This document shows, piece after piece, positions 1-64,000 of a stretch of 64,000 nucleotides of DNA. Source of the DNA: Phycisphaerales bacterium (lineage in GTDB: Bacteria; Planctomycetota; Phycisphaerae; Phycisphaerales; SM1A02); the NCBI GenBank assembly GCA_022446885.1, contig JAKVBU010000012.1, positions 1 through 64,000 of the forward strand, in the 5' to 3' direction. The translations under genes and the position numbers were made by a program. Position 1 is the stretch's first letter. Every line of letters begins with the position of its first letter. Under the pieces are notes generated by a model. It saw only the letters and a list, made by a program, of their open reading frames with translations. It made no database searches and was not told the origin of the DNA.

Positions 1-1174
1 GAAGAGACACGCTCGTTCCGAAATGAGCGCCAGCTGATGTGCCATACCCCAGAATTCTGTCGGACTCGATCCATCGTCCGCCACCTGACAGAAACTCAAA
101 CAGCACAATCGCGCCGGATCCGTATCCTTGATCTCCAGCCCCAGGTGAACCTACGGCGATCAGTCCGTCGTCTCCTACAGTCAACGCGGCACCAAAGGAG
201 TCGCCCCAGTCAGCTCCTGAGTTTTCGAGCTCTTGATCTAGTTCCCAAACCCCGGGGGCGACATCAAAGATCTGGACCGTACTTGCGTCCTCTTTGGAAA
301 GAGGAATCGTCGACACGACAACCTTGCGGGAGTCAATGATGGCGACTGACTCACCAAAGCGAGCTGGTTGTGTCGTGACAGATGGTGTGATCACGGTTAC
401 CAGTGATAGGGTGTCGTAGGTGCAGTCAAAAACCTGCACCTGTCCTGTGGGGCCAGAGTCCAAGGGGGGCGCAAGTGGCGCACCTGAGGCCAGCCTGAGG
501 TTGCCATCCTCATCTCGCCTGAGGTCCACTGAAGATCCAAAGCCCGTTTCGACTCCTACATAAGGAGCGGAGCCATCAAGCAACGTGGGGGCATTCCCCT
601 CGATCGAGTAGAGCAGTACCGCACCTTCTTGAGAAGCGGAGCCGGTGCTGTAGGCGGGTGCACCCACCGCGAGTCGCTTGTCCACGATTGAAATTGCAGC
701 ACCGAATCTTGAGCCGTTGAATGAGCTGTCCGGAGTGTTGATGGTGAACTTGTGATCAAACGGTGGCACTGCGGCGAACACATGAACGACATCATCGCCG
801 GGAGCGCCCACTGCAAAAATATCAGCAGTCTGCGAAACGGCGATGCTGGCACCGAACTGGGTGCCCGATGCGCCGGTCGGGTCAAAAACCCGCTGCATGA
901 ATTCGACCTCACCAAAATCAGAGATCTTCCAAACCGTGATGATCGGTTCAGGAGTTTCACCCGGCATGCTGGCAAAGAGCCAGTTCTGAGTTGTTCGTAT
1001 CGTCTGCCCAAACGACAGTCCCTCGCCCTCTTGGAGATCTGGGCCCAGCAAAATCGAGCCGTCGGGAAGTTCCATGTCGAAGCCGTCGTACTCACCAGCT
1101 GTAACCCACGAGGTGTTAACTAACACCAAGGCAAAGGCGCACAGCATCAAAAAATGGTGGGCGACACACGTCAC
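1..1174 (-). CDS. Secreted FG-GAP/beta-propeller repeat protein (3' end outside window)
   Basis: The minus strand is open from a GTG at 1174 to the window edge, about 391 codons with no stop. The GTG has a strong GGAGGAG upstream at 9 bases. It gives a clear signal peptide (MTCVAHHFLMLCAFALVLV, cleavage near VTA-G); an internal ATG at 1147 would lose part of it. The mature part shows repeated blades of the type FGASIAVSQTADIFAVGAPG, FGAAISIVDKRLAVGAPAYS, FGESVAIIDSRKVVVST and FGAALTVGDDGLIAVGSPG. This is the FG-GAP (integrin alpha-like) repeat with its GAPG core. The protein is expected to be exported and to bind ligands or calcium. The C-terminus is missing, so any dockerin-like or anchor domain cannot be judged. 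It is divergent from resB; the 151 bases between them should hold both promoters. Confidence 0.8.
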   Translation of the reverse strand, partial: MTCVAHHFLMLCAFALVLVNTSWVTAGEYDGFDMELPDGSILLGPDLQEGEGLSFGQTIRTTQNWLFASMPGETPEPIITVWKISDFGEVEFMQRVFDPTGASGTQFGASIAVSQTADIFAVGAPGDDVVHVFAAVPPFDHKFTINTPDSSFNGSRFGAAISIVDKRLAVGAPAYSTGSASQEGAVLLYSIEGNAPTLLDGSAPYVGVETGFGSSVDLRRDEDGNLRLASGAPLAPPLDSGPTGQVQVFDCTYDTLSLVTVITPSVTTQPARFGESVAIIDSRKVVVSTIPLSKEDASTVQIFDVAPGVWELDQELENSGADWGDSFGAALTVGDDGLIAVGSPGAGDQGYGSGAIVLFEFLSGGGRWIESDRILGYGTSAGAHFGTSVSL

Positions 1175-1325
1175 AATTGGGCTCTCCTCCACCCCATCGA
1201 GCAAGCTTAGGGGCACTCCAGTCTGACTGATTAGGCAGTAGATTCAAGCCTTCTTCTGAGCAATGGGATGAGGGTTCAGATTCAGCCGCCAACTGTCCAA
1301 AGGGCGTACAATTCACCTCTCGCCT

Positions 1326-3680
1326 ATGATGGACTCCCGCCCACAATCAACGATTTCCAACCCCTCCACCGGGTTTGTGGGCCTGTTCAGCAGCGTGAAG
1401 GTGGGGCTGGTGCTGCTCGGGCTGCTCATCATCTACAGCGCTGTGGGCTCGGCGGGCATCCCCGTGAGCTACGCCCTGTGGGAGCCAACCACCTGGGTGA
1501 AGATCCGCGAGCATCCTTGGTTGGAAATGACCGAGATGGAGTGGTTCCAGTGGTGGCCATTCGTGACCCTCATCGCCCTGACCTGTCTGGTGATGGCAGT
1601 GACCACGATCCGCCGCATCCCGTTGAACTGGATCAACGCCGGTGTGTGGATGGTGCACGTGGGGCTCATCACACTGGCGGTCGCTTGCGTGGTGTACTTC
1701 TCAAGCAAGGTTGAAGGCGACGTGCCTGTTGCTCGGGCTCAGATTCACATTGAGGTGCCTGGCGGAGCACCCGTAACGATGCTGGCGATGCCCGGAAACG
1801 CCACAAAGGTGCACACCGATGAGGGCGATTGGTCATTTCGGGTGACGTCGATCGATCCGGAGTGGGAACTTCTTTCGGGCGACGACAAGGGCGAGCGTGC
1901 CCATGCCGTGACGGTGTCAGTGCAGCCACCCGCCGGGCATGAACATCAGATGTTCATGCGGCAGTTGCTTGATGGCTATCCGCAGTACACCGAGGACATC
2001 ATCCGCTCCTCCAATGCCCACCAGCCGATGGCCCGGGCCAAGAAGACGTTGGGCCGGCCGCTTGTAGACGACACATTGAAGATGTCGCTGCAGCCTGCTG
2101 TGGCGGATCGCTTCTACCTGCAGGCCGAGCCGGCGATCTACGTACGCGAGGTGACTGGCGGCAACATCGGCCCTTGGATTCAGCGGCCCGTGCATGATCT
2201 GCCGCGATTCAGCGACCGAGTTCGTGATCCGGAACGGGTCTGGGTAGACGAAGGCGCACGCTTCGCCGCGCCGATCGACATCACGGTGAAGCCGGTGGAT
2301 GATCAGGACCCTCTCAAGGGGGTCGATCTGCGAATCACCGACTATCTCCGACATGCCCGACTGAAGGTGGGCGATGTGCCTGTTGAAGACGGCCCGATTG
2401 CTCCCGCAGCGACTTTGAAAGTGCAGATCGGAGACGGGGCACCCAGCACCTACGAGTTGTTTGCGATGGAGCCTGAAGGGAACACTGCGCCGGCGGACAT
2501 ATTCGGTTTCGAGTGGATCGACGACGAAGCCGCACTTCGCACGGCTCCCGAACTTCGAATCGAAGTGCCAGCGCACGAGGTGGATGTCATTGTTCCTGTG
2601 CACGGGCTTGCAGACGCCAGCCCTGCCGTTGAGTTTCAAGAAGTCGAGGGGACGCCATTCAGTTGGCGAGTTCGCTTCATCGATGATCAACTCAAGATTG
2701 CCGATCAGATCAGGCCCTTAGCCCAGATTGAACTCACCGATGGTGAAATGACATGGAAGCGATGGGCATTTGAAGACCCCTCACTGAACGGCGACTTGGC
2801 AGCAGAGCCTGATGCTGGCGGTCACGACCGGCTCATTCCGGCAGACCCGCGGATTGTCACCACCTACCGGCCCGCCACCGGGAGCATCGTGCCATTCGTG
2901 CTGGTTGCCGGCCCGGACGAGAACCAGTTGCGGCTGATCTCCCGCATGTCGATCAATGCCGATGTGCTCGATGTCGAGATTGGCGAGACCATTGAGATTG
3001 CCGGTGGCGCGAAATTCACCGTGACGCGGCACGCGCCGCGAACACGTCGTGAGACGCGGCCTCAGATCACGCCCTGGGCGCAGCGCGATCCACGCACCAT
3101 GGATCGAGCCAGCATGATGCGGGTGGAGACGCCAGGCGCGCCTCCTGCCTGGCTGTCCATGCACCAGTACGCGTTTGACTCACCGGAGCAGGCGATTCCG
3201 GGCATGGGGTACGCCCCGACCACGATTCGAATGCACGACGGACGTGTGATGCAACTGCTGTACTCAAGGCAGTCGAAGCCCATCGGAGGCGAGATCACGC
3301 TGGACGGCTTCCGCATCAAATCGCACGTGGGCGGGTTCACGGGCACTGTTTCGAGCGTGCTCAATTGGATCAGCGAACTTCGATTCGATGGTGGTGATGT
3401 TGTCGAGGTCAGCGTGAATGATCCGCAGCCTTACGCAGGGCTCTGGTTCTTCCAGAGCCAGTGGGATCCACCCGACCCACGCGGCACTCGAACCGGCGGC
3501 ATTCCCTCGGCGGGGCGAAACTACACCGTGCTCGGAGTTGGCAATCGCTGGGGCGTCTGGACCATGTTGTTCGGCGCCGTCCTCAGCACGATCGGCATGA
3601 TCTGGGCGTTCTATGTGAAGCCAGTTTTGCGGCGTCGTCAGATGGAGCGCGTGACCACCCAATTGGAGACGGGCGCATGA
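1326..3680 (+). CDS. resB: ResB-like cytochrome c biogenesis protein
   Basis: 784 residues. Three membrane segments lie near the N-terminus (about residues 26-46, 78-98 and 110-132). A long extracytoplasmic domain follows, and a last membrane helix sits near residues 750-772 (WTMLFGAVLSTIGMIWAFYV), giving the ResB/Ccs1 topology. ResB works with ResC/CcsA in System II cytochrome c maturation, carrying heme across the membrane to reduced apocytochrome. The extracytoplasmic part is larger than in Bacillus ResB (about 540 residues in total). The stop codon overlaps the start of the ccsA gene (ATGA), which implies translational coupling. The ribosome site upstream of 1326 is weak, and ATG 1329 is also possible. 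The multihaem-type cytochrome at 8833-11076 is the kind of client this pathway would serve. Confidence 0.85.
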   Translation: MMDSRPQSTISNPSTGFVGLFSSVKVGLVLLGLLIIYSAVGSAGIPVSYALWEPTTWVKIREHPWLEMTEMEWFQWWPFVTLIALTCLVMAVTTIRRIPLNWINAGVWMVHVGLITLAVACVVYFSSKVEGDVPVARAQIHIEVPGGAPVTMLAMPGNATKVHTDEGDWSFRVTSIDPEWELLSGDDKGERAHAVTVSVQPPAGHEHQMFMRQLLDGYPQYTEDIIRSSNAHQPMARAKKTLGRPLVDDTLKMSLQPAVADRFYLQAEPAIYVREVTGGNIGPWIQRPVHDLPRFSDRVRDPERVWVDEGARFAAPIDITVKPVDDQDPLKGVDLRITDYLRHARLKVGDVPVEDGPIAPAATLKVQIGDGAPSTYELFAMEPEGNTAPADIFGFEWIDDEAALRTAPELRIEVPAHEVDVIVPVHGLADASPAVEFQEVEGTPFSWRVRFIDDQLKIADQIRPLAQIELTDGEMTWKRWAFEDPSLNGDLAAEPDAGGHDRLIPADPRIVTTYRPATGSIVPFVLVAGPDENQLRLISRMSINADVLDVEIGETIEIAGGAKFTVTRHAPRTRRETRPQITPWAQRDPRTMDRASMMRVETPGAPPAWLSMHQYAFDSPEQAIPGMGYAPTTIRMHDGRVMQLLYSRQSKPIGGEITLDGFRIKSHVGGFTGTVSSVLNWISELRFDGGDVVEVSVNDPQPYAGLWFFQSQWDPPDPRGTRTGGIPSAGRNYTVLGVGNRWGVWTMLFGAVLSTIGMIWAFYVKPVLRRRQMERVTTQLETGA

Positions 3681-5389
3681 TGCGGCAGCTCATGATCCTG
3701 GTGGCTCTCTGCATGACGGCTCTGGCCCACGGTCAGGAGCCGCTCCAAGCGCCGCAGCCCGAGGCTACCGGCGGGTTCTTTGACCAACTGGACCTGTCGC
3801 CATTTGACGGCACAGCCGTCTGGCAGGAAGGTCGATTCAAGTCGTTTGAGTCTGCCGCCAACAGCACACTCAACTATGTGTCCGGCCCCAGAAGCCCAGG
3901 CCGACTGCCGCACCGCGTTGCGCTGCTGGACCTTGTCCTGCGGCCAGCGGCATGGACCGACGTGGACCTGCACTTCGTCAAGAAGAAGCCCATGCGTGGG
4001 CATATTGTGCAGGCACTGCGTGGTGCATCCAACCGGCCGGCGATTGCTACCGATGAACGGCTCCAGCGATTCATGGAAACAGGTCTTGCTCCGCGGGCTT
4101 TCCTCGAGCACCCTGCCGTGGCCACGATGCTCTCAGATCTGCAACAGGACGTACTTCGATACGCCACGCCGGTCGAGCAGATTCAAACGTCGCTGATCGT
4201 CGCCAAGGGGGATGTGCTCAGGCGGGAATTGGCCATGGTGCCCCCGATTGGTGAAGGCGCCAGCGAACGGCCCTGGCGATCGCTTGATGCCGAGCTTGAG
4301 GCCAACCCCGACTCGGATGTGTCAAAGGCATGGAAGTCTCTGCAGGCTGGCTGGCGCAGCGGCGACGCTCAGATGGTCAACGCAGCCATCGCCAAGCTGG
4401 CTCCGGCGCTACGAGCCGTGAACGGCGACATATATCCCTCTGAAGGTCGGATGAAGAGTGAGTCGCTCTACTTCCGCTTGGGTGGCCTGACTCGAGGCTG
4501 GATCATCTATCTGGCGGCGATCATCGCGCTGCTCATGTGGATCGTGTACGGGTGGCGAGGTGCACTGTGGACGGGCTATGGGCTGTTTCTGATCGCATTT
4601 GCGCTCCAGACATTCGCGGTCTTCTTGCGCATGTACGTGGCCGGGCGTTGGCCCAACACCAACATGTTCGAGGCGGTGACCACGTCAACCTGGTTCGGCG
4701 GGGTGTTTGTCGTGCTTATCGAGCCATGGTTGACACGTACCCGACTTGCGGGGTTGTTCGTGTTGGGCGCAGCTGGTTGTTCCATGATTGCGTTGATGGC
4801 CGCTCACCTTGACCCAGTCAATCTGAATCTGAACATCAGCAACCGCATGCCGGTGCTCCATGACGTGTGGCTCTACATCCACACAAACGTGATCATCTTC
4901 AGCTATGTCCTGATCTTTCTGGCGAGCGTCACCGGCCTGCTGTATCTGGTGCGGCGTGGGGCGCAGCGAATCAAGGGGCAGGACATCGACTTGTCGCGTG
5001 AGTGGGCGCGGGCTGGAGGCGCGGGCTTCCTGATCGTGCCCAGAGTGAAGGGCGAAACTGCGTTGCGGGCACAGTCAACAACGTTTGGGCAGGTGCTGGA
5101 CGGCGCGACGATGATCCTGGTTGAGCTGGCGGCCATTTTGCTCTGGGCAGGCTTGGCGATGGGTGCGATCTGGGCCGATCACTCCTGGGGGCGGCCTTGG
5201 GGGTGGGATCCCAAGGAGGTCTTCGCACTGGAGAGCTTCTTCATCTTCGCCATCCTCATCCACATCCGATTGACGGCAAAGGACAAGGGGTGGTGGACGG
5301 CGTTGCTTGCGCTGGTGGGCTGCGCCGCGATGATCTTCAATTGGATCATCATCAACTTCACGATCAGCGGACTGCACTCATACGCATGA
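3677..5389 (+). CDS. ccsA: CcsA/ResC-type cytochrome c biogenesis protein with N-terminal extracytoplasmic domain
   Basis: 570 residues, starting at ATG 3677 inside the resB stop (ATGA). The first 20 residues look like a signal peptide (MMRQLMILVALCMTALAHG). Residues about 25-265 form a soluble extracytoplasmic region with a GRFKSFESAA motif, resembling the N-terminal extension of some Bacteroidetes CcsA proteins. The C-terminal half has about eight membrane helices and the tryptophan-rich haem-handling motif WGRPWGWDPKEV, typical of the CcsA/CcmF/CcmC superfamily. Conserved histidines lie in LHDVWLYIHTN and ILIHIRL. Together with ResB it forms the haem-delivery and ligation complex. Its stop overlaps the next start by ATGA. 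Confidence 0.88.
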   Translation: MMRQLMILVALCMTALAHGQEPLQAPQPEATGGFFDQLDLSPFDGTAVWQEGRFKSFESAANSTLNYVSGPRSPGRLPHRVALLDLVLRPAAWTDVDLHFVKKKPMRGHIVQALRGASNRPAIATDERLQRFMETGLAPRAFLEHPAVATMLSDLQQDVLRYATPVEQIQTSLIVAKGDVLRRELAMVPPIGEGASERPWRSLDAELEANPDSDVSKAWKSLQAGWRSGDAQMVNAAIAKLAPALRAVNGDIYPSEGRMKSESLYFRLGGLTRGWIIYLAAIIALLMWIVYGWRGALWTGYGLFLIAFALQTFAVFLRMYVAGRWPNTNMFEAVTTSTWFGGVFVVLIEPWLTRTRLAGLFVLGAAGCSMIALMAAHLDPVNLNLNISNRMPVLHDVWLYIHTNVIIFSYVLIFLASVTGLLYLVRRGAQRIKGQDIDLSREWARAGGAGFLIVPRVKGETALRAQSTTFGQVLDGATMILVELAAILLWAGLAMGAIWADHSWGRPWGWDPKEVFALESFFIFAILIHIRLTAKDKGWWTALLALVGCAAMIFNWIIINFTISGLHSYA

Positions 5390-5685
5390 AAGAAGGGCAA
5401 AGCGATGACCCGTTCGGGCATTTGCCGCGACCTTGGGCAATCGCCGCCCATCTGACTATCTCTGTTCCGGCGATGGGGATCGCAATCTGGACGTGGGCAT
5501 TTTGGCAGCCACTTGGTGAGCCGATTGAAGGTGTGGAAGCGTTCTTTCCGATTGCGTTTCTGGACAAGCTTGGCCCCACCTTTGGAAACTTCTTCTACGG
5601 ATTGGCACTAGCTGCAGCTTGGGCGATCCCAGCCACCGCGACCTTGTTTCTGACGTACTGGATAGCGGGCCGCTTCAGAGGTTGA
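5386..5685 (+). CDS. Small two-helix membrane protein, coupled to ccsA
   Basis: 99 residues. The ATG at 5386 overlaps the ccsA stop (ATGA), so this is the third gene of the cytochrome maturation operon. Two hydrophobic segments are visible (around IAAHLTISVPAMGIAIWTWAF and GLALAAAWAIPATATLFLTY), joined by a soluble loop with several acidic residues and one lysine. No recognised domain. The location suggests an accessory role in cytochrome c maturation or electron transport, but that is inference from position only. It ends 15 bases from the convergent gene at 5701. Confidence 0.6.
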   Translation: MKEGQSDDPFGHLPRPWAIAAHLTISVPAMGIAIWTWAFWQPLGEPIEGVEAFFPIAFLDKLGPTFGNFFYGLALAAAWAIPATATLFLTYWIAGRFRG

Positions 5686-5700
5686 GGCTGACTGGCCAGT

Positions 5701-6369
5701 TCAGGGGCAGGGGCCGAACGCGGAGATGATGACGAGAATGTCGTTGACATCAACGCTTCCGTCTCCGTTGGCATCGCCGCTGCAATCGTCGCTGCAGTCG
5801 CCCCAATCACTGAGTACGGCGAGAATGTCGTCGGCGCCGACCATTCCATCTCCACTGACATCGCCCGGGCAGGCGGTGGTGCCAGTCGCGATCATGTTGA
5901 TCGCACCCTGGAACTCGACGTCCACCAGCGTCACGGTGACTTCACCGAAGGGCCAACCCAGATCGTAGGTCGCCGTACCAAGCGTGACATTGTGCACCAA
6001 CACGGCAAGGCCACCTTCTTCATCAAGATCAGAGGTGGTATCGAAGGAAATCGTCACCGGTTCCGGCGGTTCAGGCGTTACGTACCACTCGGTGCCGAAG
6101 GTTGTCGGGCAAGGCCCGTCTGTTGTGTCGTTGTAGAACTCCGAGGGGATCTGGTCACTGCCATCGATGGGGCCGAACTCGATGCCCAGATACTCGATCG
6201 TGACCCACGCGGAGTCGACCACCTGCTCCATGTAGTAGGACTCAGCGTCCGGTCGGATTACGCCGTCGCTTTCCCAGTACGAATCTCCGCCATCGGTGTA
6301 CATCGACCATGGCCAGGACGCGTCATCTGCGCCAGTCAGGAGGCAGCCAGCCAGAACCAATTCGATCAT
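5701..6369 (-). CDS. Small secreted protein with C-terminal dockerin-like repeats (paralogue A)
   Basis: 222 residues. ATG 6369 has GAGG five bases upstream, and the start aligns with two neighbouring paralogues. It begins MIELVLAGCLLTGADD. The central region (about residues 20-155) is unrecognised and contains the block TYDLGWPFGEVTVTL, shared with the gene at 6707. The C-terminus has two dockerin-like, EF-hand-type units (GDVSGDGMVGADDILAVLSDWG and GDANGDGSVDVNDILVIIS; first given only in part by its key residues D-G-D-G-D-D) and ends in FGPCP. Asp/Asn positions would bind calcium. The likely role is an exported, surface-associated protein. A frame extends upstream of 6369, but its residues are not shared with the paralogues. 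Confidence 0.7.
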   Translation of the reverse strand: MIELVLAGCLLTGADDASWPWSMYTDGGDSYWESDGVIRPDAESYYMEQVVDSAWVTIEYLGIEFGPIDGSDQIPSEFYNDTTDGPCPTTFGTEWYVTPEPPEPVTISFDTTSDLDEEGGLAVLVHNVTLGTATYDLGWPFGEVTVTLVDVEFQGAINMIATGTTACPGDVSGDGMVGADDILAVLSDWGDCSDDCSGDANGDGSVDVNDILVIISAFGPCP

Positions 6370-6501
6370 CTCAACCTCACTCCCACTACTGAGGGCATCA
6401 AACAGATAGCAAATCGTACAACCACCAGCCCAAATGACAAGTGCAATCGACCGCACATTAGGAGCAGGGCCCATAATCCGCGAGGAGCACCAGTAGATCC
6501 G

Positions 6502-6660
6502 TCATAGCGACCAGATCGAGCAGCCATAGTCCTCTGCATCAGTGCGAATGGTCCCCGAGCTCTGCCAGAACATGTCACCGCCGGAAGAGGCGACATCCAT
6601 CGACCATGTCTGTGAGTCGTCCCCGGACACGATGCACCCTGCCAACAGCAATTCCAACAT
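6502..6660 (-). pseudogene. Truncated third paralogue of the flanking dockerin-like proteins
   Basis: A 52-codon frame from ATG 6660 to TGA at 6502-6504. It translates to MLELLLAGCIVSGDDSQTWS, followed by residues including GGDMFWQSSGTIRTDAEDYG. This matches the start of the 5701 gene nearly position by position (MIELVLAGC, WSM, GGD.(Y/F)W.S.G.IR.DAE.Y). After the stop, similarity to the paralogues is lost, and no dockerin-like end follows. It therefore looks like the 5' remnant of a third tandem copy whose remainder was deleted. A weak GGGGTGAG lies just upstream, so a short peptide could still be made. Confidence 0.65.
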
Positions 6661-6706
6661 CACTCACCCCACATCCAGATATATGAACCACAGGCAGAAC
6701 CAGTGT

Positions 6707-7384
6707 TCAGGGACACGGGCCGAACTGGGCAATGACCCAAAGCAAATCAGACACATTTACGTACCAGTCGAGATTTGTGTCGGCAGGGCATGGGTCCACA
6801 GCGGGGCACTCGCCCCAACCGCTGATCACGGCCAGTATGTCGTCCGTGTCGACCGCACCATCGTCATTGGTGTCTCCAATGCAGAGATCATTGCTTGCCG
6901 TTATCGAGATGTTCGCGGCGAGGTAGATCTCTTCCATGGTGACCGTCACCGTGCCAAAGGGCCAACCCAGGTCGTACTCTGCCGTGCCCATCTCGACATT
7001 TTCAATGTCAACATGCAGATGGCCGTCGGTATCCAGATAGGTCAGCAGGTCAAACTGGATAGTCATGGCCTCTGGTGGATCAGGTGTCAGGAATATCCGG
7101 TCGGGAAACGACGCAGGGAGTGGGCCGAACGCCAGGGCGTCGTAATCGGTGTCATCGAGCATGTCGTGCACGTCGAAGGGGCCGAATTCGAATCCCAGAT
7201 AGCTGACCCACGCCTGAATGTCGTAGATGTCGTAGTAGTTCTCGTAGAACGTGTAGTTCTGCCCGACCCCGGTCGGGCTGACCCAGGAAACGTTCTGGCC
7301 AGCGCTCTGGGCATCGACGACCCATTGGGCATAGTCGCCGCCTGTCATGAGCGAACCTGCAAGTACGGTCGAAAGCACCAACAT
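6707..7384 (-). CDS. Small secreted protein with C-terminal dockerin-like repeats (paralogue B)
   Basis: 225 residues from ATG 7384, which has GAGG eight bases upstream; a TTG six bases earlier is less likely. It begins MLVLSTVLAGSLMTGGDYAQ, parallel to the MIEL/MLEL starts of the neighbours. The middle region is rich in Tyr and Asp and shares the block EYDLGWPFGTVTVTM with paralogue A. Two dockerin-like units follow (GDTNDDGAVDTDDILAVISG and ADTNLDWYVNVSDLLWVIAQ), and the last residues are FGPCP. The second unit has lost some calcium-ligand Asp residues. Function is unknown; it is probably exported. The tandem arrangement with 5701 and 6502 indicates local duplication. Confidence 0.7.
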   Translation of the reverse strand: MLVLSTVLAGSLMTGGDYAQWVVDAQSAGQNVSWVSPTGVGQNYTFYENYYDIYDIQAWVSYLGFEFGPFDVHDMLDDTDYDALAFGPLPASFPDRIFLTPDPPEAMTIQFDLLTYLDTDGHLHVDIENVEMGTAEYDLGWPFGTVTVTMEEIYLAANISITASNDLCIGDTNDDGAVDTDDILAVISGWGECPAVDPCPADTNLDWYVNVSDLLWVIAQFGPCP

Positions 7385-7487
7385 CGTCAAATCCTCACTT
7401 GGCCTCTACCACGCCTCAAGCATAAGACAGCTACCGGCTGCCGCAAGTGAGAACTTAACCATCCCCCTCTGTCGGTCTCCTATGGGG

Positions 7488-8831
7488 TCAAATCCCACTC
7501 AGTCGGCCGGTTGAATCTCCAAATGTCTCGGCCGGCACGCCGAGCCGATCAAGCAGGGACAGGTGCAGATTGCACAGAGGCGTTCCTTTGGGAGCTCGCA
7601 TGTGCCCGCTGTGTTCCAGGCCGCCACCATCACCAGCGAGGACGATGGGAAGATCGTCGTGGTTGTGTCGATTGCCGTCCCCGATCGCCCCACCAAAGAG
7701 CACCATGGCATTGTCCAGCAGCGACCCGCCACCGTCAGGCGTGTCCTGAAGACGGCTGAGGAAGTACGCGAACTCCTCCATCTGGAATCGGTTGATCGCG
7801 CGAATCTGGTCAACCATGGACGCCTCGCCGCCATGGTGAGACAGGTGGTGATGCCCCTCGGCAATACCCAAGTTTCGGTATGCACGATTCGACCCCTCGT
7901 TGGCCCACATGAATGTCACGACACGGGTGAGGTCAAGCCTCCATGCGAGAATGATCAGCTCGTTCATCAGTCGCAGGTGTTCGCGATACTGGCCAGGGAT
8001 GCCAGAGGGAGGCTCGAAGCCGGCCAGATCTGAGGGCGCCTGTTCGACCTGTTCGACTTGCTCGATGCGCCGCTCGAGATCACGAACGCCATCCATGTAG
8101 TCGTCCAAACGATCGCGGTCGCCCACGCCAACACGTGCGTGCAGCCGCCGAGCGTCTCGCCGTACAAAGTCCAGCACGCTTCTTCTGCTGGCGAGCCTCT
8201 GCGCTCGTGCCGCCTTCGTCTCGCCAGTGGGCCCCATCGAGAACAGGCGTTCGAACAATCGCCGCGGGTTGATCTCTTTGGCCATGGGCGTATCTGCCTT
8301 TCGCCAAGAGATGTTGGCCGAATAGGCGCAGCTGTACCCACTGTCGCAACTGCCGCTGGTGAGCGCAGGCTCACAACCCAGTTGCAATGATCCAAACCGA
8401 GTGGCGCGTTCAAGGTGCCGCGCCGCGACCTGGTCCACAGACACGCCGACGCTGATGTCATCGCCTGCGGTCTTGACCGGGTGGGCGCCTGTCAGGAACG
8501 CAGCCGATGACCGGGCATGGTCGCCGGGCCCATCGCCCAGTGCCTTGGCGTTGTTGTGATCGAGGCCCGTGAGCACGGTGAGCCGATTCTTGAGTGGGCT
8601 CAGTGGCTCAAGCATGTTGGGCAGCACGGTGGACCCGCCCGATCCGGTAGGGGCCCAGTCACTGCGGTGCACACCATTTGGAATGAAGAGGAATGCTGCT
8701 CTTGTAGGCGACGCAAGCTCGGCTGCCGATGCGGGGGCTGCCATGGCATCCAGCCAAGGCAGGGCCAGCGCGGTGCCCATGCCCCGCATCATGGTTCGTC
8801 TGTCAAGTGGAGGCAAACTCACGTGATTCAT
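7488..8831 (-). CDS. DUF1552 family secreted protein
   Basis: 447 residues. The N-terminus carries a twin-arginine-like start, LDRRTMMRGMGTALALPWLDAM, ending in AAPASA, typical of DUF1552 proteins that are abundant in Planctomycetota. The body includes AAFLFIPNGVHRSDWAP, SSAAFLTGAHP and the C-terminal GGGSLLDNAMVLFGGAIGDG and HNHDDLPIVLAGDGGG blocks. Those blocks resemble the DUF1501/sulfatase-like alkaline-phosphatase fold. It starts one base after the stop of the DUF1592 gene (TAG-G-ATG), so the two are translated together. Members of this pair are thought to act in the periplasm or at the surface on polymers, but their reaction is not established. Confidence 0.85.
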   Translation of the reverse strand: MNHVSLPPLDRRTMMRGMGTALALPWLDAMAAPASAAELASPTRAAFLFIPNGVHRSDWAPTGSGGSTVLPNMLEPLSPLKNRLTVLTGLDHNNAKALGDGPGDHARSSAAFLTGAHPVKTAGDDISVGVSVDQVAARHLERATRFGSLQLGCEPALTSGSCDSGYSCAYSANISWRKADTPMAKEINPRRLFERLFSMGPTGETKAARAQRLASRRSVLDFVRRDARRLHARVGVGDRDRLDDYMDGVRDLERRIEQVEQVEQAPSDLAGFEPPSGIPGQYREHLRLMNELIILAWRLDLTRVVTFMWANEGSNRAYRNLGIAEGHHHLSHHGGEASMVDQIRAINRFQMEEFAYFLSRLQDTPDGGGSLLDNAMVLFGGAIGDGNRHNHDDLPIVLAGDGGGLEHSGHMRAPKGTPLCNLHLSLLDRLGVPAETFGDSTGRLSGI

Positions 8832-8832
8832 C

Positions 8833-11076
8833 CTACGGGGTGGCGTCCAAGGTGGAACCGCGATTCAGGAATACTGGAGATTCCACAACCGCTTCGAGCA
8901 GTGATGAAAGCCGCCCTTCTTGCACTAGATGGGCGGCGACGGCGTCAATGGCCGTCTCATCTCGCACATCGAATCCACGGCCCACCGCGTATGTGAGCAT
9001 GTGGCGTGCTAGAGACCGCGGCAAGGCGTTGCGAGACAGCACCCAGTCGCGCAGCCCCTCAAGGCCCTCGATCGGCGGATCGCCTGGGGGCAGACCTCGG
9101 TCGTCAGCCTCGGGCCGAGGGCGACCAACTGCATCGAACGACTCCATTGCGAATCCCAGTTCGTCCATCCGCGCATGGCATGTGGCGCAATTGGGATTGC
9201 GTCGGTGTTCAATCATCATGTCGCGAAGAGATGCGCCACTGTGCCCATCGTCAGGCAACGGGTCGATTCCTGGTGGCGCAGGTGGCGGGGGCGCATCGAG
9301 CAACGCCTCAAGCACCCACTTGCCTCGCTTGACCGGGCTCGTGCGTGTCGGATTGCTGGTCGCCGTCAGAACAGCTGCATGCCCAAGTATGCCCGTGTCG
9401 TGGGCTCTGCTGATCAGGTGTGTGCCATCGGGCGGAAGGTTCATGCCGTAATGGGCGCCCAGTTGGGCATCAACAATGGACTCACTTCCCATAAGCAGAT
9501 CAGTCCATGGGCGGTCCTCGCGCATCAGGTGATCGAAGGTGTCGATGGTCTCCCGTTGCATGCTCCGCAAGAGACTGGCATCGATTCCGGGAAAGCGGCG
9601 GGGATCAGGGTGCAGTTGATCCAGCCGACGAACCTGCAACCACTGCGACGCAAACGACTCTGCCAGCCGTTTGCTTCGCGGGTCATCGAGCATTCGGCGA
9701 AGATGCTTCTGTCGGCCTTGCGGTGTGTTGAGCTCGCCGTTCCAAGCGGCCTGTAACAACTGGTCATCTGGCACGGAACTCCAGAGCAACAGAGCCATGC
9801 GGGCGGCGATCTCATGCCCATTCAAGTGGCGGCTTGTTTGTCCACTCTCAGGATCAGACTCCAGTCGCAGTAGAAAGCGCGGGTGAGCCAGAATCGCTGT
9901 GATGGCTGTTCTCGCTTGCGCATGTGGGGCATCGGCAGACTCGACAGCGAGCGAAACGACGCTGTCTATCTGAGCGGTGGTGGGTCGGCATCGCCAGGCT
10001 CTCGGGAGCATCGTCTGCACCAGACGACGAAGCGCCCGCCGCTTTCTCGTGGGCGTGTCTGCCTCAGAGAGATCAGGTTCCAGTGACGCCTGCAGCGAAG
10101 AGAGTACAGGTTCGTCGAGAGGCCCCTGCACTTCAATCGCCTGCACGATGGCATTGCGGTCCCGTTGCCGTGGATCCTCTGCATCGGGACGGTAGTAGTC
10201 GTTCACGAAGCTCGCCCGTATCTCGACACGCCCGCCGGGCAGTTCGACATCGACCTGGTGTGGGCTGATCTCGCGTTCAGGCACATCGATCAGCGCTACT
10301 CGAGCTCCAGCTGCATCCAATGCAAATCGCACCGGATCAGGCCCAGCTTGCTGCCCTCCGGCGTGAAGTACCACTCGATATCGACCTGCCCGGGGCAGCT
10401 CCACTGCTCCGATGGCCGAGGCGCGGGAGTGCATGCGGATGCCCTGTCCCGATCGGCGAGCGGCCCCCTTGACCGAGAGCCCTTCGCCTTCGATCCGAGT
10501 CGTTTCATACACAGGGGCATCCGGATCGGCGATTGCTCGGGCGGCCGCAAACTCTGCCAGTTCGATGAACTTCTCCAGCAAAGGAGGTGACAGCGACAGT
10601 GTGTCTCCAACCGTGTCGAATCCGTGTCCGATCTCATCGGCTGGCAGGAGATCATCGACGTCCATGTCAACGCCGGTCAGATCGGCGACGGCATGACGCC
10701 ACTCTGTTCGATTGAGCCTGCGGCCAGCAGGTGAACCCGGGCTCGCATGTGCCGCCGCGATCTCATCAATGATCCATTCGACATGCACTAGTGCAGCGTC
10801 AAAATCAGCGGCGCTCGGGCGTCGATCAGATCGCGGGGGCATGTCTCTTGCCTGCATGCGGGCTCGCACTCGATCCCACCGCAGTAGATCTTCCACAGAG
10901 TTCGCGGCTGTGTTGTCTTCAAGCATCAAGAGCGACTCGATGTTGATGTCGCCCTTGGGTGCTCGCCCGGAGTGGCAGTCTGTGCAGTGGGCTTCCAGAA
11001 ACACCTGCAGAGAAGGTGCATCGGTCGAACAGATGGCTGTGGCGAGCGTGAAGGCAGGAGCAAACGTGCTCAACAT
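8833..11076 (-). CDS. DUF1587/DUF1592/DUF1588/DUF1585 multidomain c-type cytochrome (PSCyt1-like)
   Basis: 747 residues from ATG 11076, preceded by GGAGGAG at a good distance. A short signal-like segment is followed by a cytochrome c haem site CTDCH at residues 31-35, then DUF1587. Residues about 220-330 look like a carbohydrate-binding beta-sandwich insert (YETTRIEGEG to AIEVQGP). DUF1595/1592/1588/1585 regions follow (LNGHEIAARMALLLWSSVPD; HAAVLTATSNPTRTSPVKRG). A second CxxCH (NCATCHARMDELG) lies in the C-terminal part. This is the standard planctomycete architecture. The haem sites would require the ResB/CcsA system at 1326-5389. It is coupled to the DUF1552 gene downstream. Confidence 0.85.
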   Translation of the reverse strand: MLSTFAPAFTLATAICSTDAPSLQVFLEAHCTDCHSGRAPKGDINIESLLMLEDNTAANSVEDLLRWDRVRARMQARDMPPRSDRRPSAADFDAALVHVEWIIDEIAAAHASPGSPAGRRLNRTEWRHAVADLTGVDMDVDDLLPADEIGHGFDTVGDTLSLSPPLLEKFIELAEFAAARAIADPDAPVYETTRIEGEGLSVKGAARRSGQGIRMHSRASAIGAVELPRAGRYRVVLHAGGQQAGPDPVRFALDAAGARVALIDVPEREISPHQVDVELPGGRVEIRASFVNDYYRPDAEDPRQRDRNAIVQAIEVQGPLDEPVLSSLQASLEPDLSEADTPTRKRRALRRLVQTMLPRAWRCRPTTAQIDSVVSLAVESADAPHAQARTAITAILAHPRFLLRLESDPESGQTSRHLNGHEIAARMALLLWSSVPDDQLLQAAWNGELNTPQGRQKHLRRMLDDPRSKRLAESFASQWLQVRRLDQLHPDPRRFPGIDASLLRSMQRETIDTFDHLMREDRPWTDLLMGSESIVDAQLGAHYGMNLPPDGTHLISRAHDTGILGHAAVLTATSNPTRTSPVKRGKWVLEALLDAPPPPAPPGIDPLPDDGHSGASLRDMMIEHRRNPNCATCHARMDELGFAMESFDAVGRPRPEADDRGLPPGDPPIEGLEGLRDWVLSRNALPRSLARHMLTYAVGRGFDVRDETAIDAVAAHLVQEGRLSSLLEAVVESPVFLNRGSTLDATP

Positions 11077-11433
11077 GGGTCGATCTCCTCCCGCCTGACG
11101 CCTCTGAGCGTACCAGCCCGGTGGCACACGACAACTGCCCGACTGACATGGGTCGAGTCGGGCAGGTCGTGTGGGACCAATCAGGTCCGAGAGGGGAGAG
11201 GAGCGGGAGGTCAGATGGCACCAAGCAGGCGCCTTCGAGTTCAGGAGGGGTGTTGGTGACCGGGTCCAGGGAGCGACTCCCGGCCACCGACACCCATCAA
11301 ACGCACCAGTTGAGGGCAGATTGCACCAATTGCCGGAATCGAAATCATCAACCGCCCATCCACTTGGAACGGGGGGGTGGCCTCCTGCGTGCGGGCAGTG
11401 GCGGGCATGCAGGTAGGATCGCAACCAACCGGG
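11077..11433. other. Intergenic region with three hairpins, between divergent DUF1592 and addB genes
   Basis: 357 bases without a credible gene. It holds the promoters of two divergent genes and three inverted repeats. The first has arms at 11125-11144 and 11156-11173, 18 base pairs with a two-base AA bulge in the left arm. The second has arms at 11174-11178 and 11184-11188, five perfect pairs. The third has arms at 11249-11264 and 11279-11294, 16 positions with one wobble and one mismatch; a nested perfect pair GGGAG/CTCCC lies inside at 11268-11280. None has a following T-run, so these are not ordinary terminators. A structured RNA leader, an operator region or a small mobile repeat are all possible. 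Confidence 0.55.
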
Positions 11434-14115
11434 ATGATCAACCGCCGCTTCCTTGCCGCTGATGAGCCACTGCTGCCCGCTATCGCGAGAGCGCTCATCG
11501 GTCAATTCAGTGGCGACATCGACCTGCGAGATCACGCGGTGGTGCTTCCCACGGCGCGGTCTTGCCGACGTTTGAATCAGAGTTTGAGCGAGCTCGCGGG
11601 CGATCGAGTACTCCTGCCTCCAGGGGTGCTCACCACAAGCAGCCTGCTTGCTCGGTGCGTCGTACCTCGTGAGATGCTGGCGCCGCCCTTGGTCATGGCG
11701 ATGATCTGGAATCAGGTTTTGTTGGAGGCTTCAGATGAGGACTGTGCCCAACTGACTGGGCATGGCGTCTCGTCTGGTGAGCGTGAGCGACTTGCACTGG
11801 CGCATCGGCTGTCGGCACTGGTAGGCGAGCTGGCCGGCGCAGGTACAACTGCCACGGATGTCGCAGCGAAGATTGCTGCGGACCATCTGCCGATGCATGC
11901 GTCTCAGTGGCGAGCGATCGACCGAATGCACCGGCGAGTCATGGAGAGGCTCGGGCAGATGGGCTTGATGGACGAAGACCAAGCCAAGTCCACCGCGATC
12001 ACCAGCGGCGATGTCTTCGTTGATGGTGTGCAGCATCTCTGGGTGGTGGCTGCTGATCCGTCGCGCCGCGATCGATCATTGCTGGCAGCGCTTGACAAGG
12101 CAGGTGTTCAGATCACCACGATCATCCATGGGCGAGAAGCAGATCTCGCGGGGGCATTTACGAGCGATGGCTGGATCGACCATGCGTACTGGGCAGACCA
12201 TCGCCCCAAGGTGGCCTCAGATGCATTGCACACATGTGGCAGTACGCATGATCAGGCGGCGGTGTTGCTTGAACTGTTGGCCGAGCGAAGTGTGACCAAC
12301 CCGACCTCGGTTCGAATTGTGACGCCGGAAGAGACGACTACACCCTCGCTGGCTCGAGGTATGGCGGCAGGCGACGTCCCAATTCGCCCAGCTCAAGGTC
12401 GATGTGCTGTAGACGGTCGAGTTGGCAGCCTGATCAGTCTGTTGTTCGCCGTGTTGTGCTCAGACGATGCTTCCGCATGGGGCATGCTGCTTCGGCACCC
12501 CGACATGGAGCGCATCGCAGGGCCGGGCGCGGTGCGCAAGTGGGACGCGGCGTGGCAGGCGTGCGTACCACGAGCACTCGATGACCCGTCGGCTGAAGCT
12601 TGCGCAGCACTCCTGTCCCCTGTCACGAATCTGCTTGGGCCGCTTCTCACAGGCCCTCCGGCGGCTGCCTCAGACTGGGCTGACCCTGTTGCAACCATCC
12701 TGCAGAAGACCTTCGGACCATGTGATGATCTGAGCCGGGCAGACACCGAGGTGCTCACGGGCATTCAGGCGCATCTTCAGTTGCTGTATGAGTTGCCGCC
12801 GAATGTTCTGACCACATCCGCCACGCAGGTTGTCGGCGCTCTCGTGCAGATGCTCGAAGAAGCAGATCTGCCGTCTGATGCAGATCCCAGCGCCATCGAG
12901 TGCATTGGTTGGCTCGATGCGCATCTCGATGATGCCTCGCTATGCCTCATGACCAGCGTCAATGAGGGCGTACTTCCGGCGGCTCCCAGTTCAGACCCAT
13001 GGCTGCCTCAGGGGCTTCGCGAAGCCATCGGTTTGCCAACCGCCCGGACTCGTCGGGCTCGCGATGCATGGCTCATGCAGGCCATGCTGCAGTCCGGTCG
13101 AGTTGTGGAATTCGTCGTACCCCGAGTTGCTGATGAGGGTGAAGGGCTGCTTCCAAGCAGGTTGTTGCTCGGTGAAACTGGCGAGGAATTGGCGCAGCGA
13201 ACGCTCGATCTGATCGATTCGTCGCCGGGCCCGACCATGGCCCATCGCAGGCCAGCTCCGACAGGCCCCTGCGTGTTCGATGAACTGCAGTTGCCCGAGG
13301 GAAAGCCGGACATTCGATCGGTTCCCGTGACGGCCTTCAAAACCTGGCTCAGCGATCCACACCGCTTTCTGCTCCAACGAGATCGACGCATCAAGGCACG
13401 TGATGTTGAGGCGAGGAGTGATCTTGACGCCAGAGCATTCGGAACCCATCTCCACACGGTTCTGCAGCGATGGGGGCAGGATGAGATCGATCGGGGCAAA
13501 GCAACCGAGTGTGCAGATGAAATCGAGGCGCAGGTGCTCGATGTACTGGAGTCCTGCACTCGGGAGACTTTCGGGCAACGCCCTCGCCCCGGCATTCGTC
13601 TCCAGCAGGCCATCGCAGCGCATCGGCTGCGGCACTTCGCTCAAGAGCAGGCTGTCCATGCCGGAGACGGTTGGCGGGTGATGGAAGTCGAAGTTGCTTG
13701 GGGGTTCGGTCGTGATGAACACGACCCCATCCGCCTAGGCTCAGGTGAGGGGCTACCTGTTACCGGGCGGATCGACCGAATAGACCAACACCCTGATCAT
13801 GGGTGGATGGCCCTCGACTACAAGACGTCGAGCAAGTCATTGAGGCCAGACGAAGAGCACCGCGACAGTAGAGGCGACTGGAAAGACCTGCAATTGCCTC
13901 TGTATGCCGCGTTGATGGAGTCGATCGGACGCATCGTTGAAGGGCATCGTCTCGGCTACATGTTGCTGGCGCCTGGCGAGAGCGCCGCCGGGCTTTCAAT
14001 GGCCCGATTCACCGCGGCGGATCTGGACGATGCAAAGCGTGAGGCTGGCCAGATCATCGACATCGTGACGTCGAGTGACTTGCTCCTCGTTGTCGAAGAA
14101 GCATGTACCCAATGA
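11434..14115 (+). CDS. addB: AddB-like double-strand break repair nuclease subunit
   Basis: 893 residues if the ATG at 11434 is used; GTG 11377 and ATG 11407 are in frame upstream. The N-terminal part has VVLPTARSCRRL in place of a P-loop, and LMTSVNEGVLPAA in the inactive-helicase region, as in the alphaproteobacterial AddB type. The C-terminal 250 residues are a PD-(D/E)XK nuclease: AFGTHLHTVLQRW, VTGRIDRID and the catalytic MALDYKT. The cysteines that hold an iron-sulfur cluster in Bacillus AddB are absent (LSDPHRFLLQ replaces the usual Cys-Pro). With AddA it should resect double-strand ends for RecA loading. It overlaps addA by 13 bases, or by ATGA if addA starts at 14112. Confidence 0.8.
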   Translation: MINRRFLAADEPLLPAIARALIGQFSGDIDLRDHAVVLPTARSCRRLNQSLSELAGDRVLLPPGVLTTSSLLARCVVPREMLAPPLVMAMIWNQVLLEASDEDCAQLTGHGVSSGERERLALAHRLSALVGELAGAGTTATDVAAKIAADHLPMHASQWRAIDRMHRRVMERLGQMGLMDEDQAKSTAITSGDVFVDGVQHLWVVAADPSRRDRSLLAALDKAGVQITTIIHGREADLAGAFTSDGWIDHAYWADHRPKVASDALHTCGSTHDQAAVLLELLAERSVTNPTSVRIVTPEETTTPSLARGMAAGDVPIRPAQGRCAVDGRVGSLISLLFAVLCSDDASAWGMLLRHPDMERIAGPGAVRKWDAAWQACVPRALDDPSAEACAALLSPVTNLLGPLLTGPPAAASDWADPVATILQKTFGPCDDLSRADTEVLTGIQAHLQLLYELPPNVLTTSATQVVGALVQMLEEADLPSDADPSAIECIGWLDAHLDDASLCLMTSVNEGVLPAAPSSDPWLPQGLREAIGLPTARTRRARDAWLMQAMLQSGRVVEFVVPRVADEGEGLLPSRLLLGETGEELAQRTLDLIDSSPGPTMAHRRPAPTGPCVFDELQLPEGKPDIRSVPVTAFKTWLSDPHRFLLQRDRRIKARDVEARSDLDARAFGTHLHTVLQRWGQDEIDRGKATECADEIEAQVLDVLESCTRETFGQRPRPGIRLQQAIAAHRLRHFAQEQAVHAGDGWRVMEVEVAWGFGRDEHDPIRLGSGEGLPVTGRIDRIDQHPDHGWMALDYKTSSKSLRPDEEHRDSRGDWKDLQLPLYAALMESIGRIVEGHRLGYMLLAPGESAAGLSMARFTAADLDDAKREAGQIIDIVTSSDLLLVVEEACTQ

Positions 14116-17100
14116 CACCTCACCCTCGAGAATTGGCCACGGCAAATGCTGGGTGCGGCAAGACGTTCACGCTGGCAAACCGTGTCATTGGGTGGATGAT
14201 CGAGCGGTGGCGGGCCACTGGAGAGATTGGCGTGGAGGGGATCCTCGCAGCCACCTTCACCCGCAAGGCTGCTGGCGAGATCCTCGATCGCATCCTCAAG
14301 CATCTGGCGCAAGGCGCGACGAGCAAGGTGTTCCGCGAGGCGTTCAAAGGCACCGTCGGCCTCAATCCCGAGCCAACACAAGAGCAGTACGCGTCCGTGC
14401 TCGAAGCCCTTGTGGGCTCAATGGACGCTGCGCAAATCGGAACGCTCGACTCAGTCTTCCATCGCATCGCGGCTGCGTGCGCAGGCGAATTGGGGCTGCC
14501 TGCAGGATGGACGATGACCAGTGAGTCAGGTATGCGGCAGTTGCGACTGCAGGCCATTGATGAGTTGTTGCAGGCATCGACGCAGGCCACGATCGACGCG
14601 ATCGTGATCGCAGCCGAAGAGGAGTTGCTCAAGGGCCGTGGCCCTGAGGCGATCCATGACGCGCTTTGGGACTCCGGTGTCATGTATGCATGGCAGTCGC
14701 GTGAAGATGGCGATGCCGGTGCTTGGCGATGGTTGCTTGATATTGAAGACAGTCTGATTGCGCCCGGGGCAAGGCGGCTGACGGTGTCCGAGATCGAGCG
14801 AGCCTGCGAAGAACTCGAGTGTGCGCCCGTTGCGCTCACCAAAGCTGGGGAGCCTTCCAAGCCATGGCTCACTGCGCGAGCCAACATCGTTTCGGCGGCC
14901 CGCAGTGGAACGTGGCCGCCGCTTCTGGGCCAAACGCTGGTGCAGGCCGCCAGCACTGGGTCCAAGTACCGAGGCGCCATGGCGCCCGATGCCTTCGTTG
15001 ATGCCCTGCATCCACTTGCCGGGCACGCCAAGGCCGTGCTCGTTTCTTCGCTGAAGACCCGGATGCAGTCTTGGCTGCTGCTGCTGGGCGGCGTCGACGA
15101 ACACCTGTCGAGCTTGCAGCACGAGACTGGCTTGTATGACTTTGCCGACATCGCCCGCACGCTTGCCCGTGGTGATGTGTTTCAGAAGGTCGGTGCTGAC
15201 TGGATCGAGTACCGCCTGGACATGGCCATGCGCGACATCGCTTTGGATGAGTTTCAAGACACGTCGGTGGAGCAGTTCAAAGTGCTGCAGCCCGTTCTGC
15301 AGGAGCTCTTCGCCGGTGACGGGTCGCATGAAACTCCGCGGCACCTGCTGGTGGTGGCCGACGAGAAGCAGTCGATTTACGGTTGGCGGGGGGGAACACC
15401 TCAACTGCTGGGTGAGTTGGAGTCGCTGGGGGGCAGTGAGTTGCACCGAATGTCGCTGGCGAAGTCATGGCGCAGTGCACCTCGCGTGTTGGAGTTCGTT
15501 GACAGTGTCTTTGCGGGCATGAAGGCCAACGGGGCATTACTGGCTGCTGAGCAGGCACCCGTATCTGCCCAAGAGCTCGAAGCCGTCGGCCTTGGGGCAC
15601 TGGGCAGCGAGTCTGGTCCGATTGCATCTGCATTGGACGCATGGCCGTGGACCCCTCACGAAGCCCAGCACAAAGACATGACCGGTGGGGTCGTGGCTTG
15701 GCAGGCCCCATGGGCCGGCAAAGACAAGACGCCACCGCTTGACCTGGCTGTGGAGATCGCCCAGTCACGAATGCCCCATGCCCGTTCGATCGGCATTCTG
15801 GTGTCCACAAACAAGCAGGCGGCGGCGATCGCATCACGACTTCGAGCCAGAGGCATTGAGGCAAGCGAAGAAGGGGCTGCAAAGCCCAAAGACCTTCATG
15901 CATTCGATGCGGTTGCAGCACTACTGCATCTGGCCGAGCACCCCGGTGATCGAGTTGCGGCATTCACCGTGTCGCACTCGCCGCTTGGGCCCATTGTCGG
16001 CCTGACTCCACTTGAGACCATCGCACAAGAAGAACAGGACTCTGCGATCGAGCAGTGTGCCTCGCGCATGAGATTGGCTGTGTTGCAAGACGGCCTTGAG
16101 GCTTTTCTTGCTGAACTCGTCGAAGAGGTGCGAGACAGTTGTGATGGCCGAAACGCAAGGGCGCTCGACCAACTCGTGCATCTGGCCCGAAGATGGTCAT
16201 CGGTAGATGCGAGCGCCTCCTCCACGCTTGCAATGTTCCTTGACCATGCCCGCAGGTCCGGCTTGGGTTCTGACAGCGATGGCCAAGTGCGTGTGATGAC
16301 AGTGCACAAGGCCAAGGGGCTGGAGTTTGACGAGGTGATTCTGCCGACACTTCATGACGCGCTCGTGAAGGAGCAAGCGGGGTGCCGGATCGCTCGTTTG
16401 GGGCCGCTCGATCCAGTCGCTGCAGTCGCCCCCAGCACCGGCCTGAAGGTGCGATGGGCGGCGCCGGTGCTTGATGTCTTCCGAAACCAGATGCTCAAGG
16501 GGCAGTACCAAGACCGTCTCTCCGGTTTGTACGTGGCATTGACGCGGGCTCGGCGCGGCCTGCATCTGGTGTTTCAGTACAACGCCAAGAAGCCCCGGCC
16601 CGAAGAGACCTGCAGCGGCCAGAACATCATTCGAGCTGCGGTTGGGGACTTGGACAATGCGCTCCTGTCGCGAGGTGACACCGAACAAGGGCCGTTCTGG
16701 TGGGGCCTGGGTGATGACAAGGCCTGGCTGGACGAGACCATTGACCCACTGCCGGAACCCCCAAAGCCCTCGCCCGTGGGCTTGAACAAGATTGAGGCTC
16801 CAGAGCAGCCGCCCGTCGAAGCAGTTGAACTCCAGGTGACATCGGGCCGTCCACGAAGAGAGGGCATCGTGCTTCACGAGTGCTTCGCTCAGATCGAGTG
16901 GCTTGAGGATGGGGAACCCGGCCCAGATCAACTTGAGGAGGCGTTCAAGCGGGCGGCGATTCAACTCGGTCGCCCAGTTGGGAAACGTCAGCGGGAGCAG
17001 CTCACGGCTCGGTTCCTGCAGGCAATGAGAGGGGACAAGGCCAAAGCGCTCTCTCGAAACGCCCATGACGCCTGGAATGTGGATGAGTTGGAGGTGCTGC

Positions 17101-17339
17101 GCGAGGTACCTTTGATCCACGGGTCCAGTGTGCAGCGGATCGATCGGCTGGTGCTGGGCCGTCGTGGAGGCGAAGTTGTTCGGGCTGCTGTGCTCGACTT
17201 CAAGTCCGGCGTGACGGACCTTGAGCAGGCCATGGACCGCTATCGCCCCCAACTGGATGCCTATGTGCAGCGTGTGTCTGAGGTGTGGCGGCTTGATGTC
17301 CAGAACATTGAGGCCTCTCTGTTGCTGATCGACGCCTGA
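14103..17339 (+). CDS. addA: AddA-like UvrD/Rep helicase-nuclease
   Basis: 1078 residues. Helicase motifs occur in order: Walker A ANAGCGKTFTL near residue 15, AATFTRKAAGEI (Ia), ALDEFQDTSVEQF (Walker B/II), VADEKQSIYGWRGG (III), VMTVHKAKGLEFDEVILP (V) and LYVALTRARRGLHLVF (VI). A C-terminal PD-(D/E)XK nuclease carries REGIVLHECFA and AAVLDFKSG. This is the AddA subunit that unwinds and cleaves DNA ends together with AddB. The start could instead be ATG 14112, which would give an exact ATGA overlap with addB and a protein three residues shorter. The first motif has Cys where Ser is usual (AGCGKT). The SerA-like gene follows after 16 bases. Confidence 0.88.
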   Translation: MYPMTPHPRELATANAGCGKTFTLANRVIGWMIERWRATGEIGVEGILAATFTRKAAGEILDRILKHLAQGATSKVFREAFKGTVGLNPEPTQEQYASVLEALVGSMDAAQIGTLDSVFHRIAAACAGELGLPAGWTMTSESGMRQLRLQAIDELLQASTQATIDAIVIAAEEELLKGRGPEAIHDALWDSGVMYAWQSREDGDAGAWRWLLDIEDSLIAPGARRLTVSEIERACEELECAPVALTKAGEPSKPWLTARANIVSAARSGTWPPLLGQTLVQAASTGSKYRGAMAPDAFVDALHPLAGHAKAVLVSSLKTRMQSWLLLLGGVDEHLSSLQHETGLYDFADIARTLARGDVFQKVGADWIEYRLDMAMRDIALDEFQDTSVEQFKVLQPVLQELFAGDGSHETPRHLLVVADEKQSIYGWRGGTPQLLGELESLGGSELHRMSLAKSWRSAPRVLEFVDSVFAGMKANGALLAAEQAPVSAQELEAVGLGALGSESGPIASALDAWPWTPHEAQHKDMTGGVVAWQAPWAGKDKTPPLDLAVEIAQSRMPHARSIGILVSTNKQAAAIASRLRARGIEASEEGAAKPKDLHAFDAVAALLHLAEHPGDRVAAFTVSHSPLGPIVGLTPLETIAQEEQDSAIEQCASRMRLAVLQDGLEAFLAELVEEVRDSCDGRNARALDQLVHLARRWSSVDASASSTLAMFLDHARRSGLGSDSDGQVRVMTVHKAKGLEFDEVILPTLHDALVKEQAGCRIARLGPLDPVAAVAPSTGLKVRWAAPVLDVFRNQMLKGQYQDRLSGLYVALTRARRGLHLVFQYNAKKPRPEETCSGQNIIRAAVGDLDNALLSRGDTEQGPFWWGLGDDKAWLDETIDPLPEPPKPSPVGLNKIEAPEQPPVEAVELQVTSGRPRREGIVLHECFAQIEWLEDGEPGPDQLEEAFKRAAIQLGRPVGKRQREQLTARFLQAMRGDKAKALSRNAHDAWNVDELEVLREVPLIHGSSVQRIDRLVLGRRGGEVVRAAVLDFKSGVTDLEQAMDRYRPQLDAYVQRVSEVWRLDVQNIEASLLLIDA

Positions 17340-17355
17340 AGCGTCCTGATCTACC

Positions 17356-19631
<2,276 letters not shown>

Positions 19632-19647
19632 ACCTTCACGGCCAAGA

Positions 19648-20160
19648 TCATCTCGGCGGTCGCAGCCCTTTGCCTGGCACCATCCCGGTTCTAGGCGCGG
19701 CGCCCATGGCCGCAGCGAATCGCTCCATGGTCGCCAGCGACGCACCATCGCCGGTGATCAATCCCTCCCCCCCAATCGAACTCATGACTCGCGGCGCACT
19801 GACGGGCTCACAGTCAATCTCGATGAGCATGCGACGGCCGATGTTTGCCGATGTGGTCGATCGCATGTCAGCGGCGGCCGCCTCAGTGAGTCTCACAGAC
19901 AGCGCTGGAGCACCTGTGGCATCGACTGTCCACCGCACCTGATCGATGTCTTCTTCGGTCAGAAATGGCTCGGATGTGGCCCAGAGCACCTCGTCTGAAG
20001 ACGTGACCACCTGTCGAGTGAACATGCCGGTTGCGCTCGTGTCTGCCATCGACATCTGCAACTCAACCTGCTGGGGCGGCGTGGAACATCCAACACCTGA
20101 GAGCGCAAGTGCCACCAGCGACAATCCAACCAGCCCCTTCCTGAACAGCACATCAGCCAT
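19648..20160 (-). CDS. Lipoprotein with SecD P1 head-like domain
   Basis: 170 residues with a lipoprotein signal, LVALALSGVGC, putting the lipidated Cys at residue 25. Residues about 85-150 (LTEAAAADMRSTTSANIGRR, MLIEIDCEPVSAPRV, GEGLITG) match the first periplasmic (P1 head) domain of the SecD/SecDF export subunit, here without any membrane helices. Domain role in SecD: interaction with exported polypeptides. It is the last gene of the oligopeptide ABC-like run, starting inside the permease gene (8-base overlap). Function in this setting is unknown; a periplasmic accessory to the permease or the Sec machinery are both possible. Confidence 0.65.
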   Translation of the reverse strand: MADVLFRKGLVGLSLVALALSGVGCSTPPQQVELQMSMADTSATGMFTRQVVTSSDEVLWATSEPFLTEEDIDQVRWTVDATGAPALSVRLTEAAAADMRSTTSANIGRRMLIEIDCEPVSAPRVMSSIGGEGLITGDGASLATMERFAAAMGAAPRTGMVPGKGLRPPR

Positions 20161-21124
20161 GGGCTACTCCTGCCTGTCTCACTCGGGGATCAAGCCATGC
20201 ATGCAACACGTCCACCATCAGGTTCATCAAGACCAAGATAGTTGCATAGACGAGAACTACGCCCATGATCATGGTGAGATCCTTACCCAGCACCGCATCG
20301 ACAAAGTGCATGCCCAGCCCTGGTATGGCGAACACTTTCTCGATCACGAATGAGCCGGTCATTGCTGCGGCAGTGGCGGGGCCCAGATAAGACAGGACTG
20401 GCAGAAGTGCGTTCGGGAGTACGTGCCTGAGTACGACCACTCGTTCAGGCAGGCCCTTGGCCCGCGCCGTTCGGACATAGTCGGAGTGCATCTCATCGAG
20501 CACGCCCGAACGCGTCAGGCGTGCGATGTAGGCGGCAAAGGGAAGCGACAACGCCGTTGCCGGAAGCACCATGTGGGCCAGATCACCCCATCCACCCACG
20601 GGGAACCAGCCGGTCCACACGCCACCAGCAAGAAGCAGCACGGTGCCCACCACGAACGCGGGAATGCTCACACCTACCACACTGAGGCCCTGCGTGACCA
20701 GATCCAGCGTCGTGCCCGGTCGCAGGCCGCCCAGAATGCCAGTGCTCACACCCAACAAAACGGCAATCACGATCGCCGCCAGCCCCAGCGCCATCGAGAC
20801 CGGCAGTTGGCCTGCCAGAATCTCGTTCACAGACCAGTTCTCGTGGCGCAGGCTGGGGCCGAAGTCGAAGATCGGGCCGGAGGTCTCTCCGGTGACCCAC
20901 GCGACGCCGCTGGCTCGTTCCAGATACGACCAATAGAACGTCCAAGGGTCGTCGAGGTTGTATCTCTCGGCCATTGCTGCCTGCACCTCTGGAGGCGGCC
21001 GGCGTCCCTCTGGCTTCTCAAGCGGCGAACCCGGAACAAGCCACGCAAGCGTGAATGTCAGTGTGTACACCGCAAGCAGCACCAGAGGCAGTTGCACCAG
21101 TCGATGCCATATCAGCCGCCTCAT
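20153..21124 (-). CDS. ABC transporter permease, DppB/OppB type
   Basis: 323 residues with about six membrane helices. The N-terminus LIWHRLVQLPLVLLAVYTLT and the motif LVPGSP are typical of DppB/OppB. The EAA loop is YVRTARAKGLPERVVVLRHV, and the C-terminal block is GSFVIEKVFAIPGLGMHFVD. It should import peptides or other oligomeric nickel/dipeptide-family substrates delivered by the binding protein encoded just upstream; the two genes overlap by ATGA. No DppC-type second permease or ATP-binding subunits lie in this window, so the complex must be completed by genes elsewhere, or the operon is reduced. Confidence 0.88.
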   Translation of the reverse strand: MRRLIWHRLVQLPLVLLAVYTLTFTLAWLVPGSPLEKPEGRRPPPEVQAAMAERYNLDDPWTFYWSYLERASGVAWVTGETSGPIFDFGPSLRHENWSVNEILAGQLPVSMALGLAAIVIAVLLGVSTGILGGLRPGTTLDLVTQGLSVVGVSIPAFVVGTVLLLAGGVWTGWFPVGGWGDLAHMVLPATALSLPFAAYIARLTRSGVLDEMHSDYVRTARAKGLPERVVVLRHVLPNALLPVLSYLGPATAAAMTGSFVIEKVFAIPGLGMHFVDAVLGKDLTMIMGVVLVYATILVLMNLMVDVLHAWLDPRVRQAGVAHG

Positions 21125-22956
21125 GGCTGGGTCACCTGCGGGCGAATCTCGTGCAGATACTGAACCAGCCTGGGGTGCTCGGTCATGCCCTCGAATCGAT
21201 CAGGGTCATACATCGTCACCTCGACAACTTGGCAGATGGGAAGCAGTGGCAACTGCTCTTCCATGAGCACACGCTCAGCTTCGGCCAGCAAATCCAATCG
21301 CGCGGCGGGTTCATCGGCTGCTGCGGCCTGATCCAGCAGGTCATCAAATGCAGCGCAAGAGAGGCCCCCGTCGTTGTTCCCGTCCGAGCTGCGGCACATG
21401 TTCAGAAACGTGGTCGGGTCACCCCAGTCGCCATACCAGCGACCGCGAGCCACCATGAAGTTGCCCTTGCGTCGATCGGCGCCGAAGAACTTGGAGTCCT
21501 GCCCGACCAAGCGGGAGGTCACACCCAACTGGCGTTGCCATTGATCCCGGAGTGCTGCCGCGATGCGGCGGAATCGGGCGCTGGACGTGGTGTACAGAAT
21601 CTCAACTGGTGGGAAAGGCTCGCCGTTGGCATCTTCGCGGAGCCCGTCTCCATCTCGATCGCTCCACCCAGCATCATCGAGCAGAGCGCGGGCTCTCTCT
21701 GGGTCAAACCCGAGCCCTTCCGGCGGCGTGTAGCCGGGAATCGACCCATGTGGGGTGAACGCGCCCGTCAGTGGTTCGCCCAGTCGAGTGACGTGATCGA
21801 CGATCGCCTGCTTGTCGGTTGCCAGTGCAAAGGCCTGCCGAATGCGAGCGTCCCCGAATGGATTGAGTCGGCCATCGGGCAGCGTGTCGCGGCAATTGAA
21901 CAGGAAGTAGTCAGTCGCAAAGGCGGGGCGGGCATGCACCGTCTTTCGAAGGCCGCGATCCTTCTGGGCGAGCAGGTCGCTGCGGCAGTCGGCGCTGACG
22001 CCCGTGAGCCAATCCACCTCGCCCGACTCAAAGGCCATGAGCGCCGTGTTCGGATCGGGGAACGATCGAACGAGTACCGATTCAGGCATGTCTTGGGGGC
22101 CGTCAAACATCTCATTGGCCGCAAGACGAATGTCTCGACGGTACCTCCAATGCGTCAACACATATGGCCCATTGCTCACCAAGGTGCCCGGCCTTGCCCA
22201 GCGGGGGTCTTGCTCGATTCGACCGCTGTTGGGATCCAGACGTACAAATGCCCGCTCCTCGATCGTCGGCAGTGTGGATTCGTGCCACCCTCGGCTCGTG
22301 TCGATCGTTTTGGGCCAACCCTCTACCGATGGCCGATGTACGGGCATCAAAGGTGCAAAGGCCAACTGGTCCAGCAACCAAGGCACGGGCTGCTCAAGCC
22401 TCACCTCAAGCGTGTGTGGATCAAGCGCCTTGAGACCAACCATGTCAGCGAAGGCCGTCTCAATGGTCTCGGCTTGCGCTGCAGCCGCAATCAGGTCATC
22501 TGGCGGCAAGTCTGCGAGCGCCTCGGTTCTCCAAGACCAGAAGTCTCGGGCACCTTGCACGTCAAACAGGAGGTTGGAGTAGTCCGCTGCAGTGTCGGGC
22601 AGGAGCAATCTCCGCCACGACCAGATGACATCGTGGGCTGTCACCGGATCGCCATTGCTCCAGCGGGCGTCTGGTCGAAGATTGAATGTCCAAACCAGTC
22701 CATCTGGCGAGGTTGTCCAAGAGCGAGCCAACGCTGGTCGCATCGTGAAGTCGTCGGTGTTCCAGGCAGTGAGCCCTTCGAACAGCGCGTTCGCCAGCCG
22801 CATGTCGGCAAGCCAACTCATCCGTTGCGGATCGAGGGTGAATACCTCGTTCTCACTGGCCAGTGTGAACTCGGCGGGCGGGGCGGGGTCGTCCATGAGA
22901 CGAACCGCGACCAGGGCCGCGATCAGGATCAGCAGTGGAATGAGGAATCGATGCAC
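21121..22956 (-). CDS. Extracellular solute-binding protein family 5 (oligopeptide type)
   Basis: 611 residues with an N-terminal signal-anchor (MHRFLIPLLILIAALVAVRL). Family 5 signatures: LASENEVFTLDPQRMS, MRLANALFEGLTAWN, LVWTFNLRPDARWSNGDPVT with AHDVIWSWRR following, and RQAFALATDKQAIVDH. It should bind peptides in the periplasm and deliver them to the permease at 20153, with which it overlaps by four bases. No lipobox Cys is seen, so it is probably held by the uncleaved N-terminal helix. It is longer than average for the family (about 530 residues). Gene order here is binding protein, permease, lipoprotein. Confidence 0.88.
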   Translation of the reverse strand: MHRFLIPLLILIAALVAVRLMDDPAPPAEFTLASENEVFTLDPQRMSWLADMRLANALFEGLTAWNTDDFTMRPALARSWTTSPDGLVWTFNLRPDARWSNGDPVTAHDVIWSWRRLLLPDTAADYSNLLFDVQGARDFWSWRTEALADLPPDDLIAAAAQAETIETAFADMVGLKALDPHTLEVRLEQPVPWLLDQLAFAPLMPVHRPSVEGWPKTIDTSRGWHESTLPTIEERAFVRLDPNSGRIEQDPRWARPGTLVSNGPYVLTHWRYRRDIRLAANEMFDGPQDMPESVLVRSFPDPNTALMAFESGEVDWLTGVSADCRSDLLAQKDRGLRKTVHARPAFATDYFLFNCRDTLPDGRLNPFGDARIRQAFALATDKQAIVDHVTRLGEPLTGAFTPHGSIPGYTPPEGLGFDPERARALLDDAGWSDRDGDGLREDANGEPFPPVEILYTTSSARFRRIAAALRDQWQRQLGVTSRLVGQDSKFFGADRRKGNFMVARGRWYGDWGDPTTFLNMCRSSDGNNDGGLSCAAFDDLLDQAAAADEPAARLDLLAEAERVLMEEQLPLLPICQVVEVTMYDPDRFEGMTEHPRLVQYLHEIRPQVTQP

Positions 22957-22990
22957 GGGCGTGCCCCCATGCTACGACGGCCCGGACCCA

Positions 22991-24025
22991 TCAGCCTTGG
23001 AAGCGCTTCCACCTTTGGGCGGCTGCTTCGACGTCAGTCCGATTGCCTGATCGCACAGCATCGCTCAATTGGGTGTCCTGAGCGGGCGTCTCCGTCATCA
23101 GACCTAGAAGCAGCTCACTCTCGTCGAGAAATCGAGCGGCTGAGTCTTGCCTTCGTGGATCGGCGCGGATCTCGTCCCATTGGGCCAGAATCGCTTCGTG
23201 GCCCTTGGCCAGCACAGGTGTCATGGCTTGGCTCAGCCAGAGGCGGTCCTTGGGGGTGTCGGCTAGCAGCAACACGTTCTGCATGACGCCGGTCACGACT
23301 GGGAGCCCATTGACCAGTTCCACATCGCCACCTTTGATCGACTCGAGGGTCTGCTGGGCGGTCTCAGCCATCAACTCAAGCGCTGTGTCTCGAATCTCAA
23401 CCTGACCGGCGTCCATGCCACGAGTGTTGCCCACACCACGTGCGAGCACGGTAAAGGCTCGCCTGTGTACCGGCCAGGCCGGCTCATCTGCCGTGGCCCG
23501 GGCCACAGTCCGAAGAGCCCGAATGGCTCTTGGCTTTGACACGGTGTCGGCATCCACGAGCATGGCCAGCCCACCTGTCGCCCACAGCCTGACGGCATGG
23601 CGAGGTTCGTCTTGAATCTCGACGTGGTCAGTGAGCAGTCGGGTGGCCGCATCGGTTCCGAGGATCGACGCTACCTGCGCCGCCAGCACGGCGGTTGAGG
23701 TGTCATCACCTTCGATTCCTTCCTGCAAGTGGGGCAGCAGAATGGTGGAGTACTCTTCACGAAAGATCGGGGAAACTCGCCCGCCTCGATCGATCAGGTC
23801 TTCGGTCAGCCTGTTTCGGGCCCGAATGGACTCCGATGCCTCTCCAGACATCAGTTTCGGAACCTCGTTGTTGACATAGGCCTTGATCTTGGCGAGGTCA
23901 CCAGCATCGAGCGAAGACTTCCCCACATACCGGCTCAGGCTCGAAGGCGCGATGACCGCATCCTGCGCGAAGGCCAGGGGGCTGATGAGGAGAAGGATCA
24001 GAGCGATGAGCAGTGAGCGTCGCAT
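22991..24025 (-). CDS. Secreted alpha-helical repeat protein of unknown function
   Basis: 344 residues with a clear signal peptide (MRRSLLIALILLLISPLAFAQ, cleaved after AFA). The rest is predicted to be almost all alpha-helical with Ala/Leu/Arg-rich segments that recall HEAT-like repeats (for example HAVRLWATGGLAMLVDADTV and AIRALRTVARATADEPAWPV). No catalytic motif is visible. The solute-binding protein gene follows after 34 bases in the same direction, so it probably leads that operon. The upstream intergenic DNA holds a GGACTAGTCC palindrome at 24049-24058, possibly a regulatory site. Confidence 0.6.
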   Translation of the reverse strand: MRRSLLIALILLLISPLAFAQDAVIAPSSLSRYVGKSSLDAGDLAKIKAYVNNEVPKLMSGEASESIRARNRLTEDLIDRGGRVSPIFREEYSTILLPHLQEGIEGDDTSTAVLAAQVASILGTDAATRLLTDHVEIQDEPRHAVRLWATGGLAMLVDADTVSKPRAIRALRTVARATADEPAWPVHRRAFTVLARGVGNTRGMDAGQVEIRDTALELMAETAQQTLESIKGGDVELVNGLPVVTGVMQNVLLLADTPKDRLWLSQAMTPVLAKGHEAILAQWDEIRADPRRQDSAARFLDESELLLGLMTETPAQDTQLSDAVRSGNRTDVEAAAQRWKRFQG

Positions 24026-24041
24026 AGGTGGGTCAATTCAG

Positions 24042-24065
24042 GCCCTCGGACTAGTCCTGAGGCCG
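24042..24065. promoter_or_regulatory. Inverted repeat between divergent genes
   Basis: The sequence contains a perfect 10-base palindrome GGACTAGTCC at 24049-24058, flanked by GGCCCTC on the left and TGAGGCC on the right. Those flanks can pair with single-base bulges. It lies within the 146-base divergent spacer between the genes at 24025 (minus) and 24172 (plus). It could be an operator for a dimeric regulator; no matching factor is known to me. Confidence 0.3.
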
Positions 24066-24171
24066 GTTGCAAGACCGGCGACGGTACCAGTCACAGGCAG
24101 AATCGTCAACGTCTTGGCTCCCCTGTCAGGTGGTCAGCGAACGGGTTCGCAGCGTACCATCAGGTATACGG

Positions 24172-26634
24172 ATGTTCACCGTCGCGGGAATCATGATTGT
24201 GGCGTCGCTCGCCACCCTTGATGAGGGGCTTCAGGGCCACGCTGATGCCACTTCCACTGGGGGCGAGGCTGCTGTGACCATCGATCCGGCAGCCCGCAGG
24301 CTGTCTGAGACCCTGGTCGCGAACGCTCGAGCGATTTTCTCTACAGAGCCCCTGTTTCAGGAGGCCTGGGATGTTGCCACAGACTTTCTGCTGGACGCTG
24401 CAGTGTTCGACCCCAACCGGGCCTCCGCCTGGCGACTGTTGGCGGATATCGCCTTCGAGCAGGACGACACGGAGCTGCTCGAGCGAAGCATCAAGCGACT
24501 GGCAGAGTTGGATCCCAACGACTCGTCTGCCCGGCTGAATCGGCTGCTGACCGTGGTTGATCAGAGGCAGACGGCTCCGGAGCAGATCGCCCTGTTGGAG
24601 AAGATCCTCGAGCCCCACAACGCCGATGCCATCGGGCACGATGTGGCTGCCCGTCTGTCGCTTCATCTATCGACAATCAAGCGGCAGGCCGGCGATCTAC
24701 AAGGCGCCGACAATTGGCTGCAACAGTCCGGCCGACTGGACGGGACAAATGCAGACCTGATCGCCACGCTGATCGGCACCTCTCATGCACAGGGTGATCC
24801 CGTTGTCTGGGCCAGGCATCTCATTGCGTTGCTGAAGGCGAATCCGGCCGATCGAGCGACGGCGATGCGGCTAGGAAATCTGCTGCTGGAGCACGGGGAT
24901 GCCGCAGGCGCGGCGAGGTTCTACGCACTTGCCCGCGATCTGGCTGTCTCTGCTGGAAAGGACTCAGGCGCTGATCTGGATGCAGACCTGGCGATGGCGC
25001 TCCTGCTGTCGGGCCGAAGAGACGAGGCCCAGGCAGTTCTCGAGAATCGGCGGGTGATGCTCGATGAGATGTTCCAGCGGATCGCTCAAAGCGAAGGCGC
25101 GGAGCGTTCACCCGTCGAAACCGCTCGTCTGAAGGCGCCCCTGACCCCAAAGATCGCCGCAATGGGCGTTCTCTCAGCCTCGACCAGTGGTCAGCAGGCA
25201 CAGCTGGATCAGGCCGCTGCAGATCTGGTGGAGGCGATCAAGTGGGACGATGTCCAGAGCGAGAAGACTGACCAGCCTGATGGCGTGCGGTCGCTCCCAC
25301 TGAAGTTTGCGCTGCACATTGCCGTGGCCGCTGGCGTTGATCAGTCGCAAATCGAGGTTCTCATGACTGATCTGGGGCAGTTAGACACGCCCAGTGACTT
25401 CGAGCGGTCTCTTGTGGATGCACAAGCCGCGGCCTTGGGTGACCCCACGCCTGGTGGGCGAGCCGCTCTGGAGACGCTGGCCAAGCAGGATGCTGCAGCA
25501 ACGATCGCGCTGGCGGGCATTCTTGAGAAACAGGGAGACCGCAAGGCCGCTGCTCAACTGCTGGCTCAGTTGCACCGCAGCGAGAAGGGCACATTTCTGG
25601 GTGCACTGGCATCTTTACGGTTGGAAGCATTGCTCGGGCAACCCCTCCCGCTGGAGTCACCGGCGGTCGAGTTGGATCAGGAGACCAAGGGGCTGGCCGC
25701 AGCATGGGATCGATATGGGCGAGAGCCATCGCTGGCCATCTCCATGCGGCTGATGCCCAGGGCACGGACAGTCGGTCTGTTCGACCCCTTGATCGTCGAT
25801 CTGGAAGTCTTCAATCATCTTGAGGTGCCGATGGTGATCGGGCGGCGCGGTCCGATCGGGGATCTGGTCGTGATGCAGCCGGAAGTTCAGCGGCCCTACG
25901 GCAAGCCGGGGCCGAGTCCGCCGATCTTCGTGGACATCGGGAGGCGGATCAGGCTTGAGCCGCACGAGCGTCTGAGAGTGCCAGTCAATCTGCGTGAATA
26001 CTGGGTTGGCGGCAGGGTGGACTCAGCTGTGTTGGTGGGCTCAACGGTGGAGTTGGTTGGCGTCCTCAATCCACGCATCGCAACAGGGCCGGCCTCCGGA
26101 AAGCCCGTGCCGGTGCCTGGTCCACTGGGCATGGTGGCTGACTCAGGGCAATTCCAAGTGGAAGGGCAGCGGATCGATCCAGCTGACATTGAGTCAATCT
26201 GCAGCCGCCTTCTGAGCCGAGAGACGGATCGTGAACTCAAGGAGATGGCCGTGCTGGCCCATCTGCTGGCAGACGCCGACGGCACAGTCTCACGCCAGCC
26301 CCTGACTGAACCTCAGCGGCAGATGGTCGATGCCGCCTTGTCCGAAAAGTGGCCTCGTCTCTCATTGGCGCAGCAGGCATGGCTGGTGACGGTCATTCCG
26401 CTGGGAGAGGGTTTGGGCACCTTGGGGGATCTCATCGACTCGTCTACCGATCCGCTTATTGAGCGGTTGATACTGATTCGAATCGGGACACAAGCTGATC
26501 CCGAGACGGTGCTCGACGATCCTCGGTTGATCGCAGGGCTCCGGAGCACCGATCCTAAGATTTACACACTCGCAACCATGCTCGAATCATTCATGCGACG
26601 CGTGGCGGAAGCGCAGTTGCAAGGCGGAGGCTGA
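24172..26634 (+). CDS. TPR-type secreted or membrane-attached protein
   Basis: 820 residues from ATG 24172; the open frame extends upstream but the hydrophobic start MFTVAGIMIVASLATL argues for this position. Residues about 60-420 contain tetratricopeptide-like helices (FDPNRASAWRLLADIAFEQD; LDPNDSSARLNRLLTVVDQR; NPADRATAMRLGNLLLEHGD). The C-terminal 300 residues include a beta-rich region (LMPRARTVGLFDPLIVDLEV; RIRLEPHERLRVPVNLREYW). No enzymatic motif is seen. TPR parts normally mount protein complexes. It is divergent from the minus-strand operon starting at 24025 and convergent with pyrE, with a 14-base gap. Confidence 0.65.
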   Translation: MFTVAGIMIVASLATLDEGLQGHADATSTGGEAAVTIDPAARRLSETLVANARAIFSTEPLFQEAWDVATDFLLDAAVFDPNRASAWRLLADIAFEQDDTELLERSIKRLAELDPNDSSARLNRLLTVVDQRQTAPEQIALLEKILEPHNADAIGHDVAARLSLHLSTIKRQAGDLQGADNWLQQSGRLDGTNADLIATLIGTSHAQGDPVVWARHLIALLKANPADRATAMRLGNLLLEHGDAAGAARFYALARDLAVSAGKDSGADLDADLAMALLLSGRRDEAQAVLENRRVMLDEMFQRIAQSEGAERSPVETARLKAPLTPKIAAMGVLSASTSGQQAQLDQAAADLVEAIKWDDVQSEKTDQPDGVRSLPLKFALHIAVAAGVDQSQIEVLMTDLGQLDTPSDFERSLVDAQAAALGDPTPGGRAALETLAKQDAAATIALAGILEKQGDRKAAAQLLAQLHRSEKGTFLGALASLRLEALLGQPLPLESPAVELDQETKGLAAAWDRYGREPSLAISMRLMPRARTVGLFDPLIVDLEVFNHLEVPMVIGRRGPIGDLVVMQPEVQRPYGKPGPSPPIFVDIGRRIRLEPHERLRVPVNLREYWVGGRVDSAVLVGSTVELVGVLNPRIATGPASGKPVPVPGPLGMVADSGQFQVEGQRIDPADIESICSRLLSRETDRELKEMAVLAHLLADADGTVSRQPLTEPQRQMVDAALSEKWPRLSLAQQAWLVTVIPLGEGLGTLGDLIDSSTDPLIERLILIRIGTQADPETVLDDPRLIAGLRSTDPKIYTLATMLESFMRRVAEAQLQGGG

Positions 26635-26648
26635 CGAAGGCCCCAAGG

Positions 26649-27182
26649 TCAGTCCTGGTCCGGGTCGATCCCGAGATCGCGGACATCGAACAGCGCGTCA
26701 AAGCGGAATCCGGCGGCCTCCACGGCTTCGCGGGCGCCCTGCAGACGATCCACCATCACCAGAATCCCCAGCACGGTTGCGCCGGCAGCTTCGAGGTCTT
26801 TGGCCGCTTCAATCGCTTGCCCGCCGGATGTGGCGATGTCCTCAAGCAGCACAATGCCGTCACCGTCCTCAAGAGCCCCCTCAAATCGCTGAGCCGTGCC
26901 GTAGTCCTTCTTCTGATTCCGCACGAACAAGCAGGGCTTGTTTGCGGCGATGGCTACTGAGGCTGCCAGCGGGACACCGCCGAGTTCAGCTCCGGCTACA
27001 CGATCGGTTCCCTCGGGAAGTGCCTGCGTTGCCAACTTGGCCAATCCCTCCAGAACGTCAGGCAGCGTCGTGAATCGATACTTGTCGATGTACCAACTGC
27101 TGGTGCGACCGCTGCGGAGCGTGAAGGAGCCATGCAGCACGCTGCAAGATGCGATTCTCTCGGCCAATTGAACTCGGTTCAT
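26649..27182 (-). CDS. pyrE: Orotate phosphoribosyltransferase
   Basis: 177 residues from ATG 27182; a TTG nine codons upstream is in frame but unlikely. The PRPP-binding motif is GIVLLEDIATSGGQAIEA. The N-terminal block FTLRSGRTSSWYIDKYRF and the loop VRNQKKDYGTAQRFEG, with the substrate lysines, are typical of PyrE. The enzyme converts orotate plus PRPP to OMP in pyrimidine synthesis, in the cytoplasm as a dimer. It stands alone, divergent from the GH57 gene, and no other pyr gene is in the window. Confidence 0.92.
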   Translation of the reverse strand: MNRVQLAERIASCSVLHGSFTLRSGRTSSWYIDKYRFTTLPDVLEGLAKLATQALPEGTDRVAGAELGGVPLAASVAIAANKPCLFVRNQKKDYGTAQRFEGALEDGDGIVLLEDIATSGGQAIEAAKDLEAAGATVLGILVMVDRLQGAREAVEAAGFRFDALFDVRDLGIDPDQD

Positions 27183-27228
27183 GGGTGGAAGGGTACCTGC
27201 TGAGCGCAACTCGATACGCTTCCCCTCC

Positions 27229-28416
27229 GTGACTGCAGTTTGCTTCTATTTTCAGGTGCACCAGCCATGCCGGCTCCGCCGGTATTCGGTGTTTTCAAGC
27301 GACCCCTTCTACTTCGACAACGAGGCGAATCGGGAGATTCTGCTGAAGGTCGCCGACAAGTGCTATCGACCAGCCACCACGCTGCTGCTTGATCTCATCA
27401 GGCGGCACGAGGGCCGCTTTCGATTCACATTCTCGGTGACGGGAACTGTGCTGGAGCAGTTGCAGGCTTGGGCGCCAGATGTCGTTGATCTATTCCGCCA
27501 GGCAGCGGAGTCGGGCTGTGTCGAGTTTCTGGGAGAGACAAGCCACCACTCGCTGGCGGCACTGTGGTCTCCCTCTGAATTCAAGGCCCAAGTGGAGGCC
27601 CACACCCAACGCATGCAGGATGTGCTGGGCGTGACACCAGTTGCGTTCCGAAACACGGAGTTGATCTTCTCCGATGAGGTGGCTCAGCTGGTGCAGTCCA
27701 CGGGGACTTGGCGGGGCATGCTCTGTGAAGGGGTGGAACGACTGCTTCAGGGCCGCTCGCCTAACTACGCCCATCATGCTGCATGCGGGCTGCCTCTGCT
27801 GCTGAAGAACTTCCAGCTCAGCGACGACATCGCATTCCGATTCTCGAATCAGGACTGGTCGCAATGGCCTCTCTCGGCAGAACAGTTCGCCCGATGGGTT
27901 GATCAGATCAACGGCGATGGCTTCTGTTGCAACCTGTTCATGGACTACGAGACGTTCGGTGAGCATCAGTGGGCCGACACGGGGATCTTCGACTTCCTCG
28001 ACGCGCTGCCAGAGAAGATCTTTGACGTGCAGCCCAAGGCCAATGGGTTCATGACCGTGTCAGAAGCACTGGAGGCCTTCGAGCCTGTCGGTTCGTGGCT
28101 CGCGCCGACGCCCACCTCCTGGGCGGATACTGAGCGGGATCTGAGTGCGTGGTTGGGCAATGACATGCAGACCAACGCTGGGGCAGAGCTCTATCGGCTT
28201 GAAGGGCCGGTGAAAGTGGCACATGGCGCAGGCGACCCCTACATTCTCGAGGACTGGCGTAAGTTGACCACCTCGGATCACCTGTACTACATGTGCACCA
28301 AGTACTGGGCCGATGGAGATGTGCACAAGTACTTCAGCCCATACGACAGCCCGTACGACGCCTACATCAACTTCATGAACGTGCTGGACAATCTTCGAAC
28401 CCGGGCGGAGGGCTGA
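27229..28416 (+). CDS. Glycoside hydrolase family 57 (alpha-amylase-like)
   Basis: About 395 residues. The first family motif, AVCFYFQVHQPCRLRR, lies right at the start, so GTG 27229 is chosen. ATG 27181 in the same frame would add 16 residues and overlap the divergent pyrE start. GH57 catalytic residues are visible: the nucleophile Glu in FRNTELIFSD and the acid/base Asp in LFMDYETFGEHQ. The residues SSDPFYFDNEANREIL and HHSLAAL are also characteristic of this subgroup. No signal peptide, so it is probably cytoplasmic and acts on alpha-glucans such as glycogen or maltodextrin. The gatB ATG follows one base after its stop. Confidence 0.85.
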   Translation: MTAVCFYFQVHQPCRLRRYSVFSSDPFYFDNEANREILLKVADKCYRPATTLLLDLIRRHEGRFRFTFSVTGTVLEQLQAWAPDVVDLFRQAAESGCVEFLGETSHHSLAALWSPSEFKAQVEAHTQRMQDVLGVTPVAFRNTELIFSDEVAQLVQSTGTWRGMLCEGVERLLQGRSPNYAHHAACGLPLLLKNFQLSDDIAFRFSNQDWSQWPLSAEQFARWVDQINGDGFCCNLFMDYETFGEHQWADTGIFDFLDALPEKIFDVQPKANGFMTVSEALEAFEPVGSWLAPTPTSWADTERDLSAWLGNDMQTNAGAELYRLEGPVKVAHGAGDPYILEDWRKLTTSDHLYYMCTKYWADGDVHKYFSPYDSPYDAYINFMNVLDNLRTRAEG

Positions 28417-28417
28417 A

Positions 28418-29929
28418 ATGGCCAATGTTGTCGATCGACGGCTGATCGTCGGAATGGAAGTGCATGTTGAATTGGCCACCCAGGCCAAGATGTTCACCCC
28501 TGCCGCCAACGTCGCACACCCATCGTGCTACGACGCCGAGCCCAACACCCTGTGCGATCCAGTCTCCATCGCACTTCCCGGGGCGCTTCCAACGATGAAC
28601 CACGAGGCGCTTGAGATGGCGATGCTCGTGGGCATGGCCCTTGGATGCCGGATTGCCGATCGCTGCCAGTGGGACCGCAAGAACTACTTCTATCCGGATC
28701 TGCCCAAGGGCTATCAGATCAGCCAGTATGAACACCCCATCTGTGGGCCAGGCTGCATGACCTTTGATGGCATCGACGGACCTGCGCAGGTGCGCATCAC
28801 CAGAGCGCACCTTGAAGAAGACACCGGTAAGAGCGGCCATGAGTTGCCGGGGGGGCGAACAATCGAGGGCTCCATCGTTGACTTCAATCGGGCGGGATCA
28901 CCTCTGCTGGAAATTGTGACCGAGCCCGACATCAAGAGTGCCGCGGATGCGGTGGCGTTCGGCCGCGAGTTGCGGGCCATCTGCCGGACGCTTGGCGTGA
29001 CCGAGGGCATCATGCAGAAGGGCCACATGCGGTTTGAGCCCAATATCAACCTCGAACTGACGCTTGAAGATGGCTCAAGCGTTCGAACGCCGGTCGTCGA
29101 GATCAAGAACCTCAATTCATTCAGGGCGCTGGAACAGTCGATCGAGCACGAGATCGAACGTCAGGAGGCCCAGTGGCTCGAGGACGGCGTTGAAATGGGC
29201 CCAGGCGTGAAGTCAACCCGCGGCTGGGATGAGCGAGCAGGCCGAACGTTGTTGCAGCGGGCCAAGGAAGACGCCCACGACTACCGGTACTTCCCCGAGC
29301 CAGATCTCGTTCCACTTGTGATCGATCAGGACTGGAAAGACCGCATCGGCGGCCGTCTTGTGGAACTGCCCATGGCTCGGCGTGGGCGTTGGCGGGAGAC
29401 CTTCCAGATCAGCGCCAAGGATGCAAATGCGTTGGCTCAAGAGCCTCGGACATCAGACTTCTTTGAGGCTTGCGTCGCGGCAATGGTCAAAGGTGGCATG
29501 GATGAGGTGTCCGCCGGGCAGGCTGCCGCGAAGCTGCTGCTCAATGCCGGAGCCCGAGAGGCTCGAGACCGGGGATCTGCGATTGAGCGCGTGGGGATCA
29601 CCGTTGAGCAGGTTGCGCAACTGTCAATCATGCGGCACGCTGGCGATGTGGGCTCTACTGCTGCCGACGAACTCTTCACGGCACTGTGCGACAGTGACGA
29701 GCCCGCAGCTGATGCCGCCCAGCGACTAGGACTGCTTCAGGTGAGCGACGCCGGAGCGCTCGATGCCTGGATCGACGAGGCCGTCGCGGCCCACCCACAA
29801 GCTGCCGAAGACTTCGCAGCGGGCAAGGATGCCGCCATGGGCCGGATCATGGGCCACGTGATGAAGGCCAGCGGCGGCAGCGCCGACGCATCCAAGGTGC
29901 GCACTCGATTGATCGAACGACTGCGTTGA
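28418..29929 (+). CDS. gatB: Aspartyl/glutamyl-tRNA(Asn/Gln) amidotransferase subunit B
   Basis: 503 residues. GatB signatures are clear: IVGMEVHVELATQAKMF, AEPNTLCDPVSIALPGALPT, CQWDRKNYFYPDLPKGYQIS, HLEEDTGKSGHE, VDFNRAGSPLLEIVTEPD and FEPNINLEL. The C-terminal YqeY-like helical domain ends the protein. GatB binds misacylated Glu-tRNA(Gln) or Asp-tRNA(Asn) and feeds it to GatA for amidation, so this organism probably lacks a glutaminyl- or asparaginyl-tRNA synthetase, or uses both routes. gatA and gatC are not in this window. The stop lies 13 bases from the convergent cyclophilin gene. Confidence 0.95.
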   Translation: MANVVDRRLIVGMEVHVELATQAKMFTPAANVAHPSCYDAEPNTLCDPVSIALPGALPTMNHEALEMAMLVGMALGCRIADRCQWDRKNYFYPDLPKGYQISQYEHPICGPGCMTFDGIDGPAQVRITRAHLEEDTGKSGHELPGGRTIEGSIVDFNRAGSPLLEIVTEPDIKSAADAVAFGRELRAICRTLGVTEGIMQKGHMRFEPNINLELTLEDGSSVRTPVVEIKNLNSFRALEQSIEHEIERQEAQWLEDGVEMGPGVKSTRGWDERAGRTLLQRAKEDAHDYRYFPEPDLVPLVIDQDWKDRIGGRLVELPMARRGRWRETFQISAKDANALAQEPRTSDFFEACVAAMVKGGMDEVSAGQAAAKLLLNAGAREARDRGSAIERVGITVEQVAQLSIMRHAGDVGSTAADELFTALCDSDEPAADAAQRLGLLQVSDAGALDAWIDEAVAAHPQAAEDFAAGKDAAMGRIMGHVMKASGGSADASKVRTRLIERLR

Positions 29930-29941
29930 GGCCCAGAGCGA

Positions 29942-30415
29942 TCAGGCTTCCAGCACGCTGACGGTGTTCATGGTCTGGGGTTCAGTGGGTGCATCGCCCG
30001 GACCAGTGGAACAGGTGCCGATTGATCGGACAGCGTCCAAGCCATCAATCACCTTGCCGAAGGCTGTGTAGTTACCGTCGAGATGTTGACAGTGATCTCG
30101 ACCAAGGCAGACGAAAAACTGGCTGCCGGCCGAATTGGGGTCTGCTGATCGGGCCATGGAGAGCACGCCCTCGTGGTGCTCGCGGTCATTGAACTCAGCA
30201 TCAACATTCCAGCCGGGACCACCTGTTCCGTCGCCCTTGGGGCAGCCGCCCTGAATGACGAATCCGGAAATGACTCGATGGAAACTCAGGCCGTCGTAGA
30301 AGCCATCGCCGGCCAACTTCAGAAAGTTGTCCACGTGCTTGGGGGCGACGTCATTCCAGAGTTCAATTGTGATGTCGCCGGCCGAGGTTTGAATCAGTGC
30401 TTTGGGATAGGACAT
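29942..30415 (-). CDS. Cyclophilin-type peptidyl-prolyl cis-trans isomerase
   Basis: 157 residues, a single-domain cyclophilin. Motifs: GDITIELWNDVAPKHVDNFL, GLSFHRVISGFVIQGGCPKG, with the catalytic Arg in FHRV, then GVLSMARSADPNSAGSQFFV and YTAFGKVIDGLDAV. No signal peptide, so cytoplasmic. It speeds proline isomerisation in protein folding. It contains several extra Cys residues (GGCPKG, FFVCLG, DHCQHL, GTCSTG). It is the second gene of a minus-strand pair with the protein at 30437, with a 21-base gap. Confidence 0.93.
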   Translation of the reverse strand: MSYPKALIQTSAGDITIELWNDVAPKHVDNFLKLAGDGFYDGLSFHRVISGFVIQGGCPKGDGTGGPGWNVDAEFNDREHHEGVLSMARSADPNSAGSQFFVCLGRDHCQHLDGNYTAFGKVIDGLDAVRSIGTCSTGPGDAPTEPQTMNTVSVLEA

Positions 30416-30436
30416 CCCCGCATGATATCGAGCACT

Positions 30437-31219
30437 TCAACGGCTGAGGTTCTCGCGCTCACGCGGCACTCGCCAGCCTGAAGGCAACAGAAACCGACGA
30501 CCTCGATAGTGCTGCACGGTTCCGCTGATGAGCATCGGTTGGCCCGGCCCAGTCTGCCGAGTCTTGCGCACGAGCTCGTTGAGCACTTTCGATGGCAGCA
30601 GAATCAGCCGATCTTCGGCGCCATGGTGGCTGTCGGCGTCGAGCAGCAGGATCCAGGCACCCGCCTTGTCTCGGCTGATGCGGCCTCGGCGAGATACCAA
30701 CACCAGATCATCGGCGACATCGGCGCTCATCTCATCGTCTGGTCGTTCCCGAATCCCCCGCCGAAGCGTGGACACTGCGGACTCAAGATCAGCCACGATG
30801 TCGGCCACGCTCTCGTCATCACCCGCATCAGTTGGTCCCTCAGGAATCTCAGGGACCTCTGTAGGCACGTCTCTGGTGGCCAACGCCTCTTCTCGCTCCA
30901 CATGAACAGGAAGCAGCCAGTTGCGACCTGCAAAAACCGTCAACGCACCGGTCACTTCAACAGGATCATTTGGGGAAGAGGCGTGGACTGATTCGAGTCG
31001 CTCCAGCACGCGGGAGGGAAGCACATGAAACTCTCGTAGCCGGCCGTCAGCGGGGGCGTCATCCCCTGTCAGGCGCAAGATCAGTCCTCCTCCGGATTTG
31101 GCTGGACTCAGGACGCCCGTAGCCTGAGATACAACTGTCCCCTCCGGCAGTAAGGGGGCCCGCATGGGGGCCTCGTCTGCTTGCATCCCACACAGCGCCA
31201 AACAGAGCCAAATCATCAT
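30437..31219 (-). CDS. Secreted protein with two copies of an unrecognised beta-rich domain
   Basis: 260 residues with a short signal peptide (MMIWLCLALCGMQA). Two copies of a domain of about 85 residues are visible. Copy 1 contains EFHVLPSRVLERLES, VEVTGALTVFAGRNWLLPV; copy 2 contains RLILLPSKVLNELVR, MLISGTVQHYRGRRFLLPS. The shared pattern is LLPS-(K/R)-VL, V-(T/S)-G and GR-(N/R)-(W/F)-LLP, suggestive of an OB-like barrel. Between them lies an acidic linker (DAGDDESVADIVADLESAVS). No function is known to me. It is upstream of cyclophilin and just before the tRNA-Cys gene, which is divergent. Confidence 0.65.
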   Translation of the reverse strand: MMIWLCLALCGMQADEAPMRAPLLPEGTVVSQATGVLSPAKSGGGLILRLTGDDAPADGRLREFHVLPSRVLERLESVHASSPNDPVEVTGALTVFAGRNWLLPVHVEREEALATRDVPTEVPEIPEGPTDAGDDESVADIVADLESAVSTLRRGIRERPDDEMSADVADDLVLVSRRGRISRDKAGAWILLLDADSHHGAEDRLILLPSKVLNELVRKTRQTGPGQPMLISGTVQHYRGRRFLLPSGWRVPRERENLSR

Positions 31220-31244
31220 TCTCGGAGCCTATCCGCTTTTCCCT

Positions 31245-31272
31245 TCCAATCGCGCTGGCGTTTGGTAAGATG
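31245..31272 (+). promoter_or_regulatory. Possible promoter of tRNA-Cys
   Basis: A -10-like TAAGAT at 31267-31272 lies 16 bases after a weak -35-like TTCCAA at 31245-31250. The -10 ends 38 bases before the tRNA 5' end. The -35 match is poor, so this is only a candidate. Confidence 0.3.
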
Positions 31273-31310
31273 TCGGTGGCTCGCGGTGTATCCTGCCCCG
31301 TCCAATTCAG

Positions 31311-31384
31311 GGCCGTGTACCCAAGTGGACTAAGGGGACGGATTGCAAATCCGTTATTCGTGGGTTCGAATCCCACCGCGGCCT
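31311..31384 (+). tRNA. tRNA-Cys (anticodon GCA)
   Basis: Full cloverleaf. Acceptor stem GGCCGTG pairs with CGCGGCC (one U-G), the D stem is CCC/GGG, the anticodon stem ACGGA/TCCGT encloses TTGCAAA, and the T arm is GTGGG-TTCGAAT-CCCAC. The anticodon GCA is at 31345-31347. Position 73 is T, the identity base for tRNA-Cys. CCA is not encoded. A strong hairpin with a T-run follows 20 bases later. Confidence 0.93.
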
Positions 31385-31404
31385 TCAACTTGCCCCCCCT
31401 CAAG

Positions 31405-31441
31405 CCCCTGAGTGAGCTCTTCGAGTTCCTCGGGGGTTTTT
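31405..31441 (+). terminator. Intrinsic terminator after tRNA-Cys
   Basis: The arms CCCCTGAG (31405-31412) and CTCGGGGG (31429-31436) pair over eight positions with one T-G. The 16-base loop contains a further CTC/GAG pair. Five T residues follow (31437-31441). It lies 20 bases downstream of the tRNA and before the response regulator gene at 31567. Confidence 0.8.
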
Positions 31442-31566
31442 CTTTGCGCCATCTGCCGTCGTTGTACTGCCTTCCCACAGTGGGCTGCGGGGCTCTTGTG
31501 CGGCCTGCTTGTGTGGCCTGATGCCAGAGAGCAGGGTTCACCTGCGAATATGCTGCGGCTCTCGCC

Positions 31567-32268
31567 ATGGCCACAACGCACATCCTGATCATTGAGGACG
31601 AGCCTGAGATCGCGGAGCTCATTGCGCTCAATCTCGACACTGCCGGCATGAGGGCGGAGGCTGCCGCGTCGGGAGAAGCAGGCTTGTCAGCAATGGAGAC
31701 GACCATGCCGGATCTTGTGGTGCTCGATCTCATGCTTCCTGGCATTGACGGGCTCGAGGTGTGCCGAAGGCTCAAGTACGAGGCGGCGACACGATCTCTG
31801 CCGATCATCATGCTGACCGCTCGTGGCGAAGAGGCTGACATCGTCGCCGGACTTGAGATGGGGGCGGATGACTACATGGTCAAGCCGTTCAGCCCCCGGG
31901 AGCTTGTGGCGCGGATTCGTGCGGTACTGCGGCGTGACGAACCTGCACCTCATGAGGATGCCCGCAGCCGCAAGGCCGAGGGCATTCGAATTGACGCCGA
32001 TCGCCACGAGGTATTGGTTGACGGGGTGGCCGTCGAACTCACCCTGACCGAGTTTCAGATTCTCCGGTACCTGGCCCAACGTCCGGGATTTGTTCGCACC
32101 AGAGATCAGATCATCGAGGCGGCTCATGGGCCCCACGTGATCATGTCAGGGCGAACAATCGACGTTCACATCACCGCCCTTCGCAAGAAACTGGCGCATC
32201 GCGGCGGGTCTATCGAAACTGTTCGAGGTGTGGGATATCGCATCGATACGTCGGTGCTGCTCGCATGA
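31567..32268 (+). CDS. phoB: OmpR/PhoB-family response regulator
   Basis: 233 residues. Receiver domain 1-120: acidic pocket E10-D11-E12, phosphoacceptor Asp54 in VVLDLMLPG, Thr84 in IMLTARG and Lys106 in DDYMVKPF. The C-terminal winged-helix DNA-binding domain has FQILRYLAQRPGFVRTRDQI and VHITALRKKL with GVGYRI at the end. This is closest to the PhoB type that controls phosphate starvation genes, but the symbol is by similarity only, since no pst or phoU genes are nearby. It overlaps the kinase gene by four bases (ATGA). Confidence 0.8.
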   Translation: MATTHILIIEDEPEIAELIALNLDTAGMRAEAAASGEAGLSAMETTMPDLVVLDLMLPGIDGLEVCRRLKYEAATRSLPIIMLTARGEEADIVAGLEMGADDYMVKPFSPRELVARIRAVLRRDEPAPHEDARSRKAEGIRIDADRHEVLVDGVAVELTLTEFQILRYLAQRPGFVRTRDQIIEAAHGPHVIMSGRTIDVHITALRKKLAHRGGSIETVRGVGYRIDTSVLLA

Positions 32269-33479
32269 TGAGTTGGTCGGCTTGTTGTGGGTTGGCCGCG
32301 ACGGGGCTCGCCACTTCAGCGTCAGACGCACCAGACGTGGGAGCGCAGTGGCTGCCATGGATGCTTCTGGCTGCGATCGTGTTGGCCGGTCCGTGTGTGG
32401 TCACTTGGCTGCACCATCGTCATCAGGCCCGTTGCCGTGGACTTGAGGGTGAGTTGACCGAGGTCCGCGGCATGCTGGATGCCATGGACATCGCGGTGCT
32501 TTCGGTTGATCGAGAAGGCGTGGTTCGATACATCAACGCAGCCGCCCGAGACCTACTGCAACTGCCCAGCCAGCCTCTCTCTGGTCAGACACTGAGCGAT
32601 TTGAGCGTTGACGAAGCGGTCAGCACCTTCGTCAAGGAGGCACGTGCACGAGACGGCGCCCATCGAGATGAGCGAGCCTTGGCTGGCAATCCCGGATGCG
32701 AGGTTGTCATGCTCTCTGAGCCGGTGCACTCAGCTGCGGCCGGGGACATCGTTCTCGTGCTCGACGATGTCACTCGCCTGCGCCGCCTTGAATCGGTTCG
32801 ATCAGATTTCGCCGCCAATGTCTCACATGAGTTGCGCACACCGATCACAGCCATTCAAGGCTACGCGGAGTTGCTGGTCGAGCAGCCTGGGCCAGCGGAC
32901 CACGCCGAGGTCATTCTGCGAAATGCCCGCCGGCTTTCGAACATCATCGAGGATCTGCTGGCGTTGGCACGGCTGGAGGACTCCGCTCAGGCTCAAGCAC
33001 TGGTGCTGTCTTCGGTGGCCATTCACGACTTGCTCGATGCGGTGGCTCGCGCATCAGAGGAGGAGGCTCAGCAGGAGGGAGTCTCGCTGAGCGTGGACTG
33101 TGATGACCTGCTGGTGTGCAATGGGAGCAGGCCCCTGCTTGAGCAGGCGATTGGCAATCTGGTGACAAATGCCATCCGCTACGGCGGCGGAGGTTCAACC
33201 GTCAAGTTGGAGGCTCGCAGAGTTGATCCTGACTTGGCGGCAATCAACGTGATTGACCATGGTCCGGGTATATCCGACGAGCATCACGCCCGAGTATTCG
33301 AACGCTTCTACCGAATTGACCGAGGCCGTAGCCGTCAGGTTGGCGGTACCGGGTTGGGGCTGGCGATCGTCAAGCACATCGCCCTGGCGCACGGAGGAAG
33401 TGTCTCACTGTCAGCGACGCCAGGCGGCGGCTGCACGTTTTCACTGCTCTTGCCACTTGATGACGACACGTCTGAGTGA
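32265..33479 (+). CDS. phoR: PhoR-like sensor histidine kinase
   Basis: 404 residues. One N-terminal membrane segment at about residues 30-49, then a PAS-like domain (MDIAVLSVDREGVVRYINAA). The HisKA domain carries the phosphorylated His188 in ANVSHELRTP. The ATPase domain has the N box NLVTNAIRYGGGG, DHGPGISDEHHARVF (G1), FYRIDRGRSRQ and GGTGLGLAIVKHI (G2). It should autophosphorylate and phosphorylate the PhoB-like regulator encoded immediately upstream. The assignment as a phosphate sensor is inference from similarity. The 18-base gap to the convergent nickel superoxide dismutase gene contains no obvious terminator. Confidence 0.8.
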   Translation: MMSWSACCGLAATGLATSASDAPDVGAQWLPWMLLAAIVLAGPCVVTWLHHRHQARCRGLEGELTEVRGMLDAMDIAVLSVDREGVVRYINAAARDLLQLPSQPLSGQTLSDLSVDEAVSTFVKEARARDGAHRDERALAGNPGCEVVMLSEPVHSAAAGDIVLVLDDVTRLRRLESVRSDFAANVSHELRTPITAIQGYAELLVEQPGPADHAEVILRNARRLSNIIEDLLALARLEDSAQAQALVLSSVAIHDLLDAVARASEEEAQQEGVSLSVDCDDLLVCNGSRPLLEQAIGNLVTNAIRYGGGGSTVKLEARRVDPDLAAINVIDHGPGISDEHHARVFERFYRIDRGRSRQVGGTGLGLAIVKHIALAHGGSVSLSATPGGGCTFSLLLPLDDDTSE

Positions 33480-33497
33480 CGCCCCTTCATCACTTGT

Positions 33498-34088
33498 TCA
33501 GGAGCCAGCTACGTGCTCATGTGAGTGATCATGGCCGTGCTCATGGTCATGATCGTGGCAGTGGTCATGCTCGTGATCGTGGATCGTCGTACTGAATGCG
33601 GCGGGGGCAGGCGTGTCAGTCGTCACGTACCAGGGAGCGACGGCGTCGATCGCGGCATCCAGTTCATCACATGCGGCTGTATCCACCTGTTGCTTGCACT
33701 TCATCGCTGCAACCAACACCCGGTGGAATCCCTGCAACTGCGCCAGATAGGTGGCGTGTCCGGATTCACCGGCTGGCGCTGCCTTGACGCGCTGCGTCAG
33801 GAAGTAGGAAGAGGCAACATCCTGAATGCCTTGAGCGTGGTCTTCCTTCACCGTGACCCAACGTGCGGCTTGATTGAACCCTTCTACGGTTCCGGCCGCG
33901 TACTGCTTGCGCATCTCGGTCATCGCCTTGCGGATGGTGAGGGCATCCTCACGCATCTGCTTGATGCGAGCGTCATCGTCGTAGATGCCACAGGGCATCT
34001 GGCAATGGGCCGTGGCGTTGCCTGATCCGGCGAGAAGACAGGCGGACAGCAGCATCAGGGCGAACAGCGACTTGCGAAAGATGGCCAT
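33498..34088 (-). CDS. sodN: Nickel-containing superoxide dismutase with signal peptide and His-rich tail
   Basis: 196 residues. The signal peptide (MAIFRKSLFALMLLSACLLA, cleavage after TA-27) would expose His28 as the mature N-terminus. The nickel hook HCQMPCGIY follows directly, with His1, Cys2, Cys6 and Tyr9 of the known NiSOD (HCDLPCGVY); Asp3 is replaced by Gln. The helical bundle follows (WVTVKEDHAQGIQDVASSYF). NiSOD converts superoxide to oxygen and peroxide. The last 30 residues contain 12 His strictly alternating with Asp/Glu/Cys/Gly/Ser, which ordinary NiSOD lacks; a metal-storage role is plausible. In Streptomyces a separate SodX protease cuts the leader; here a signal peptidase seems to do so. 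Confidence 0.88.
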   Translation of the reverse strand: MAIFRKSLFALMLLSACLLAGSGNATAHCQMPCGIYDDDARIKQMREDALTIRKAMTEMRKQYAAGTVEGFNQAARWVTVKEDHAQGIQDVASSYFLTQRVKAAPAGESGHATYLAQLQGFHRVLVAAMKCKQQVDTAACDELDAAIDAVAPWYVTTDTPAPAAFSTTIHDHEHDHCHDHDHEHGHDHSHEHVAGS

Positions 34089-34151
34089 AGTGGAGTTCCT
34101 ACTCAGGGTTGATCTGGGACGCTGAGGATACCGGGTCGCACCAAGTGAGGC

Positions 34152-35747
34152 TTACTTGCAGTCAAAGGTACTTGCATCGGCCTGAGCCCACACCTTCTGC
34201 CATCGCTCTCCGCCGCCGCCTTCCTTCAACTCACCGGGCTGGAGGAACTCATAGATGCTCGAGTAATTTCGGACATCAGTGGGCGAAACCCGACGGCTGA
34301 TGTGGTCAGGCGTCAGTTCATCAGGGTGCTCGAGGCCTGCCGCGGCCACAACCTGTGACAGTGCTTCCAACGTGTTCCGGTGATACATGTGCACGCGTTT
34401 GGCCTTGTCCGGAATGACCAAGCCCCGGAACAGTCGCTTGTCCTGCGTGGCGACTCCTACGGGGCAGGTATTGGTGTGGCACCGCTCAGCCTGAATGCAG
34501 CCCACCGCGAACATGAAGGCACGGGCCGCGTTGCACCAGTCGGCTCCCATAGCCATGCGGGACGCGATGTCGAAGGCCGTTGCGATCTTGGCGCTGCAGG
34601 CAATCTTGAGGTGATCGCGCACGCCTGCGCCGACAAGCGCGTTCTGCGCGAATAGAAGGCCCTCTGTCAGCGGCACACCCATGTGGTCGAGAAACTCCTC
34701 CGGCCCCGCACCTGTTCCGCCCTCGGCACCGTCGATGACTATGAAGTCGGGATAGATCTCGGTCTCGATCATCGCTTTGCAAATCGCCGCAAACTCGTAC
34801 GGGCGACCGATGCACATTTTGAAGCCAGCGGGCTTGCCGCCGCTGAGATCACGGAGCTTCGCCGTGAATTCCAGCAGTTCGATCGGTGTCGTGAACGCAG
34901 TGTGGTAGGCAGGAGAGATGCAGTCTTCGCCCTGTGGCACCTTTCGCACAGCCGCAATCTCAGCGTTTACCTTCGGCCCCGGGAGCACGCCACCGTGCCC
35001 AGCCTTGGCACCCTGTGAGACCTTGATCTCGACCATCTTGATCTGTTCAAGTTGAGAGGTCTCCTGAAAGAGCGATGGTTCGAAGTTGCCTTCCTTGTCA
35101 CGACACCCGAAGTACCCGCTGCCGATCTCCCAGACCAGATCGCCGCCATGCTTCTGGTGATACGGGCTGCAGCCACCTTCGCCGGTGTCGTGATAGAACC
35201 CGCCCATCTTGGCACCCTTATTGAGTGCCTCCAGTGCATTGGGGCTCAGGGCGCCAAAACTCATCGCCGAGATGTTCAGAATGGAGGCGGAGTAGGGCTT
35301 GCTGCACTGATGGTTTCCGACTGTCACACGAAAGTCACCGTCACTCTCGGGCTTGGGTGCAATCGAGTGCGTGATGAACTGATACTCGCTGTCGTACACA
35401 TCAAGTTCGGTACCGAAGGGTTTGACGCCCTCCACATTCTTGGCCCGCTCATAGACAACCGATCGAACGACGCGGTTGTATGGGCGTCCTTCAGTGTCCG
35501 TCTCGACGAAGTACTGCATCATCTCCGGCCGGATCGACTCGAAGAAGAAGCGAAGGTGCCCGAGGATGGGGTAGTTTCGGAGAATGCTGTGATGCGGTTG
35601 AAAACGATCCCAAGTGCCAACTAGAGCAAACGGTGCGGCGAGGATAAGCCCGAAGTACCACGGCCAGGCCACAAGCAGCCCCAGAACGACGCATGCGGCC
35701 GTCATGACAATGCCAGTAATCCAGAGCAACAGACAAACTGCACGCAT
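34152..35747 (-). CDS. FMN-binding glutamate synthase-like protein with N-terminal membrane anchor
   Basis: 531 residues from ATG 35747 (GGAGG eight bases upstream; an in-frame start lies seven codons earlier). Two membrane helices lead, about residues 1-50. The body is the glutamate synthase central/FMN domain: ISAMSFGALSPNALEALNKG, GEGGCSPYHQKHGGDLVWEI, VSQGAKAGHGGVLPG, DGAEGGTGAGPEEFLDHMG. The 3Fe-4S Cys motif C-x5-C-x4-C is present in GCIQAERCHTNTCPVGVATQ. It is a short, stand-alone GltB-type protein without the amidotransferase half, so it may not make glutamate from glutamine itself. Members of this family are common in bacteria and poorly characterised. Confidence 0.85.
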   Translation of the reverse strand: MRAVCLLLWITGIVMTAACVVLGLLVAWPWYFGLILAAPFALVGTWDRFQPHHSILRNYPILGHLRFFFESIRPEMMQYFVETDTEGRPYNRVVRSVVYERAKNVEGVKPFGTELDVYDSEYQFITHSIAPKPESDGDFRVTVGNHQCSKPYSASILNISAMSFGALSPNALEALNKGAKMGGFYHDTGEGGCSPYHQKHGGDLVWEIGSGYFGCRDKEGNFEPSLFQETSQLEQIKMVEIKVSQGAKAGHGGVLPGPKVNAEIAAVRKVPQGEDCISPAYHTAFTTPIELLEFTAKLRDLSGGKPAGFKMCIGRPYEFAAICKAMIETEIYPDFIVIDGAEGGTGAGPEEFLDHMGVPLTEGLLFAQNALVGAGVRDHLKIACSAKIATAFDIASRMAMGADWCNAARAFMFAVGCIQAERCHTNTCPVGVATQDKRLFRGLVIPDKAKRVHMYHRNTLEALSQVVAAAGLEHPDELTPDHISRRVSPTDVRNYSSIYEFLQPGELKEGGGGERWQKVWAQADASTFDCK

Positions 35748-35749
35748 GT

Positions 35750-36106
35750 TCAAACCCTCCTGCACCACGGTGCGATTGAGTCGATGCTAGTGGAACTTCC
35801 AAGCTGCGGTGTATCACTTCCAGGCAGACTGCTCGGCGTCGATTGACCAATCGCTACCAAAGAAGCCAGCGCCCTCGATCGCATCCTCACCACTCTCCAG
35901 CACTTGAGATCGGGCAATGAACCAGTCGGGCCACCCGACACCGGCCAAAAAGAGTGGAAACGTGGCGCCCAGGCGTCTGCCCTCGGGGCCAGTTCCCGCG
36001 ATTGCCGCCACCGACGCCAGGCATCACGCACGTCAGAGATGACATCGACCTGAACCGGGTGCAGCACGGCGGAGTGCAGGCAGAGCAGTAGTGTTGAGAG
36101 CGTCAT
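35750..36106 (-). CDS. Doubtful small secreted protein, possibly frameshifted
   Basis: A 118-codon frame with an N-terminal signal-like segment (MTLSTLLLCLHSAVLHPVQV). After about residue 45 the composition becomes unlike a protein, while the second frame over 35814-36011 reads LGATFPLFLAGVGWPDWFIA and on to SDWSIDAEQSAWK, which looks more natural. The pattern suggests one gene with a frameshift around 35990-36030, or a chance frame. The stop overlaps the start region of the gene at 34152. No recognised domain, and no good ribosome site upstream of 36106. Confidence 0.25.
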   Translation of the reverse strand: MTLSTLLLCLHSAVLHPVQVDVISDVRDAWRRWRQSRELAPRADAWAPRFHSFWPVSGGPTGSLPDLKCWRVVRMRSRALASLVAIGQSTPSSLPGSDTPQLGSSTSIDSIAPWCRRV

Positions 36107-36138
36107 GAAGCGAGAGCCTACCCGGTTCAGCTTCTGGC

Positions 36139-36174
36139 AAAAACAACCGGAGACCCTTGTGACAGGGCCTCCGG
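36139..36174 (-). terminator. Intrinsic terminator of the 36219-38258 gene
   Basis: On the minus strand, CCGGAGGCCCT (36174-36164) and AGGGTCTCCGG (36157-36147) pair over 11 positions with one mismatch around a 6-base loop. A T-rich run (TTGTTTTTG) follows at 36146-36138. It sits 45 bases after the stop of the large secreted-protein gene. Confidence 0.75.
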
Positions 36175-36218
36175 GCTCTCTCCCCGCCTCCCGGCGGGCT
36201 ATTCAATGTGCAGTGGGA

Positions 36219-38258
36219 TCATTCGATTTCCAGATGCATTGTTCCATTGCCGGTGTTGGCCTGCCATCCGCCGACGCGAATGTAGTACGTCTCGCCGGCA
36301 GTCACCGGGTGATCGTAGATTGCGCTGTAGTACGACTGACATCCACTCTCGCCAGAGGTGTCACCATTGCAGTCAACCTGTACGAGCTCCTCACAGTAGG
36401 CACCGTGGTAGAGCACGAGCGACGTGTCAAAGGACGCCGGGTCGCACAGGCTGATCGTCATCAGTCCGTCGGTCTCGATTGTCGTGTGGAACCAAACGTC
36501 CGGACTTCCCTCCCAATCCAGATAGGTGCCCGGGCACATGCTCTCATTGGGTTCACCAAAGTCGCTGGGCGAAGCGTCAAGTGTGCTGAACTCGTGCGAT
36601 CCGGGACCGGCATACCAAGACTCTTGGCACGAGTCATTGAGTTCAGCCTGATCGCAATCAACCACTTCACACTGCACACCCTCGCCGCGGAATGATCCGC
36701 CCGCATTCACGCAGTCGTCAGCCTGCATCGATACGCAGTCCGTCGCCGTCAAGCAGCAGGCACCTGGTTGAGGGCAAACAACCCACGTGCAGTTGGTGTT
36801 TGCGCCGTGCCACATGCCCATGCAATCGGCCTCAGTGGTGACTGAGCACGCGCCGTCAGCAGTGCAGCAGGCACCAGTTGGCGAGCAGTCTGTTCCGAAG
36901 GCGCTGATCAGCGCGAGAATGTCATTCACATCCGCACAGCAGTCGCCGGTCACGTCGCCGTCGGGGCGGAACGTGCCATCACCACAGGTGTCGAATGTGG
37001 CCAGGACAACGAGGATGTCCTCGACGGCGACCACGTAGTCTCCGTTGATGTCCTCGGGGCAGTCACCCAGGGGCAAATCGCAAGGGTCTACCTTCTCCAT
37101 CGGGGGGCCGACCGTCGCGAAGCTCACCGTCTCGGGATAGCCCGGGCGGAAGGTGTGAATATTCACCTGCGACTCATTCGACGGTGCCACATTGCAGTCG
37201 AATCGGAAGTTGTACATGGTGGCCCAGCGAATCGCGTTCGCGTTGGGGTTGGATGCATAGGAGTCCGTGTGCCAGGTGATCGACCCTGGCAGAACAGTGA
37301 CTTCCCAGTCGGTGCTGTCATGCACTTCTCCGGAGTGGTAATCGACATCGTTGAACCCGACATTCTGGACTGTTGCACCTGGCGGCACAAAGACCGAAAA
37401 GCCACCAGCACAGGCGTGGGAATTGTGGTTCCACACGGCGTACTCGTAGTGCCACATGCCGTTGCCGATGTCTGTGGCGCGTGCGCCTGCGATGAAGTGG
37501 CCGTCACTGGGCACGTGCACGTCATTCATGTCAACCAGAGGATCGATGTCTTTCCAGACTCGAATTGCCGGAATCTCGACCTGCGTGCTTCCGATGGCCC
37601 ACACGCTGCCGGGCCCATTGGTTTCAAACTCTCGCCAAGATGCGTTGTTGGCGTGGTTGCCCTCGGCCGCATCATCCGGGCTCATGTAGTAGCCCTCAAA
37701 GAAGTACCGGGCGCCGGGGTAGTTCGCCGGTTCGAGGTCACTGTCTTTGATCTGAAGATTGCCACGCAGCGCACTCGGCCCACTGGGAGAGACGTTGAAG
37801 GGATAGTCGTAATACCCACTGAATGCGTTGGCGTCACTGCGAGGCCCACTGGGGTTGGTGTTGAGACCGGCGCCATAGGTGTCGGCGCATCCGATGCCGA
37901 GCGTTGAACAATCGGTTGGCTGGCAATCGCCACACCCACCTTCGGACAGGGCGCAGAATGAGTGCTTCAACCATGAGAGACCGATCTGTTCGAAGCGACC
38001 TTGGTGGTATCGGTATGCGTTCTGACCGATCAACGGCGTCTGGTTTGTTCCGGAGTACCAGTTGGCTACTTCATCGCCGTAGTTGCACGAGGTTGTGCCA
38101 ATGGCGTATCCGCCAATGCCGTCAATCGAACCAAGCGTGTTGATCGAGTTGGCCACGTAAAAGGCAACGACGTCAGGGCCGATGTCACCGGCCATCGTCG
38201 AGCAGGCGACGCCTGCACTCATCGCGAGGCCCCATCCCGTCAGGGTCTTTGCATGCAT
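36219..38258 (-). CDS. Large secreted Cys-rich protein with dockerin-like and PPC-type domains
   Basis: 679 residues from ATG 38258, preceded by GAGAG. Signal peptide MHAKTLTGWGLAMSAGVAC with cleavage near STMA-G. Residues 20-400 are an unrecognised, Tyr/Gly-rich region (VVAFYVANSINTLGSIDGIG). Around 405-470 lie dockerin-like repeats (EDINGDYVVAVEDILVVLAT; GDVTGDCCADVNDILALISA). Two Cys-rich modules follow, each starting GACC and ending near a C-x-x-C pattern (GACCTADGACSVTTEADCMG; GACCLTATDCVSMQADDCVN). The C-terminal 120 residues resemble the PPC beta-sandwich (SLCDPASFDTSLVLYHG; GETYYIRVGGW). It is probably exported and disulfide-bonded. Followed by the terminator at 36139. Divergent from the sulfatase at 38383. 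Confidence 0.7.
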   Translation of the reverse strand: MHAKTLTGWGLAMSAGVACSTMAGDIGPDVVAFYVANSINTLGSIDGIGGYAIGTTSCNYGDEVANWYSGTNQTPLIGQNAYRYHQGRFEQIGLSWLKHSFCALSEGGCGDCQPTDCSTLGIGCADTYGAGLNTNPSGPRSDANAFSGYYDYPFNVSPSGPSALRGNLQIKDSDLEPANYPGARYFFEGYYMSPDDAAEGNHANNASWREFETNGPGSVWAIGSTQVEIPAIRVWKDIDPLVDMNDVHVPSDGHFIAGARATDIGNGMWHYEYAVWNHNSHACAGGFSVFVPPGATVQNVGFNDVDYHSGEVHDSTDWEVTVLPGSITWHTDSYASNPNANAIRWATMYNFRFDCNVAPSNESQVNIHTFRPGYPETVSFATVGPPMEKVDPCDLPLGDCPEDINGDYVVAVEDILVVLATFDTCGDGTFRPDGDVTGDCCADVNDILALISAFGTDCSPTGACCTADGACSVTTEADCMGMWHGANTNCTWVVCPQPGACCLTATDCVSMQADDCVNAGGSFRGEGVQCEVVDCDQAELNDSCQESWYAGPGSHEFSTLDASPSDFGEPNESMCPGTYLDWEGSPDVWFHTTIETDGLMTISLCDPASFDTSLVLYHGAYCEELVQVDCNGDTSGESGCQSYYSAIYDHPVTAGETYYIRVGGWQANTGNGTMHLEIE

Positions 38259-38382
38259 GTTCTGGCTCTCTCTCAGTGAGGCGATCCACAATTTGCCGAT
38301 CCCCCAACCGTACCTGATCCTGAGGTGGTTGCAAGGGGTTGGGTAGAGGCATCTGAGGCTGAACAGGCGGTAGGCTGCCTTC

Positions 38383-39840
38383 ATGCTTCAATCACTGGCA
38401 GTGATGACCGTTTCTATCGCGACAGGGGCGAATCAGCCCAACATCATCTTTGTGTTGGCCGACGACCTGGGCTGGGGCGAAGTGGGCTGCAACGGGCAGG
38501 CGCACATTCCTACCCCCTCCATTGACGCCATCGCTCAGGAGGGGTGCAATCTCAGCGCCCATTGGAGCGGTAGCCCGGTGTGCGCCCCCGCCCGTTGTGT
38601 GTTGCTCACGGGGCTGCATCCAGGGCACGCGCAGGTGCGAGGGAATTGGGAGGTTGCTGGATGGGGGCCTGATCAACCCGAGGGGCAGTACCCGTTGGCG
38701 GAGGGCACCCAGACCATGGGCACCCTGCTTCAAGACGCAGGTTATCGAACGTGCTTTGTGGGCAAGTGGGGCAATGGTGGTCCCGGTACACACGGGCATC
38801 CCAACAGGCAGGGGTTCGATCACTTCTACGGGTATCTGTGCCAACGTGTAGCGCACAACTACTACCCGACGCATCTGTGGCGCAACGGCGTTCGTGACCC
38901 ACTCCCCGGAAACGAAGAGTGGTTCAACGCACATCAGAAGATTGCTGCGCCGCTCGAGACCGAGCAAGACTGGTGGGATCGATTCACTGCGGGCACGTGG
39001 TCTTGCGATGCGATGATCGACGAAGCCGACAACTGGATTCGATCGAGCATCGAAGCAGACGAACCATTCCTGTTGGTCTATGCAAGCCCGGTTCCACACC
39101 TGGCGCTGCAGGTGCCACCACAACGGCTGGAGCCGTTCGATCACTTTGAAGAGACGCCTTATCTGGGCGACAGGGCGTATCTGCCTCATCCGCGGCCTCG
39201 CGCGGCCTATGCGGCGATGATTCAGTCGTTCGATGCGGAGATTGGCAGGCTCATGGCGACACTTGAGGAGACGGGGCAGGCCGACAACACCATCGTCGTT
39301 GTCACAAGCGACAACGGCCCATCCTGGGTAGGCGGTGTTGATCTGGAGTTCTTCAATTCGCAGGCTGGACTGCGTGGGCGTAAGGCACAGATCTGGGAAG
39401 GTGGCTTGCGAGTTCCGACGGTGGTGCGGTGGCCGGGGCAGATTGCGCCGGGAACCACGATCGACGTGCCCAGCGGCTTTGAAGATTGGCTGCCGACGTT
39501 CGCAGCAGCGGCTGATGCGGACATTCCTACCGGCCTTGATGGCATCGATCTGAGCGAAGTGCTCGCTGGTGGCGATGCCCCGCTTCGGCCTCTGTATCGC
39601 GAGTTCGCCCCCACCGGATCACAGGCTGTGCGGCTGGGCAAGTGGAAGGGGGTCAGGTCGAGACTCAAGAAGGGTGATCTGACGATCGAGCTGTACAACC
39701 TCGACGACGATCCGGCAGAGACGACCAACGTGGCAGATGCGCACCCAGAAGTGGTCGCGATTTTGGCGCAGGTAATGGCTTCATCGCATGTGCCCTCAGA
39801 GGTGTTTCCTCTGGCGACCATCGACGACCCCGCCTCCTGA
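38383..39840 (+). CDS. Arylsulfatase-type sulfatase
   Basis: 485 residues. Sulfatase motifs: NIIFVLADDLGWGEVGCNGQ near the N-terminus with the metal-binding Asp pair, and the formylglycine site SPVCAPARCVLLTGLHPGH, in which the Cys of CAPAR is converted to formylglycine. Further residues include YRTCFVGKWGNG and VTSDNGPSW, with the second metal Asp/Asn pair. A short hydrophobic start (MLQSLAVMTVSIATGA) indicates export. It should hydrolyse sulfate esters, most plausibly of algal polysaccharides. No formylglycine-generating enzyme is encoded in this window. It is convergent with a second sulfatase, 11 bases apart. Confidence 0.9.
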   Translation: MLQSLAVMTVSIATGANQPNIIFVLADDLGWGEVGCNGQAHIPTPSIDAIAQEGCNLSAHWSGSPVCAPARCVLLTGLHPGHAQVRGNWEVAGWGPDQPEGQYPLAEGTQTMGTLLQDAGYRTCFVGKWGNGGPGTHGHPNRQGFDHFYGYLCQRVAHNYYPTHLWRNGVRDPLPGNEEWFNAHQKIAAPLETEQDWWDRFTAGTWSCDAMIDEADNWIRSSIEADEPFLLVYASPVPHLALQVPPQRLEPFDHFEETPYLGDRAYLPHPRPRAAYAAMIQSFDAEIGRLMATLEETGQADNTIVVVTSDNGPSWVGGVDLEFFNSQAGLRGRKAQIWEGGLRVPTVVRWPGQIAPGTTIDVPSGFEDWLPTFAAAADADIPTGLDGIDLSEVLAGGDAPLRPLYREFAPTGSQAVRLGKWKGVRSRLKKGDLTIELYNLDDDPAETTNVADAHPEVVAILAQVMASSHVPSEVFPLATIDDPAS

Positions 39841-39851
39841 GGCCCGAGCGA

Positions 39852-41231
39852 TCAGAGGGGGGTGGGCATCGGCGCATCCACCCGGTGTCGCCAAGCTTGA
39901 AGCAGGAGCAGCATCGTGTCTCGAATGGCTGGCCGTTGGTCCGCGAGGTTCACCTGCTCTCCGGAATCGTCATGGAGGTCAAACAGCGCCAGGCTGCCGT
40001 CTTCCAGATACTCCATGAGCTTCCAATCGCCTACCCGTATTGCTGAGACCGGCGTGGTCCGCCATTGGCCCGCTACGGCTCCTGCTGCGCCAAGGTAGTA
40101 GGGGTAGTGCCAGTATTGGGCGGGGGCATTTGCGCCCATCGATCGACCTTGCAGCAGTGGGGCAAGGCTGTGGCCATCCCAGTTGTCTACAACCTCGAGG
40201 CCAAACCAATCAGCGATCGTTGGAACGAGATCGTGCAGCGACATCGGCGTGTCACACACTCGTCCAGCTTCAATTCCTGGCCCGGCAATGATCAGCGGTG
40301 TTCGAATGCCGCCTTCGAGCAATTGCCCTTTGCAGCCACGCAACTGCCCGCTGTGTGCGAGCCGTCCCACACCGCCGTGATCTGAGCACAACAGGATCAG
40401 CGAGTCGTCCTTCACATGCTCGAGCAGCCGGCCGATCGCAGCGTCGGTGCGGCGCACCATGCAGTCGTACTTTGCTTGGCGCAAGGTCCATGCTGACTGT
40501 TCTTCTTTGGTCTCTTGCAGGCAGTCAGGGTGAGCCTGAAGCGGCGTGTGCACGTCATAGAAGGACAGGTGCAGGAACACCGGCTCATCTCGGTCTTCAC
40601 TCAATTGGGCGATAGCCTCGTCAACCAGGCGGTCAGTCAGACACTCGCCTTCAGGGCCATCTGGCAGTGTCGGGTTGAGATAGGGGGAGAAGTGGCTCTT
40701 GGGGTGTCCTTTGTTCGAGCCACCAATGTTCACGTCAAAGCCGTGCTTGGTGGGGTCGTTGCCCAGATGCCACTTTCCTATGTGAACGGTGTGCCACCCC
40801 GAATCCCTGAGTGCTGTGGCGATGGTCCGTTGCCCAGGTTGAAGCTGCAATGCCGAGGGAGGCAGGTGCATCTTTCGCAAGGATGCCGGACCTCGCTTGA
40901 TTGGAGCGACGGTGAGTACACCGTGATTCGGTGGCCAGAGCCCCGTCATCAAGCTGGCACGTGCCGGAGCACAATTAGGCCCATTGGCACTTGCATGGGT
41001 GAAGAGGGTTCCAGCTTCGGCCAACCCATCGATTGCAGGGGTCTCATGGCGGCCATCAGGCATGCAACTGGCATCCGCCCAGCCCAGATCGTCTACAACG
41101 ACAAGCACGACATCGGCGGGGGCCGATGCCGTGCCTGCAGTACTTGAATTGGCACCAACTGAACTCGTCGCAATCTGCACACACAGGTTCAGACTGAGCC
41201 CCGCTGCGATCATGCCATCGAACCTATGCAC
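39852..41231 (-). CDS. Sulfatase, second copy of a convergent pair
   Basis: 459 residues from GTG 41231 (GAGG seven bases upstream); ATG 41213 is the alternative. Signal peptide MIAAGLSLNLCVQIATSSVGA. Motifs: DVVLVVVDDLGWADASCMPD, the formylglycine site GPNCAPARASLMTGLWPPN, VHIGKWHLGND, and LLCSDHGGVG for the second metal site. The sequence is clearly different from the neighbour at 38383 beyond the core, so it is not a recent duplicate. It should act on sulfated glycans outside the cytoplasm. The thioredoxin-fold gene lies 18 bases upstream in the same direction and may share its transcript. Confidence 0.9.
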   Translation of the reverse strand: MHRFDGMIAAGLSLNLCVQIATSSVGANSSTAGTASAPADVVLVVVDDLGWADASCMPDGRHETPAIDGLAEAGTLFTHASANGPNCAPARASLMTGLWPPNHGVLTVAPIKRGPASLRKMHLPPSALQLQPGQRTIATALRDSGWHTVHIGKWHLGNDPTKHGFDVNIGGSNKGHPKSHFSPYLNPTLPDGPEGECLTDRLVDEAIAQLSEDRDEPVFLHLSFYDVHTPLQAHPDCLQETKEEQSAWTLRQAKYDCMVRRTDAAIGRLLEHVKDDSLILLCSDHGGVGRLAHSGQLRGCKGQLLEGGIRTPLIIAGPGIEAGRVCDTPMSLHDLVPTIADWFGLEVVDNWDGHSLAPLLQGRSMGANAPAQYWHYPYYLGAAGAVAGQWRTTPVSAIRVGDWKLMEYLEDGSLALFDLHDDSGEQVNLADQRPAIRDTMLLLLQAWRHRVDAPMPTPL

Positions 41232-41249
41232 TGGGTGGCCTCTGTCACC

Positions 41250-42479
41250 TCAGCGCGTGGAGGCGACCTTCTTCTTGCCAATGGCGGCGTCGATGGCTTC
41301 GTTGATCGCCTTTTCAGTGTGCTCCTTGCCCATGAAGCCGACTTCAACGAACTGAATATTGCCGTCGGGGGCGATCACGACCGTGTGGGGGATGCCGCCA
41401 ACCTTGTACTCAGTTGCGACTTTCGTGCCACCCGTGAGCAGCACGTTGACGTCCCACTTCTTCTTTGTGAGGAAGTCTTTGATCTTGTCAATGGGCTCGT
41501 CGAGGTCGATCACGTAGAGCACAACACCGTCATCGGCGCGGGCCTTGGCGATGTCCATGAGCACAGGTACGCCCATCTTGCATGGGCCACACCAAGTTGC
41601 AAAGAAGTCGAGGATGACGGTCTTGCCCTTGAGGCTGGCCAGCGTGACGGTGTTGCCGTCGAGGTCCTTGAGAGAGAAGTCCGGTGCCGGCTGGCCTTTC
41701 ATCTCGTCGAAATTCGGCTCTTCCATTCCGGGCCCGTTGGCGAAGAGTTCCTGCAGCACATCGTCAACCTTCTTGTCGTCGGCTTTCGGCGTGAAGGCGA
41801 ACTGCTTCTCGCTTGCCTTGAGCACCTTCCAGTCACTCATTTTGAAGGTGACAGACATCGGGGGTGCCTGCCCGGACGGGTCCACGAAGTTCATGACAGC
41901 ACTGTGGACCCATGGCGTCTTACCACGACCGACCACCATGTCGATCGTCAGGCCCTCTGGCAGCATCATGTCACCATCGGACCCGGGCGTGATGGTGAGC
42001 ATGTCGTAGGTGACGTCGTCAATCGTCTTGGTACCGCCAGATGCGACAGTTTTCATGCCCTTCGTGAACGTGGCCGAAGGGTTGGGTGCCAACAGGCTGA
42101 AGAACATGTCGAATGGCCCGGCGAACCCGCCCTGAACGATTTCATCCATCTTGTCGAAGCCGGCGGGTGCTGGTTGTTCGCTGTAGATCTTGTTCTTTTC
42201 GCTGATGGTCCAGACGTTGGTCCCATTCGATCGCACGTCAAGCACGCCGAGATCCATCATCGAGAGGTCTGTAACCATTTCAAATTGATTGGGCTTGATT
42301 GCGGCATAGTTGACAACTTGGTCAGGGGCGCCCGGGAAGGGCATCTTGGCCGTCATCTTGACGCTGGCGCCGGGAATACTCTTGTAGTAGGCGTACATCC
42401 TCTCAAGCACGGGCTTGGCGTCGGGCGCAATCTCAGGGGCGCCGATCGCGGCGGTCAGAACGATGGTGGTGGCGAGCAT
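41250..42479 (-). CDS. TlpA-like thioredoxin-fold protein with N-terminal DUF2092-like domain
   Basis: 409 residues. N-terminal signal peptide (MLATTIVLTAAIGA). Residues about 15-230 match the DUF2092 type (DAKPVLERMYAYYKSIPGAS), a lipoprotein-carrier-like beta fold. The C-terminal 150 residues are a redoxin/TlpA domain: APDFSLKDLDGNTVTLASLKG, the redox motif FATWCGPCKMGVP near residue 295, and the cis-proline GGIPHTVVIAPDG. It should reduce or handle extracytoplasmic thiols. The gene upstream in the same operon (42504) carries the same DUF2092-like domain alone. This fits the redox-rich surroundings, for example cytochrome maturation. Confidence 0.8.
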   Translation of the reverse strand: MLATTIVLTAAIGAPEIAPDAKPVLERMYAYYKSIPGASVKMTAKMPFPGAPDQVVNYAAIKPNQFEMVTDLSMMDLGVLDVRSNGTNVWTISEKNKIYSEQPAPAGFDKMDEIVQGGFAGPFDMFFSLLAPNPSATFTKGMKTVASGGTKTIDDVTYDMLTITPGSDGDMMLPEGLTIDMVVGRGKTPWVHSAVMNFVDPSGQAPPMSVTFKMSDWKVLKASEKQFAFTPKADDKKVDDVLQELFANGPGMEEPNFDEMKGQPAPDFSLKDLDGNTVTLASLKGKTVILDFFATWCGPCKMGVPVLMDIAKARADDGVVLYVIDLDEPIDKIKDFLTKKKWDVNVLLTGGTKVATEYKVGGIPHTVVIAPDGNIQFVEVGFMGKEHTEKAINEAIDAAIGKKKVASTR

Positions 42480-42503
42480 GTACGTCTCCTGCTCAGTGGT
42501 TTG

Positions 42504-43298
42504 TCAGGGGTCTGTTGAAGGGGGCTGGTCGCTTGCAGGGCCGGTCGGCTCTACTGGCGTCCAATCCTGGAATGCGATGCGTGTATGAACAACGATGTCT
42601 TTCGGGATCACATCTGCCTGTGCGATCCACGCCGGCCCACTGTGGGGAATGAACAGAGCGACCCGGGTGCCGGCGCGAACAGTGCCGCGATCCTCACGGA
42701 GGTGCAACACAAGCACATCGTCTTGTCGGTGCGTGGTGTGCTCGACTCGAGAGACATTGTTCAGCAGCGTCTTCAGCGGCTCTGGTGAGAGCAGCGCAGA
42801 CACAATGGCGCCGGAGCCGGCGATCGAGCCGCCACCAAGTACCCGAACTTGCTTGATGGCATCAGGAAGGTCGGCGGGAGTTGGAACGACGTCCATCGCT
42901 CCAGTCTGACGATTGAAAATGGTGCATGTGTTCCCATCGCATTGGGCCAACGTCACGCCTTGAGCGTCCACCCGGAATCTGTTGGGCCGCTCGATCCAGA
43001 TGGCCCGGGCGGTTTCATCCAGAATCCGATTGGGCGCCTTGATCTGGTGCATGGCCACGACTGAGACGCCTTTGAGAGGTTTGTACTGGGCGATGAGTCG
43101 GTCGAGGACGGGCTTGGCACTGGCGTCAATCGTGACTGTGGCAGCTGGTGGCCCAGGTGTCTGCTCTGTGGCCGCAGCAGGGGTGGTTGCTGCGGTGCCC
43201 GTCTCAGCCGACTCGTCGCTTGCAGGCGGCGCCGCACAACTGGCGAAGACGAACACCATTGCGCTGATGGCGGAGGCTGAGAACCCGAGGCGATGCAT
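42504..43298 (-). CDS. DUF2092-like lipoprotein
   Basis: 264 residues from ATG 43298 (GGAG seven bases upstream). Lipobox: SAMVFVFASC, lipidated Cys near residue 21. An Ala/Thr/Pro-rich linker (about residues 25-55) leads to a domain starting ASAKPVLDRLIAQYKPLKGV, similar to the N-terminal half of the neighbour at 41250 (DAKPVLERMYAYYKSIPGAS). It ends with a proline-rich tail. The domain resembles outer-membrane lipoprotein carriers and might bind a hydrophobic ligand or interact with its neighbour. The 24-base gap to 42479 indicates one operon. Confidence 0.65.
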   Translation of the reverse strand: MHRLGFSASAISAMVFVFASCAAPPASDESAETGTAATTPAAATEQTPGPPAATVTIDASAKPVLDRLIAQYKPLKGVSVVAMHQIKAPNRILDETARAIWIERPNRFRVDAQGVTLAQCDGNTCTIFNRQTGAMDVVPTPADLPDAIKQVRVLGGGSIAGSGAIVSALLSPEPLKTLLNNVSRVEHTTHRQDDVLVLHLREDRGTVRAGTRVALFIPHSGPAWIAQADVIPKDIVVHTRIAFQDWTPVEPTGPASDQPPSTDP

Positions 43299-43379
43299 GA
43301 ACGGCTCCGAATCGTGGTGCAGAAACTCTGGCGGCTGATCAGGCCAAAGGGGGAGGTCGATCGTACAGGGGCCCCGGGC

Positions 43380-43415
43380 AGCGTGCCCGATCAACGCCTG
43401 TCCATGGGGCACGCT
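43380..43415. promoter_or_regulatory. Nine-base-pair inverted repeat upstream of the DUF2092 lipoprotein gene
   Basis: AGCGTGCCC at 43380-43388 and GGGCACGCT at 43407-43415 are perfect inverted repeats with an 18-base loop. They lie 80 bases upstream of the minus-strand gene at 43298. This could be a regulator binding site or a leader hairpin. Confidence 0.35.
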
Positions 43416-43505
43416 TGCACTGCAGGGGGGTTTTCGCCCAGAATCATCTCGCTCAAGCGGTGCACAGACATGGGGATCGTGATGCAGGCCGCCTACACTG
43501 CCCGT

Positions 43506-43591
43506 GGGCCTGTGGCGGAATTGGCAGACGCAGCGGCCTTAAAAGCCGCAGCCCCGTACGGGGCGTGTGGGTTCGAGCCCCACCGGGCCCA
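43506..43591 (+). tRNA. tRNA-Leu (anticodon TAA)
   Basis: Type II tRNA with a long variable arm. Acceptor GGGCCTG pairs with CGGGCCC (one U-G); the anticodon stem GCGGC/GCCGC encloses CTTAAAA, giving anticodon TAA at 43540-43542. The variable arm stem is CCCCG...CGGGG, and the T arm is GTGGG-TTCGAGC-CCCAC. Position 73 is A, as expected for leucine. CCA is not encoded. The AhpD-like gene starts 75 bases downstream. Confidence 0.93.
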
Positions 43592-43665
43592 GTCTGTCTG
43601 CTCGGGCTGCCCCCTGGGCAGCCTGCGAGGGCACACCTTCTCCATCCTCCTTTGGGAACGTCCAG

Positions 43666-44229
43666 ATGCGTATCAAGCCGAACCGAGAGGCAGTTCTTTC
43701 GGCCTTCAAGGCGGTTCAGGATGCCCCCGTCTTCTCTGAGAGCGACGCGCTGGTTCGATCAGGCCAGATGCCTGTTGAGATGATTCAGGCCATGACGGCC
43801 AGCCCGGATGTGCTGCGAGGCTTTGCAGCCATGTGCGATGCGGTCTATCCAGGCGGCACGATTTGTCGCCGAGTGCAGGAGTTGGTCATTCTCACCGCCT
43901 CAGTCGAGAATGCCTGCCAGTTTTGTACGCAGAGCCATCTGGACATTGCTCGCCAGATCGGGGTGTCAGATGACCCGGCAAGTCTGCTTGAAGACCCTAC
44001 GAAGCGGACCCCGGAACAAGACCTCGCATGCCGCTGGACGCTTCAACTACTGCGCGACGCCAATGCGGTCGATGAGGCCCTGTTCCAGGCAGTCCACGCT
44101 CAGTTCGGCGATGCCGGGACGGTCGAGCTGACGATGCTCGTGGGGTACATCCACATGCTCAACATGTTCAACAACGCATTGCAGAACCGCTATCACGGTG
44201 AGCTGGCTGGGCCTGAGCAGACGCCCTGA
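43666..44229 (+). CDS. AhpD/carboxymuconolactone decarboxylase-like protein
   Basis: 187 residues from ATG 43666; the open frame runs back into tRNA-Leu, which is not coding. The family motif E-x2-C-x2-C-x3-H is ENACQFCTQSH at residues 81-91, the redox-active Cys pair of AhpD-type proteins. Other members act in alkylhydroperoxide reduction or, without the motif, in aromatic degradation; here the intact Cys pair suggests an antioxidant role. Cytoplasmic, since no signal is present. A strong hairpin follows at 44233. Confidence 0.82.
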   Translation: MRIKPNREAVLSAFKAVQDAPVFSESDALVRSGQMPVEMIQAMTASPDVLRGFAAMCDAVYPGGTICRRVQELVILTASVENACQFCTQSHLDIARQIGVSDDPASLLEDPTKRTPEQDLACRWTLQLLRDANAVDEALFQAVHAQFGDAGTVELTMLVGYIHMLNMFNNALQNRYHGELAGPEQTP

Positions 44230-44232
44230 GGA

Positions 44233-44253
44233 GGCGATGGGGTGCCCATCGCC
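44233..44253 (+). terminator. Perfect hairpin after the AhpD-like gene
   Basis: GGCGATGGG and CCCATCGCC (9 perfect pairs) with a 3-base GTG loop, starting four bases after the stop. Only a weak CGTTTTG tract follows about ten bases later, so termination may be incomplete or need Rho. Confidence 0.5.
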
Positions 44254-44607
44254 GCCGCGTCACTCGTTTTGACCAGCGTCGGCGCCAGGGCATCGGGCGT
44301 ATTGGTCTCATGGCCGCACCTGCAGCCTGAAAGGGGGGTTCCCATAACGTCGTGTGCAATGGGTCAGCCGGGGGGATTCCACATCAGTCTTGGACATGGC
44401 GAGCTCCTGTGAACCGGCGTTATGGCCGGTCTTGCTGGGGGAAACTTCAGATTCAATCTGGGTTGAAACAAGAGCAAGCAGCGATTTCAATGCCGTGAGG
44501 GCCGACCTTGCGGATCGCGCGAGTAGAATCGGCGTCAGCGCGATCATCTGCGGTACGCCGGCGCACACAACACTCAGTTCCAATGCTCGGCGGAGGGAGA
44601 ACGGTTC
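44254..44607. other. Intergenic region before the FHA-protease gene
   Basis: 354 bases without a credible gene. Short frames on both strands have no ribosome site, no known domain and a mostly random composition. A TAGAAT -10-like box lies at 44523-44528, and the GGAGGGAGA at 44590-44598 is the ribosome site for 44608. Nothing else is recognised. Confidence 0.5.
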
Positions 44608-47600
44608 ATGCCACTGACAGTTCGTCACATGGACGGCCAGTTTGAAGGCCGCACCCAGACATTCGATGACGATGTCGAGTCAATCCTGATCGGTCGAGAT
44701 CCATCGACCTGCCAGATCGTGTTGCCTCCGGATGCCCGAATGGCCTCCCGTGAGCATTGCACCCTTGCACGGGTGCGTGGTCGGTATCTGATCGACATGA
44801 ATGCCGATCGGCGGGTCACACTCGACGGGCATCAGATGCTCGAGCGTGGGTCCCCTCTGCCTGACTCATGCGAACTGCAAATCGGTCCAGACGGCCCCAG
44901 GCTCAAGTTGTTGGTCATTCGGCACTCCCAGATGGAGAGCACAGCTGATCAACAGATCGATGAGTCAGAGGTCGTCCGCCGATCGAGTCGGGCCGCCACC
45001 GAGATGGATGTCGAAGAGGTTGCCCAAGAAGCGGGCAGTTCCCGCCGCCTTGGTGTGATTGCAGGGGTCATCGCGGTGCTCGCCGTGGCCGTCGGTCTTG
45101 TGGTGTTCTTCGTCACCCGCAGTGACGTGGAGGATCTGCAGGTTGCCGATGCCCAACAAGATCAGGCCATTGGCTCGCTTGAGGGTCGAACCGACGAGAT
45201 TGAAGACGACCTCATCGTGCTCGGTGCTGATCTGCCGGAAATCATGGATAGCGCGCGAGAGTCGGTGTATCTGGTGGTCTACCGGGCTGCAGATGGTGGC
45301 GAGACTGGCGTAGGCACCGCCTTTGCCGTTGGGCCAACGACTGTCGCCACCAACGCCCATGTCGCAGCTTGGCATGATCGTCTGGAGGTCGGCGACCAAT
45401 TGGTACTTCGCAGCGCTGCCGAAGACGGAGAAGATCCCGAGGACATCGCGATCATCTCTGCCGCCGCTCACCCGGGATATGACGCGTTTGCAGAACTGTG
45501 GCGCGACTATGTGCCTGTTCGGCTCAACGCGAGCAAGGGCATTGACCCCGTCCGCAGCGCTGGGTCGGCATGTGATGTCGCCCTGTTGAGTGTGGCCGAG
45601 GGCGCTTCGCTGGGCCCACCGCTTCCGATGGCAAGCGAAGTACATCAGGCGTCGCTCGCCCCCGGTCATGCCATCGCATCGGTCGGGTTCCCGATGGAGG
45701 GAATGGCGATGGAGGGCGTGAATGTCAGGCGTCCTGTGCCCCAGTCACAGATTGGCCGAGTAACGGCGCTGACAACCTTCTTCAACACATCTGAAGACGA
45801 GTCTGAAACAGGCCCCGGCCAACGCAACACGCTTGTCCAACACTCGATTCCGGGAACGGGCGGCGCAAGTGGCAGCCCGATCATCAACGGAGCCGGAGAA
45901 GTTGTGGGCGTACTCAGTGCGGTCAACTTTGCGATCGTCGATGGGCAACGCTTTCCCACGGGTGTAGGCGTGAACTTCGCTCAGCGATCGACCTTGCTCG
46001 AGGAGCTGATGGAAGGTGCCGCCCTCGGTGCGTTGCAGGATCGCCTGGCACTCTGGAATGCCTCAGTGCAACAGCTCTACCACTCCGGCAAGTTGATCCG
46101 CGGCAAGGGGGACATGGATGCGCTGATCGCACTGTGGCGACGACAGATTCAGGATCAGGCTGGCGACGATGTTGTCGTACTGACCAAGGAGCGGGCAAGG
46201 GAGTTCTTTCCTTTGACCTCTCTCGAAGCTGGCCGGCAGGGGGGCGATGGGGACTCAGACGGGTTCACCACGGAGGTGCCCATCGACATCGAAGCTGACG
46301 GGTGGTATCTGTTTGTTGTCGAGTCCGATGGTCAGGTTGTGGCAGACCTCGACGACCCGGACGGAGCCGCAACAGGGAAGGTGTACGTACCGCTGGCGGA
46401 GGGGGTGCACGGGGTGGCATTCAGGGGCAAGACCGATGGTCAGGTTGTTGGCACGATTCAGACGGACGGCCAGCAGCACGTGACCTACGGCATCCAGGAG
46501 GGCGAGTCCGTCACAGCAATGCCGGCGAACATCCTCAAACTCGCTCGCGATCAATGGCGTGATGATCTGAACGACCGATGGGGAACCAAGGTTCGCGACG
46601 CTGGTGGCTTGGCTGGCCAAGGAGACACCGTCACCGAGACTGCGGATGGGCGGTTCTATGAGGTGCAGCCGATCTCGATCGATCGATATGGCCGTTACAT
46701 GATCGCCGTGGTCGCGCCAGATCGTCAGAACGTCGATCTTCGGTTGTTCCGTGTTGATGGTGATCAGCGTGATCTCATCGCTGAAGACGTACAGGACGAC
46801 TGGTATCCCTATCTAGTCATCGACACTGATCTGGGTGTCGAACTCGAGGCTGAGATTGTCAGTGACGAGGCGAATGCCGACTACGAGGTGTATGTCTACC
46901 GGGCAGTTGTTGCCGGAGACACGGATGACGACGACACCGTTCAGGCGACAGACATCGTCAACGTCGCCCTGAACTTCGGTAACGAAGCCCCTGAGGGCGA
47001 GGTGTTGGCGGCAGATGTCGATGACAGCGGCAAGGTGGACGTTCAAGACCTTCTCGATGTGCTGTCGAACTTCAACGAGGGTTGGCCGATCGATGGGCAG
47101 CCACAGCCCAAGCGTCTCATCTGCATGTTCACGATTGGCGGCTCGTACCATCAGGGTCTGGCCGGGATTCACCCACTGTTGTTCAATGAGCAAGATGGGT
47201 GGAATCTGATCGTTGAGTCACGTGTGAAGCCGCTGGCCAATCGTCTCGGCGTCGGGGCATTTGATTGGTGGGGGCACAATGTGTGCGGCTACTGGAGTGA
47301 TCACGACTATTACTGGGCCAGCGATGAGATCACCGAGGTAATGACGTTCGAGCAACTCATGTACGCTCGTGAGCAGATCCCTTCGCTGACCGACTTCTCT
47401 CCATTGCGAGAGTTCGCCGACACACAGGGCATGCAGCTCTATGGCTACATCGGTCAGCCTCGCAGTTATGAGCGAAGTGGTACGCCTGGCGGCATGCCCT
47501 TCGACACGGATTGGTCTCACGGTGACAAGACCAAGATGGATCTCTACTACAAGGAGTTCATCGACTCCCGTTTCATCGGACTCGGGCACGATGCCTCGAT

Positions 47601-48030
47601 TCACCACCCGGCAGGCTCTCCTTGGCTGACTGAAATGGTCCCCGCGCTCAAGGAGAACGGCATCGAGGTGTTTATTGAGTCTTTGCCCAAGCGATCGCAC
47701 CCCCATCTGCTGGGCATGAACGTAGTGGCGGAGCATCGAGTCTGGACCAACTTCGGTAACTACCCGGAGGTCTGGTACACAGAAGATGAGATCAAGGCCG
47801 CCGGAGGCCGCACGATTCACATGATCACATGGCCCTTTGGACAGGCGCCTGGAGATTCTGGGTACGACCCTGACTTCGACAACTCGCAGTGGCAATTCCA
47901 AAAAGCCAAGGAGCTGTTGCTGGCGGGCGAGTTTGTTGTGTGCCCCTTGTATGGTCTGCACAACCGCGGGTATCCGCTCGAAGAACTTGTCGAAGCAGCA
48001 GCCCCGCGAGCGAAGGTGATCGTCGAGTGA
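44608..48030 (+). CDS. FHA-domain, membrane-spanning trypsin-like protease with dockerin-like and C-terminal glycosidase-like domain
   Basis: 1140 residues. Residues 1-105 are an FHA phosphothreonine-binding domain with GRDPSTC (29-35) and SREH (47-50). Residues 149-169 are one membrane helix. Outside lies a trypsin/HtrA-like protease with His251 (TNAHVAAW), Asp323 (ACDVALLSV) and Ser421 (GGASGSP), so the triad is complete. Two beta-rich repeats follow at about 530-640 and 655-770, each resembling a PPC-type sandwich (IEADGWYLFVVESDG; IDRYGRYMIAVVAPD). Dockerin-like units lie at about 770-828. Residues 833-1140 look like a TIM-barrel, perhaps glycosidase-like (LGVGAFDWWGHN, DTDWSHGDKT, YGYIGQPRSY). 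The cytoplasmic FHA end could sense phosphoproteins and the outer end cleave proteins or glycans. I know no family with this combination. Confidence 0.75.
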   Translation: MPLTVRHMDGQFEGRTQTFDDDVESILIGRDPSTCQIVLPPDARMASREHCTLARVRGRYLIDMNADRRVTLDGHQMLERGSPLPDSCELQIGPDGPRLKLLVIRHSQMESTADQQIDESEVVRRSSRAATEMDVEEVAQEAGSSRRLGVIAGVIAVLAVAVGLVVFFVTRSDVEDLQVADAQQDQAIGSLEGRTDEIEDDLIVLGADLPEIMDSARESVYLVVYRAADGGETGVGTAFAVGPTTVATNAHVAAWHDRLEVGDQLVLRSAAEDGEDPEDIAIISAAAHPGYDAFAELWRDYVPVRLNASKGIDPVRSAGSACDVALLSVAEGASLGPPLPMASEVHQASLAPGHAIASVGFPMEGMAMEGVNVRRPVPQSQIGRVTALTTFFNTSEDESETGPGQRNTLVQHSIPGTGGASGSPIINGAGEVVGVLSAVNFAIVDGQRFPTGVGVNFAQRSTLLEELMEGAALGALQDRLALWNASVQQLYHSGKLIRGKGDMDALIALWRRQIQDQAGDDVVVLTKERAREFFPLTSLEAGRQGGDGDSDGFTTEVPIDIEADGWYLFVVESDGQVVADLDDPDGAATGKVYVPLAEGVHGVAFRGKTDGQVVGTIQTDGQQHVTYGIQEGESVTAMPANILKLARDQWRDDLNDRWGTKVRDAGGLAGQGDTVTETADGRFYEVQPISIDRYGRYMIAVVAPDRQNVDLRLFRVDGDQRDLIAEDVQDDWYPYLVIDTDLGVELEAEIVSDEANADYEVYVYRAVVAGDTDDDDTVQATDIVNVALNFGNEAPEGEVLAADVDDSGKVDVQDLLDVLSNFNEGWPIDGQPQPKRLICMFTIGGSYHQGLAGIHPLLFNEQDGWNLIVESRVKPLANRLGVGAFDWWGHNVCGYWSDHDYYWASDEITEVMTFEQLMYAREQIPSLTDFSPLREFADTQGMQLYGYIGQPRSYERSGTPGGMPFDTDWSHGDKTKMDLYYKEFIDSRFIGLGHDASIHHPAGSPWLTEMVPALKENGIEVFIESLPKRSHPHLLGMNVVAEHRVWTNFGNYPEVWYTEDEIKAAGGRTIHMITWPFGQAPGDSGYDPDFDNSQWQFQKAKELLLAGEFVVCPLYGLHNRGYPLEELVEAAAPRAKVIVE

Positions 48031-48038
48031 TCAGCCTG

Positions 48039-50312
48039 TCAGGGGCACGGCCCCCATGCGGAAATGATGATGAGCAAGTCGCTCACGTCGGTATGGCCAT
48101 CACCGTCTACGTCACCTGTTCCGTTGGCTGAGCCCCAGCCGGACAGCACGATCAGCAGATCGACGACATCGGTGTCCCCATCGACATCCAAGTCGCCCGG
48201 GCAGGCGCAATTGCCTCCGACTGCATTGCCGCCCCCATCGATCCACTCACCGTCGACATCATCAATGGTGTTGCTGCACACCTCGGTGCCTTCGAGCTGA
48301 AGCGATGCCGACTCGATGTAAATACCACCGCCCGTCTGCGCGACGTTGTGTCGAATACGCCCATCTGTGATCGAGCCCTCCGCCGACTGGAGTGCGATCC
48401 CCCCACCCGTCTCAGCGGAGCAGTTGCGAACTGATGACAGCACCATGTGGAGATCACCACCCTCGACATGGAGGCCTCCGCCGTGTGCAGCACTGCCATC
48501 AGTGAACAGTGCGTCTTGCACTTCCAGTGTGGAGTCAAGGGCGTCCACGAGGCCGCCCGAGAGAGAGGCACTCCCTTCCTGCACAGTTGAGTTGCGAATG
48601 GTGCACATGGCACTTCGAAGGGCAAGCGCGCCGCCTCGGTCGACTTCAGATCCCATCAACCTGACGTTCGACAAGGACAACTCGCTGTCCTCAACATGGA
48701 GGCATCCGCCTGCCCATCCGTCATCGCCTTCGTTTACGCCTGCTCCACCGATGAGGTGGATTCGGCGAACATCGGCGATGGCACCCTCTTGCAGGCGAAG
48801 TGCCGGACCGGTCTGAGTGCCTTGAATACTGCAGGTGTCTTCACTCCACCCGCGAATTTCGATCTCTCTACCTGCAACCAACACAGGGCCAGCGTGCTCG
48901 CCTGAAGCAATGTGCACGATCGAGCCATCGGGGGGGTCCAGGGTAGAGAGATCCTGACTGGGTGCCTGAATGAGTACATCGACATCGCCGGCCAACTCGC
49001 GCTCGATCTGCTCCCACATCAAGCCGGCCATGAGATCAGCGGCCTCATTATCTCCGTAGTGAACGCCGTCGGGCAGCGTGTCGCCGTGCAGATACCTGTG
49101 GGCGCCCGCAACGAGATGCAGATTGACGAATCCGGTGTCAGGGCGATCAGCGGCGATACCTGACAAGACCGCCGCCATGCGATGGTGTCGATCACTGTCA
49201 TCATTGGTAGACCAAGGAGCGACCAGCAGAAACAGTGGATCTGCATCAAGATCAAGGGAGAGGGCCGCGGCCGAGTATCGCTCCATGAGAGCCAACACAT
49301 GGTCGCGCCACAGACCTTCGACATCCTGCATCTGCTCCCACGTCATGTTTTGCCCGAGCAGCAGCATGAAGCAGTTGGGCCGACGTGTCGCATCCAGGTA
49401 CCTGGCCAGCGCCTCATCGTCATAGTGACCGGCCGACGTCAGATGATGCTCGACGGTGAAGCCGCCCTCGGCAATCGAGTCAACCTGTAGCCCTTGAACG
49501 TCTGTGCGCCAGACAACCTGTCCGACGTGATAGAACGTCTCACCTGCAGTGCAGTTGTCCGGGCAGGGTGATGCGCCGCCCTGACCGTCGCTGGTCCAGC
49601 CTTCTGGTGTGCGCACCTGCGTCGTAACAGTTCCACTGCCTTGAGGAATAGTCGCGTCAACCCAGTCAATCCACGCCCGGTCTGCCTCGCTTCGAGGCGA
49701 GAGGGAGACCCAAGGCCCGTTCGCGTTGCCCCGTAGTGCGCGATAGCGAAGTTCCGAAAGCCCCGATGGATCACGAGCGAACATCAGCCGCGCCTTCAGG
49801 TGTCCACTGGATGTCCAATCCCCACCCGGATACTCGTCGAGTCGGGTCAGCGCCCCGGCGCAGTAGTGGGCGTTCGATGACAGCCCAGTGCCGGTTGTGA
49901 CCATGTCGAGGGCTCTGTTGGGAACGAAGGCATCCTGGCCGTTACTCCACACGTGGTGGTTGCCGCTGCCGACGTGGTAGATGGCCCGTGGGAACAGATC
50001 GAAGCCACCTTGTGCCGTGGTAATGACGAAGCCCTCGTCAGACGCCGGCGTTCCGCTGGACACTCTGCCGACAAACTGGTCTGGTTGCCATGTTCGGCAG
50101 ACCCCTCCAACTGTGCTGTGCAACGCTGACTTGACCGTGTTGGAATCTCCAATGATCAGCAGACGGCAGTCTTCGTGAGCGATGCGGGTTGCGATTGGAG
50201 CCAGGCCCACACGTGCTGGCGCGAACGCCACATCAGCCGTGGCCTGATGCCCGGACACGAGCAGGCACACCGCAAATGTGATCACTGTGATTGGCCTGTC
50301 GGGCACCCGCAT
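48039..50312 (-). CDS. Secreted SGNH hydrolase fused to a right-handed beta-helix, with dockerin-like C-terminus
   Basis: 757 residues from ATG 50312 (AGGAG four bases upstream); GTG 50315 is the neighbouring alternative. Signal peptide MRVPDRPITVITFAVCLLVS. SGNH blocks: the nucleophile Ser in LLIIGDSNTVK and the catalytic Asp/His in LPDGVHYGDNEAAD. Residues about 450-680 are beta-helix repeats (GGALALRSAMCTIRNSTVQE; GGGLHVEGGDLHMVLSS; GGGIYIESASLQLEGTEV). Two dockerin-like units end the protein in AWGPCP (GDLDVDGDTDVVDLLIVLSG; GDVDGDGHTDVSDLLIIISA). The combination suggests an esterase that deacylates polysaccharide. It is convergent with the FHA protease, nine bases away. Confidence 0.75.
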   Translation of the reverse strand: MRVPDRPITVITFAVCLLVSGHQATADVAFAPARVGLAPIATRIAHEDCRLLIIGDSNTVKSALHSTVGGVCRTWQPDQFVGRVSSGTPASDEGFVITTAQGGFDLFPRAIYHVGSGNHHVWSNGQDAFVPNRALDMVTTGTGLSSNAHYCAGALTRLDEYPGGDWTSSGHLKARLMFARDPSGLSELRYRALRGNANGPWVSLSPRSEADRAWIDWVDATIPQGSGTVTTQVRTPEGWTSDGQGGASPCPDNCTAGETFYHVGQVVWRTDVQGLQVDSIAEGGFTVEHHLTSAGHYDDEALARYLDATRRPNCFMLLLGQNMTWEQMQDVEGLWRDHVLALMERYSAAALSLDLDADPLFLLVAPWSTNDDSDRHHRMAAVLSGIAADRPDTGFVNLHLVAGAHRYLHGDTLPDGVHYGDNEAADLMAGLMWEQIERELAGDVDVLIQAPSQDLSTLDPPDGSIVHIASGEHAGPVLVAGREIEIRGWSEDTCSIQGTQTGPALRLQEGAIADVRRIHLIGGAGVNEGDDGWAGGCLHVEDSELSLSNVRLMGSEVDRGGALALRSAMCTIRNSTVQEGSASLSGGLVDALDSTLEVQDALFTDGSAAHGGGLHVEGGDLHMVLSSVRNCSAETGGGIALQSAEGSITDGRIRHNVAQTGGGIYIESASLQLEGTEVCSNTIDDVDGEWIDGGGNAVGGNCACPGDLDVDGDTDVVDLLIVLSGWGSANGTGDVDGDGHTDVSDLLIIISAWGPCP

Positions 50313-50316
50313 CACT

Positions 50317-50334
50317 CCTCAGGGATCCTTGAGG
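50317..50334. other. Short inverted repeat upstream of the SGNH gene
   Basis: CCTCAGGGATCCTTGAGG (50317-50334) can fold on itself over about eight positions with one wobble around the central AT. It lies immediately upstream of the minus-strand start and overlaps its Shine-Dalgarno (AGGAG). Structure here could lower translation; no known element is recognised. Confidence 0.3.
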
Positions 50335-50384
50335 ATAGATGGGGGTCGGATCGGGTCAAGCGATCAGTGCTCAGGTGTGCTCAA

Positions 50385-50831
50385 TCAACGGTCCAGACGG
50401 CCGCGTAGGTTGAGCGAGGCCGTGTTTCGATGGTTCTTCCCGTCAAGACCGACCCCAAAAGAGATGCCGCCGTCAATTGCATCTCGCCATGAGTTGAAGG
50501 TGCTCCCATCGGTGCTCAGCAGCATGCCTTCCGGGCTGGAGTACAGCCAGATCTGCTGCCGCACAATGAGTGTGACCGGGGCCAGTTGCCCACCCTCGAC
50601 CTCTACCAGATCTGAGTCAACCTGCATGTTCAGGTGCACAGTGTCGCCGGGCTGATACTCGATGATCAACCCACGCGACTGGAGATCCTTGAAGGTGGAC
50701 TCGTCGAGTTCCATGCGCGGCGTGCCATCAGGGGCAAACGCCTTGACACGTACTGCGTTCGACACAGTCGGGCCGCATCCGTTCAGAAGCCCGGTCGCAA
50801 CCAGCACCGATGGCAGTGCAAGGCGAGACAA
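50385..50831 (-). CDS. Lipoprotein coupled to malic enzyme
   Basis: 148 residues, starting at TTG 50831 two bases after the malic enzyme stop. Lipobox: VLVATGLLNGC, lipidated Cys at residue 19. The rest (LIIEYQPGDTVHLNMQVDSD, VTLIVRQQIWLYSSPEGMLL, STFNSWRDAIDGGISFGVGL) is beta-rich without a known motif. The TTG start and the 2-base spacing depend on translational coupling with the upstream gene. Function unknown. Confidence 0.6.
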   Translation of the reverse strand: MSRLALPSVLVATGLLNGCGPTVSNAVRVKAFAPDGTPRMELDESTFKDLQSRGLIIEYQPGDTVHLNMQVDSDLVEVEGGQLAPVTLIVRQQIWLYSSPEGMLLSTDGSTFNSWRDAIDGGISFGVGLDGKNHRNTASLNLRGRLDR

Positions 50832-50833
50832 AA

Positions 50834-52465
50834 TCAGATTGCCGGCTCATACTGAGGTTGCCACATGCACTGGGCGACATGGGCGGCGATGTCATCTGGC
50901 TCATCCATGTCGGTTGCGCCCTCGGCAAAGATCTGCTTCGCGACCTCAATTGCCACGTGCAGAGAAGACTCACGCAACCGACTTCGTTCGGGATAGAGCA
51001 GGCCCAGGGCGAGCTCCTCCTCCGTCAACGTGTGGGAGAGGGCTTGGCCCGCTCGCAGGAACATCTCGTCGCTGACGTGCTTGGCCTCGGTGGCGTAGAT
51101 CGCCAGCCCCATCGCCGGGAAGATATAGACGTTGTTCCCTTGGGCCGGATTGATGGTGTGGCCCTCATGTTCAAGTGGAGGCATGGGGCTGCCGCTGGCA
51201 AACAGACATGTTCCGTCGGATGCGGCGTAGGCCTCTTCGGCGGTGCACTCGCTATGGCTGGTGGGGTTGCTGTAGGGGAAGATGATCGGCCTGTCGTTGA
51301 CTGCACACATGGCCTTCAGCACGTCTTCATTGAATGCCCCGCCTACGGTGCACACGCCGATGATTGCCGTAGGCTTGAATGACGTGATGAACTGGGCGAA
51401 GTCCGACGCCGGTTCATGGTCGATGGCGACGGCCATCTGGAAGTCGGAGAGATCATCACGGTCTTTCGTCAGCAGCCCACTGCGGTTGAACAATGCGACA
51501 CGAGATGCAGCATCTTCCTCGGTGCATCCGTCGTCGACCATCGCCTTCTCGATCAGGCTTGCGATGCCGCACCCGGCGGAGCCTGCGCCAAGGAAGAGCA
51601 CACGCTGTTGACCGATGGTCTCCCCCTTGGCGCGACATGCCGTGTACAGACCGCCTACCGCAACCCCTGCCGTTCCCTGAATGTCGTCATTGAAGCAGCA
51701 GAGGCGATTGCGGTACTTCTCCAGAAGTGGCTCCGCGTGGTGGATATTGAAATCTTCAAACTGCACGCAGCAGCCGGGCCAAGTCTCTTCGACCGCGGTG
51801 ATGAACTCCTCAAGAAACTCGTAGTATTCGTCTTCAGCTGGCCGCTTTTGGCGGAGGCCGATGTACATGGGGCCTTCAAGCAACTCGTCACGATCTGTTC
51901 CGACATCAAGTGTGATGGGCAGCGTCTTGTCGGCGGGAACACCTGCGGCGCCGCTGTAGCAGGCCAGCTTGCCGATGGGAATGCCCATGCCGTTGGCCCC
52001 AAGGTCACCCAGACCGAGGATGCGAGAACCATCCGTGACGACGATGAAGCGCACGTCGGGCTGTCGCCAGTTGCCGAGTATCTCCTTGATGCGGCCCTTG
52101 AGCGTGATCGGAATGAACAGGCCACGTGCTCGGCGGAGGAGATGGCCAAACTCTTCACATGCGGCGCCTACTGTCGGCGTGTAAATGATGGGCAGCATCT
52201 TCTCAGGGGCGCTTGCAAGCACGGCATGGAAGAGCGTCTCGTCGGTATCCATGAGTTGGGCCAGAAGGACATACCGGGCAAGATCGGTGGCACAGGCGTC
52301 CAGTTGCCAGTGGATGCGAGCGATCCGTTCTTCAAGTGTCTCGATGGCGGCGGGCAGGAGGCCGGTCAGGCCCAGCGCGACTCGCTCTGCCTCTGTGAAC
52401 GCCGTGCCCTTGTTGCGGGCGGGGTCGCGAAGCAGTTCATGGCCGGTCTCAGTAGGGCTTGGCAT
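50834..52465 (-). CDS. NAD(P)-dependent malic enzyme (malate dehydrogenase, oxaloacetate-decarboxylating)
   Basis: 543 residues from ATG 52465 (AGAGGAG eight bases upstream), the normal length of the long malic enzyme form. Motifs: IIYTPTVGAACEEFGHL (catalytic Tyr), TDGSRILGLGDLGANGMGIP with the nearby GKL (catalytic Lys), the metal site QFEDFNIHHA, FNDDIQGTAGVAVGG, and the NAD-binding LFLGAGSAGCGIASL. The enzyme decarboxylates malate to pyruvate and CO2. The coenzyme cannot be fixed from sequence alone. Downstream lipoprotein gene starts two bases after its stop. Divergent from the MFS transporter at 52505, with 39 bases between. Confidence 0.92.
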   Translation of the reverse strand: MPSPTETGHELLRDPARNKGTAFTEAERVALGLTGLLPAAIETLEERIARIHWQLDACATDLARYVLLAQLMDTDETLFHAVLASAPEKMLPIIYTPTVGAACEEFGHLLRRARGLFIPITLKGRIKEILGNWRQPDVRFIVVTDGSRILGLGDLGANGMGIPIGKLACYSGAAGVPADKTLPITLDVGTDRDELLEGPMYIGLRQKRPAEDEYYEFLEEFITAVEETWPGCCVQFEDFNIHHAEPLLEKYRNRLCCFNDDIQGTAGVAVGGLYTACRAKGETIGQQRVLFLGAGSAGCGIASLIEKAMVDDGCTEEDAASRVALFNRSGLLTKDRDDLSDFQMAVAIDHEPASDFAQFITSFKPTAIIGVCTVGGAFNEDVLKAMCAVNDRPIIFPYSNPTSHSECTAEEAYAASDGTCLFASGSPMPPLEHEGHTINPAQGNNVYIFPAMGLAIYATEAKHVSDEMFLRAGQALSHTLTEEELALGLLYPERSRLRESSLHVAIEVAKQIFAEGATDMDEPDDIAAHVAQCMWQPQYEPAI

Positions 52466-52504
52466 AGGGTGTCTCCTCTTGAGCACGGTATCACGGGGGC
52501 GTCT

Positions 52505-53794
52505 ATGCTCGCATCGATGCCTCTGGGTCCTCAGGTGAAGACCAATGAACTTCCGCGACGTGGTTTCGCAGCGTTGCTGGTGACGATGTCGTGTGGGGCC
52601 TTCAATGACAATCTGCTCAGAGGGGCGCTTCTGATCGCCGTACCTGTTGGGGGCGGAGGTATGTGGGAGGGTCAACTGGGAGAAGGTGGCACGGGATGGG
52701 TGACGGCCATGCTGTACGCACCGTTCATCCTTCTTCTGGGAGTCACCGGGCAGATCGCGGATAGGTGGCCCAGGCAGCGAGTCATCCTCGTGTCGCGGGT
52801 GCTCGAAGTGCTGCTCACCGGAATGGTCATTTGGGCATTCGCAGTGGGCAGCCTGGTGCTTGCCTGCCTGTCTCTCGTCTGCATGGCAGCGCAGAGTGCG
52901 CTCTTCTCGCCGGCCAAGTACGGGATTGTGCCCGACCTCGTCGAGGATCGGCACCTCAGTCGAGCCAATGGCGTCTTGAGCATGCTCACCAATGTGATGA
53001 TCCTCGTCGGCGTTGCGGCCTCGGGCTATCTGCTTCAGGATGGCGGATTCTGGATTGGCTTCGTGATGTTGGCACTGGCCCTCATCGGACTCGTTGCGTC
53101 ACTGGCGATTCCACGCGGACGTGCCTGGAAGCCGGATTTGAAGATGTCCCCGCGGACCTTCTCGACGCACCTTCGCACGATTCGAGCCATGCAGGGCACG
53201 CCTCTCATTGTGGCGACCTTGGCGTGGTGCTGGTTCTATGGAATCGGCTCACTGATCATCTCGATCGTGCCCAACTACAAGGGGCCAATGAACCTGACCA
53301 ATGAGTCTGCGAGCATTCTCCTCGCCGCTCCAGGCGTTGGCATTGCTATTGGTGGCATCGCTGCGGGTTTGGGCTCCGGCGATCGTATTCGTGGCCAACT
53401 GGTGCCTTTGGGCGCCGCGCTGATGACAGTGGGCTTTGTGCTGCTGGGCTTGTTGGACGCCTCATTTACGGGTCTCTGGGCACTGCTGTGCTACACCGGG
53501 ATAGCAGCCGGCTTCTTCGTCATCCCGGTGATGGCGCTTCTGCAGCATCTGCCTGAGACGTCATTCAGGGCTCGTTGCGTGAGCACCTCTAACTTCTGCA
53601 CCTATCTGGCGATGTCGATTACGGCAGTTCTCTTTGCGGTCGTCGCTCCAGCGACCGGGAGTGACCCAGCACTTTGGTTTCTGATTTGTGCCGGTCTGAT
53701 GTTGGTCGTGACACTCTGGACTTTCAAGCGGCGCGACACCCTTCGTTTGGCTGGGTTGCCTGATCAGGCACGGAGCGTGTGCAGCCATGACTGA
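52505..53794 (+). CDS. MFS transporter, LplT-like
   Basis: 429 residues from ATG 52505 (GGGGGC four bases upstream); the open frame is longer upstream only by overlapping the malic enzyme antisense. About 12 membrane helices. GFAALLVTMSCGAFNDNLLR matches the LplT/Aas lysophospholipid-transporter start (FNDN), and ILLLGVTGQIADRWPRQRVI is the MFS loop 2-3 motif with D-R-W-PR. Probably moves a lysophospholipid or other amphipath across the inner membrane. Overlaps the HAD phosphatase by eight bases. Confidence 0.8.
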   Translation: MLASMPLGPQVKTNELPRRGFAALLVTMSCGAFNDNLLRGALLIAVPVGGGGMWEGQLGEGGTGWVTAMLYAPFILLLGVTGQIADRWPRQRVILVSRVLEVLLTGMVIWAFAVGSLVLACLSLVCMAAQSALFSPAKYGIVPDLVEDRHLSRANGVLSMLTNVMILVGVAASGYLLQDGGFWIGFVMLALALIGLVASLAIPRGRAWKPDLKMSPRTFSTHLRTIRAMQGTPLIVATLAWCWFYGIGSLIISIVPNYKGPMNLTNESASILLAAPGVGIAIGGIAAGLGSGDRIRGQLVPLGAALMTVGFVLLGLLDASFTGLWALLCYTGIAAGFFVIPVMALLQHLPETSFRARCVSTSNFCTYLAMSITAVLFAVVAPATGSDPALWFLICAGLMLVVTLWTFKRRDTLRLAGLPDQARSVCSHD

Positions 53795-54464
53795 CCGCAT
53801 CTGTGTTGTCTGCTTCGACCTAGATGGAACACTCATCGATGCCAGTGAAGATCTCGCGTGGTCTGTGAACGAAGTAATGGCGGCACTGGGGCGACCGCAA
53901 CACTCGATCGAAACGGTTGCGTCCTATCTGGGAAATGGCATGCCGCGTCTGGTGCATCGGGCGCTGATGGGGTCAATGCATGAAGATGCGCCTGAAGACT
54001 TGCATGCCGAGGCGGTCCAGCAGTTTCGTAGGGCCTACGCAGCGTGTGGGCATGTGCGCACGAGAGTGCTGGATGGGGCCGGTGCATGCCTTGAAATGCT
54101 GCGCTGTCGCGGTGTGCACACTGCGATCACGACGAACAAGCCACAGTCGGCCTTGGAGCATGTCATGGATGCATTGGGTGCCCAATTGCCGGTGGATGGG
54201 CTGTATGGAGGAGACCACGTATGGCCGCGCAAGCCTGACCCGACCATGTTGAAGGAGGCGCAGCGCCTGGGCGGCGGTGGCCCCATGGTGCTGGTTGGTG
54301 ACTCAGTTACCGATCGTGACGCGGCGACGGCAGCGGGTGTTCCCTTTCTTGCAGTCCGAGGCGGCTTCAATCATGGAATTCCGATCGACGATTGTCTCGA
54401 GGCAGATGCGCTGGTGTTTGATGACCTGCACGGTGTACAAGAGTGGCTGGAGCGTCACACATGA
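53787..54464 (+). CDS. HAD-family phosphatase, phosphoglycolate phosphatase-like
   Basis: 225 residues. HAD motif I: FDLDGTLIDASEDLAWSV, with the nucleophile Asp and acid Asp. Motif II: TAITTNKPQSALE (Thr). Motif III Lys in RKPDPTMLKEA. Motif IV: VLVGDSVTDRDAATAAGVPF. The cap is of the C1 type, as in Gph. The likely substrate is 2-phosphoglycolate, which arises from DNA repair or Rubisco; other small phosphoesters are possible. It overlaps the methyltransferase start by ATGA. Confidence 0.85.
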   Translation: MTDRICVVCFDLDGTLIDASEDLAWSVNEVMAALGRPQHSIETVASYLGNGMPRLVHRALMGSMHEDAPEDLHAEAVQQFRRAYAACGHVRTRVLDGAGACLEMLRCRGVHTAITTNKPQSALEHVMDALGAQLPVDGLYGGDHVWPRKPDPTMLKEAQRLGGGGPMVLVGDSVTDRDAATAAGVPFLAVRGGFNHGIPIDDCLEADALVFDDLHGVQEWLERHT

Positions 54465-55210
54465 GACAGGACACGGGCAAAGTGTTCAATGAGTTGGCTG
54501 AGGGGTATGCCCGCTATCGCCCGCGTTGGAGTGATGAGGTGATCACTGCCGTGGCGAGCCTCTCACGTGGGAACACACGGGCCCTTGAGGTCGGGTGTGG
54601 GAGCGGACAGGCGACGTCCCTCTTGGCGAGTCACTTTGAGGAAGTCATCGCCACCGATCCGGCGCCTGCGGCCATTGAGCGGGCGCCTGCCATCAACAAT
54701 GTGCAGTGGGCTGTCGGTACCTGCGACTCGACGCCGGCAGCCGACGAATCTGTGGATCTCATCTTTGCAGCTCAGGCAGCCCATTGGTTTGACATGGACG
54801 CCTTCAGTCGCGAGTGCCGACGCGTCGGATCACCAGAGGGCCGGGTGGCGCTCATCGGATATGACCTGCTGGTGATCGGCGACGAGGCCATCGACACAAT
54901 GCTCCACGAGTTCTATCACGATGTCCGGGGCGACTGGGACGAGCGGCGTGGCTTCGTTGACGCCAGGTATACAACTCTGGAGTTTCCATTCTCAGATCTC
55001 GATCCACCACCGACGCCTTCACTGCAGGTTGAGTGGCCACTGGAGGGCTTGCTCGGGTATCTGCGAACGTGGTCTGGGGTCAGAAACCAAAAGGCGCGAA
55101 CGCAGCAGGACCCAGTCGCAGCTCTGGAAGGACCAATTCGAGCGTTGTGGGGGCAATCGCCCAGAGTTATCACGTTCCCCGTGTTCATTCGGGCGGGAGA
55201 GGTGCATTGA
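54461..55210 (+). CDS. Class I SAM-dependent methyltransferase
   Basis: 249 residues from ATG 54461 (ATGA overlap with the HAD gene). SAM-binding motif I ALEVGCGSGQATSLLA, motif II EVIATDPAPAAIERA and the motif III region DLIFAAQAAHWFDMDAFSRE. This is the Methyltransf_11 type, like trans-aconitate and related small-molecule methyltransferases. The substrate cannot be told. The stop overlaps the next start (TTGA), keeping the run of coupled genes. Confidence 0.85.
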   Translation: MRQDTGKVFNELAEGYARYRPRWSDEVITAVASLSRGNTRALEVGCGSGQATSLLASHFEEVIATDPAPAAIERAPAINNVQWAVGTCDSTPAADESVDLIFAAQAAHWFDMDAFSRECRRVGSPEGRVALIGYDLLVIGDEAIDTMLHEFYHDVRGDWDERRGFVDARYTTLEFPFSDLDPPPTPSLQVEWPLEGLLGYLRTWSGVRNQKARTQQDPVAALEGPIRALWGQSPRVITFPVFIRAGEVH

Positions 55211-55530
55211 CAAGCAGCGTGTACGACCTGAGGTGCATGGAGATCTGTGGCGGCAACAGGTCTGTGAAGGAGTCGCTTCGGGTCGTCGGCATGGAGGGCC
55301 TGCTTCAATTGGCGGCTTCTCAGAACACGGCTGAGGCGGATGAGTTCAGAGATGGCCTGCACGATGCGATGGTGGCATGGCGCGATGGTGAGGCCGATGA
55401 TGATGAGACGCTGGTTGTGCTGCAGGCGAGCGCCTCTGCCAAACGGCGCATCAGCCTGCTTGAGCACATTGGAGGGCAGATTCGTGCATTGGGGCTCGGC
55501 CGGTTGTTCCGCAAGGGGGATGGTGGCTGA
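55207..55530 (+). CDS. Short SpoIIE/PP2C-like protein lacking the catalytic core
   Basis: 107 residues from TTG 55207 (GGGAGAGG upstream, overlapping the methyltransferase stop); GTG 55219 is an alternative. The N-terminus YDLRCMEICGGNRSVKES resembles the start of planctomycete SpoIIE-type phosphatases, and the later part (RDGLHDAMVAWRDGEADDDE, TLVVLQAS) resembles the C-terminal end of such PP2C domains. In between, about 150-200 residues with the metal-binding Asp motifs are missing. The joined ends suggest an internal deletion. It may be a degraded gene or a non-catalytic remnant kept by coupling. I infer the similarity from memory of the family. Confidence 0.45.
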   Translation: MTSSVYDLRCMEICGGNRSVKESLRVVGMEGLLQLAASQNTAEADEFRDGLHDAMVAWRDGEADDDETLVVLQASASAKRRISLLEHIGGQIRALGLGRLFRKGDGG

Positions 55531-55597
55531 TTGAGCCGCAGCATCAGGAGCCGGGAGGTATGCTCGGCAGCCCGCGTCAACTCAAGTAAGGGAGACG

Positions 55598-56200
55598 ATG
55601 ATGTTCAAGAGAAACCTCGTATTGGCTGGCGCATTGATCTGTACCACGGCGGTGTCCGCACTGGCGGTTCAAGACGGCGGGCCACTTACGCCTGAGCAGA
55701 TCAAGGCCATGCAAGCCTGGCAGGACGCCGCTGCCATCACGGACAAACAGCGAAGCCTGACCAAGGACGTCGGCAAGTGGGATGCGGACATTTCCTTCTG
55801 GCCAATACCCGGTGGGCCGGCGCAGAAGTCCAAAGGGGTTTCAGAACGATCGATCGTGCTCAGTGGCAGGTACCTGCATCAGGTTTTGACGACCGAACTC
55901 ATGGGTCAACCACTCCGCGGCGAGATGATGCTCGGCTGGGACAACACCATGAAAGTCTGGCAGTGCAATTGGTGCGACTCAGGATCAACATCGATGACTC
56001 GGGGAACCGGCACCGAGGACAAGGATGGAACGATCCAGTGGGAGTTTCAGGAGACCAACCCCGTCACCAAGTCTTATGAGACCACATGGGGCGTGGCGAA
56101 GGACCTGCCTGATGGTCGCCAGCAAATGGAGTTCTGGCGGAACGGGCCTGATGGCAAGCGCTACAAGATGATGCAGATCGTCTACACCAAGCAGAAGTGA
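55598..56200 (+). CDS. DUF1579 family secreted protein
   Basis: 200 residues from ATG 55598 or 55601, with GGGAGACG upstream. Signal peptide MMFKRNLVLAGALICTTAVS, cleavage near ALA-V. DUF1579 features: TKDVGKWDADISFWPIPGG, GRYLHQVLTTELMGQPLRGE, MMLGWDNTMKVWQCNWCDSG. A beta-barrel lipocalin-like fold is expected for this family. The ligand is unknown. It precedes the MBL gene by seven bases, so the two may be one operon. Confidence 0.75.
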   Translation: MMFKRNLVLAGALICTTAVSALAVQDGGPLTPEQIKAMQAWQDAAAITDKQRSLTKDVGKWDADISFWPIPGGPAQKSKGVSERSIVLSGRYLHQVLTTELMGQPLRGEMMLGWDNTMKVWQCNWCDSGSTSMTRGTGTEDKDGTIQWEFQETNPVTKSYETTWGVAKDLPDGRQQMEFWRNGPDGKRYKMMQIVYTKQK

Positions 56201-56207
56201 GGCGGAC

Positions 56208-56876
56208 ATGACCACGCTGACCTTTCTGGGCCACGCAGCCCTCCTTGTCGAGGGCGAAGACAGTCAGGTGATTGTCGATCCGTTTCTGACGGACAGCCCC
56301 GTCGCCTCGATGGCGGCTGAAGATGTTCGATGTACACATGTCGCTCTGACGCACGGGCACGAAGATCATGTTGGCGACACGATTGCGATTGCCAAGGCCA
56401 ATGATGCCACGCTTGTCGCTGCCTATGAGATTTGCAACTGGGCCGCTGAAGAAGGGCATGCCAATATCAGCCCGGGAAACCCTGGTGGTCGAGTTGAACT
56501 CAATGGCAATGACTGGATCGCACTCACCCGTGCCTATCACAGCAGTTCATATCACGGCCGGTACATGGGGCAGCCGTGTGGACTGGTGTTGCATGTGGGT
56601 GGTCACACCATCTATCACGCTGGCGATACAGACCTGTTCTCCGACATGCGGTTGATCGGCGAGCTGTACAAGCCCGAAGTGGCACTGCTTCCAGTGGGCG
56701 ATCGGTTCACGATGGGGCCTGAATTGGCGTCCATCGCGGCAAATCTGGTGGGGGCGCCGAAGGTCGTGCCAATTCACCACGGCACGTGGCCGCCCATCGA
56801 GGTAGATCTAAATCGGTTCCAGCCCGAGCAGGCGCAGGTGTGCAATCTTCAGCCCGGAGATCAACTGACGCTCTAG
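56208..56876 (+). CDS. UPF0173-type metallo-beta-lactamase-fold hydrolase
   Basis: 222 residues. Metal site HGHEDH in VALTHGHEDHVGDTIAI, the DTD ligand in HAGDTDLFSDM, and the C-terminal His in VPIHHGTWPP. The start LTFLGHAALLVEGEDSQVIV and PFLTDSPVAS fit the UPF0173/UlaG-like family of cytoplasmic Zn or Mn hydrolases. The substrate is unknown. The stop codon TAG shares the palindrome CTAG with the stop of the convergent membrane protein gene. Confidence 0.85.
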   Translation: MTTLTFLGHAALLVEGEDSQVIVDPFLTDSPVASMAAEDVRCTHVALTHGHEDHVGDTIAIAKANDATLVAAYEICNWAAEEGHANISPGNPGGRVELNGNDWIALTRAYHSSSYHGRYMGQPCGLVLHVGGHTIYHAGDTDLFSDMRLIGELYKPEVALLPVGDRFTMGPELASIAANLVGAPKVVPIHHGTWPPIEVDLNRFQPEQAQVCNLQPGDQLTL

Positions 56877-57721
56877 GTGGCGACGAGTGGTCGCAGCCAC
56901 GCAGTCAACCCCACTGCCCCAGCAAGCGCGATCACGGTCAGCGTGATCCAGAGGGCCTGCTGTGAAGGTGGTAGCGCTTTCATCGACATTGCGTGCTCGC
57001 TGTGGTCCATCTTGGAGTGATCCATGGCGGCCATGTCGTGCCCGCTGTGGTCCATCTTGGAGTGATCCATACCAACCGTCATGCACCCATGCTTGAGCCC
57101 CTTGGCGACCAGCCAGTGGTTGATCGGGAACGCAGTCAGCCCGCCGGCGATGCACGCAAGCCCCATTCGGAACCAGAACGAAATGTGCCATGGCGAGGTG
57201 CTCTGGGGCCAGAGTGCTGCCAGAAGGATCATGGTCGGGATCATGCCGACCATCACCATGTTCATGGACACGGTCTCGACGAACACGGTGCGCTTCAGGG
57301 CCTGCCCATAAGAGCTGAACATTGACCGCATCATCAGCGCCTGAAAAAGGAACAGCCCCGTGATCCAGGCGGCGACGTACTCGATGGTCACTTCCCACCA
57401 CCACTCGATCGTGAATGCCGACAGTACCGCCGCCGCCACCACGATGCCGGTGGCATCACCAGCAAGACAGTGCATCTCAGAATTGACAGCTTGCTTCCAC
57501 GTCGGCTTGGTGAAGGCGTCATGCATATCTTCACCCGGGCTGCGGCAACTGAGCAGGAAGACCACCAGCCCCACAGGTCCGGTGTAGGCGATGACCAACA
57601 GCCAGGCGAGCTTCTGCACCCAGGACACAGGTGTGTTTCGAGCGAGGTCCCATCCTGCCAAGATCAGCGACATGGCGGTGAGGATGAACCAGACAAGCAG
57701 TGCGCCTGACAGTGCGTCCAT
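56873..57721 (-). CDS. DUF4396-like membrane protein with a Met/His-rich loop
   Basis: 282 residues from ATG 57721 (GGAGG ten bases upstream). Helices are visible at LSGALLVWFILTAMSLILAG, WLLVIAYTGPVGLVVFLLSC, TGIVVAAAVLSAFTI, VETVSMNMVMVGMIPTMILL and near the C-terminus. The VETVSMNMVMVGMIPTM segment matches DUF4396. A soluble loop at about residues 221-248 holds two copies of MDHSKMDHS and several further Met and His residues, a likely metal (copper or silver) binding site. Role unknown; metal handling or sensing is suggested by the loop. The CTAG overlap with the MBL gene stop is exact. Confidence 0.7.
   Translation of the reverse strand: MDALSGALLVWFILTAMSLILAGWDLARNTPVSWVQKLAWLLVIAYTGPVGLVVFLLSCRSPGEDMHDAFTKPTWKQAVNSEMHCLAGDATGIVVAAAVLSAFTIEWWWEVTIEYVAAWITGLFLFQALMMRSMFSSYGQALKRTVFVETVSMNMVMVGMIPTMILLAALWPQSTSPWHISFWFRMGLACIAGGLTAFPINHWLVAKGLKHGCMTVGMDHSKMDHSGHDMAAMDHSKMDHSEHAMSMKALPPSQQALWITLTVIALAGAVGLTAWLRPLVAT
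56998..57070. repeat. 28-base direct repeat encoding MDHSKMDHS
   Basis: The 28 bases at 56998-57025 recur exactly at 57043-57070, a period of 45 bases. They encode the repeated Met/His motif of the membrane protein at 56873. The exact identity at DNA level suggests a recent local duplication. Confidence 0.85.
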
Positions 57722-57765
57722 GTGGGGAGGTCCTCCAATCGAGATATCGGGGATACTCTCAAGCC

Positions 57766-58284
57766 ATGTCCACAAACCAGATGGCGCTGGAGAACTGGAA
57801 TCTCGTCACAACTGCGGCGGCCATGTCGGCGCAGGCACATGAGGGGCAGCAGCGACATGACGGATCACCCTATGTGCAGCATCCGGCGCGCGTGGCAGTG
57901 CTGTTGGCTCGGGCGGGGGCCGATCCGAGGTTGATTGCAGCGGGCTTTCTGCACGACGTGATTGAAGACTCGACCGTCGATTGGGACGAAATCGCAGAGG
58001 CTCTCGGCGGTGATGTGGCAAACTGGGTTGCAGTCATGACCAAAGACATGCGGTTACCCGAGGAGATCCGAGAGGCGCGATATCGAAAGCAGCTTGAAGC
58101 GGGCCCATGGCAGGGCAGGGCTGTGAAACTCGCTGATCAGATCGACAACTACACCAATGCGTCAGGGGCGGCGATTGAGAAGGTCAGGCCCAAGGCACAA
58201 TGGGCGCTGGAGATTTCCGCCGGTGATGACGAGCCTCTCATCTTGTGCTTACGGGCGCAATTGGAAGAGGCGCTCACGCTCTGA
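57766..58284 (+). CDS. HD-domain (p)ppGpp hydrolase-like protein
   Basis: 172 residues from ATG 57766; the open frame extends upstream by only 22 codons. HD ligands: HDGSPYVQHPARVA (His39), AAGFLHDVIEDS (His63, Asp64) and the late Asp in KLADQIDNYTN, as in the hydrolase domain of RelA/SpoT and MESH1. No synthetase, TGS or ACT domain follows, so this is a small alarmone hydrolase (SAH) type. It likely hydrolyses the 3'-pyrophosphate of (p)ppGpp. It is divergent from the membrane protein (44 bases, with a GGAGGTCCTCC palindrome used as ribosome site). Confidence 0.85.
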   Translation: MSTNQMALENWNLVTTAAAMSAQAHEGQQRHDGSPYVQHPARVAVLLARAGADPRLIAAGFLHDVIEDSTVDWDEIAEALGGDVANWVAVMTKDMRLPEEIREARYRKQLEAGPWQGRAVKLADQIDNYTNASGAAIEKVRPKAQWALEISAGDDEPLILCLRAQLEEALTL

Positions 58285-58579
58285 ACACAGCGTGAGATGC
58301 AAAGAGCATCCAGACGCCGTAGATCGCCAGCACACTGCAAACGCCCACCAGCCAGCAACGCGACCTGCGGGCAAGCCCCGTGGCGATGGTCGCAAGTGCA
58401 AGTGTCATCAGGCCCATGGCGATGGTTTCGCCTGCGGTGGTCTCAACGCCCAGGGGCCGAACGAGAGGAAGCACCCCCAGTCCGGGCAGCACTGGCCAAC
58501 GAACCACCCAGAACCATCGGTACTCGGACCATGGATAGTCTGCCACGAGCAACCAACAGAAGGGCATCCACAACAACAA
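58274..58579 (-). CDS. Small integral membrane protein
   Basis: 101 residues from TTG 58579 (ATG 58567 is the other option). Hydrophobic and Trp-rich throughout, with three or so helices (MPFCWLLVADYPWSEYRWFW; LMTLALATIATGLA; WLVGVCSVLAIYGVWMLFAS). The frame is in register with the rmuC gene, whose stop lies 82 bases upstream, and the reading continues without a stop between. It overlaps the last 11 bases of the HD gene, which converges from the other side. No recognised function. Confidence 0.45.
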   Translation of the reverse strand: MLLWMPFCWLLVADYPWSEYRWFWVVRWPVLPGLGVLPLVRPLGVETTAGETIAMGLMTLALATIATGLARRSRCWLVGVCSVLAIYGVWMLFASHAVFRA

Positions 58580-58660
58580 CCCTACGAGCAGGGCTGCCTG
58601 CCAGGTGTGTGTGTGGGGCAGGCCCTTGCCAACAGGCCCGGAGTGAGGCCCGGCAGGGGG

Positions 58661-59956
58661 TCACTGCGTCGGCTCGGTCAGATCGCTGCTGAGGCGGCGC
58701 ACGTCGTTGGATGTGCCGCTGGCATCGGGTAGTTCTTGATCTGTAGCAGCGCCCAGCTCCTGCAGCTTTCGAGCGCTGACCAACAAACGGGTTTCCATTG
58801 ATCCCACGCTCTTGTTGTATGCGGCAACGGCCATGTCGAGTTTGTGGCCCACGTCATCCCACGATTCGAGGAAGACGCGAATGCGGTCATGCAGTTCACG
58901 GCCCAGTTTGGCGATGCGTTCGGCGTTTTGGGCCACGGCTTCCTGTCGCCAGCCAAATGACACGGCTCGGAGCAGGCCCAGCAGCAGCGTCGGTGTGGCG
59001 ATGAGCACTTTCGATTCGAGTGCCTTGGCGTGAATGGTGGGGTCTGTTTCGAGGGCAGCGGTGAGGGCGGACTCCAGCGGAATGAAGAGCACAACGGCTT
59101 CCGGGGCCGGATCGAAGTTTTTCCAGTAGGCCTTCGCCGACAGCGCTTTCACATGTGATGACAATTGATCGGCATGGCGCGCGAGGAGCGCGTCGCGGTC
59201 AGGCCCTGCTGGGGCCTCGAGGGCATCGAGGTATCGCTCCAGTGGCGCCTTGGCATCAACCACAAGTTGGCCGTTACCGGGGAGGCGAACCACCATGTCC
59301 GGCTGCTGCCGACCATCTTCTCCCTGAACCGAGACTTGTTCCTGAAAGTCGCAATGCTCGACCATTCCAGCCAGTTCGACGACGTTGCGCAACTGCATCT
59401 CGCCCCACTTGCCTCGTTGGTCAGGTCGCCGCAGCGCTGAGGCCAGTTGACCTGTGGTCTCCCCGAGTTGGCGATGACCAGCCATGAGATGCTCGATGGT
59501 CGTGCTGAGCTGGGTATATGCCTTGAGACGATTGTCCTCGAGCTTTTGAACGGCTTGGCCCTGCTGGGTGAGCAGGTCCTTCATCGGGGCAAACGTCTTG
59601 TCAGCGAGTTTCAGAAACTGCTCCGAGTTTGCTGCGAGCGCTGCTTGTCCAGTTGACGAGAACGAGTCGACGAGTTGCTTGCGGGCTTCATCGAAAAACT
59701 GCTTCTGTTCCTCGAAGCGGGCTTTGGCGGCAGCCAGTTCCGGCTCGAGGGCAGCCAATTGCTCCCGGACGCGTGCTTCCCCGGTTCGTGCGGACTCCAC
59801 CTGAGCCGTGAGCGACTCAAGTTGCTGATGTTGTTGTCTAGCGGCCTCTTCGGCCCGAGCAACTCGCTCACCCTCGCCTCGGCGCAGGGCTGCCACCGCA
59901 AGGGCCCCAACAGTGGCCCCGATGGCAATTCCCACGAACAGTGACAGGACATCCAC
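58661..59956 (-). CDS. rmuC: DNA recombination protein RmuC
   Basis: 431 residues. N-terminal membrane segment (SLFVGIAIGATVGALAVAAL), a coiled-coil about residues 30-150 rich in Glu/Gln/Arg/Ala (EEAARQQHQQLESLTAQVES), then the RmuC nuclease-like domain with RGKWGEMQLRNVVELAGMVE, PDMVVRLPGNGQLVVDAKAP (catalytic Asp and Lys) and VVLFIPLESALTAALETD. RmuC is a predicted endonuclease limiting DNA inversions and rearrangements. It starts at ATG 59956, divergent from the PhoD-like gene by 52 bases. Confidence 0.92.
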   Translation of the reverse strand: MDVLSLFVGIAIGATVGALAVAALRRGEGERVARAEEAARQQHQQLESLTAQVESARTGEARVREQLAALEPELAAAKARFEEQKQFFDEARKQLVDSFSSTGQAALAANSEQFLKLADKTFAPMKDLLTQQGQAVQKLEDNRLKAYTQLSTTIEHLMAGHRQLGETTGQLASALRRPDQRGKWGEMQLRNVVELAGMVEHCDFQEQVSVQGEDGRQQPDMVVRLPGNGQLVVDAKAPLERYLDALEAPAGPDRDALLARHADQLSSHVKALSAKAYWKNFDPAPEAVVLFIPLESALTAALETDPTIHAKALESKVLIATPTLLLGLLRAVSFGWRQEAVAQNAERIAKLGRELHDRIRVFLESWDDVGHKLDMAVAAYNKSVGSMETRLLVSARKLQELGAATDQELPDASGTSNDVRRLSSDLTEPTQ

Positions 59957-60008
59957 AGGTTCATCCTAGTGCCGGTCGGTCGTTTGAGAACCGAAGTATG
60001 GTGCGCAG

Positions 60009-62396
60009 ATGTCGATATCAACGATCGTTGTCGCCACTGCGCTGATGGGTCCCGCTGCCACCGAAGACACCGTGCACACAGCCAAGTGGCTGGTGACACC
60101 TGACCGAACCTGGATCGGGCGTGACTGGTGGGCAAATCGACTGCAGGATTGGGCTCTGCAGGATGGTCGCCTTGTGTGTCTGGAGGCAGGCCCACGCAAG
60201 CCCATCCGCACGGCGCATTGGATCTCCCGAAGTCTCCAGCCGGAGGCCGGTTCGGTGCACCTGTCGGTCGATATCGAGTCTGCGGATGCAGCCGTTGCGC
60301 CACCAGAGGCGTTTGCTGGATTCCTGATCGGCACAGGGGGAGCCCATGTGGACCACCGGCTCAGCGCGTTGGCGCACCATGTGCCCGCGCCAGATGGCGG
60401 CATGCTCGCTGTCGTGGATGGTGATGGTCGTGTTGCGTTGCGGCGATTCGACCAGCCGTTCAAGGGAACGGCGCTCTGGTCGATCAACACGCCCGTGGGC
60501 TTCGATGCCTTGCCGTTGCTCGAGGATCAGGAGTTGTCTGGGGAGGGGTTTGCGGACGGGGCTGATCGTTCATGTCGCTTGCAGTTGGATCTGGAAGACG
60601 GATTGGCCACCGTGATGGCGCTGGATGGCAGCGGTGAGATCATCTCCAAGGCATCGGCCCGACCTGTAGATGCGAGCCTCACCGATGGAGCGGTGGCATT
60701 GGTTTCAAGCGGAGGTCCGTCGCCCAAGGGCCCTGGGTTTGCCTTTGAGCACTTGCATGGTTCGGGGGCGGGATTGCTGCATCACCCTGACCGGGCATGG
60801 GGGCCGGCGCTCAATGCGCTTTACACGGTGAACGATGGCACGCTCAAGCTGACAGGGCAGTTTGGGCCCATCGGAGCTGGGCAGGTGGCAGCGCTGGATC
60901 TTCAAAATGCTGACGGCTGGCATCAGGTTGCGCTGGCGCCAATCGACGCCGACTCGAACACGGCCACATTCAGGGTTGAAGGGATCGACACGCTCAATGA
61001 TGTGCCGTTTCAAATCAGGCTTGAGGGTGACGACGCGCCCCCCTTCAGTGGTGTGATCAAGTCCGAGCCGCTTGATGGGCATGTCGATCTGGCTGCGATG
61101 AACTGCCAGAAGGTCTATACCGGCGGGCTCAAGTGGAATCACGAGGGGATCTGGATGCCACATGTGGAGCTCACGCAGGCTGTGGCGGCGCATGACCCAG
61201 ATCTTTTGTTCTTCGCCGGGGACCAGATCTACGAGGGTGATTTCGTTGGCGTGGATGGCCGAGGTGGCAAGATCACCATCGACGATTACCTCTACAAGTG
61301 GCTGCGATTCTGCTGGAGCTTCCGTGATCTCACGCGGGTGACACCTTCGATCGTGATTCCCGACGATCATGACGTCAATCATGGAAACATCTGGGGTGCG
61401 GGTGGACGTAAGGCGCGCAAGCGTGATGGGCTCACTGCACAGGACTCGGGTGGTTACAAGATGCCGCCGCGGTTCGTCAATGCGGTGCATCGAACTCAGA
61501 CATCGCACTTGCCTGAATCGACTGACTCAGCGCCGATTGAGCAGGGGATCACTACCTATCACTGCGACTTCGACTTGGGCGGCGTGAGTTTCATCGTGCT
61601 GGCGGATCGGATGTTCAAGGAGTCGCCCTCGGTGGCCTGTCCGGAGGGTGAGTTCCGCAATGGGTGGCCACAGGCGGAGGGATTTGATGCCAAGACGCAG
61701 GCGGATGTGCCAGATGCGCCGCTCTTGGGCGATCGGCAGGAGGCGTTTCTGGATGCGTGGGCAACACGCGAGGATGATCGGTGGGCGTCATGTGTGTTGA
61801 GCCAGACACTGTTCGCCAACATGGCGACGCTGCCGCCGGGTGCCAAGAGTGGTGGTGTGTTGCCCGGTTTGGGATTCCCTCAGCCGGGTGAGTATCCGGA
61901 GAATTGGGTGCTGGCGACGGATGGTGACTCAAACGGCTGGCCGCAGTCGGGACGCAATCGGGCACTTGAGCGAATGGCGAAGGTCGGCACGGTGCATGTG
62001 TGCGGTGATCAACATCTGGGCTCGCTGATTGAGTACGGGGTGCATGAGCACGGCGATGCGGGTTGGGGGTTCTGTGTACCTGCGGTGTCGAACACTTGGC
62101 CGCGGCGTTGGTGGCCGCCGTCATCTGGCGAGAATCATGTGGAAGGGGAACCTCGATACACAGGGGAGTACGAGGATGGATTTGGCAACAAGGTGCGAGT
62201 GCATGCTGTGGCGAATCCGGCCAAGAGTGGTCGTGTCCCAGCAAATCTGCATGATCGAATGCCTGGTTACGGCATCGTCAGGTTTGACATGCCAAGCAAG
62301 TCGGTGACGTTCGAGTGCTGGAAGAGGCCGCAGTTGGGCGTCGATGAACTGCCGACCCAGTACCCGGGCTGGCCACGCACCGCGCCCCTCCCCTAA
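60009..62396 (+). CDS. PhoD-like alkaline phosphatase/phosphodiesterase
   Basis: 795 residues with a short signal sequence (MSISTIVVATALMGPAATE). The first 350 residues are a beta-rich, possibly LamG-like accessory region (SVHLSVDIESADAAVA). The metallophosphatase part has DLLFFAGDQIYEGDFVGVDG, SIVIPDDHDVNHGNIWG (Asp, His ligands) and VHVCGDQHLGSLIEYG, typical of PhoD (calcium and iron dependent, phosphate monoesters and diesters). The PhoBR-like pair at 31567-33479 might control it, but no Pho box was looked for in detail. Followed by a hairpin at 62405. Confidence 0.82.
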   Translation: MSISTIVVATALMGPAATEDTVHTAKWLVTPDRTWIGRDWWANRLQDWALQDGRLVCLEAGPRKPIRTAHWISRSLQPEAGSVHLSVDIESADAAVAPPEAFAGFLIGTGGAHVDHRLSALAHHVPAPDGGMLAVVDGDGRVALRRFDQPFKGTALWSINTPVGFDALPLLEDQELSGEGFADGADRSCRLQLDLEDGLATVMALDGSGEIISKASARPVDASLTDGAVALVSSGGPSPKGPGFAFEHLHGSGAGLLHHPDRAWGPALNALYTVNDGTLKLTGQFGPIGAGQVAALDLQNADGWHQVALAPIDADSNTATFRVEGIDTLNDVPFQIRLEGDDAPPFSGVIKSEPLDGHVDLAAMNCQKVYTGGLKWNHEGIWMPHVELTQAVAAHDPDLLFFAGDQIYEGDFVGVDGRGGKITIDDYLYKWLRFCWSFRDLTRVTPSIVIPDDHDVNHGNIWGAGGRKARKRDGLTAQDSGGYKMPPRFVNAVHRTQTSHLPESTDSAPIEQGITTYHCDFDLGGVSFIVLADRMFKESPSVACPEGEFRNGWPQAEGFDAKTQADVPDAPLLGDRQEAFLDAWATREDDRWASCVLSQTLFANMATLPPGAKSGGVLPGLGFPQPGEYPENWVLATDGDSNGWPQSGRNRALERMAKVGTVHVCGDQHLGSLIEYGVHEHGDAGWGFCVPAVSNTWPRRWWPPSSGENHVEGEPRYTGEYEDGFGNKVRVHAVANPAKSGRVPANLHDRMPGYGIVRFDMPSKSVTFECWKRPQLGVDELPTQYPGWPRTAPLP

Positions 62397-62404
62397 CATG
62401 TTCC

Positions 62405-62427
62405 TAAATGACCCGTCGGGTCATTTA
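62405..62427 (+). terminator. Palindromic hairpin after the PhoD-like gene
   Basis: TAAATGACCCG and CGGGTCATTTA form a perfect 11-base inverted repeat with one base between, nine bases after the stop. ATCTT follows, so it could terminate in both directions. The left arm and part of the right recur inverted at 62487-62505. Confidence 0.55.
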
Positions 62428-62505
62428 TCTTCGGTGGCAGCAACGAGTTATGACAGGCGCCGGACATAAGTGGTGTTGAGTCAATGAGATAAATGACCCG
62501 ACGGG
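62412..62505. repeat. Pair of 19-base inverted repeats in intergenic DNA
   Basis: The 19 bases CCCGTCGGGTCATTTATCT at 62412-62430 occur in reverse complement at 62487-62505, 56 bases apart. The first copy is also part of the palindromic hairpin at 62405. Arrangement and length recall REP/REPIN-type repeats, but only this one instance is in the window. The DNA between has no gene. Confidence 0.75.
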
Positions 62506-62533
62506 CCTGTAGGGGGGGCGATAGGGTGGGGGG

Positions 62534-63640
62534 ATGTTGCTGCTCGCTCATCTATGCCTTTGCCTCTCTGAGCCCGGGCTCGGGCCCATCACCCAACTGA
62601 CCTTTCCCAGCCAGTTTCACAAGGCTGGCGAGTCTTACATCTCCCCTGACAGGTCCAAGGTCATCTTTCAGGCCATTCCTCAGCCAGAGGCTGGTCAACC
62701 TCAAGAGCCATCCGAGCACTACGGCATGTATCTGGCCGATCTGGTGCCTGGCAATCAGCCCGCATTCACCCTTGAGAACATCCGACGCATCAGCCCGGAG
62801 GGTTCAGCCAACACCTGCGGCTGGTTTCACCCACTCGATGAAGGGCTTGTGCTCTACGCCAGCACGCTCGGCCCACCTGTGGCTCAAGACACCCCCGGCT
62901 ATCAACGCGCCTCCGGCAAGTATCGCTGGGCCTTTCCGCCACAGATGCGGATCGTCAAGCAGCGAATAGACAGCGAGAACGCCCGCCCTGAACCCCTCAT
63001 TGGCGACGACGCCAGCTACCAAGCTGAAGGCTCATGGAGCCCGGACGGCCGCCACGTGCTCTTCGCCGACTTGGCCACCGGCGATGGCGATCTATACGCC
63101 CAGGACTTGGTCACCGGCCATCGGGCTCACCTCGTAAGCGCCCCAGGCTACGACGGGGGCCCGTTCTTCTCTCCCGATGGCAAACGGATCATCTGGCGTG
63201 GCGATCGCCGCAGCGATCACCTGTTGCAACTTTTCGTGGGCGAGCTGGCGTTTGACGAAGCGGGCACCATCATCGGTCTATCCCGCACCTTTCAGTTGAC
63301 CGACGATGAACACGTCAACTGGGCACCATTCTGGCACCCCGACGGCAAGCGTCTCGTGTTCGCCACAAGTCGCATGGGGCATCACAACTACGAGGTGTTC
63401 GAGATCGACGCAGCAAGTGGCACCCCCGATGAACCGACCCGTTACGGAACAACTTCCCGCCGAATCACGCAGGGGGAGGGCTTCGACGGCCTTCCCGCTT
63501 TCAGTCCAGACGGCCAATACATGATCTGGACCGGGCAACGCGGATCAAGCGGCACCAGCCAGTTGTTCATCGCACCATTCAAGCGTGCATCGCCCCCGCC
63601 CACACGCCCCGGGAATCCTCCCGAGGGCCATGCACACTGA
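62534..63640 (+). CDS. PD40-type beta-propeller protein (TolB-like)
   Basis: 368 residues with an N-terminal signal (MLLLAHLCLCLSEPG). WD40-like/PD40 blades: GESYISPDRSKVIFQA, GSWSPDGRHVLFAD, GPFFSPDGKRIIWRGD, APFWHPDGKRLVFATS and PAFSPDGQYMIWTGQR. The (S/H)PDG(K/R/Q) core repeats five times. Such propellers mediate protein contact in the envelope (TolB) or precede a peptidase domain, but here the protein ends after the propeller. It lies before an S9-like peptidase gene, which fits. Confidence 0.78.
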   Translation: MLLLAHLCLCLSEPGLGPITQLTFPSQFHKAGESYISPDRSKVIFQAIPQPEAGQPQEPSEHYGMYLADLVPGNQPAFTLENIRRISPEGSANTCGWFHPLDEGLVLYASTLGPPVAQDTPGYQRASGKYRWAFPPQMRIVKQRIDSENARPEPLIGDDASYQAEGSWSPDGRHVLFADLATGDGDLYAQDLVTGHRAHLVSAPGYDGGPFFSPDGKRIIWRGDRRSDHLLQLFVGELAFDEAGTIIGLSRTFQLTDDEHVNWAPFWHPDGKRLVFATSRMGHHNYEVFEIDAASGTPDEPTRYGTTSRRITQGEGFDGLPAFSPDGQYMIWTGQRGSSGTSQLFIAPFKRASPPPTRPGNPPEGHAH

Positions 63641-63790
63641 GTCTCCGCCGGATCAGCAATCACAACGGATCATCGCTCCCAAGGCTGATCGGCCAACTGG
63701 TTCGAATCGCCAGCCACACCAACACGTCGCGGAAGCCCTCCCAAAGGCCATGTCCACTGAATCACGGCCAGATCAGCAATCACGGCGCAC
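63611..63790. repeat. Imperfect direct repeats, period 120 bases
   Basis: 63611-63668 and 63731-63788 are alike over about 58 bases (for example GGCCATG...CACTGA and GATCAGCAATCAC), displaced by exactly 120 bases. The first unit overlaps the last codons of the propeller gene; the second lies in the 266-base spacer before the peptidase gene. Beyond this the copies diverge. No promoter or known element is recognised in it. Confidence 0.6.
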
Positions 63791-63906
63791 CACAGCACGT
63801 TCACAGCACCTAGACTGATCGGCCCGCCTCACTACCTGCGCCGGCCCGCCTTAGCCCACAACCCCGTCACCACACGGATACGGACAACACACACGTGGAG
63901 GACAAC

Positions 63907-64000
63907 ATGGACCCCCTTGCCTTGGTCGCCGCCGCGGCCCTCAACGTCGAAACCCCCCTCATTCCTCGTGAGATTCTCTTTGGCAACCCCGAGCGATCGA
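63907..64000 (+). CDS. Start of an S9 (prolyl oligopeptidase family) peptidase
   Basis: Partial: 31 codons to the window end. GGAGG lies six bases before ATG 63907. The residues begin MDPLALVAAAALNV and continue ETPLIPREILFGNPERS. The block (L/I)IPRE-LFGNP is typical at the start of propeller-containing S9 dipeptidyl aminopeptidases. Only the N-terminus is visible, so the catalytic Ser/Asp/His cannot be checked. It would follow the PD40 protein gene by 266 bases. Confidence 0.6.
   Translation, partial: MDPLALVAAAALNVETPLIPREILFGNPERS

Follow-up and report, generated by a model that had tools for sequence, protein, structure and literature searches.

On the forward strand of the window, the whole 64,000-nucleotide stretch of Phycisphaerales DNA that was analysed, an open reading frame at 44608–48030 starts with ATG, contains no internal stop codons, and encodes a protein of 1140 amino acids. 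Its stop codon lies 8 bases from a convergent gene. The features at this locus are as follows:

44608..48030 (+): whole gene, encoding an FHA domain, a membrane helix, an S1 protease, a beta-rich region, a dockerin-like repeat, and a TIM barrel (ORF, Pfam, and full-length relatives)
44686..44886 (+): FHA domain, residues 27–93, with a degenerate phosphothreonine pocket (Pfam PF00498, motif alignment)
45052..45114 (+): single membrane helix, residues 149–169, predicted N-in/C-out, followed by an acidic segment (hydropathy, flanking charges)
45229..46032 (+): S1 protease domain with HtrA-like fold, residues ~208–475 (Trypsin_2, VIA, invariant triad)
45358–45360, 45574–45576, and 45868–45870 (+): codons of the triad residues H251, D323, and S421 (alignment)
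46174..46902 (+): beta-rich region, residues ~523–765, apparently two beta-sandwich-like units (low-confidence full-length model)
46912..47061 (+): dockerin-like calcium loops at the chassis/module junction, residues 771–782 (DTDDDDTVQATD) and 803–814 (DVDDSGKVDVQD) (Pfam scans, loop positions)
47107..48027 (+): C-terminal TIM-barrel module A, residues 834–1140 (AlphaFold2, alignments, Foldseek, VIA)
48039..50315 (−): convergent neighbour of 758 amino acids with a C-terminal dockerin-like repeat (Pfam, synteny)

The FHA domain, which a sequence-only reading of this DNA had already proposed, is matched by PF00498 with 28.9 bits (cut-off 20.7), placing it in the FHA fold, and carries GRDP at residue 29 and SREH at residue 47. 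The helix proposed at residues 149–169 coincides with the one strongly hydrophobic 19-mer of the protein (residues 151–169, mean Kyte-Doolittle 3.05; runner-up 1.57); it is immediately preceded by Ser-Ser-Arg-Arg and followed by an acidic segment, and these flanking charges fit a single pass in the N-in/C-out orientation with the FHA domain predicted inside, which would put the FHA domain in the cytoplasm and all parts C-terminal to the helix in the periplasm. Membership of the protease domain in S1 is given by a Trypsin_2 match (PF13365, residues 236–435, 55.8 bits, cut-off 27.6), and the complete His251/Asp323/Ser421 triad that had been read from the sequence is invariant in 6 of 6 aligned sequences; the best fold matches in VIA are HtrA1 and the S1C domain of RsgI9, tied at Z 17.6. 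The protein thus shares an N-terminal helix and an S1 protease fold (Z ~16–17.6) with HtrA and DegS, but differs from both in having no PDZ domain after the protease (none in a Pfam scan at E up to 1), an FHA domain inside, a long beta-rich region, and a modular C-terminus. A Pfam scan gave no family for the beta-rich region; of the full-length AlphaFold2 model (mean pLDDT 50.5), only the protease was relied on, and the part covering this region was taken as a hint.

A frame fusion or a sequencing or assembly error can be ruled out because three further marine Phycisphaerales sequences, 64–69% identical, carry the whole architecture (L007 and L015, on two contigs of the MAG ALOHA_ZT_37, and L030 of UBA12567, the same locus as in G864) and because residues 766–845, which comprise the dockerin and the junction, show purifying selection (dN 0.028, dS 0.31); the view of the frame as one protein and not two erroneously joined genes therefore stands. 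The combination had also been called unusual, and indeed a dockerin, an FHA domain, and a transmembrane segment together were not found in the open-access papers searched, absence from which is not absence from the literature as a whole; a publication found for FHA domains, trypsin-like proteases, and Planctomycetes concerns NTP-dependent conflict systems and not the present protein. Elsewhere in the window, two related genes lie at 38383–41231; one of them matches Sulfatase in Pfam and the second resembles the first, and each is represented near the homologous gene of G699. In addition, a tRNA-Leu (taa) is encoded at 43505–43592 (+).

A conserved chassis with exchangeable C-terminal modules

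By comparison of homologues, residues 1–830 are a conserved chassis and the end of the protein is variable, an aspect absent from the sequence-only reading. When 181 genomes of the family were searched, 15 of them, from four genera, proved to encode the chassis. Module A follows it in the window, in ALOHA_ZT_37 (twice), and in G864; a module B of 441 amino acids follows it in G865 and G866, and a module C of 287 amino acids in G868, while the chassis of genera g5 and g301 carry no module. Module B spans 8223–9545 in L148, and module C 5882–6742 on the minus strand of L150. The three modules have no detectable sequence similarity to one another (BLASTP E 0.29 or worse), and phmmer searches of the PDB with modules B and C gave no convincing match. 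Module-bearing chassis form one group in the chassis tree (100/100); because all seven of them have the dockerin, it was probably gained once, with modules exchanged behind it. The chassis homologue in G006 ends at residue 767. At the syntenic locus of G699, which belongs to another genus and shares the flanking genes for malic enzyme, an MFS transporter, a thioredoxin-DUF2092 protein, and sulfatases with the window, a 788-amino-acid homologue ends at the equivalent of residue ~771, with neither dockerin nor barrel; the locus is also syntenic between the window and ALOHA_ZT_37. FHA–helix–trypsin-like proteins with the same core occur in several families of the class Phycisphaerae, but those outside the present group stop after the beta-rich region.

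Each module type also occurs as a separate protein (A-type proteins, B-type matches in 38 genomes, and C-type in 8). The N-terminus is hydrophobic in most of those examined, and in many a dockerin precedes the module; some relatives of A and C lack a dockerin. Of six genomes in which a module is fused, all related to each other, five also encode a separate protein from the family to which that module belongs; the exception is G864 (84% complete). The fused barrel is not a recent copy of a separate barrel of the same genome, since fused barrels form one group (100/99). Tandem family A barrels lacking a dockerin were seen in the Planctomycetota MAG Bpl_8 (G022, contigs C64 and C247; L011, L016, L019, and L021).

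The co-binned sequences L007 and L015 are 95% identical over the chassis, with dS of 0.2–0.3, but from residue ~846 the values change abruptly to dN 0.30 and dS 1.64. The two are sisters in the chassis tree (100/100), whereas in the barrel tree L007 pairs with the window protein and not with L015 (82/86). Given this abrupt jump in dS and the conflicting barrel grouping, the simplest reading of the alignments is that the barrel and the end of the downstream gene were replaced by recombination; rapid positive selection was ruled out, as dS climbs along with dN. L015, on a 5.5-kb contig, may represent a strain allele or a second copy. Its counterpart of the 758-amino-acid convergent neighbour has been replaced as well, by a protein with 39% identity, and because this swap accompanies that of the barrel, the neighbour and the 1140-amino-acid protein may be functionally linked. 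In G864 (L030), assigned to genus g35, chassis and module A are nearer to the genus of the window (73%) than to their own congeners (47–51%), suggesting whole-gene transfer or old paralogy.

The presence of a protease and a module in one chain, together with the existence of module families that also act as separate proteins, would be compatible with self-processing, in which the protease cuts in or near the dockerin hinge to free the barrel and the chassis serves as a regulated delivery device for a soluble module. We regard this as very improbable, as no cleavage site was seen and relatives keep the protease without any module, so that module release cannot be the general role of the protease.

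The barrel and the dockerin-like repeat

The separate C-terminal domain of 308 residues, guessed earlier to be barrel-like, is modelled by AlphaFold2 (13 sequences, pLDDT 88.6) as an eight-stranded alpha/beta barrel, that is, a TIM barrel. The sequence-only reading had also weighed that this domain might be a common fold always found with such proteases; the fold is common, but its association with proteases is not constant. Neither Pfam, which gave no family above cut-off for any of 13 module A members, nor a sequence search of the PDB produced a convincing match, and module A cannot be placed by sequence in a named glycoside hydrolase family. The top Foldseek match is the 3,6-anhydro-D-galactosidase ZgGH129 (E 1.2e-5, TM 0.46), with sugar epimerases and further barrels ranking next, and VIA ties enzymes of GH13, GH20, GH29, and GH31 with ZgGH129 at Z ~12. 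Because Foldseek gives the barrel low TM-scores, none above ~0.5, the link to glycoside hydrolases that these models offer is one of fold resemblance only. A viral origin of the barrel was considered and rejected, as the viral contigs contained no relative and the viral fold matches were weak TIM barrels.

Strands 4 and 5 of module A end in the invariant residues D995 and E1024, respectively; R952 in strand 3 is likewise invariant, and E1042 in strand 6 is nearly so. A strand-4 Asp paired with a strand-5 Glu is the arrangement of several retaining alpha-glycosidases (GH13/GH101/GH129). Module A resembles barrels of this type in its fold and in the acidic residues that end strands 4 and 5, and differs from them in its lack of a Pfam or PDB sequence match and its low TM-scores; as placed in the model, D995 and E1024 are likely catalytic.

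These acidic positions, the intact protease triad, ZgGH129 as the best Foldseek match, the separate dockerin-barrel proteins, and the sulfatase gene nearby favour the main rival to the sensing role proposed below, namely that the protein is a tethered enzyme that does not signal. The barrel would be an active glycoside hydrolase, the protease an active periplasmic one, and the FHA–helix part only an anchor or assembly handle; the fusion would hold both enzymes close to where imported polysaccharide or glycoprotein is processed, at the inner membrane. We consider both this role and this placement quite possible, although the fold match is weak, the substrate is hypothetical, and a conserved FHA fold with its own GRDP...REHC pattern is left unexplained.

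Two 12-residue loops, at residues 771–782 and 803–814, account for the dockerin-like units that had been noticed near the end of the chassis. The PF00404 match in the window protein (residues 769–817) is below cut-off, with 11.6 bits in the protein scan and 18.3 bits in the genome scan. The repeat shares the paired calcium loops of the type I dockerins of cellulosomes and of the proposed planctosome (PMC6461901) but differs from them in being internal, below cut-off, and part of a membrane protein in a genome without cohesin; the above-cut-off match and the cohesin partner that characterise cellulosomal type I dockerins are thus both absent. A profile scan of the same genome found no cohesin, and docking of this dockerin onto a cohesin is, from the sequence data, unlikely. 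This genome (G000) contains ~75 dockerin-like matches of similar grade, many of them below cut-off, which, with zero cohesins, suggests a different role for dockerins in this lineage.

A degenerate FHA pocket

The Asn-Gly loop of FHA domains holds the backbone of the phosphopeptide. All 17 aligned chassis homologues have another sequence in place of this loop, mostly Asp-Arg-x-Val, and 15 of them have glycine instead of the serine that contacts the phosphate (Ser47), which the window protein and the outgroup keep. Only Arg30 and His50 of the pocket are kept throughout, within a conserved replacement pattern of GRDP...REHC followed mostly by DRxV, and the chassis clade consequently lacks the full phosphothreonine-binding motif set (Gly-Arg, Ser-x-x-His, and Asn-Gly). 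The canonical pocket is retained in four of five more distant FHA–helix–protease proteins of the class. Because the Asn-Gly loop is gone and the serine is mostly glycine, a phosphothreonine input is doubtful, and the FHA domain seems to have given up its usual ligand.

This bears on the direction of signalling. The sequence-only reading took the FHA domain as the receiver of a phosphothreonine signal: a phosphoprotein from a cytoplasmic Ser/Thr kinase would bind it and switch the outer protease or barrel. In favour of this, the genome encodes 9 FHA domains along with ~15 protein kinase domains, the pocket retains Arg30 and His50, and distant relatives have canonical pockets; however, a scan of the neighbouring genes found no kinase, and the loss of the loop and, in most homologues, of the serine speaks against such a receiver. 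With the pocket degenerate across the clade, the kinase-to-outside reading is weak, and we judge inside-out signalling improbable.

Possible glycan sensing and the comparison with RsgI

In the RsgI proteins of Clostridium thermocellum, a helix connects a cytoplasmic domain with a C-terminal domain that is variable and binds carbohydrate outside the cell; the GH10 domain of RsgI6 has hardly any activity but retains binding to its glycans and resembles the enzyme Xyn10D, and RsgI9 has an S1C protease-like domain (PMC12203970, PMC4711584). The present protein is similar in its predicted cytoplasmic N-terminal domain, its one helix, and a variable, glycoside-hydrolase-like C-terminal domain outside; the variability is seen here, and glycan binding is predicted only. 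It is not itself an RsgI protein: it has an FHA domain at the N-terminus, where no anti-sigma family (and hence no SigI-binding anti-sigma domain) was matched, as well as a complete triad and a dockerin-like hinge, and a scan of neighbouring genes gave no sigma-factor gene. In RsgI, the nearest analogue, the signal runs from outside to inside, opposite to the direction proposed earlier for this gene.

Our best guess, put forward tentatively, is that a membrane chassis with exchangeable ends senses glycans. The ectodomain should lie in the space between the membranes, where polysaccharide arrives; there the barrel would meet a polysaccharide or glycoprotein fragment, its occupancy would alter the protease or the stalk, and the alteration would pass along the helix to a partner bound by the FHA domain in the cytoplasm, in a manner independent of phosphothreonine. 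The C-terminal module would set recognition and so be swapped among lineages and strains on a constant chassis. The logic would be that of the clostridial RsgI sensors with an FHA domain replacing the anti-sigma domain, in a scheme in which the cytoplasmic partner, the regulator, and the ligand are all hypothetical.

Counted for sensing are a well-supported chassis tree whose members carry module A, B, or C or lack a module, the recombinational exchange at ~846 between L007 and L015, the co-occurrence of fused and separate modules, comparable to RsgI6-GH10 and Xyn10D (PMC4711584), a protease equally near RsgI9 and HtrA1, a barrel whose fold is nearest to glycoside hydrolases, and the import of large polysaccharides into the space between membranes by marine planctomycetes (PMC5520146). 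Against it, the intact triad and the likely catalytic barrel acids possibly point to plain catalysis, the low TM-scores limit the glycoside hydrolase link to the fold, and the co-occurrence of fused and separate modules, seen in six related genomes, could reflect origin and not function.

We consider it on balance unlikely, but worth stating, that these proteins constitute a hitherto undescribed family of transmembrane glycan sensors of planctomycetes. A phosphothreonine-independent FHA domain and an HtrA-like protease would form the fixed chassis, and lineages and strains would retune specificity by exchanging dockerin-linked, enzyme-like modules at its end, taken from families that also comprise separate proteins, most of them secreted. 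Little is known of how planctomycetes perceive and process complex marine polysaccharides, which they import whole between the membranes. If glycan sensing is correct, fixed chassis with exchangeable ends would provide concrete candidates, each end should report what its strain meets, and an RsgI-like design would exist with another cytoplasmic domain.

A further FHA protein was observed at related loci: no homologue of it was found in the window, but in two module-less genera the FHA-protease gene faces a convergent gene for an FHA-GAF-HD protein (HD_5, HD-GYP-like; L114:6350–7921 and L115:17666–19261), whose FHA motif is canonical.
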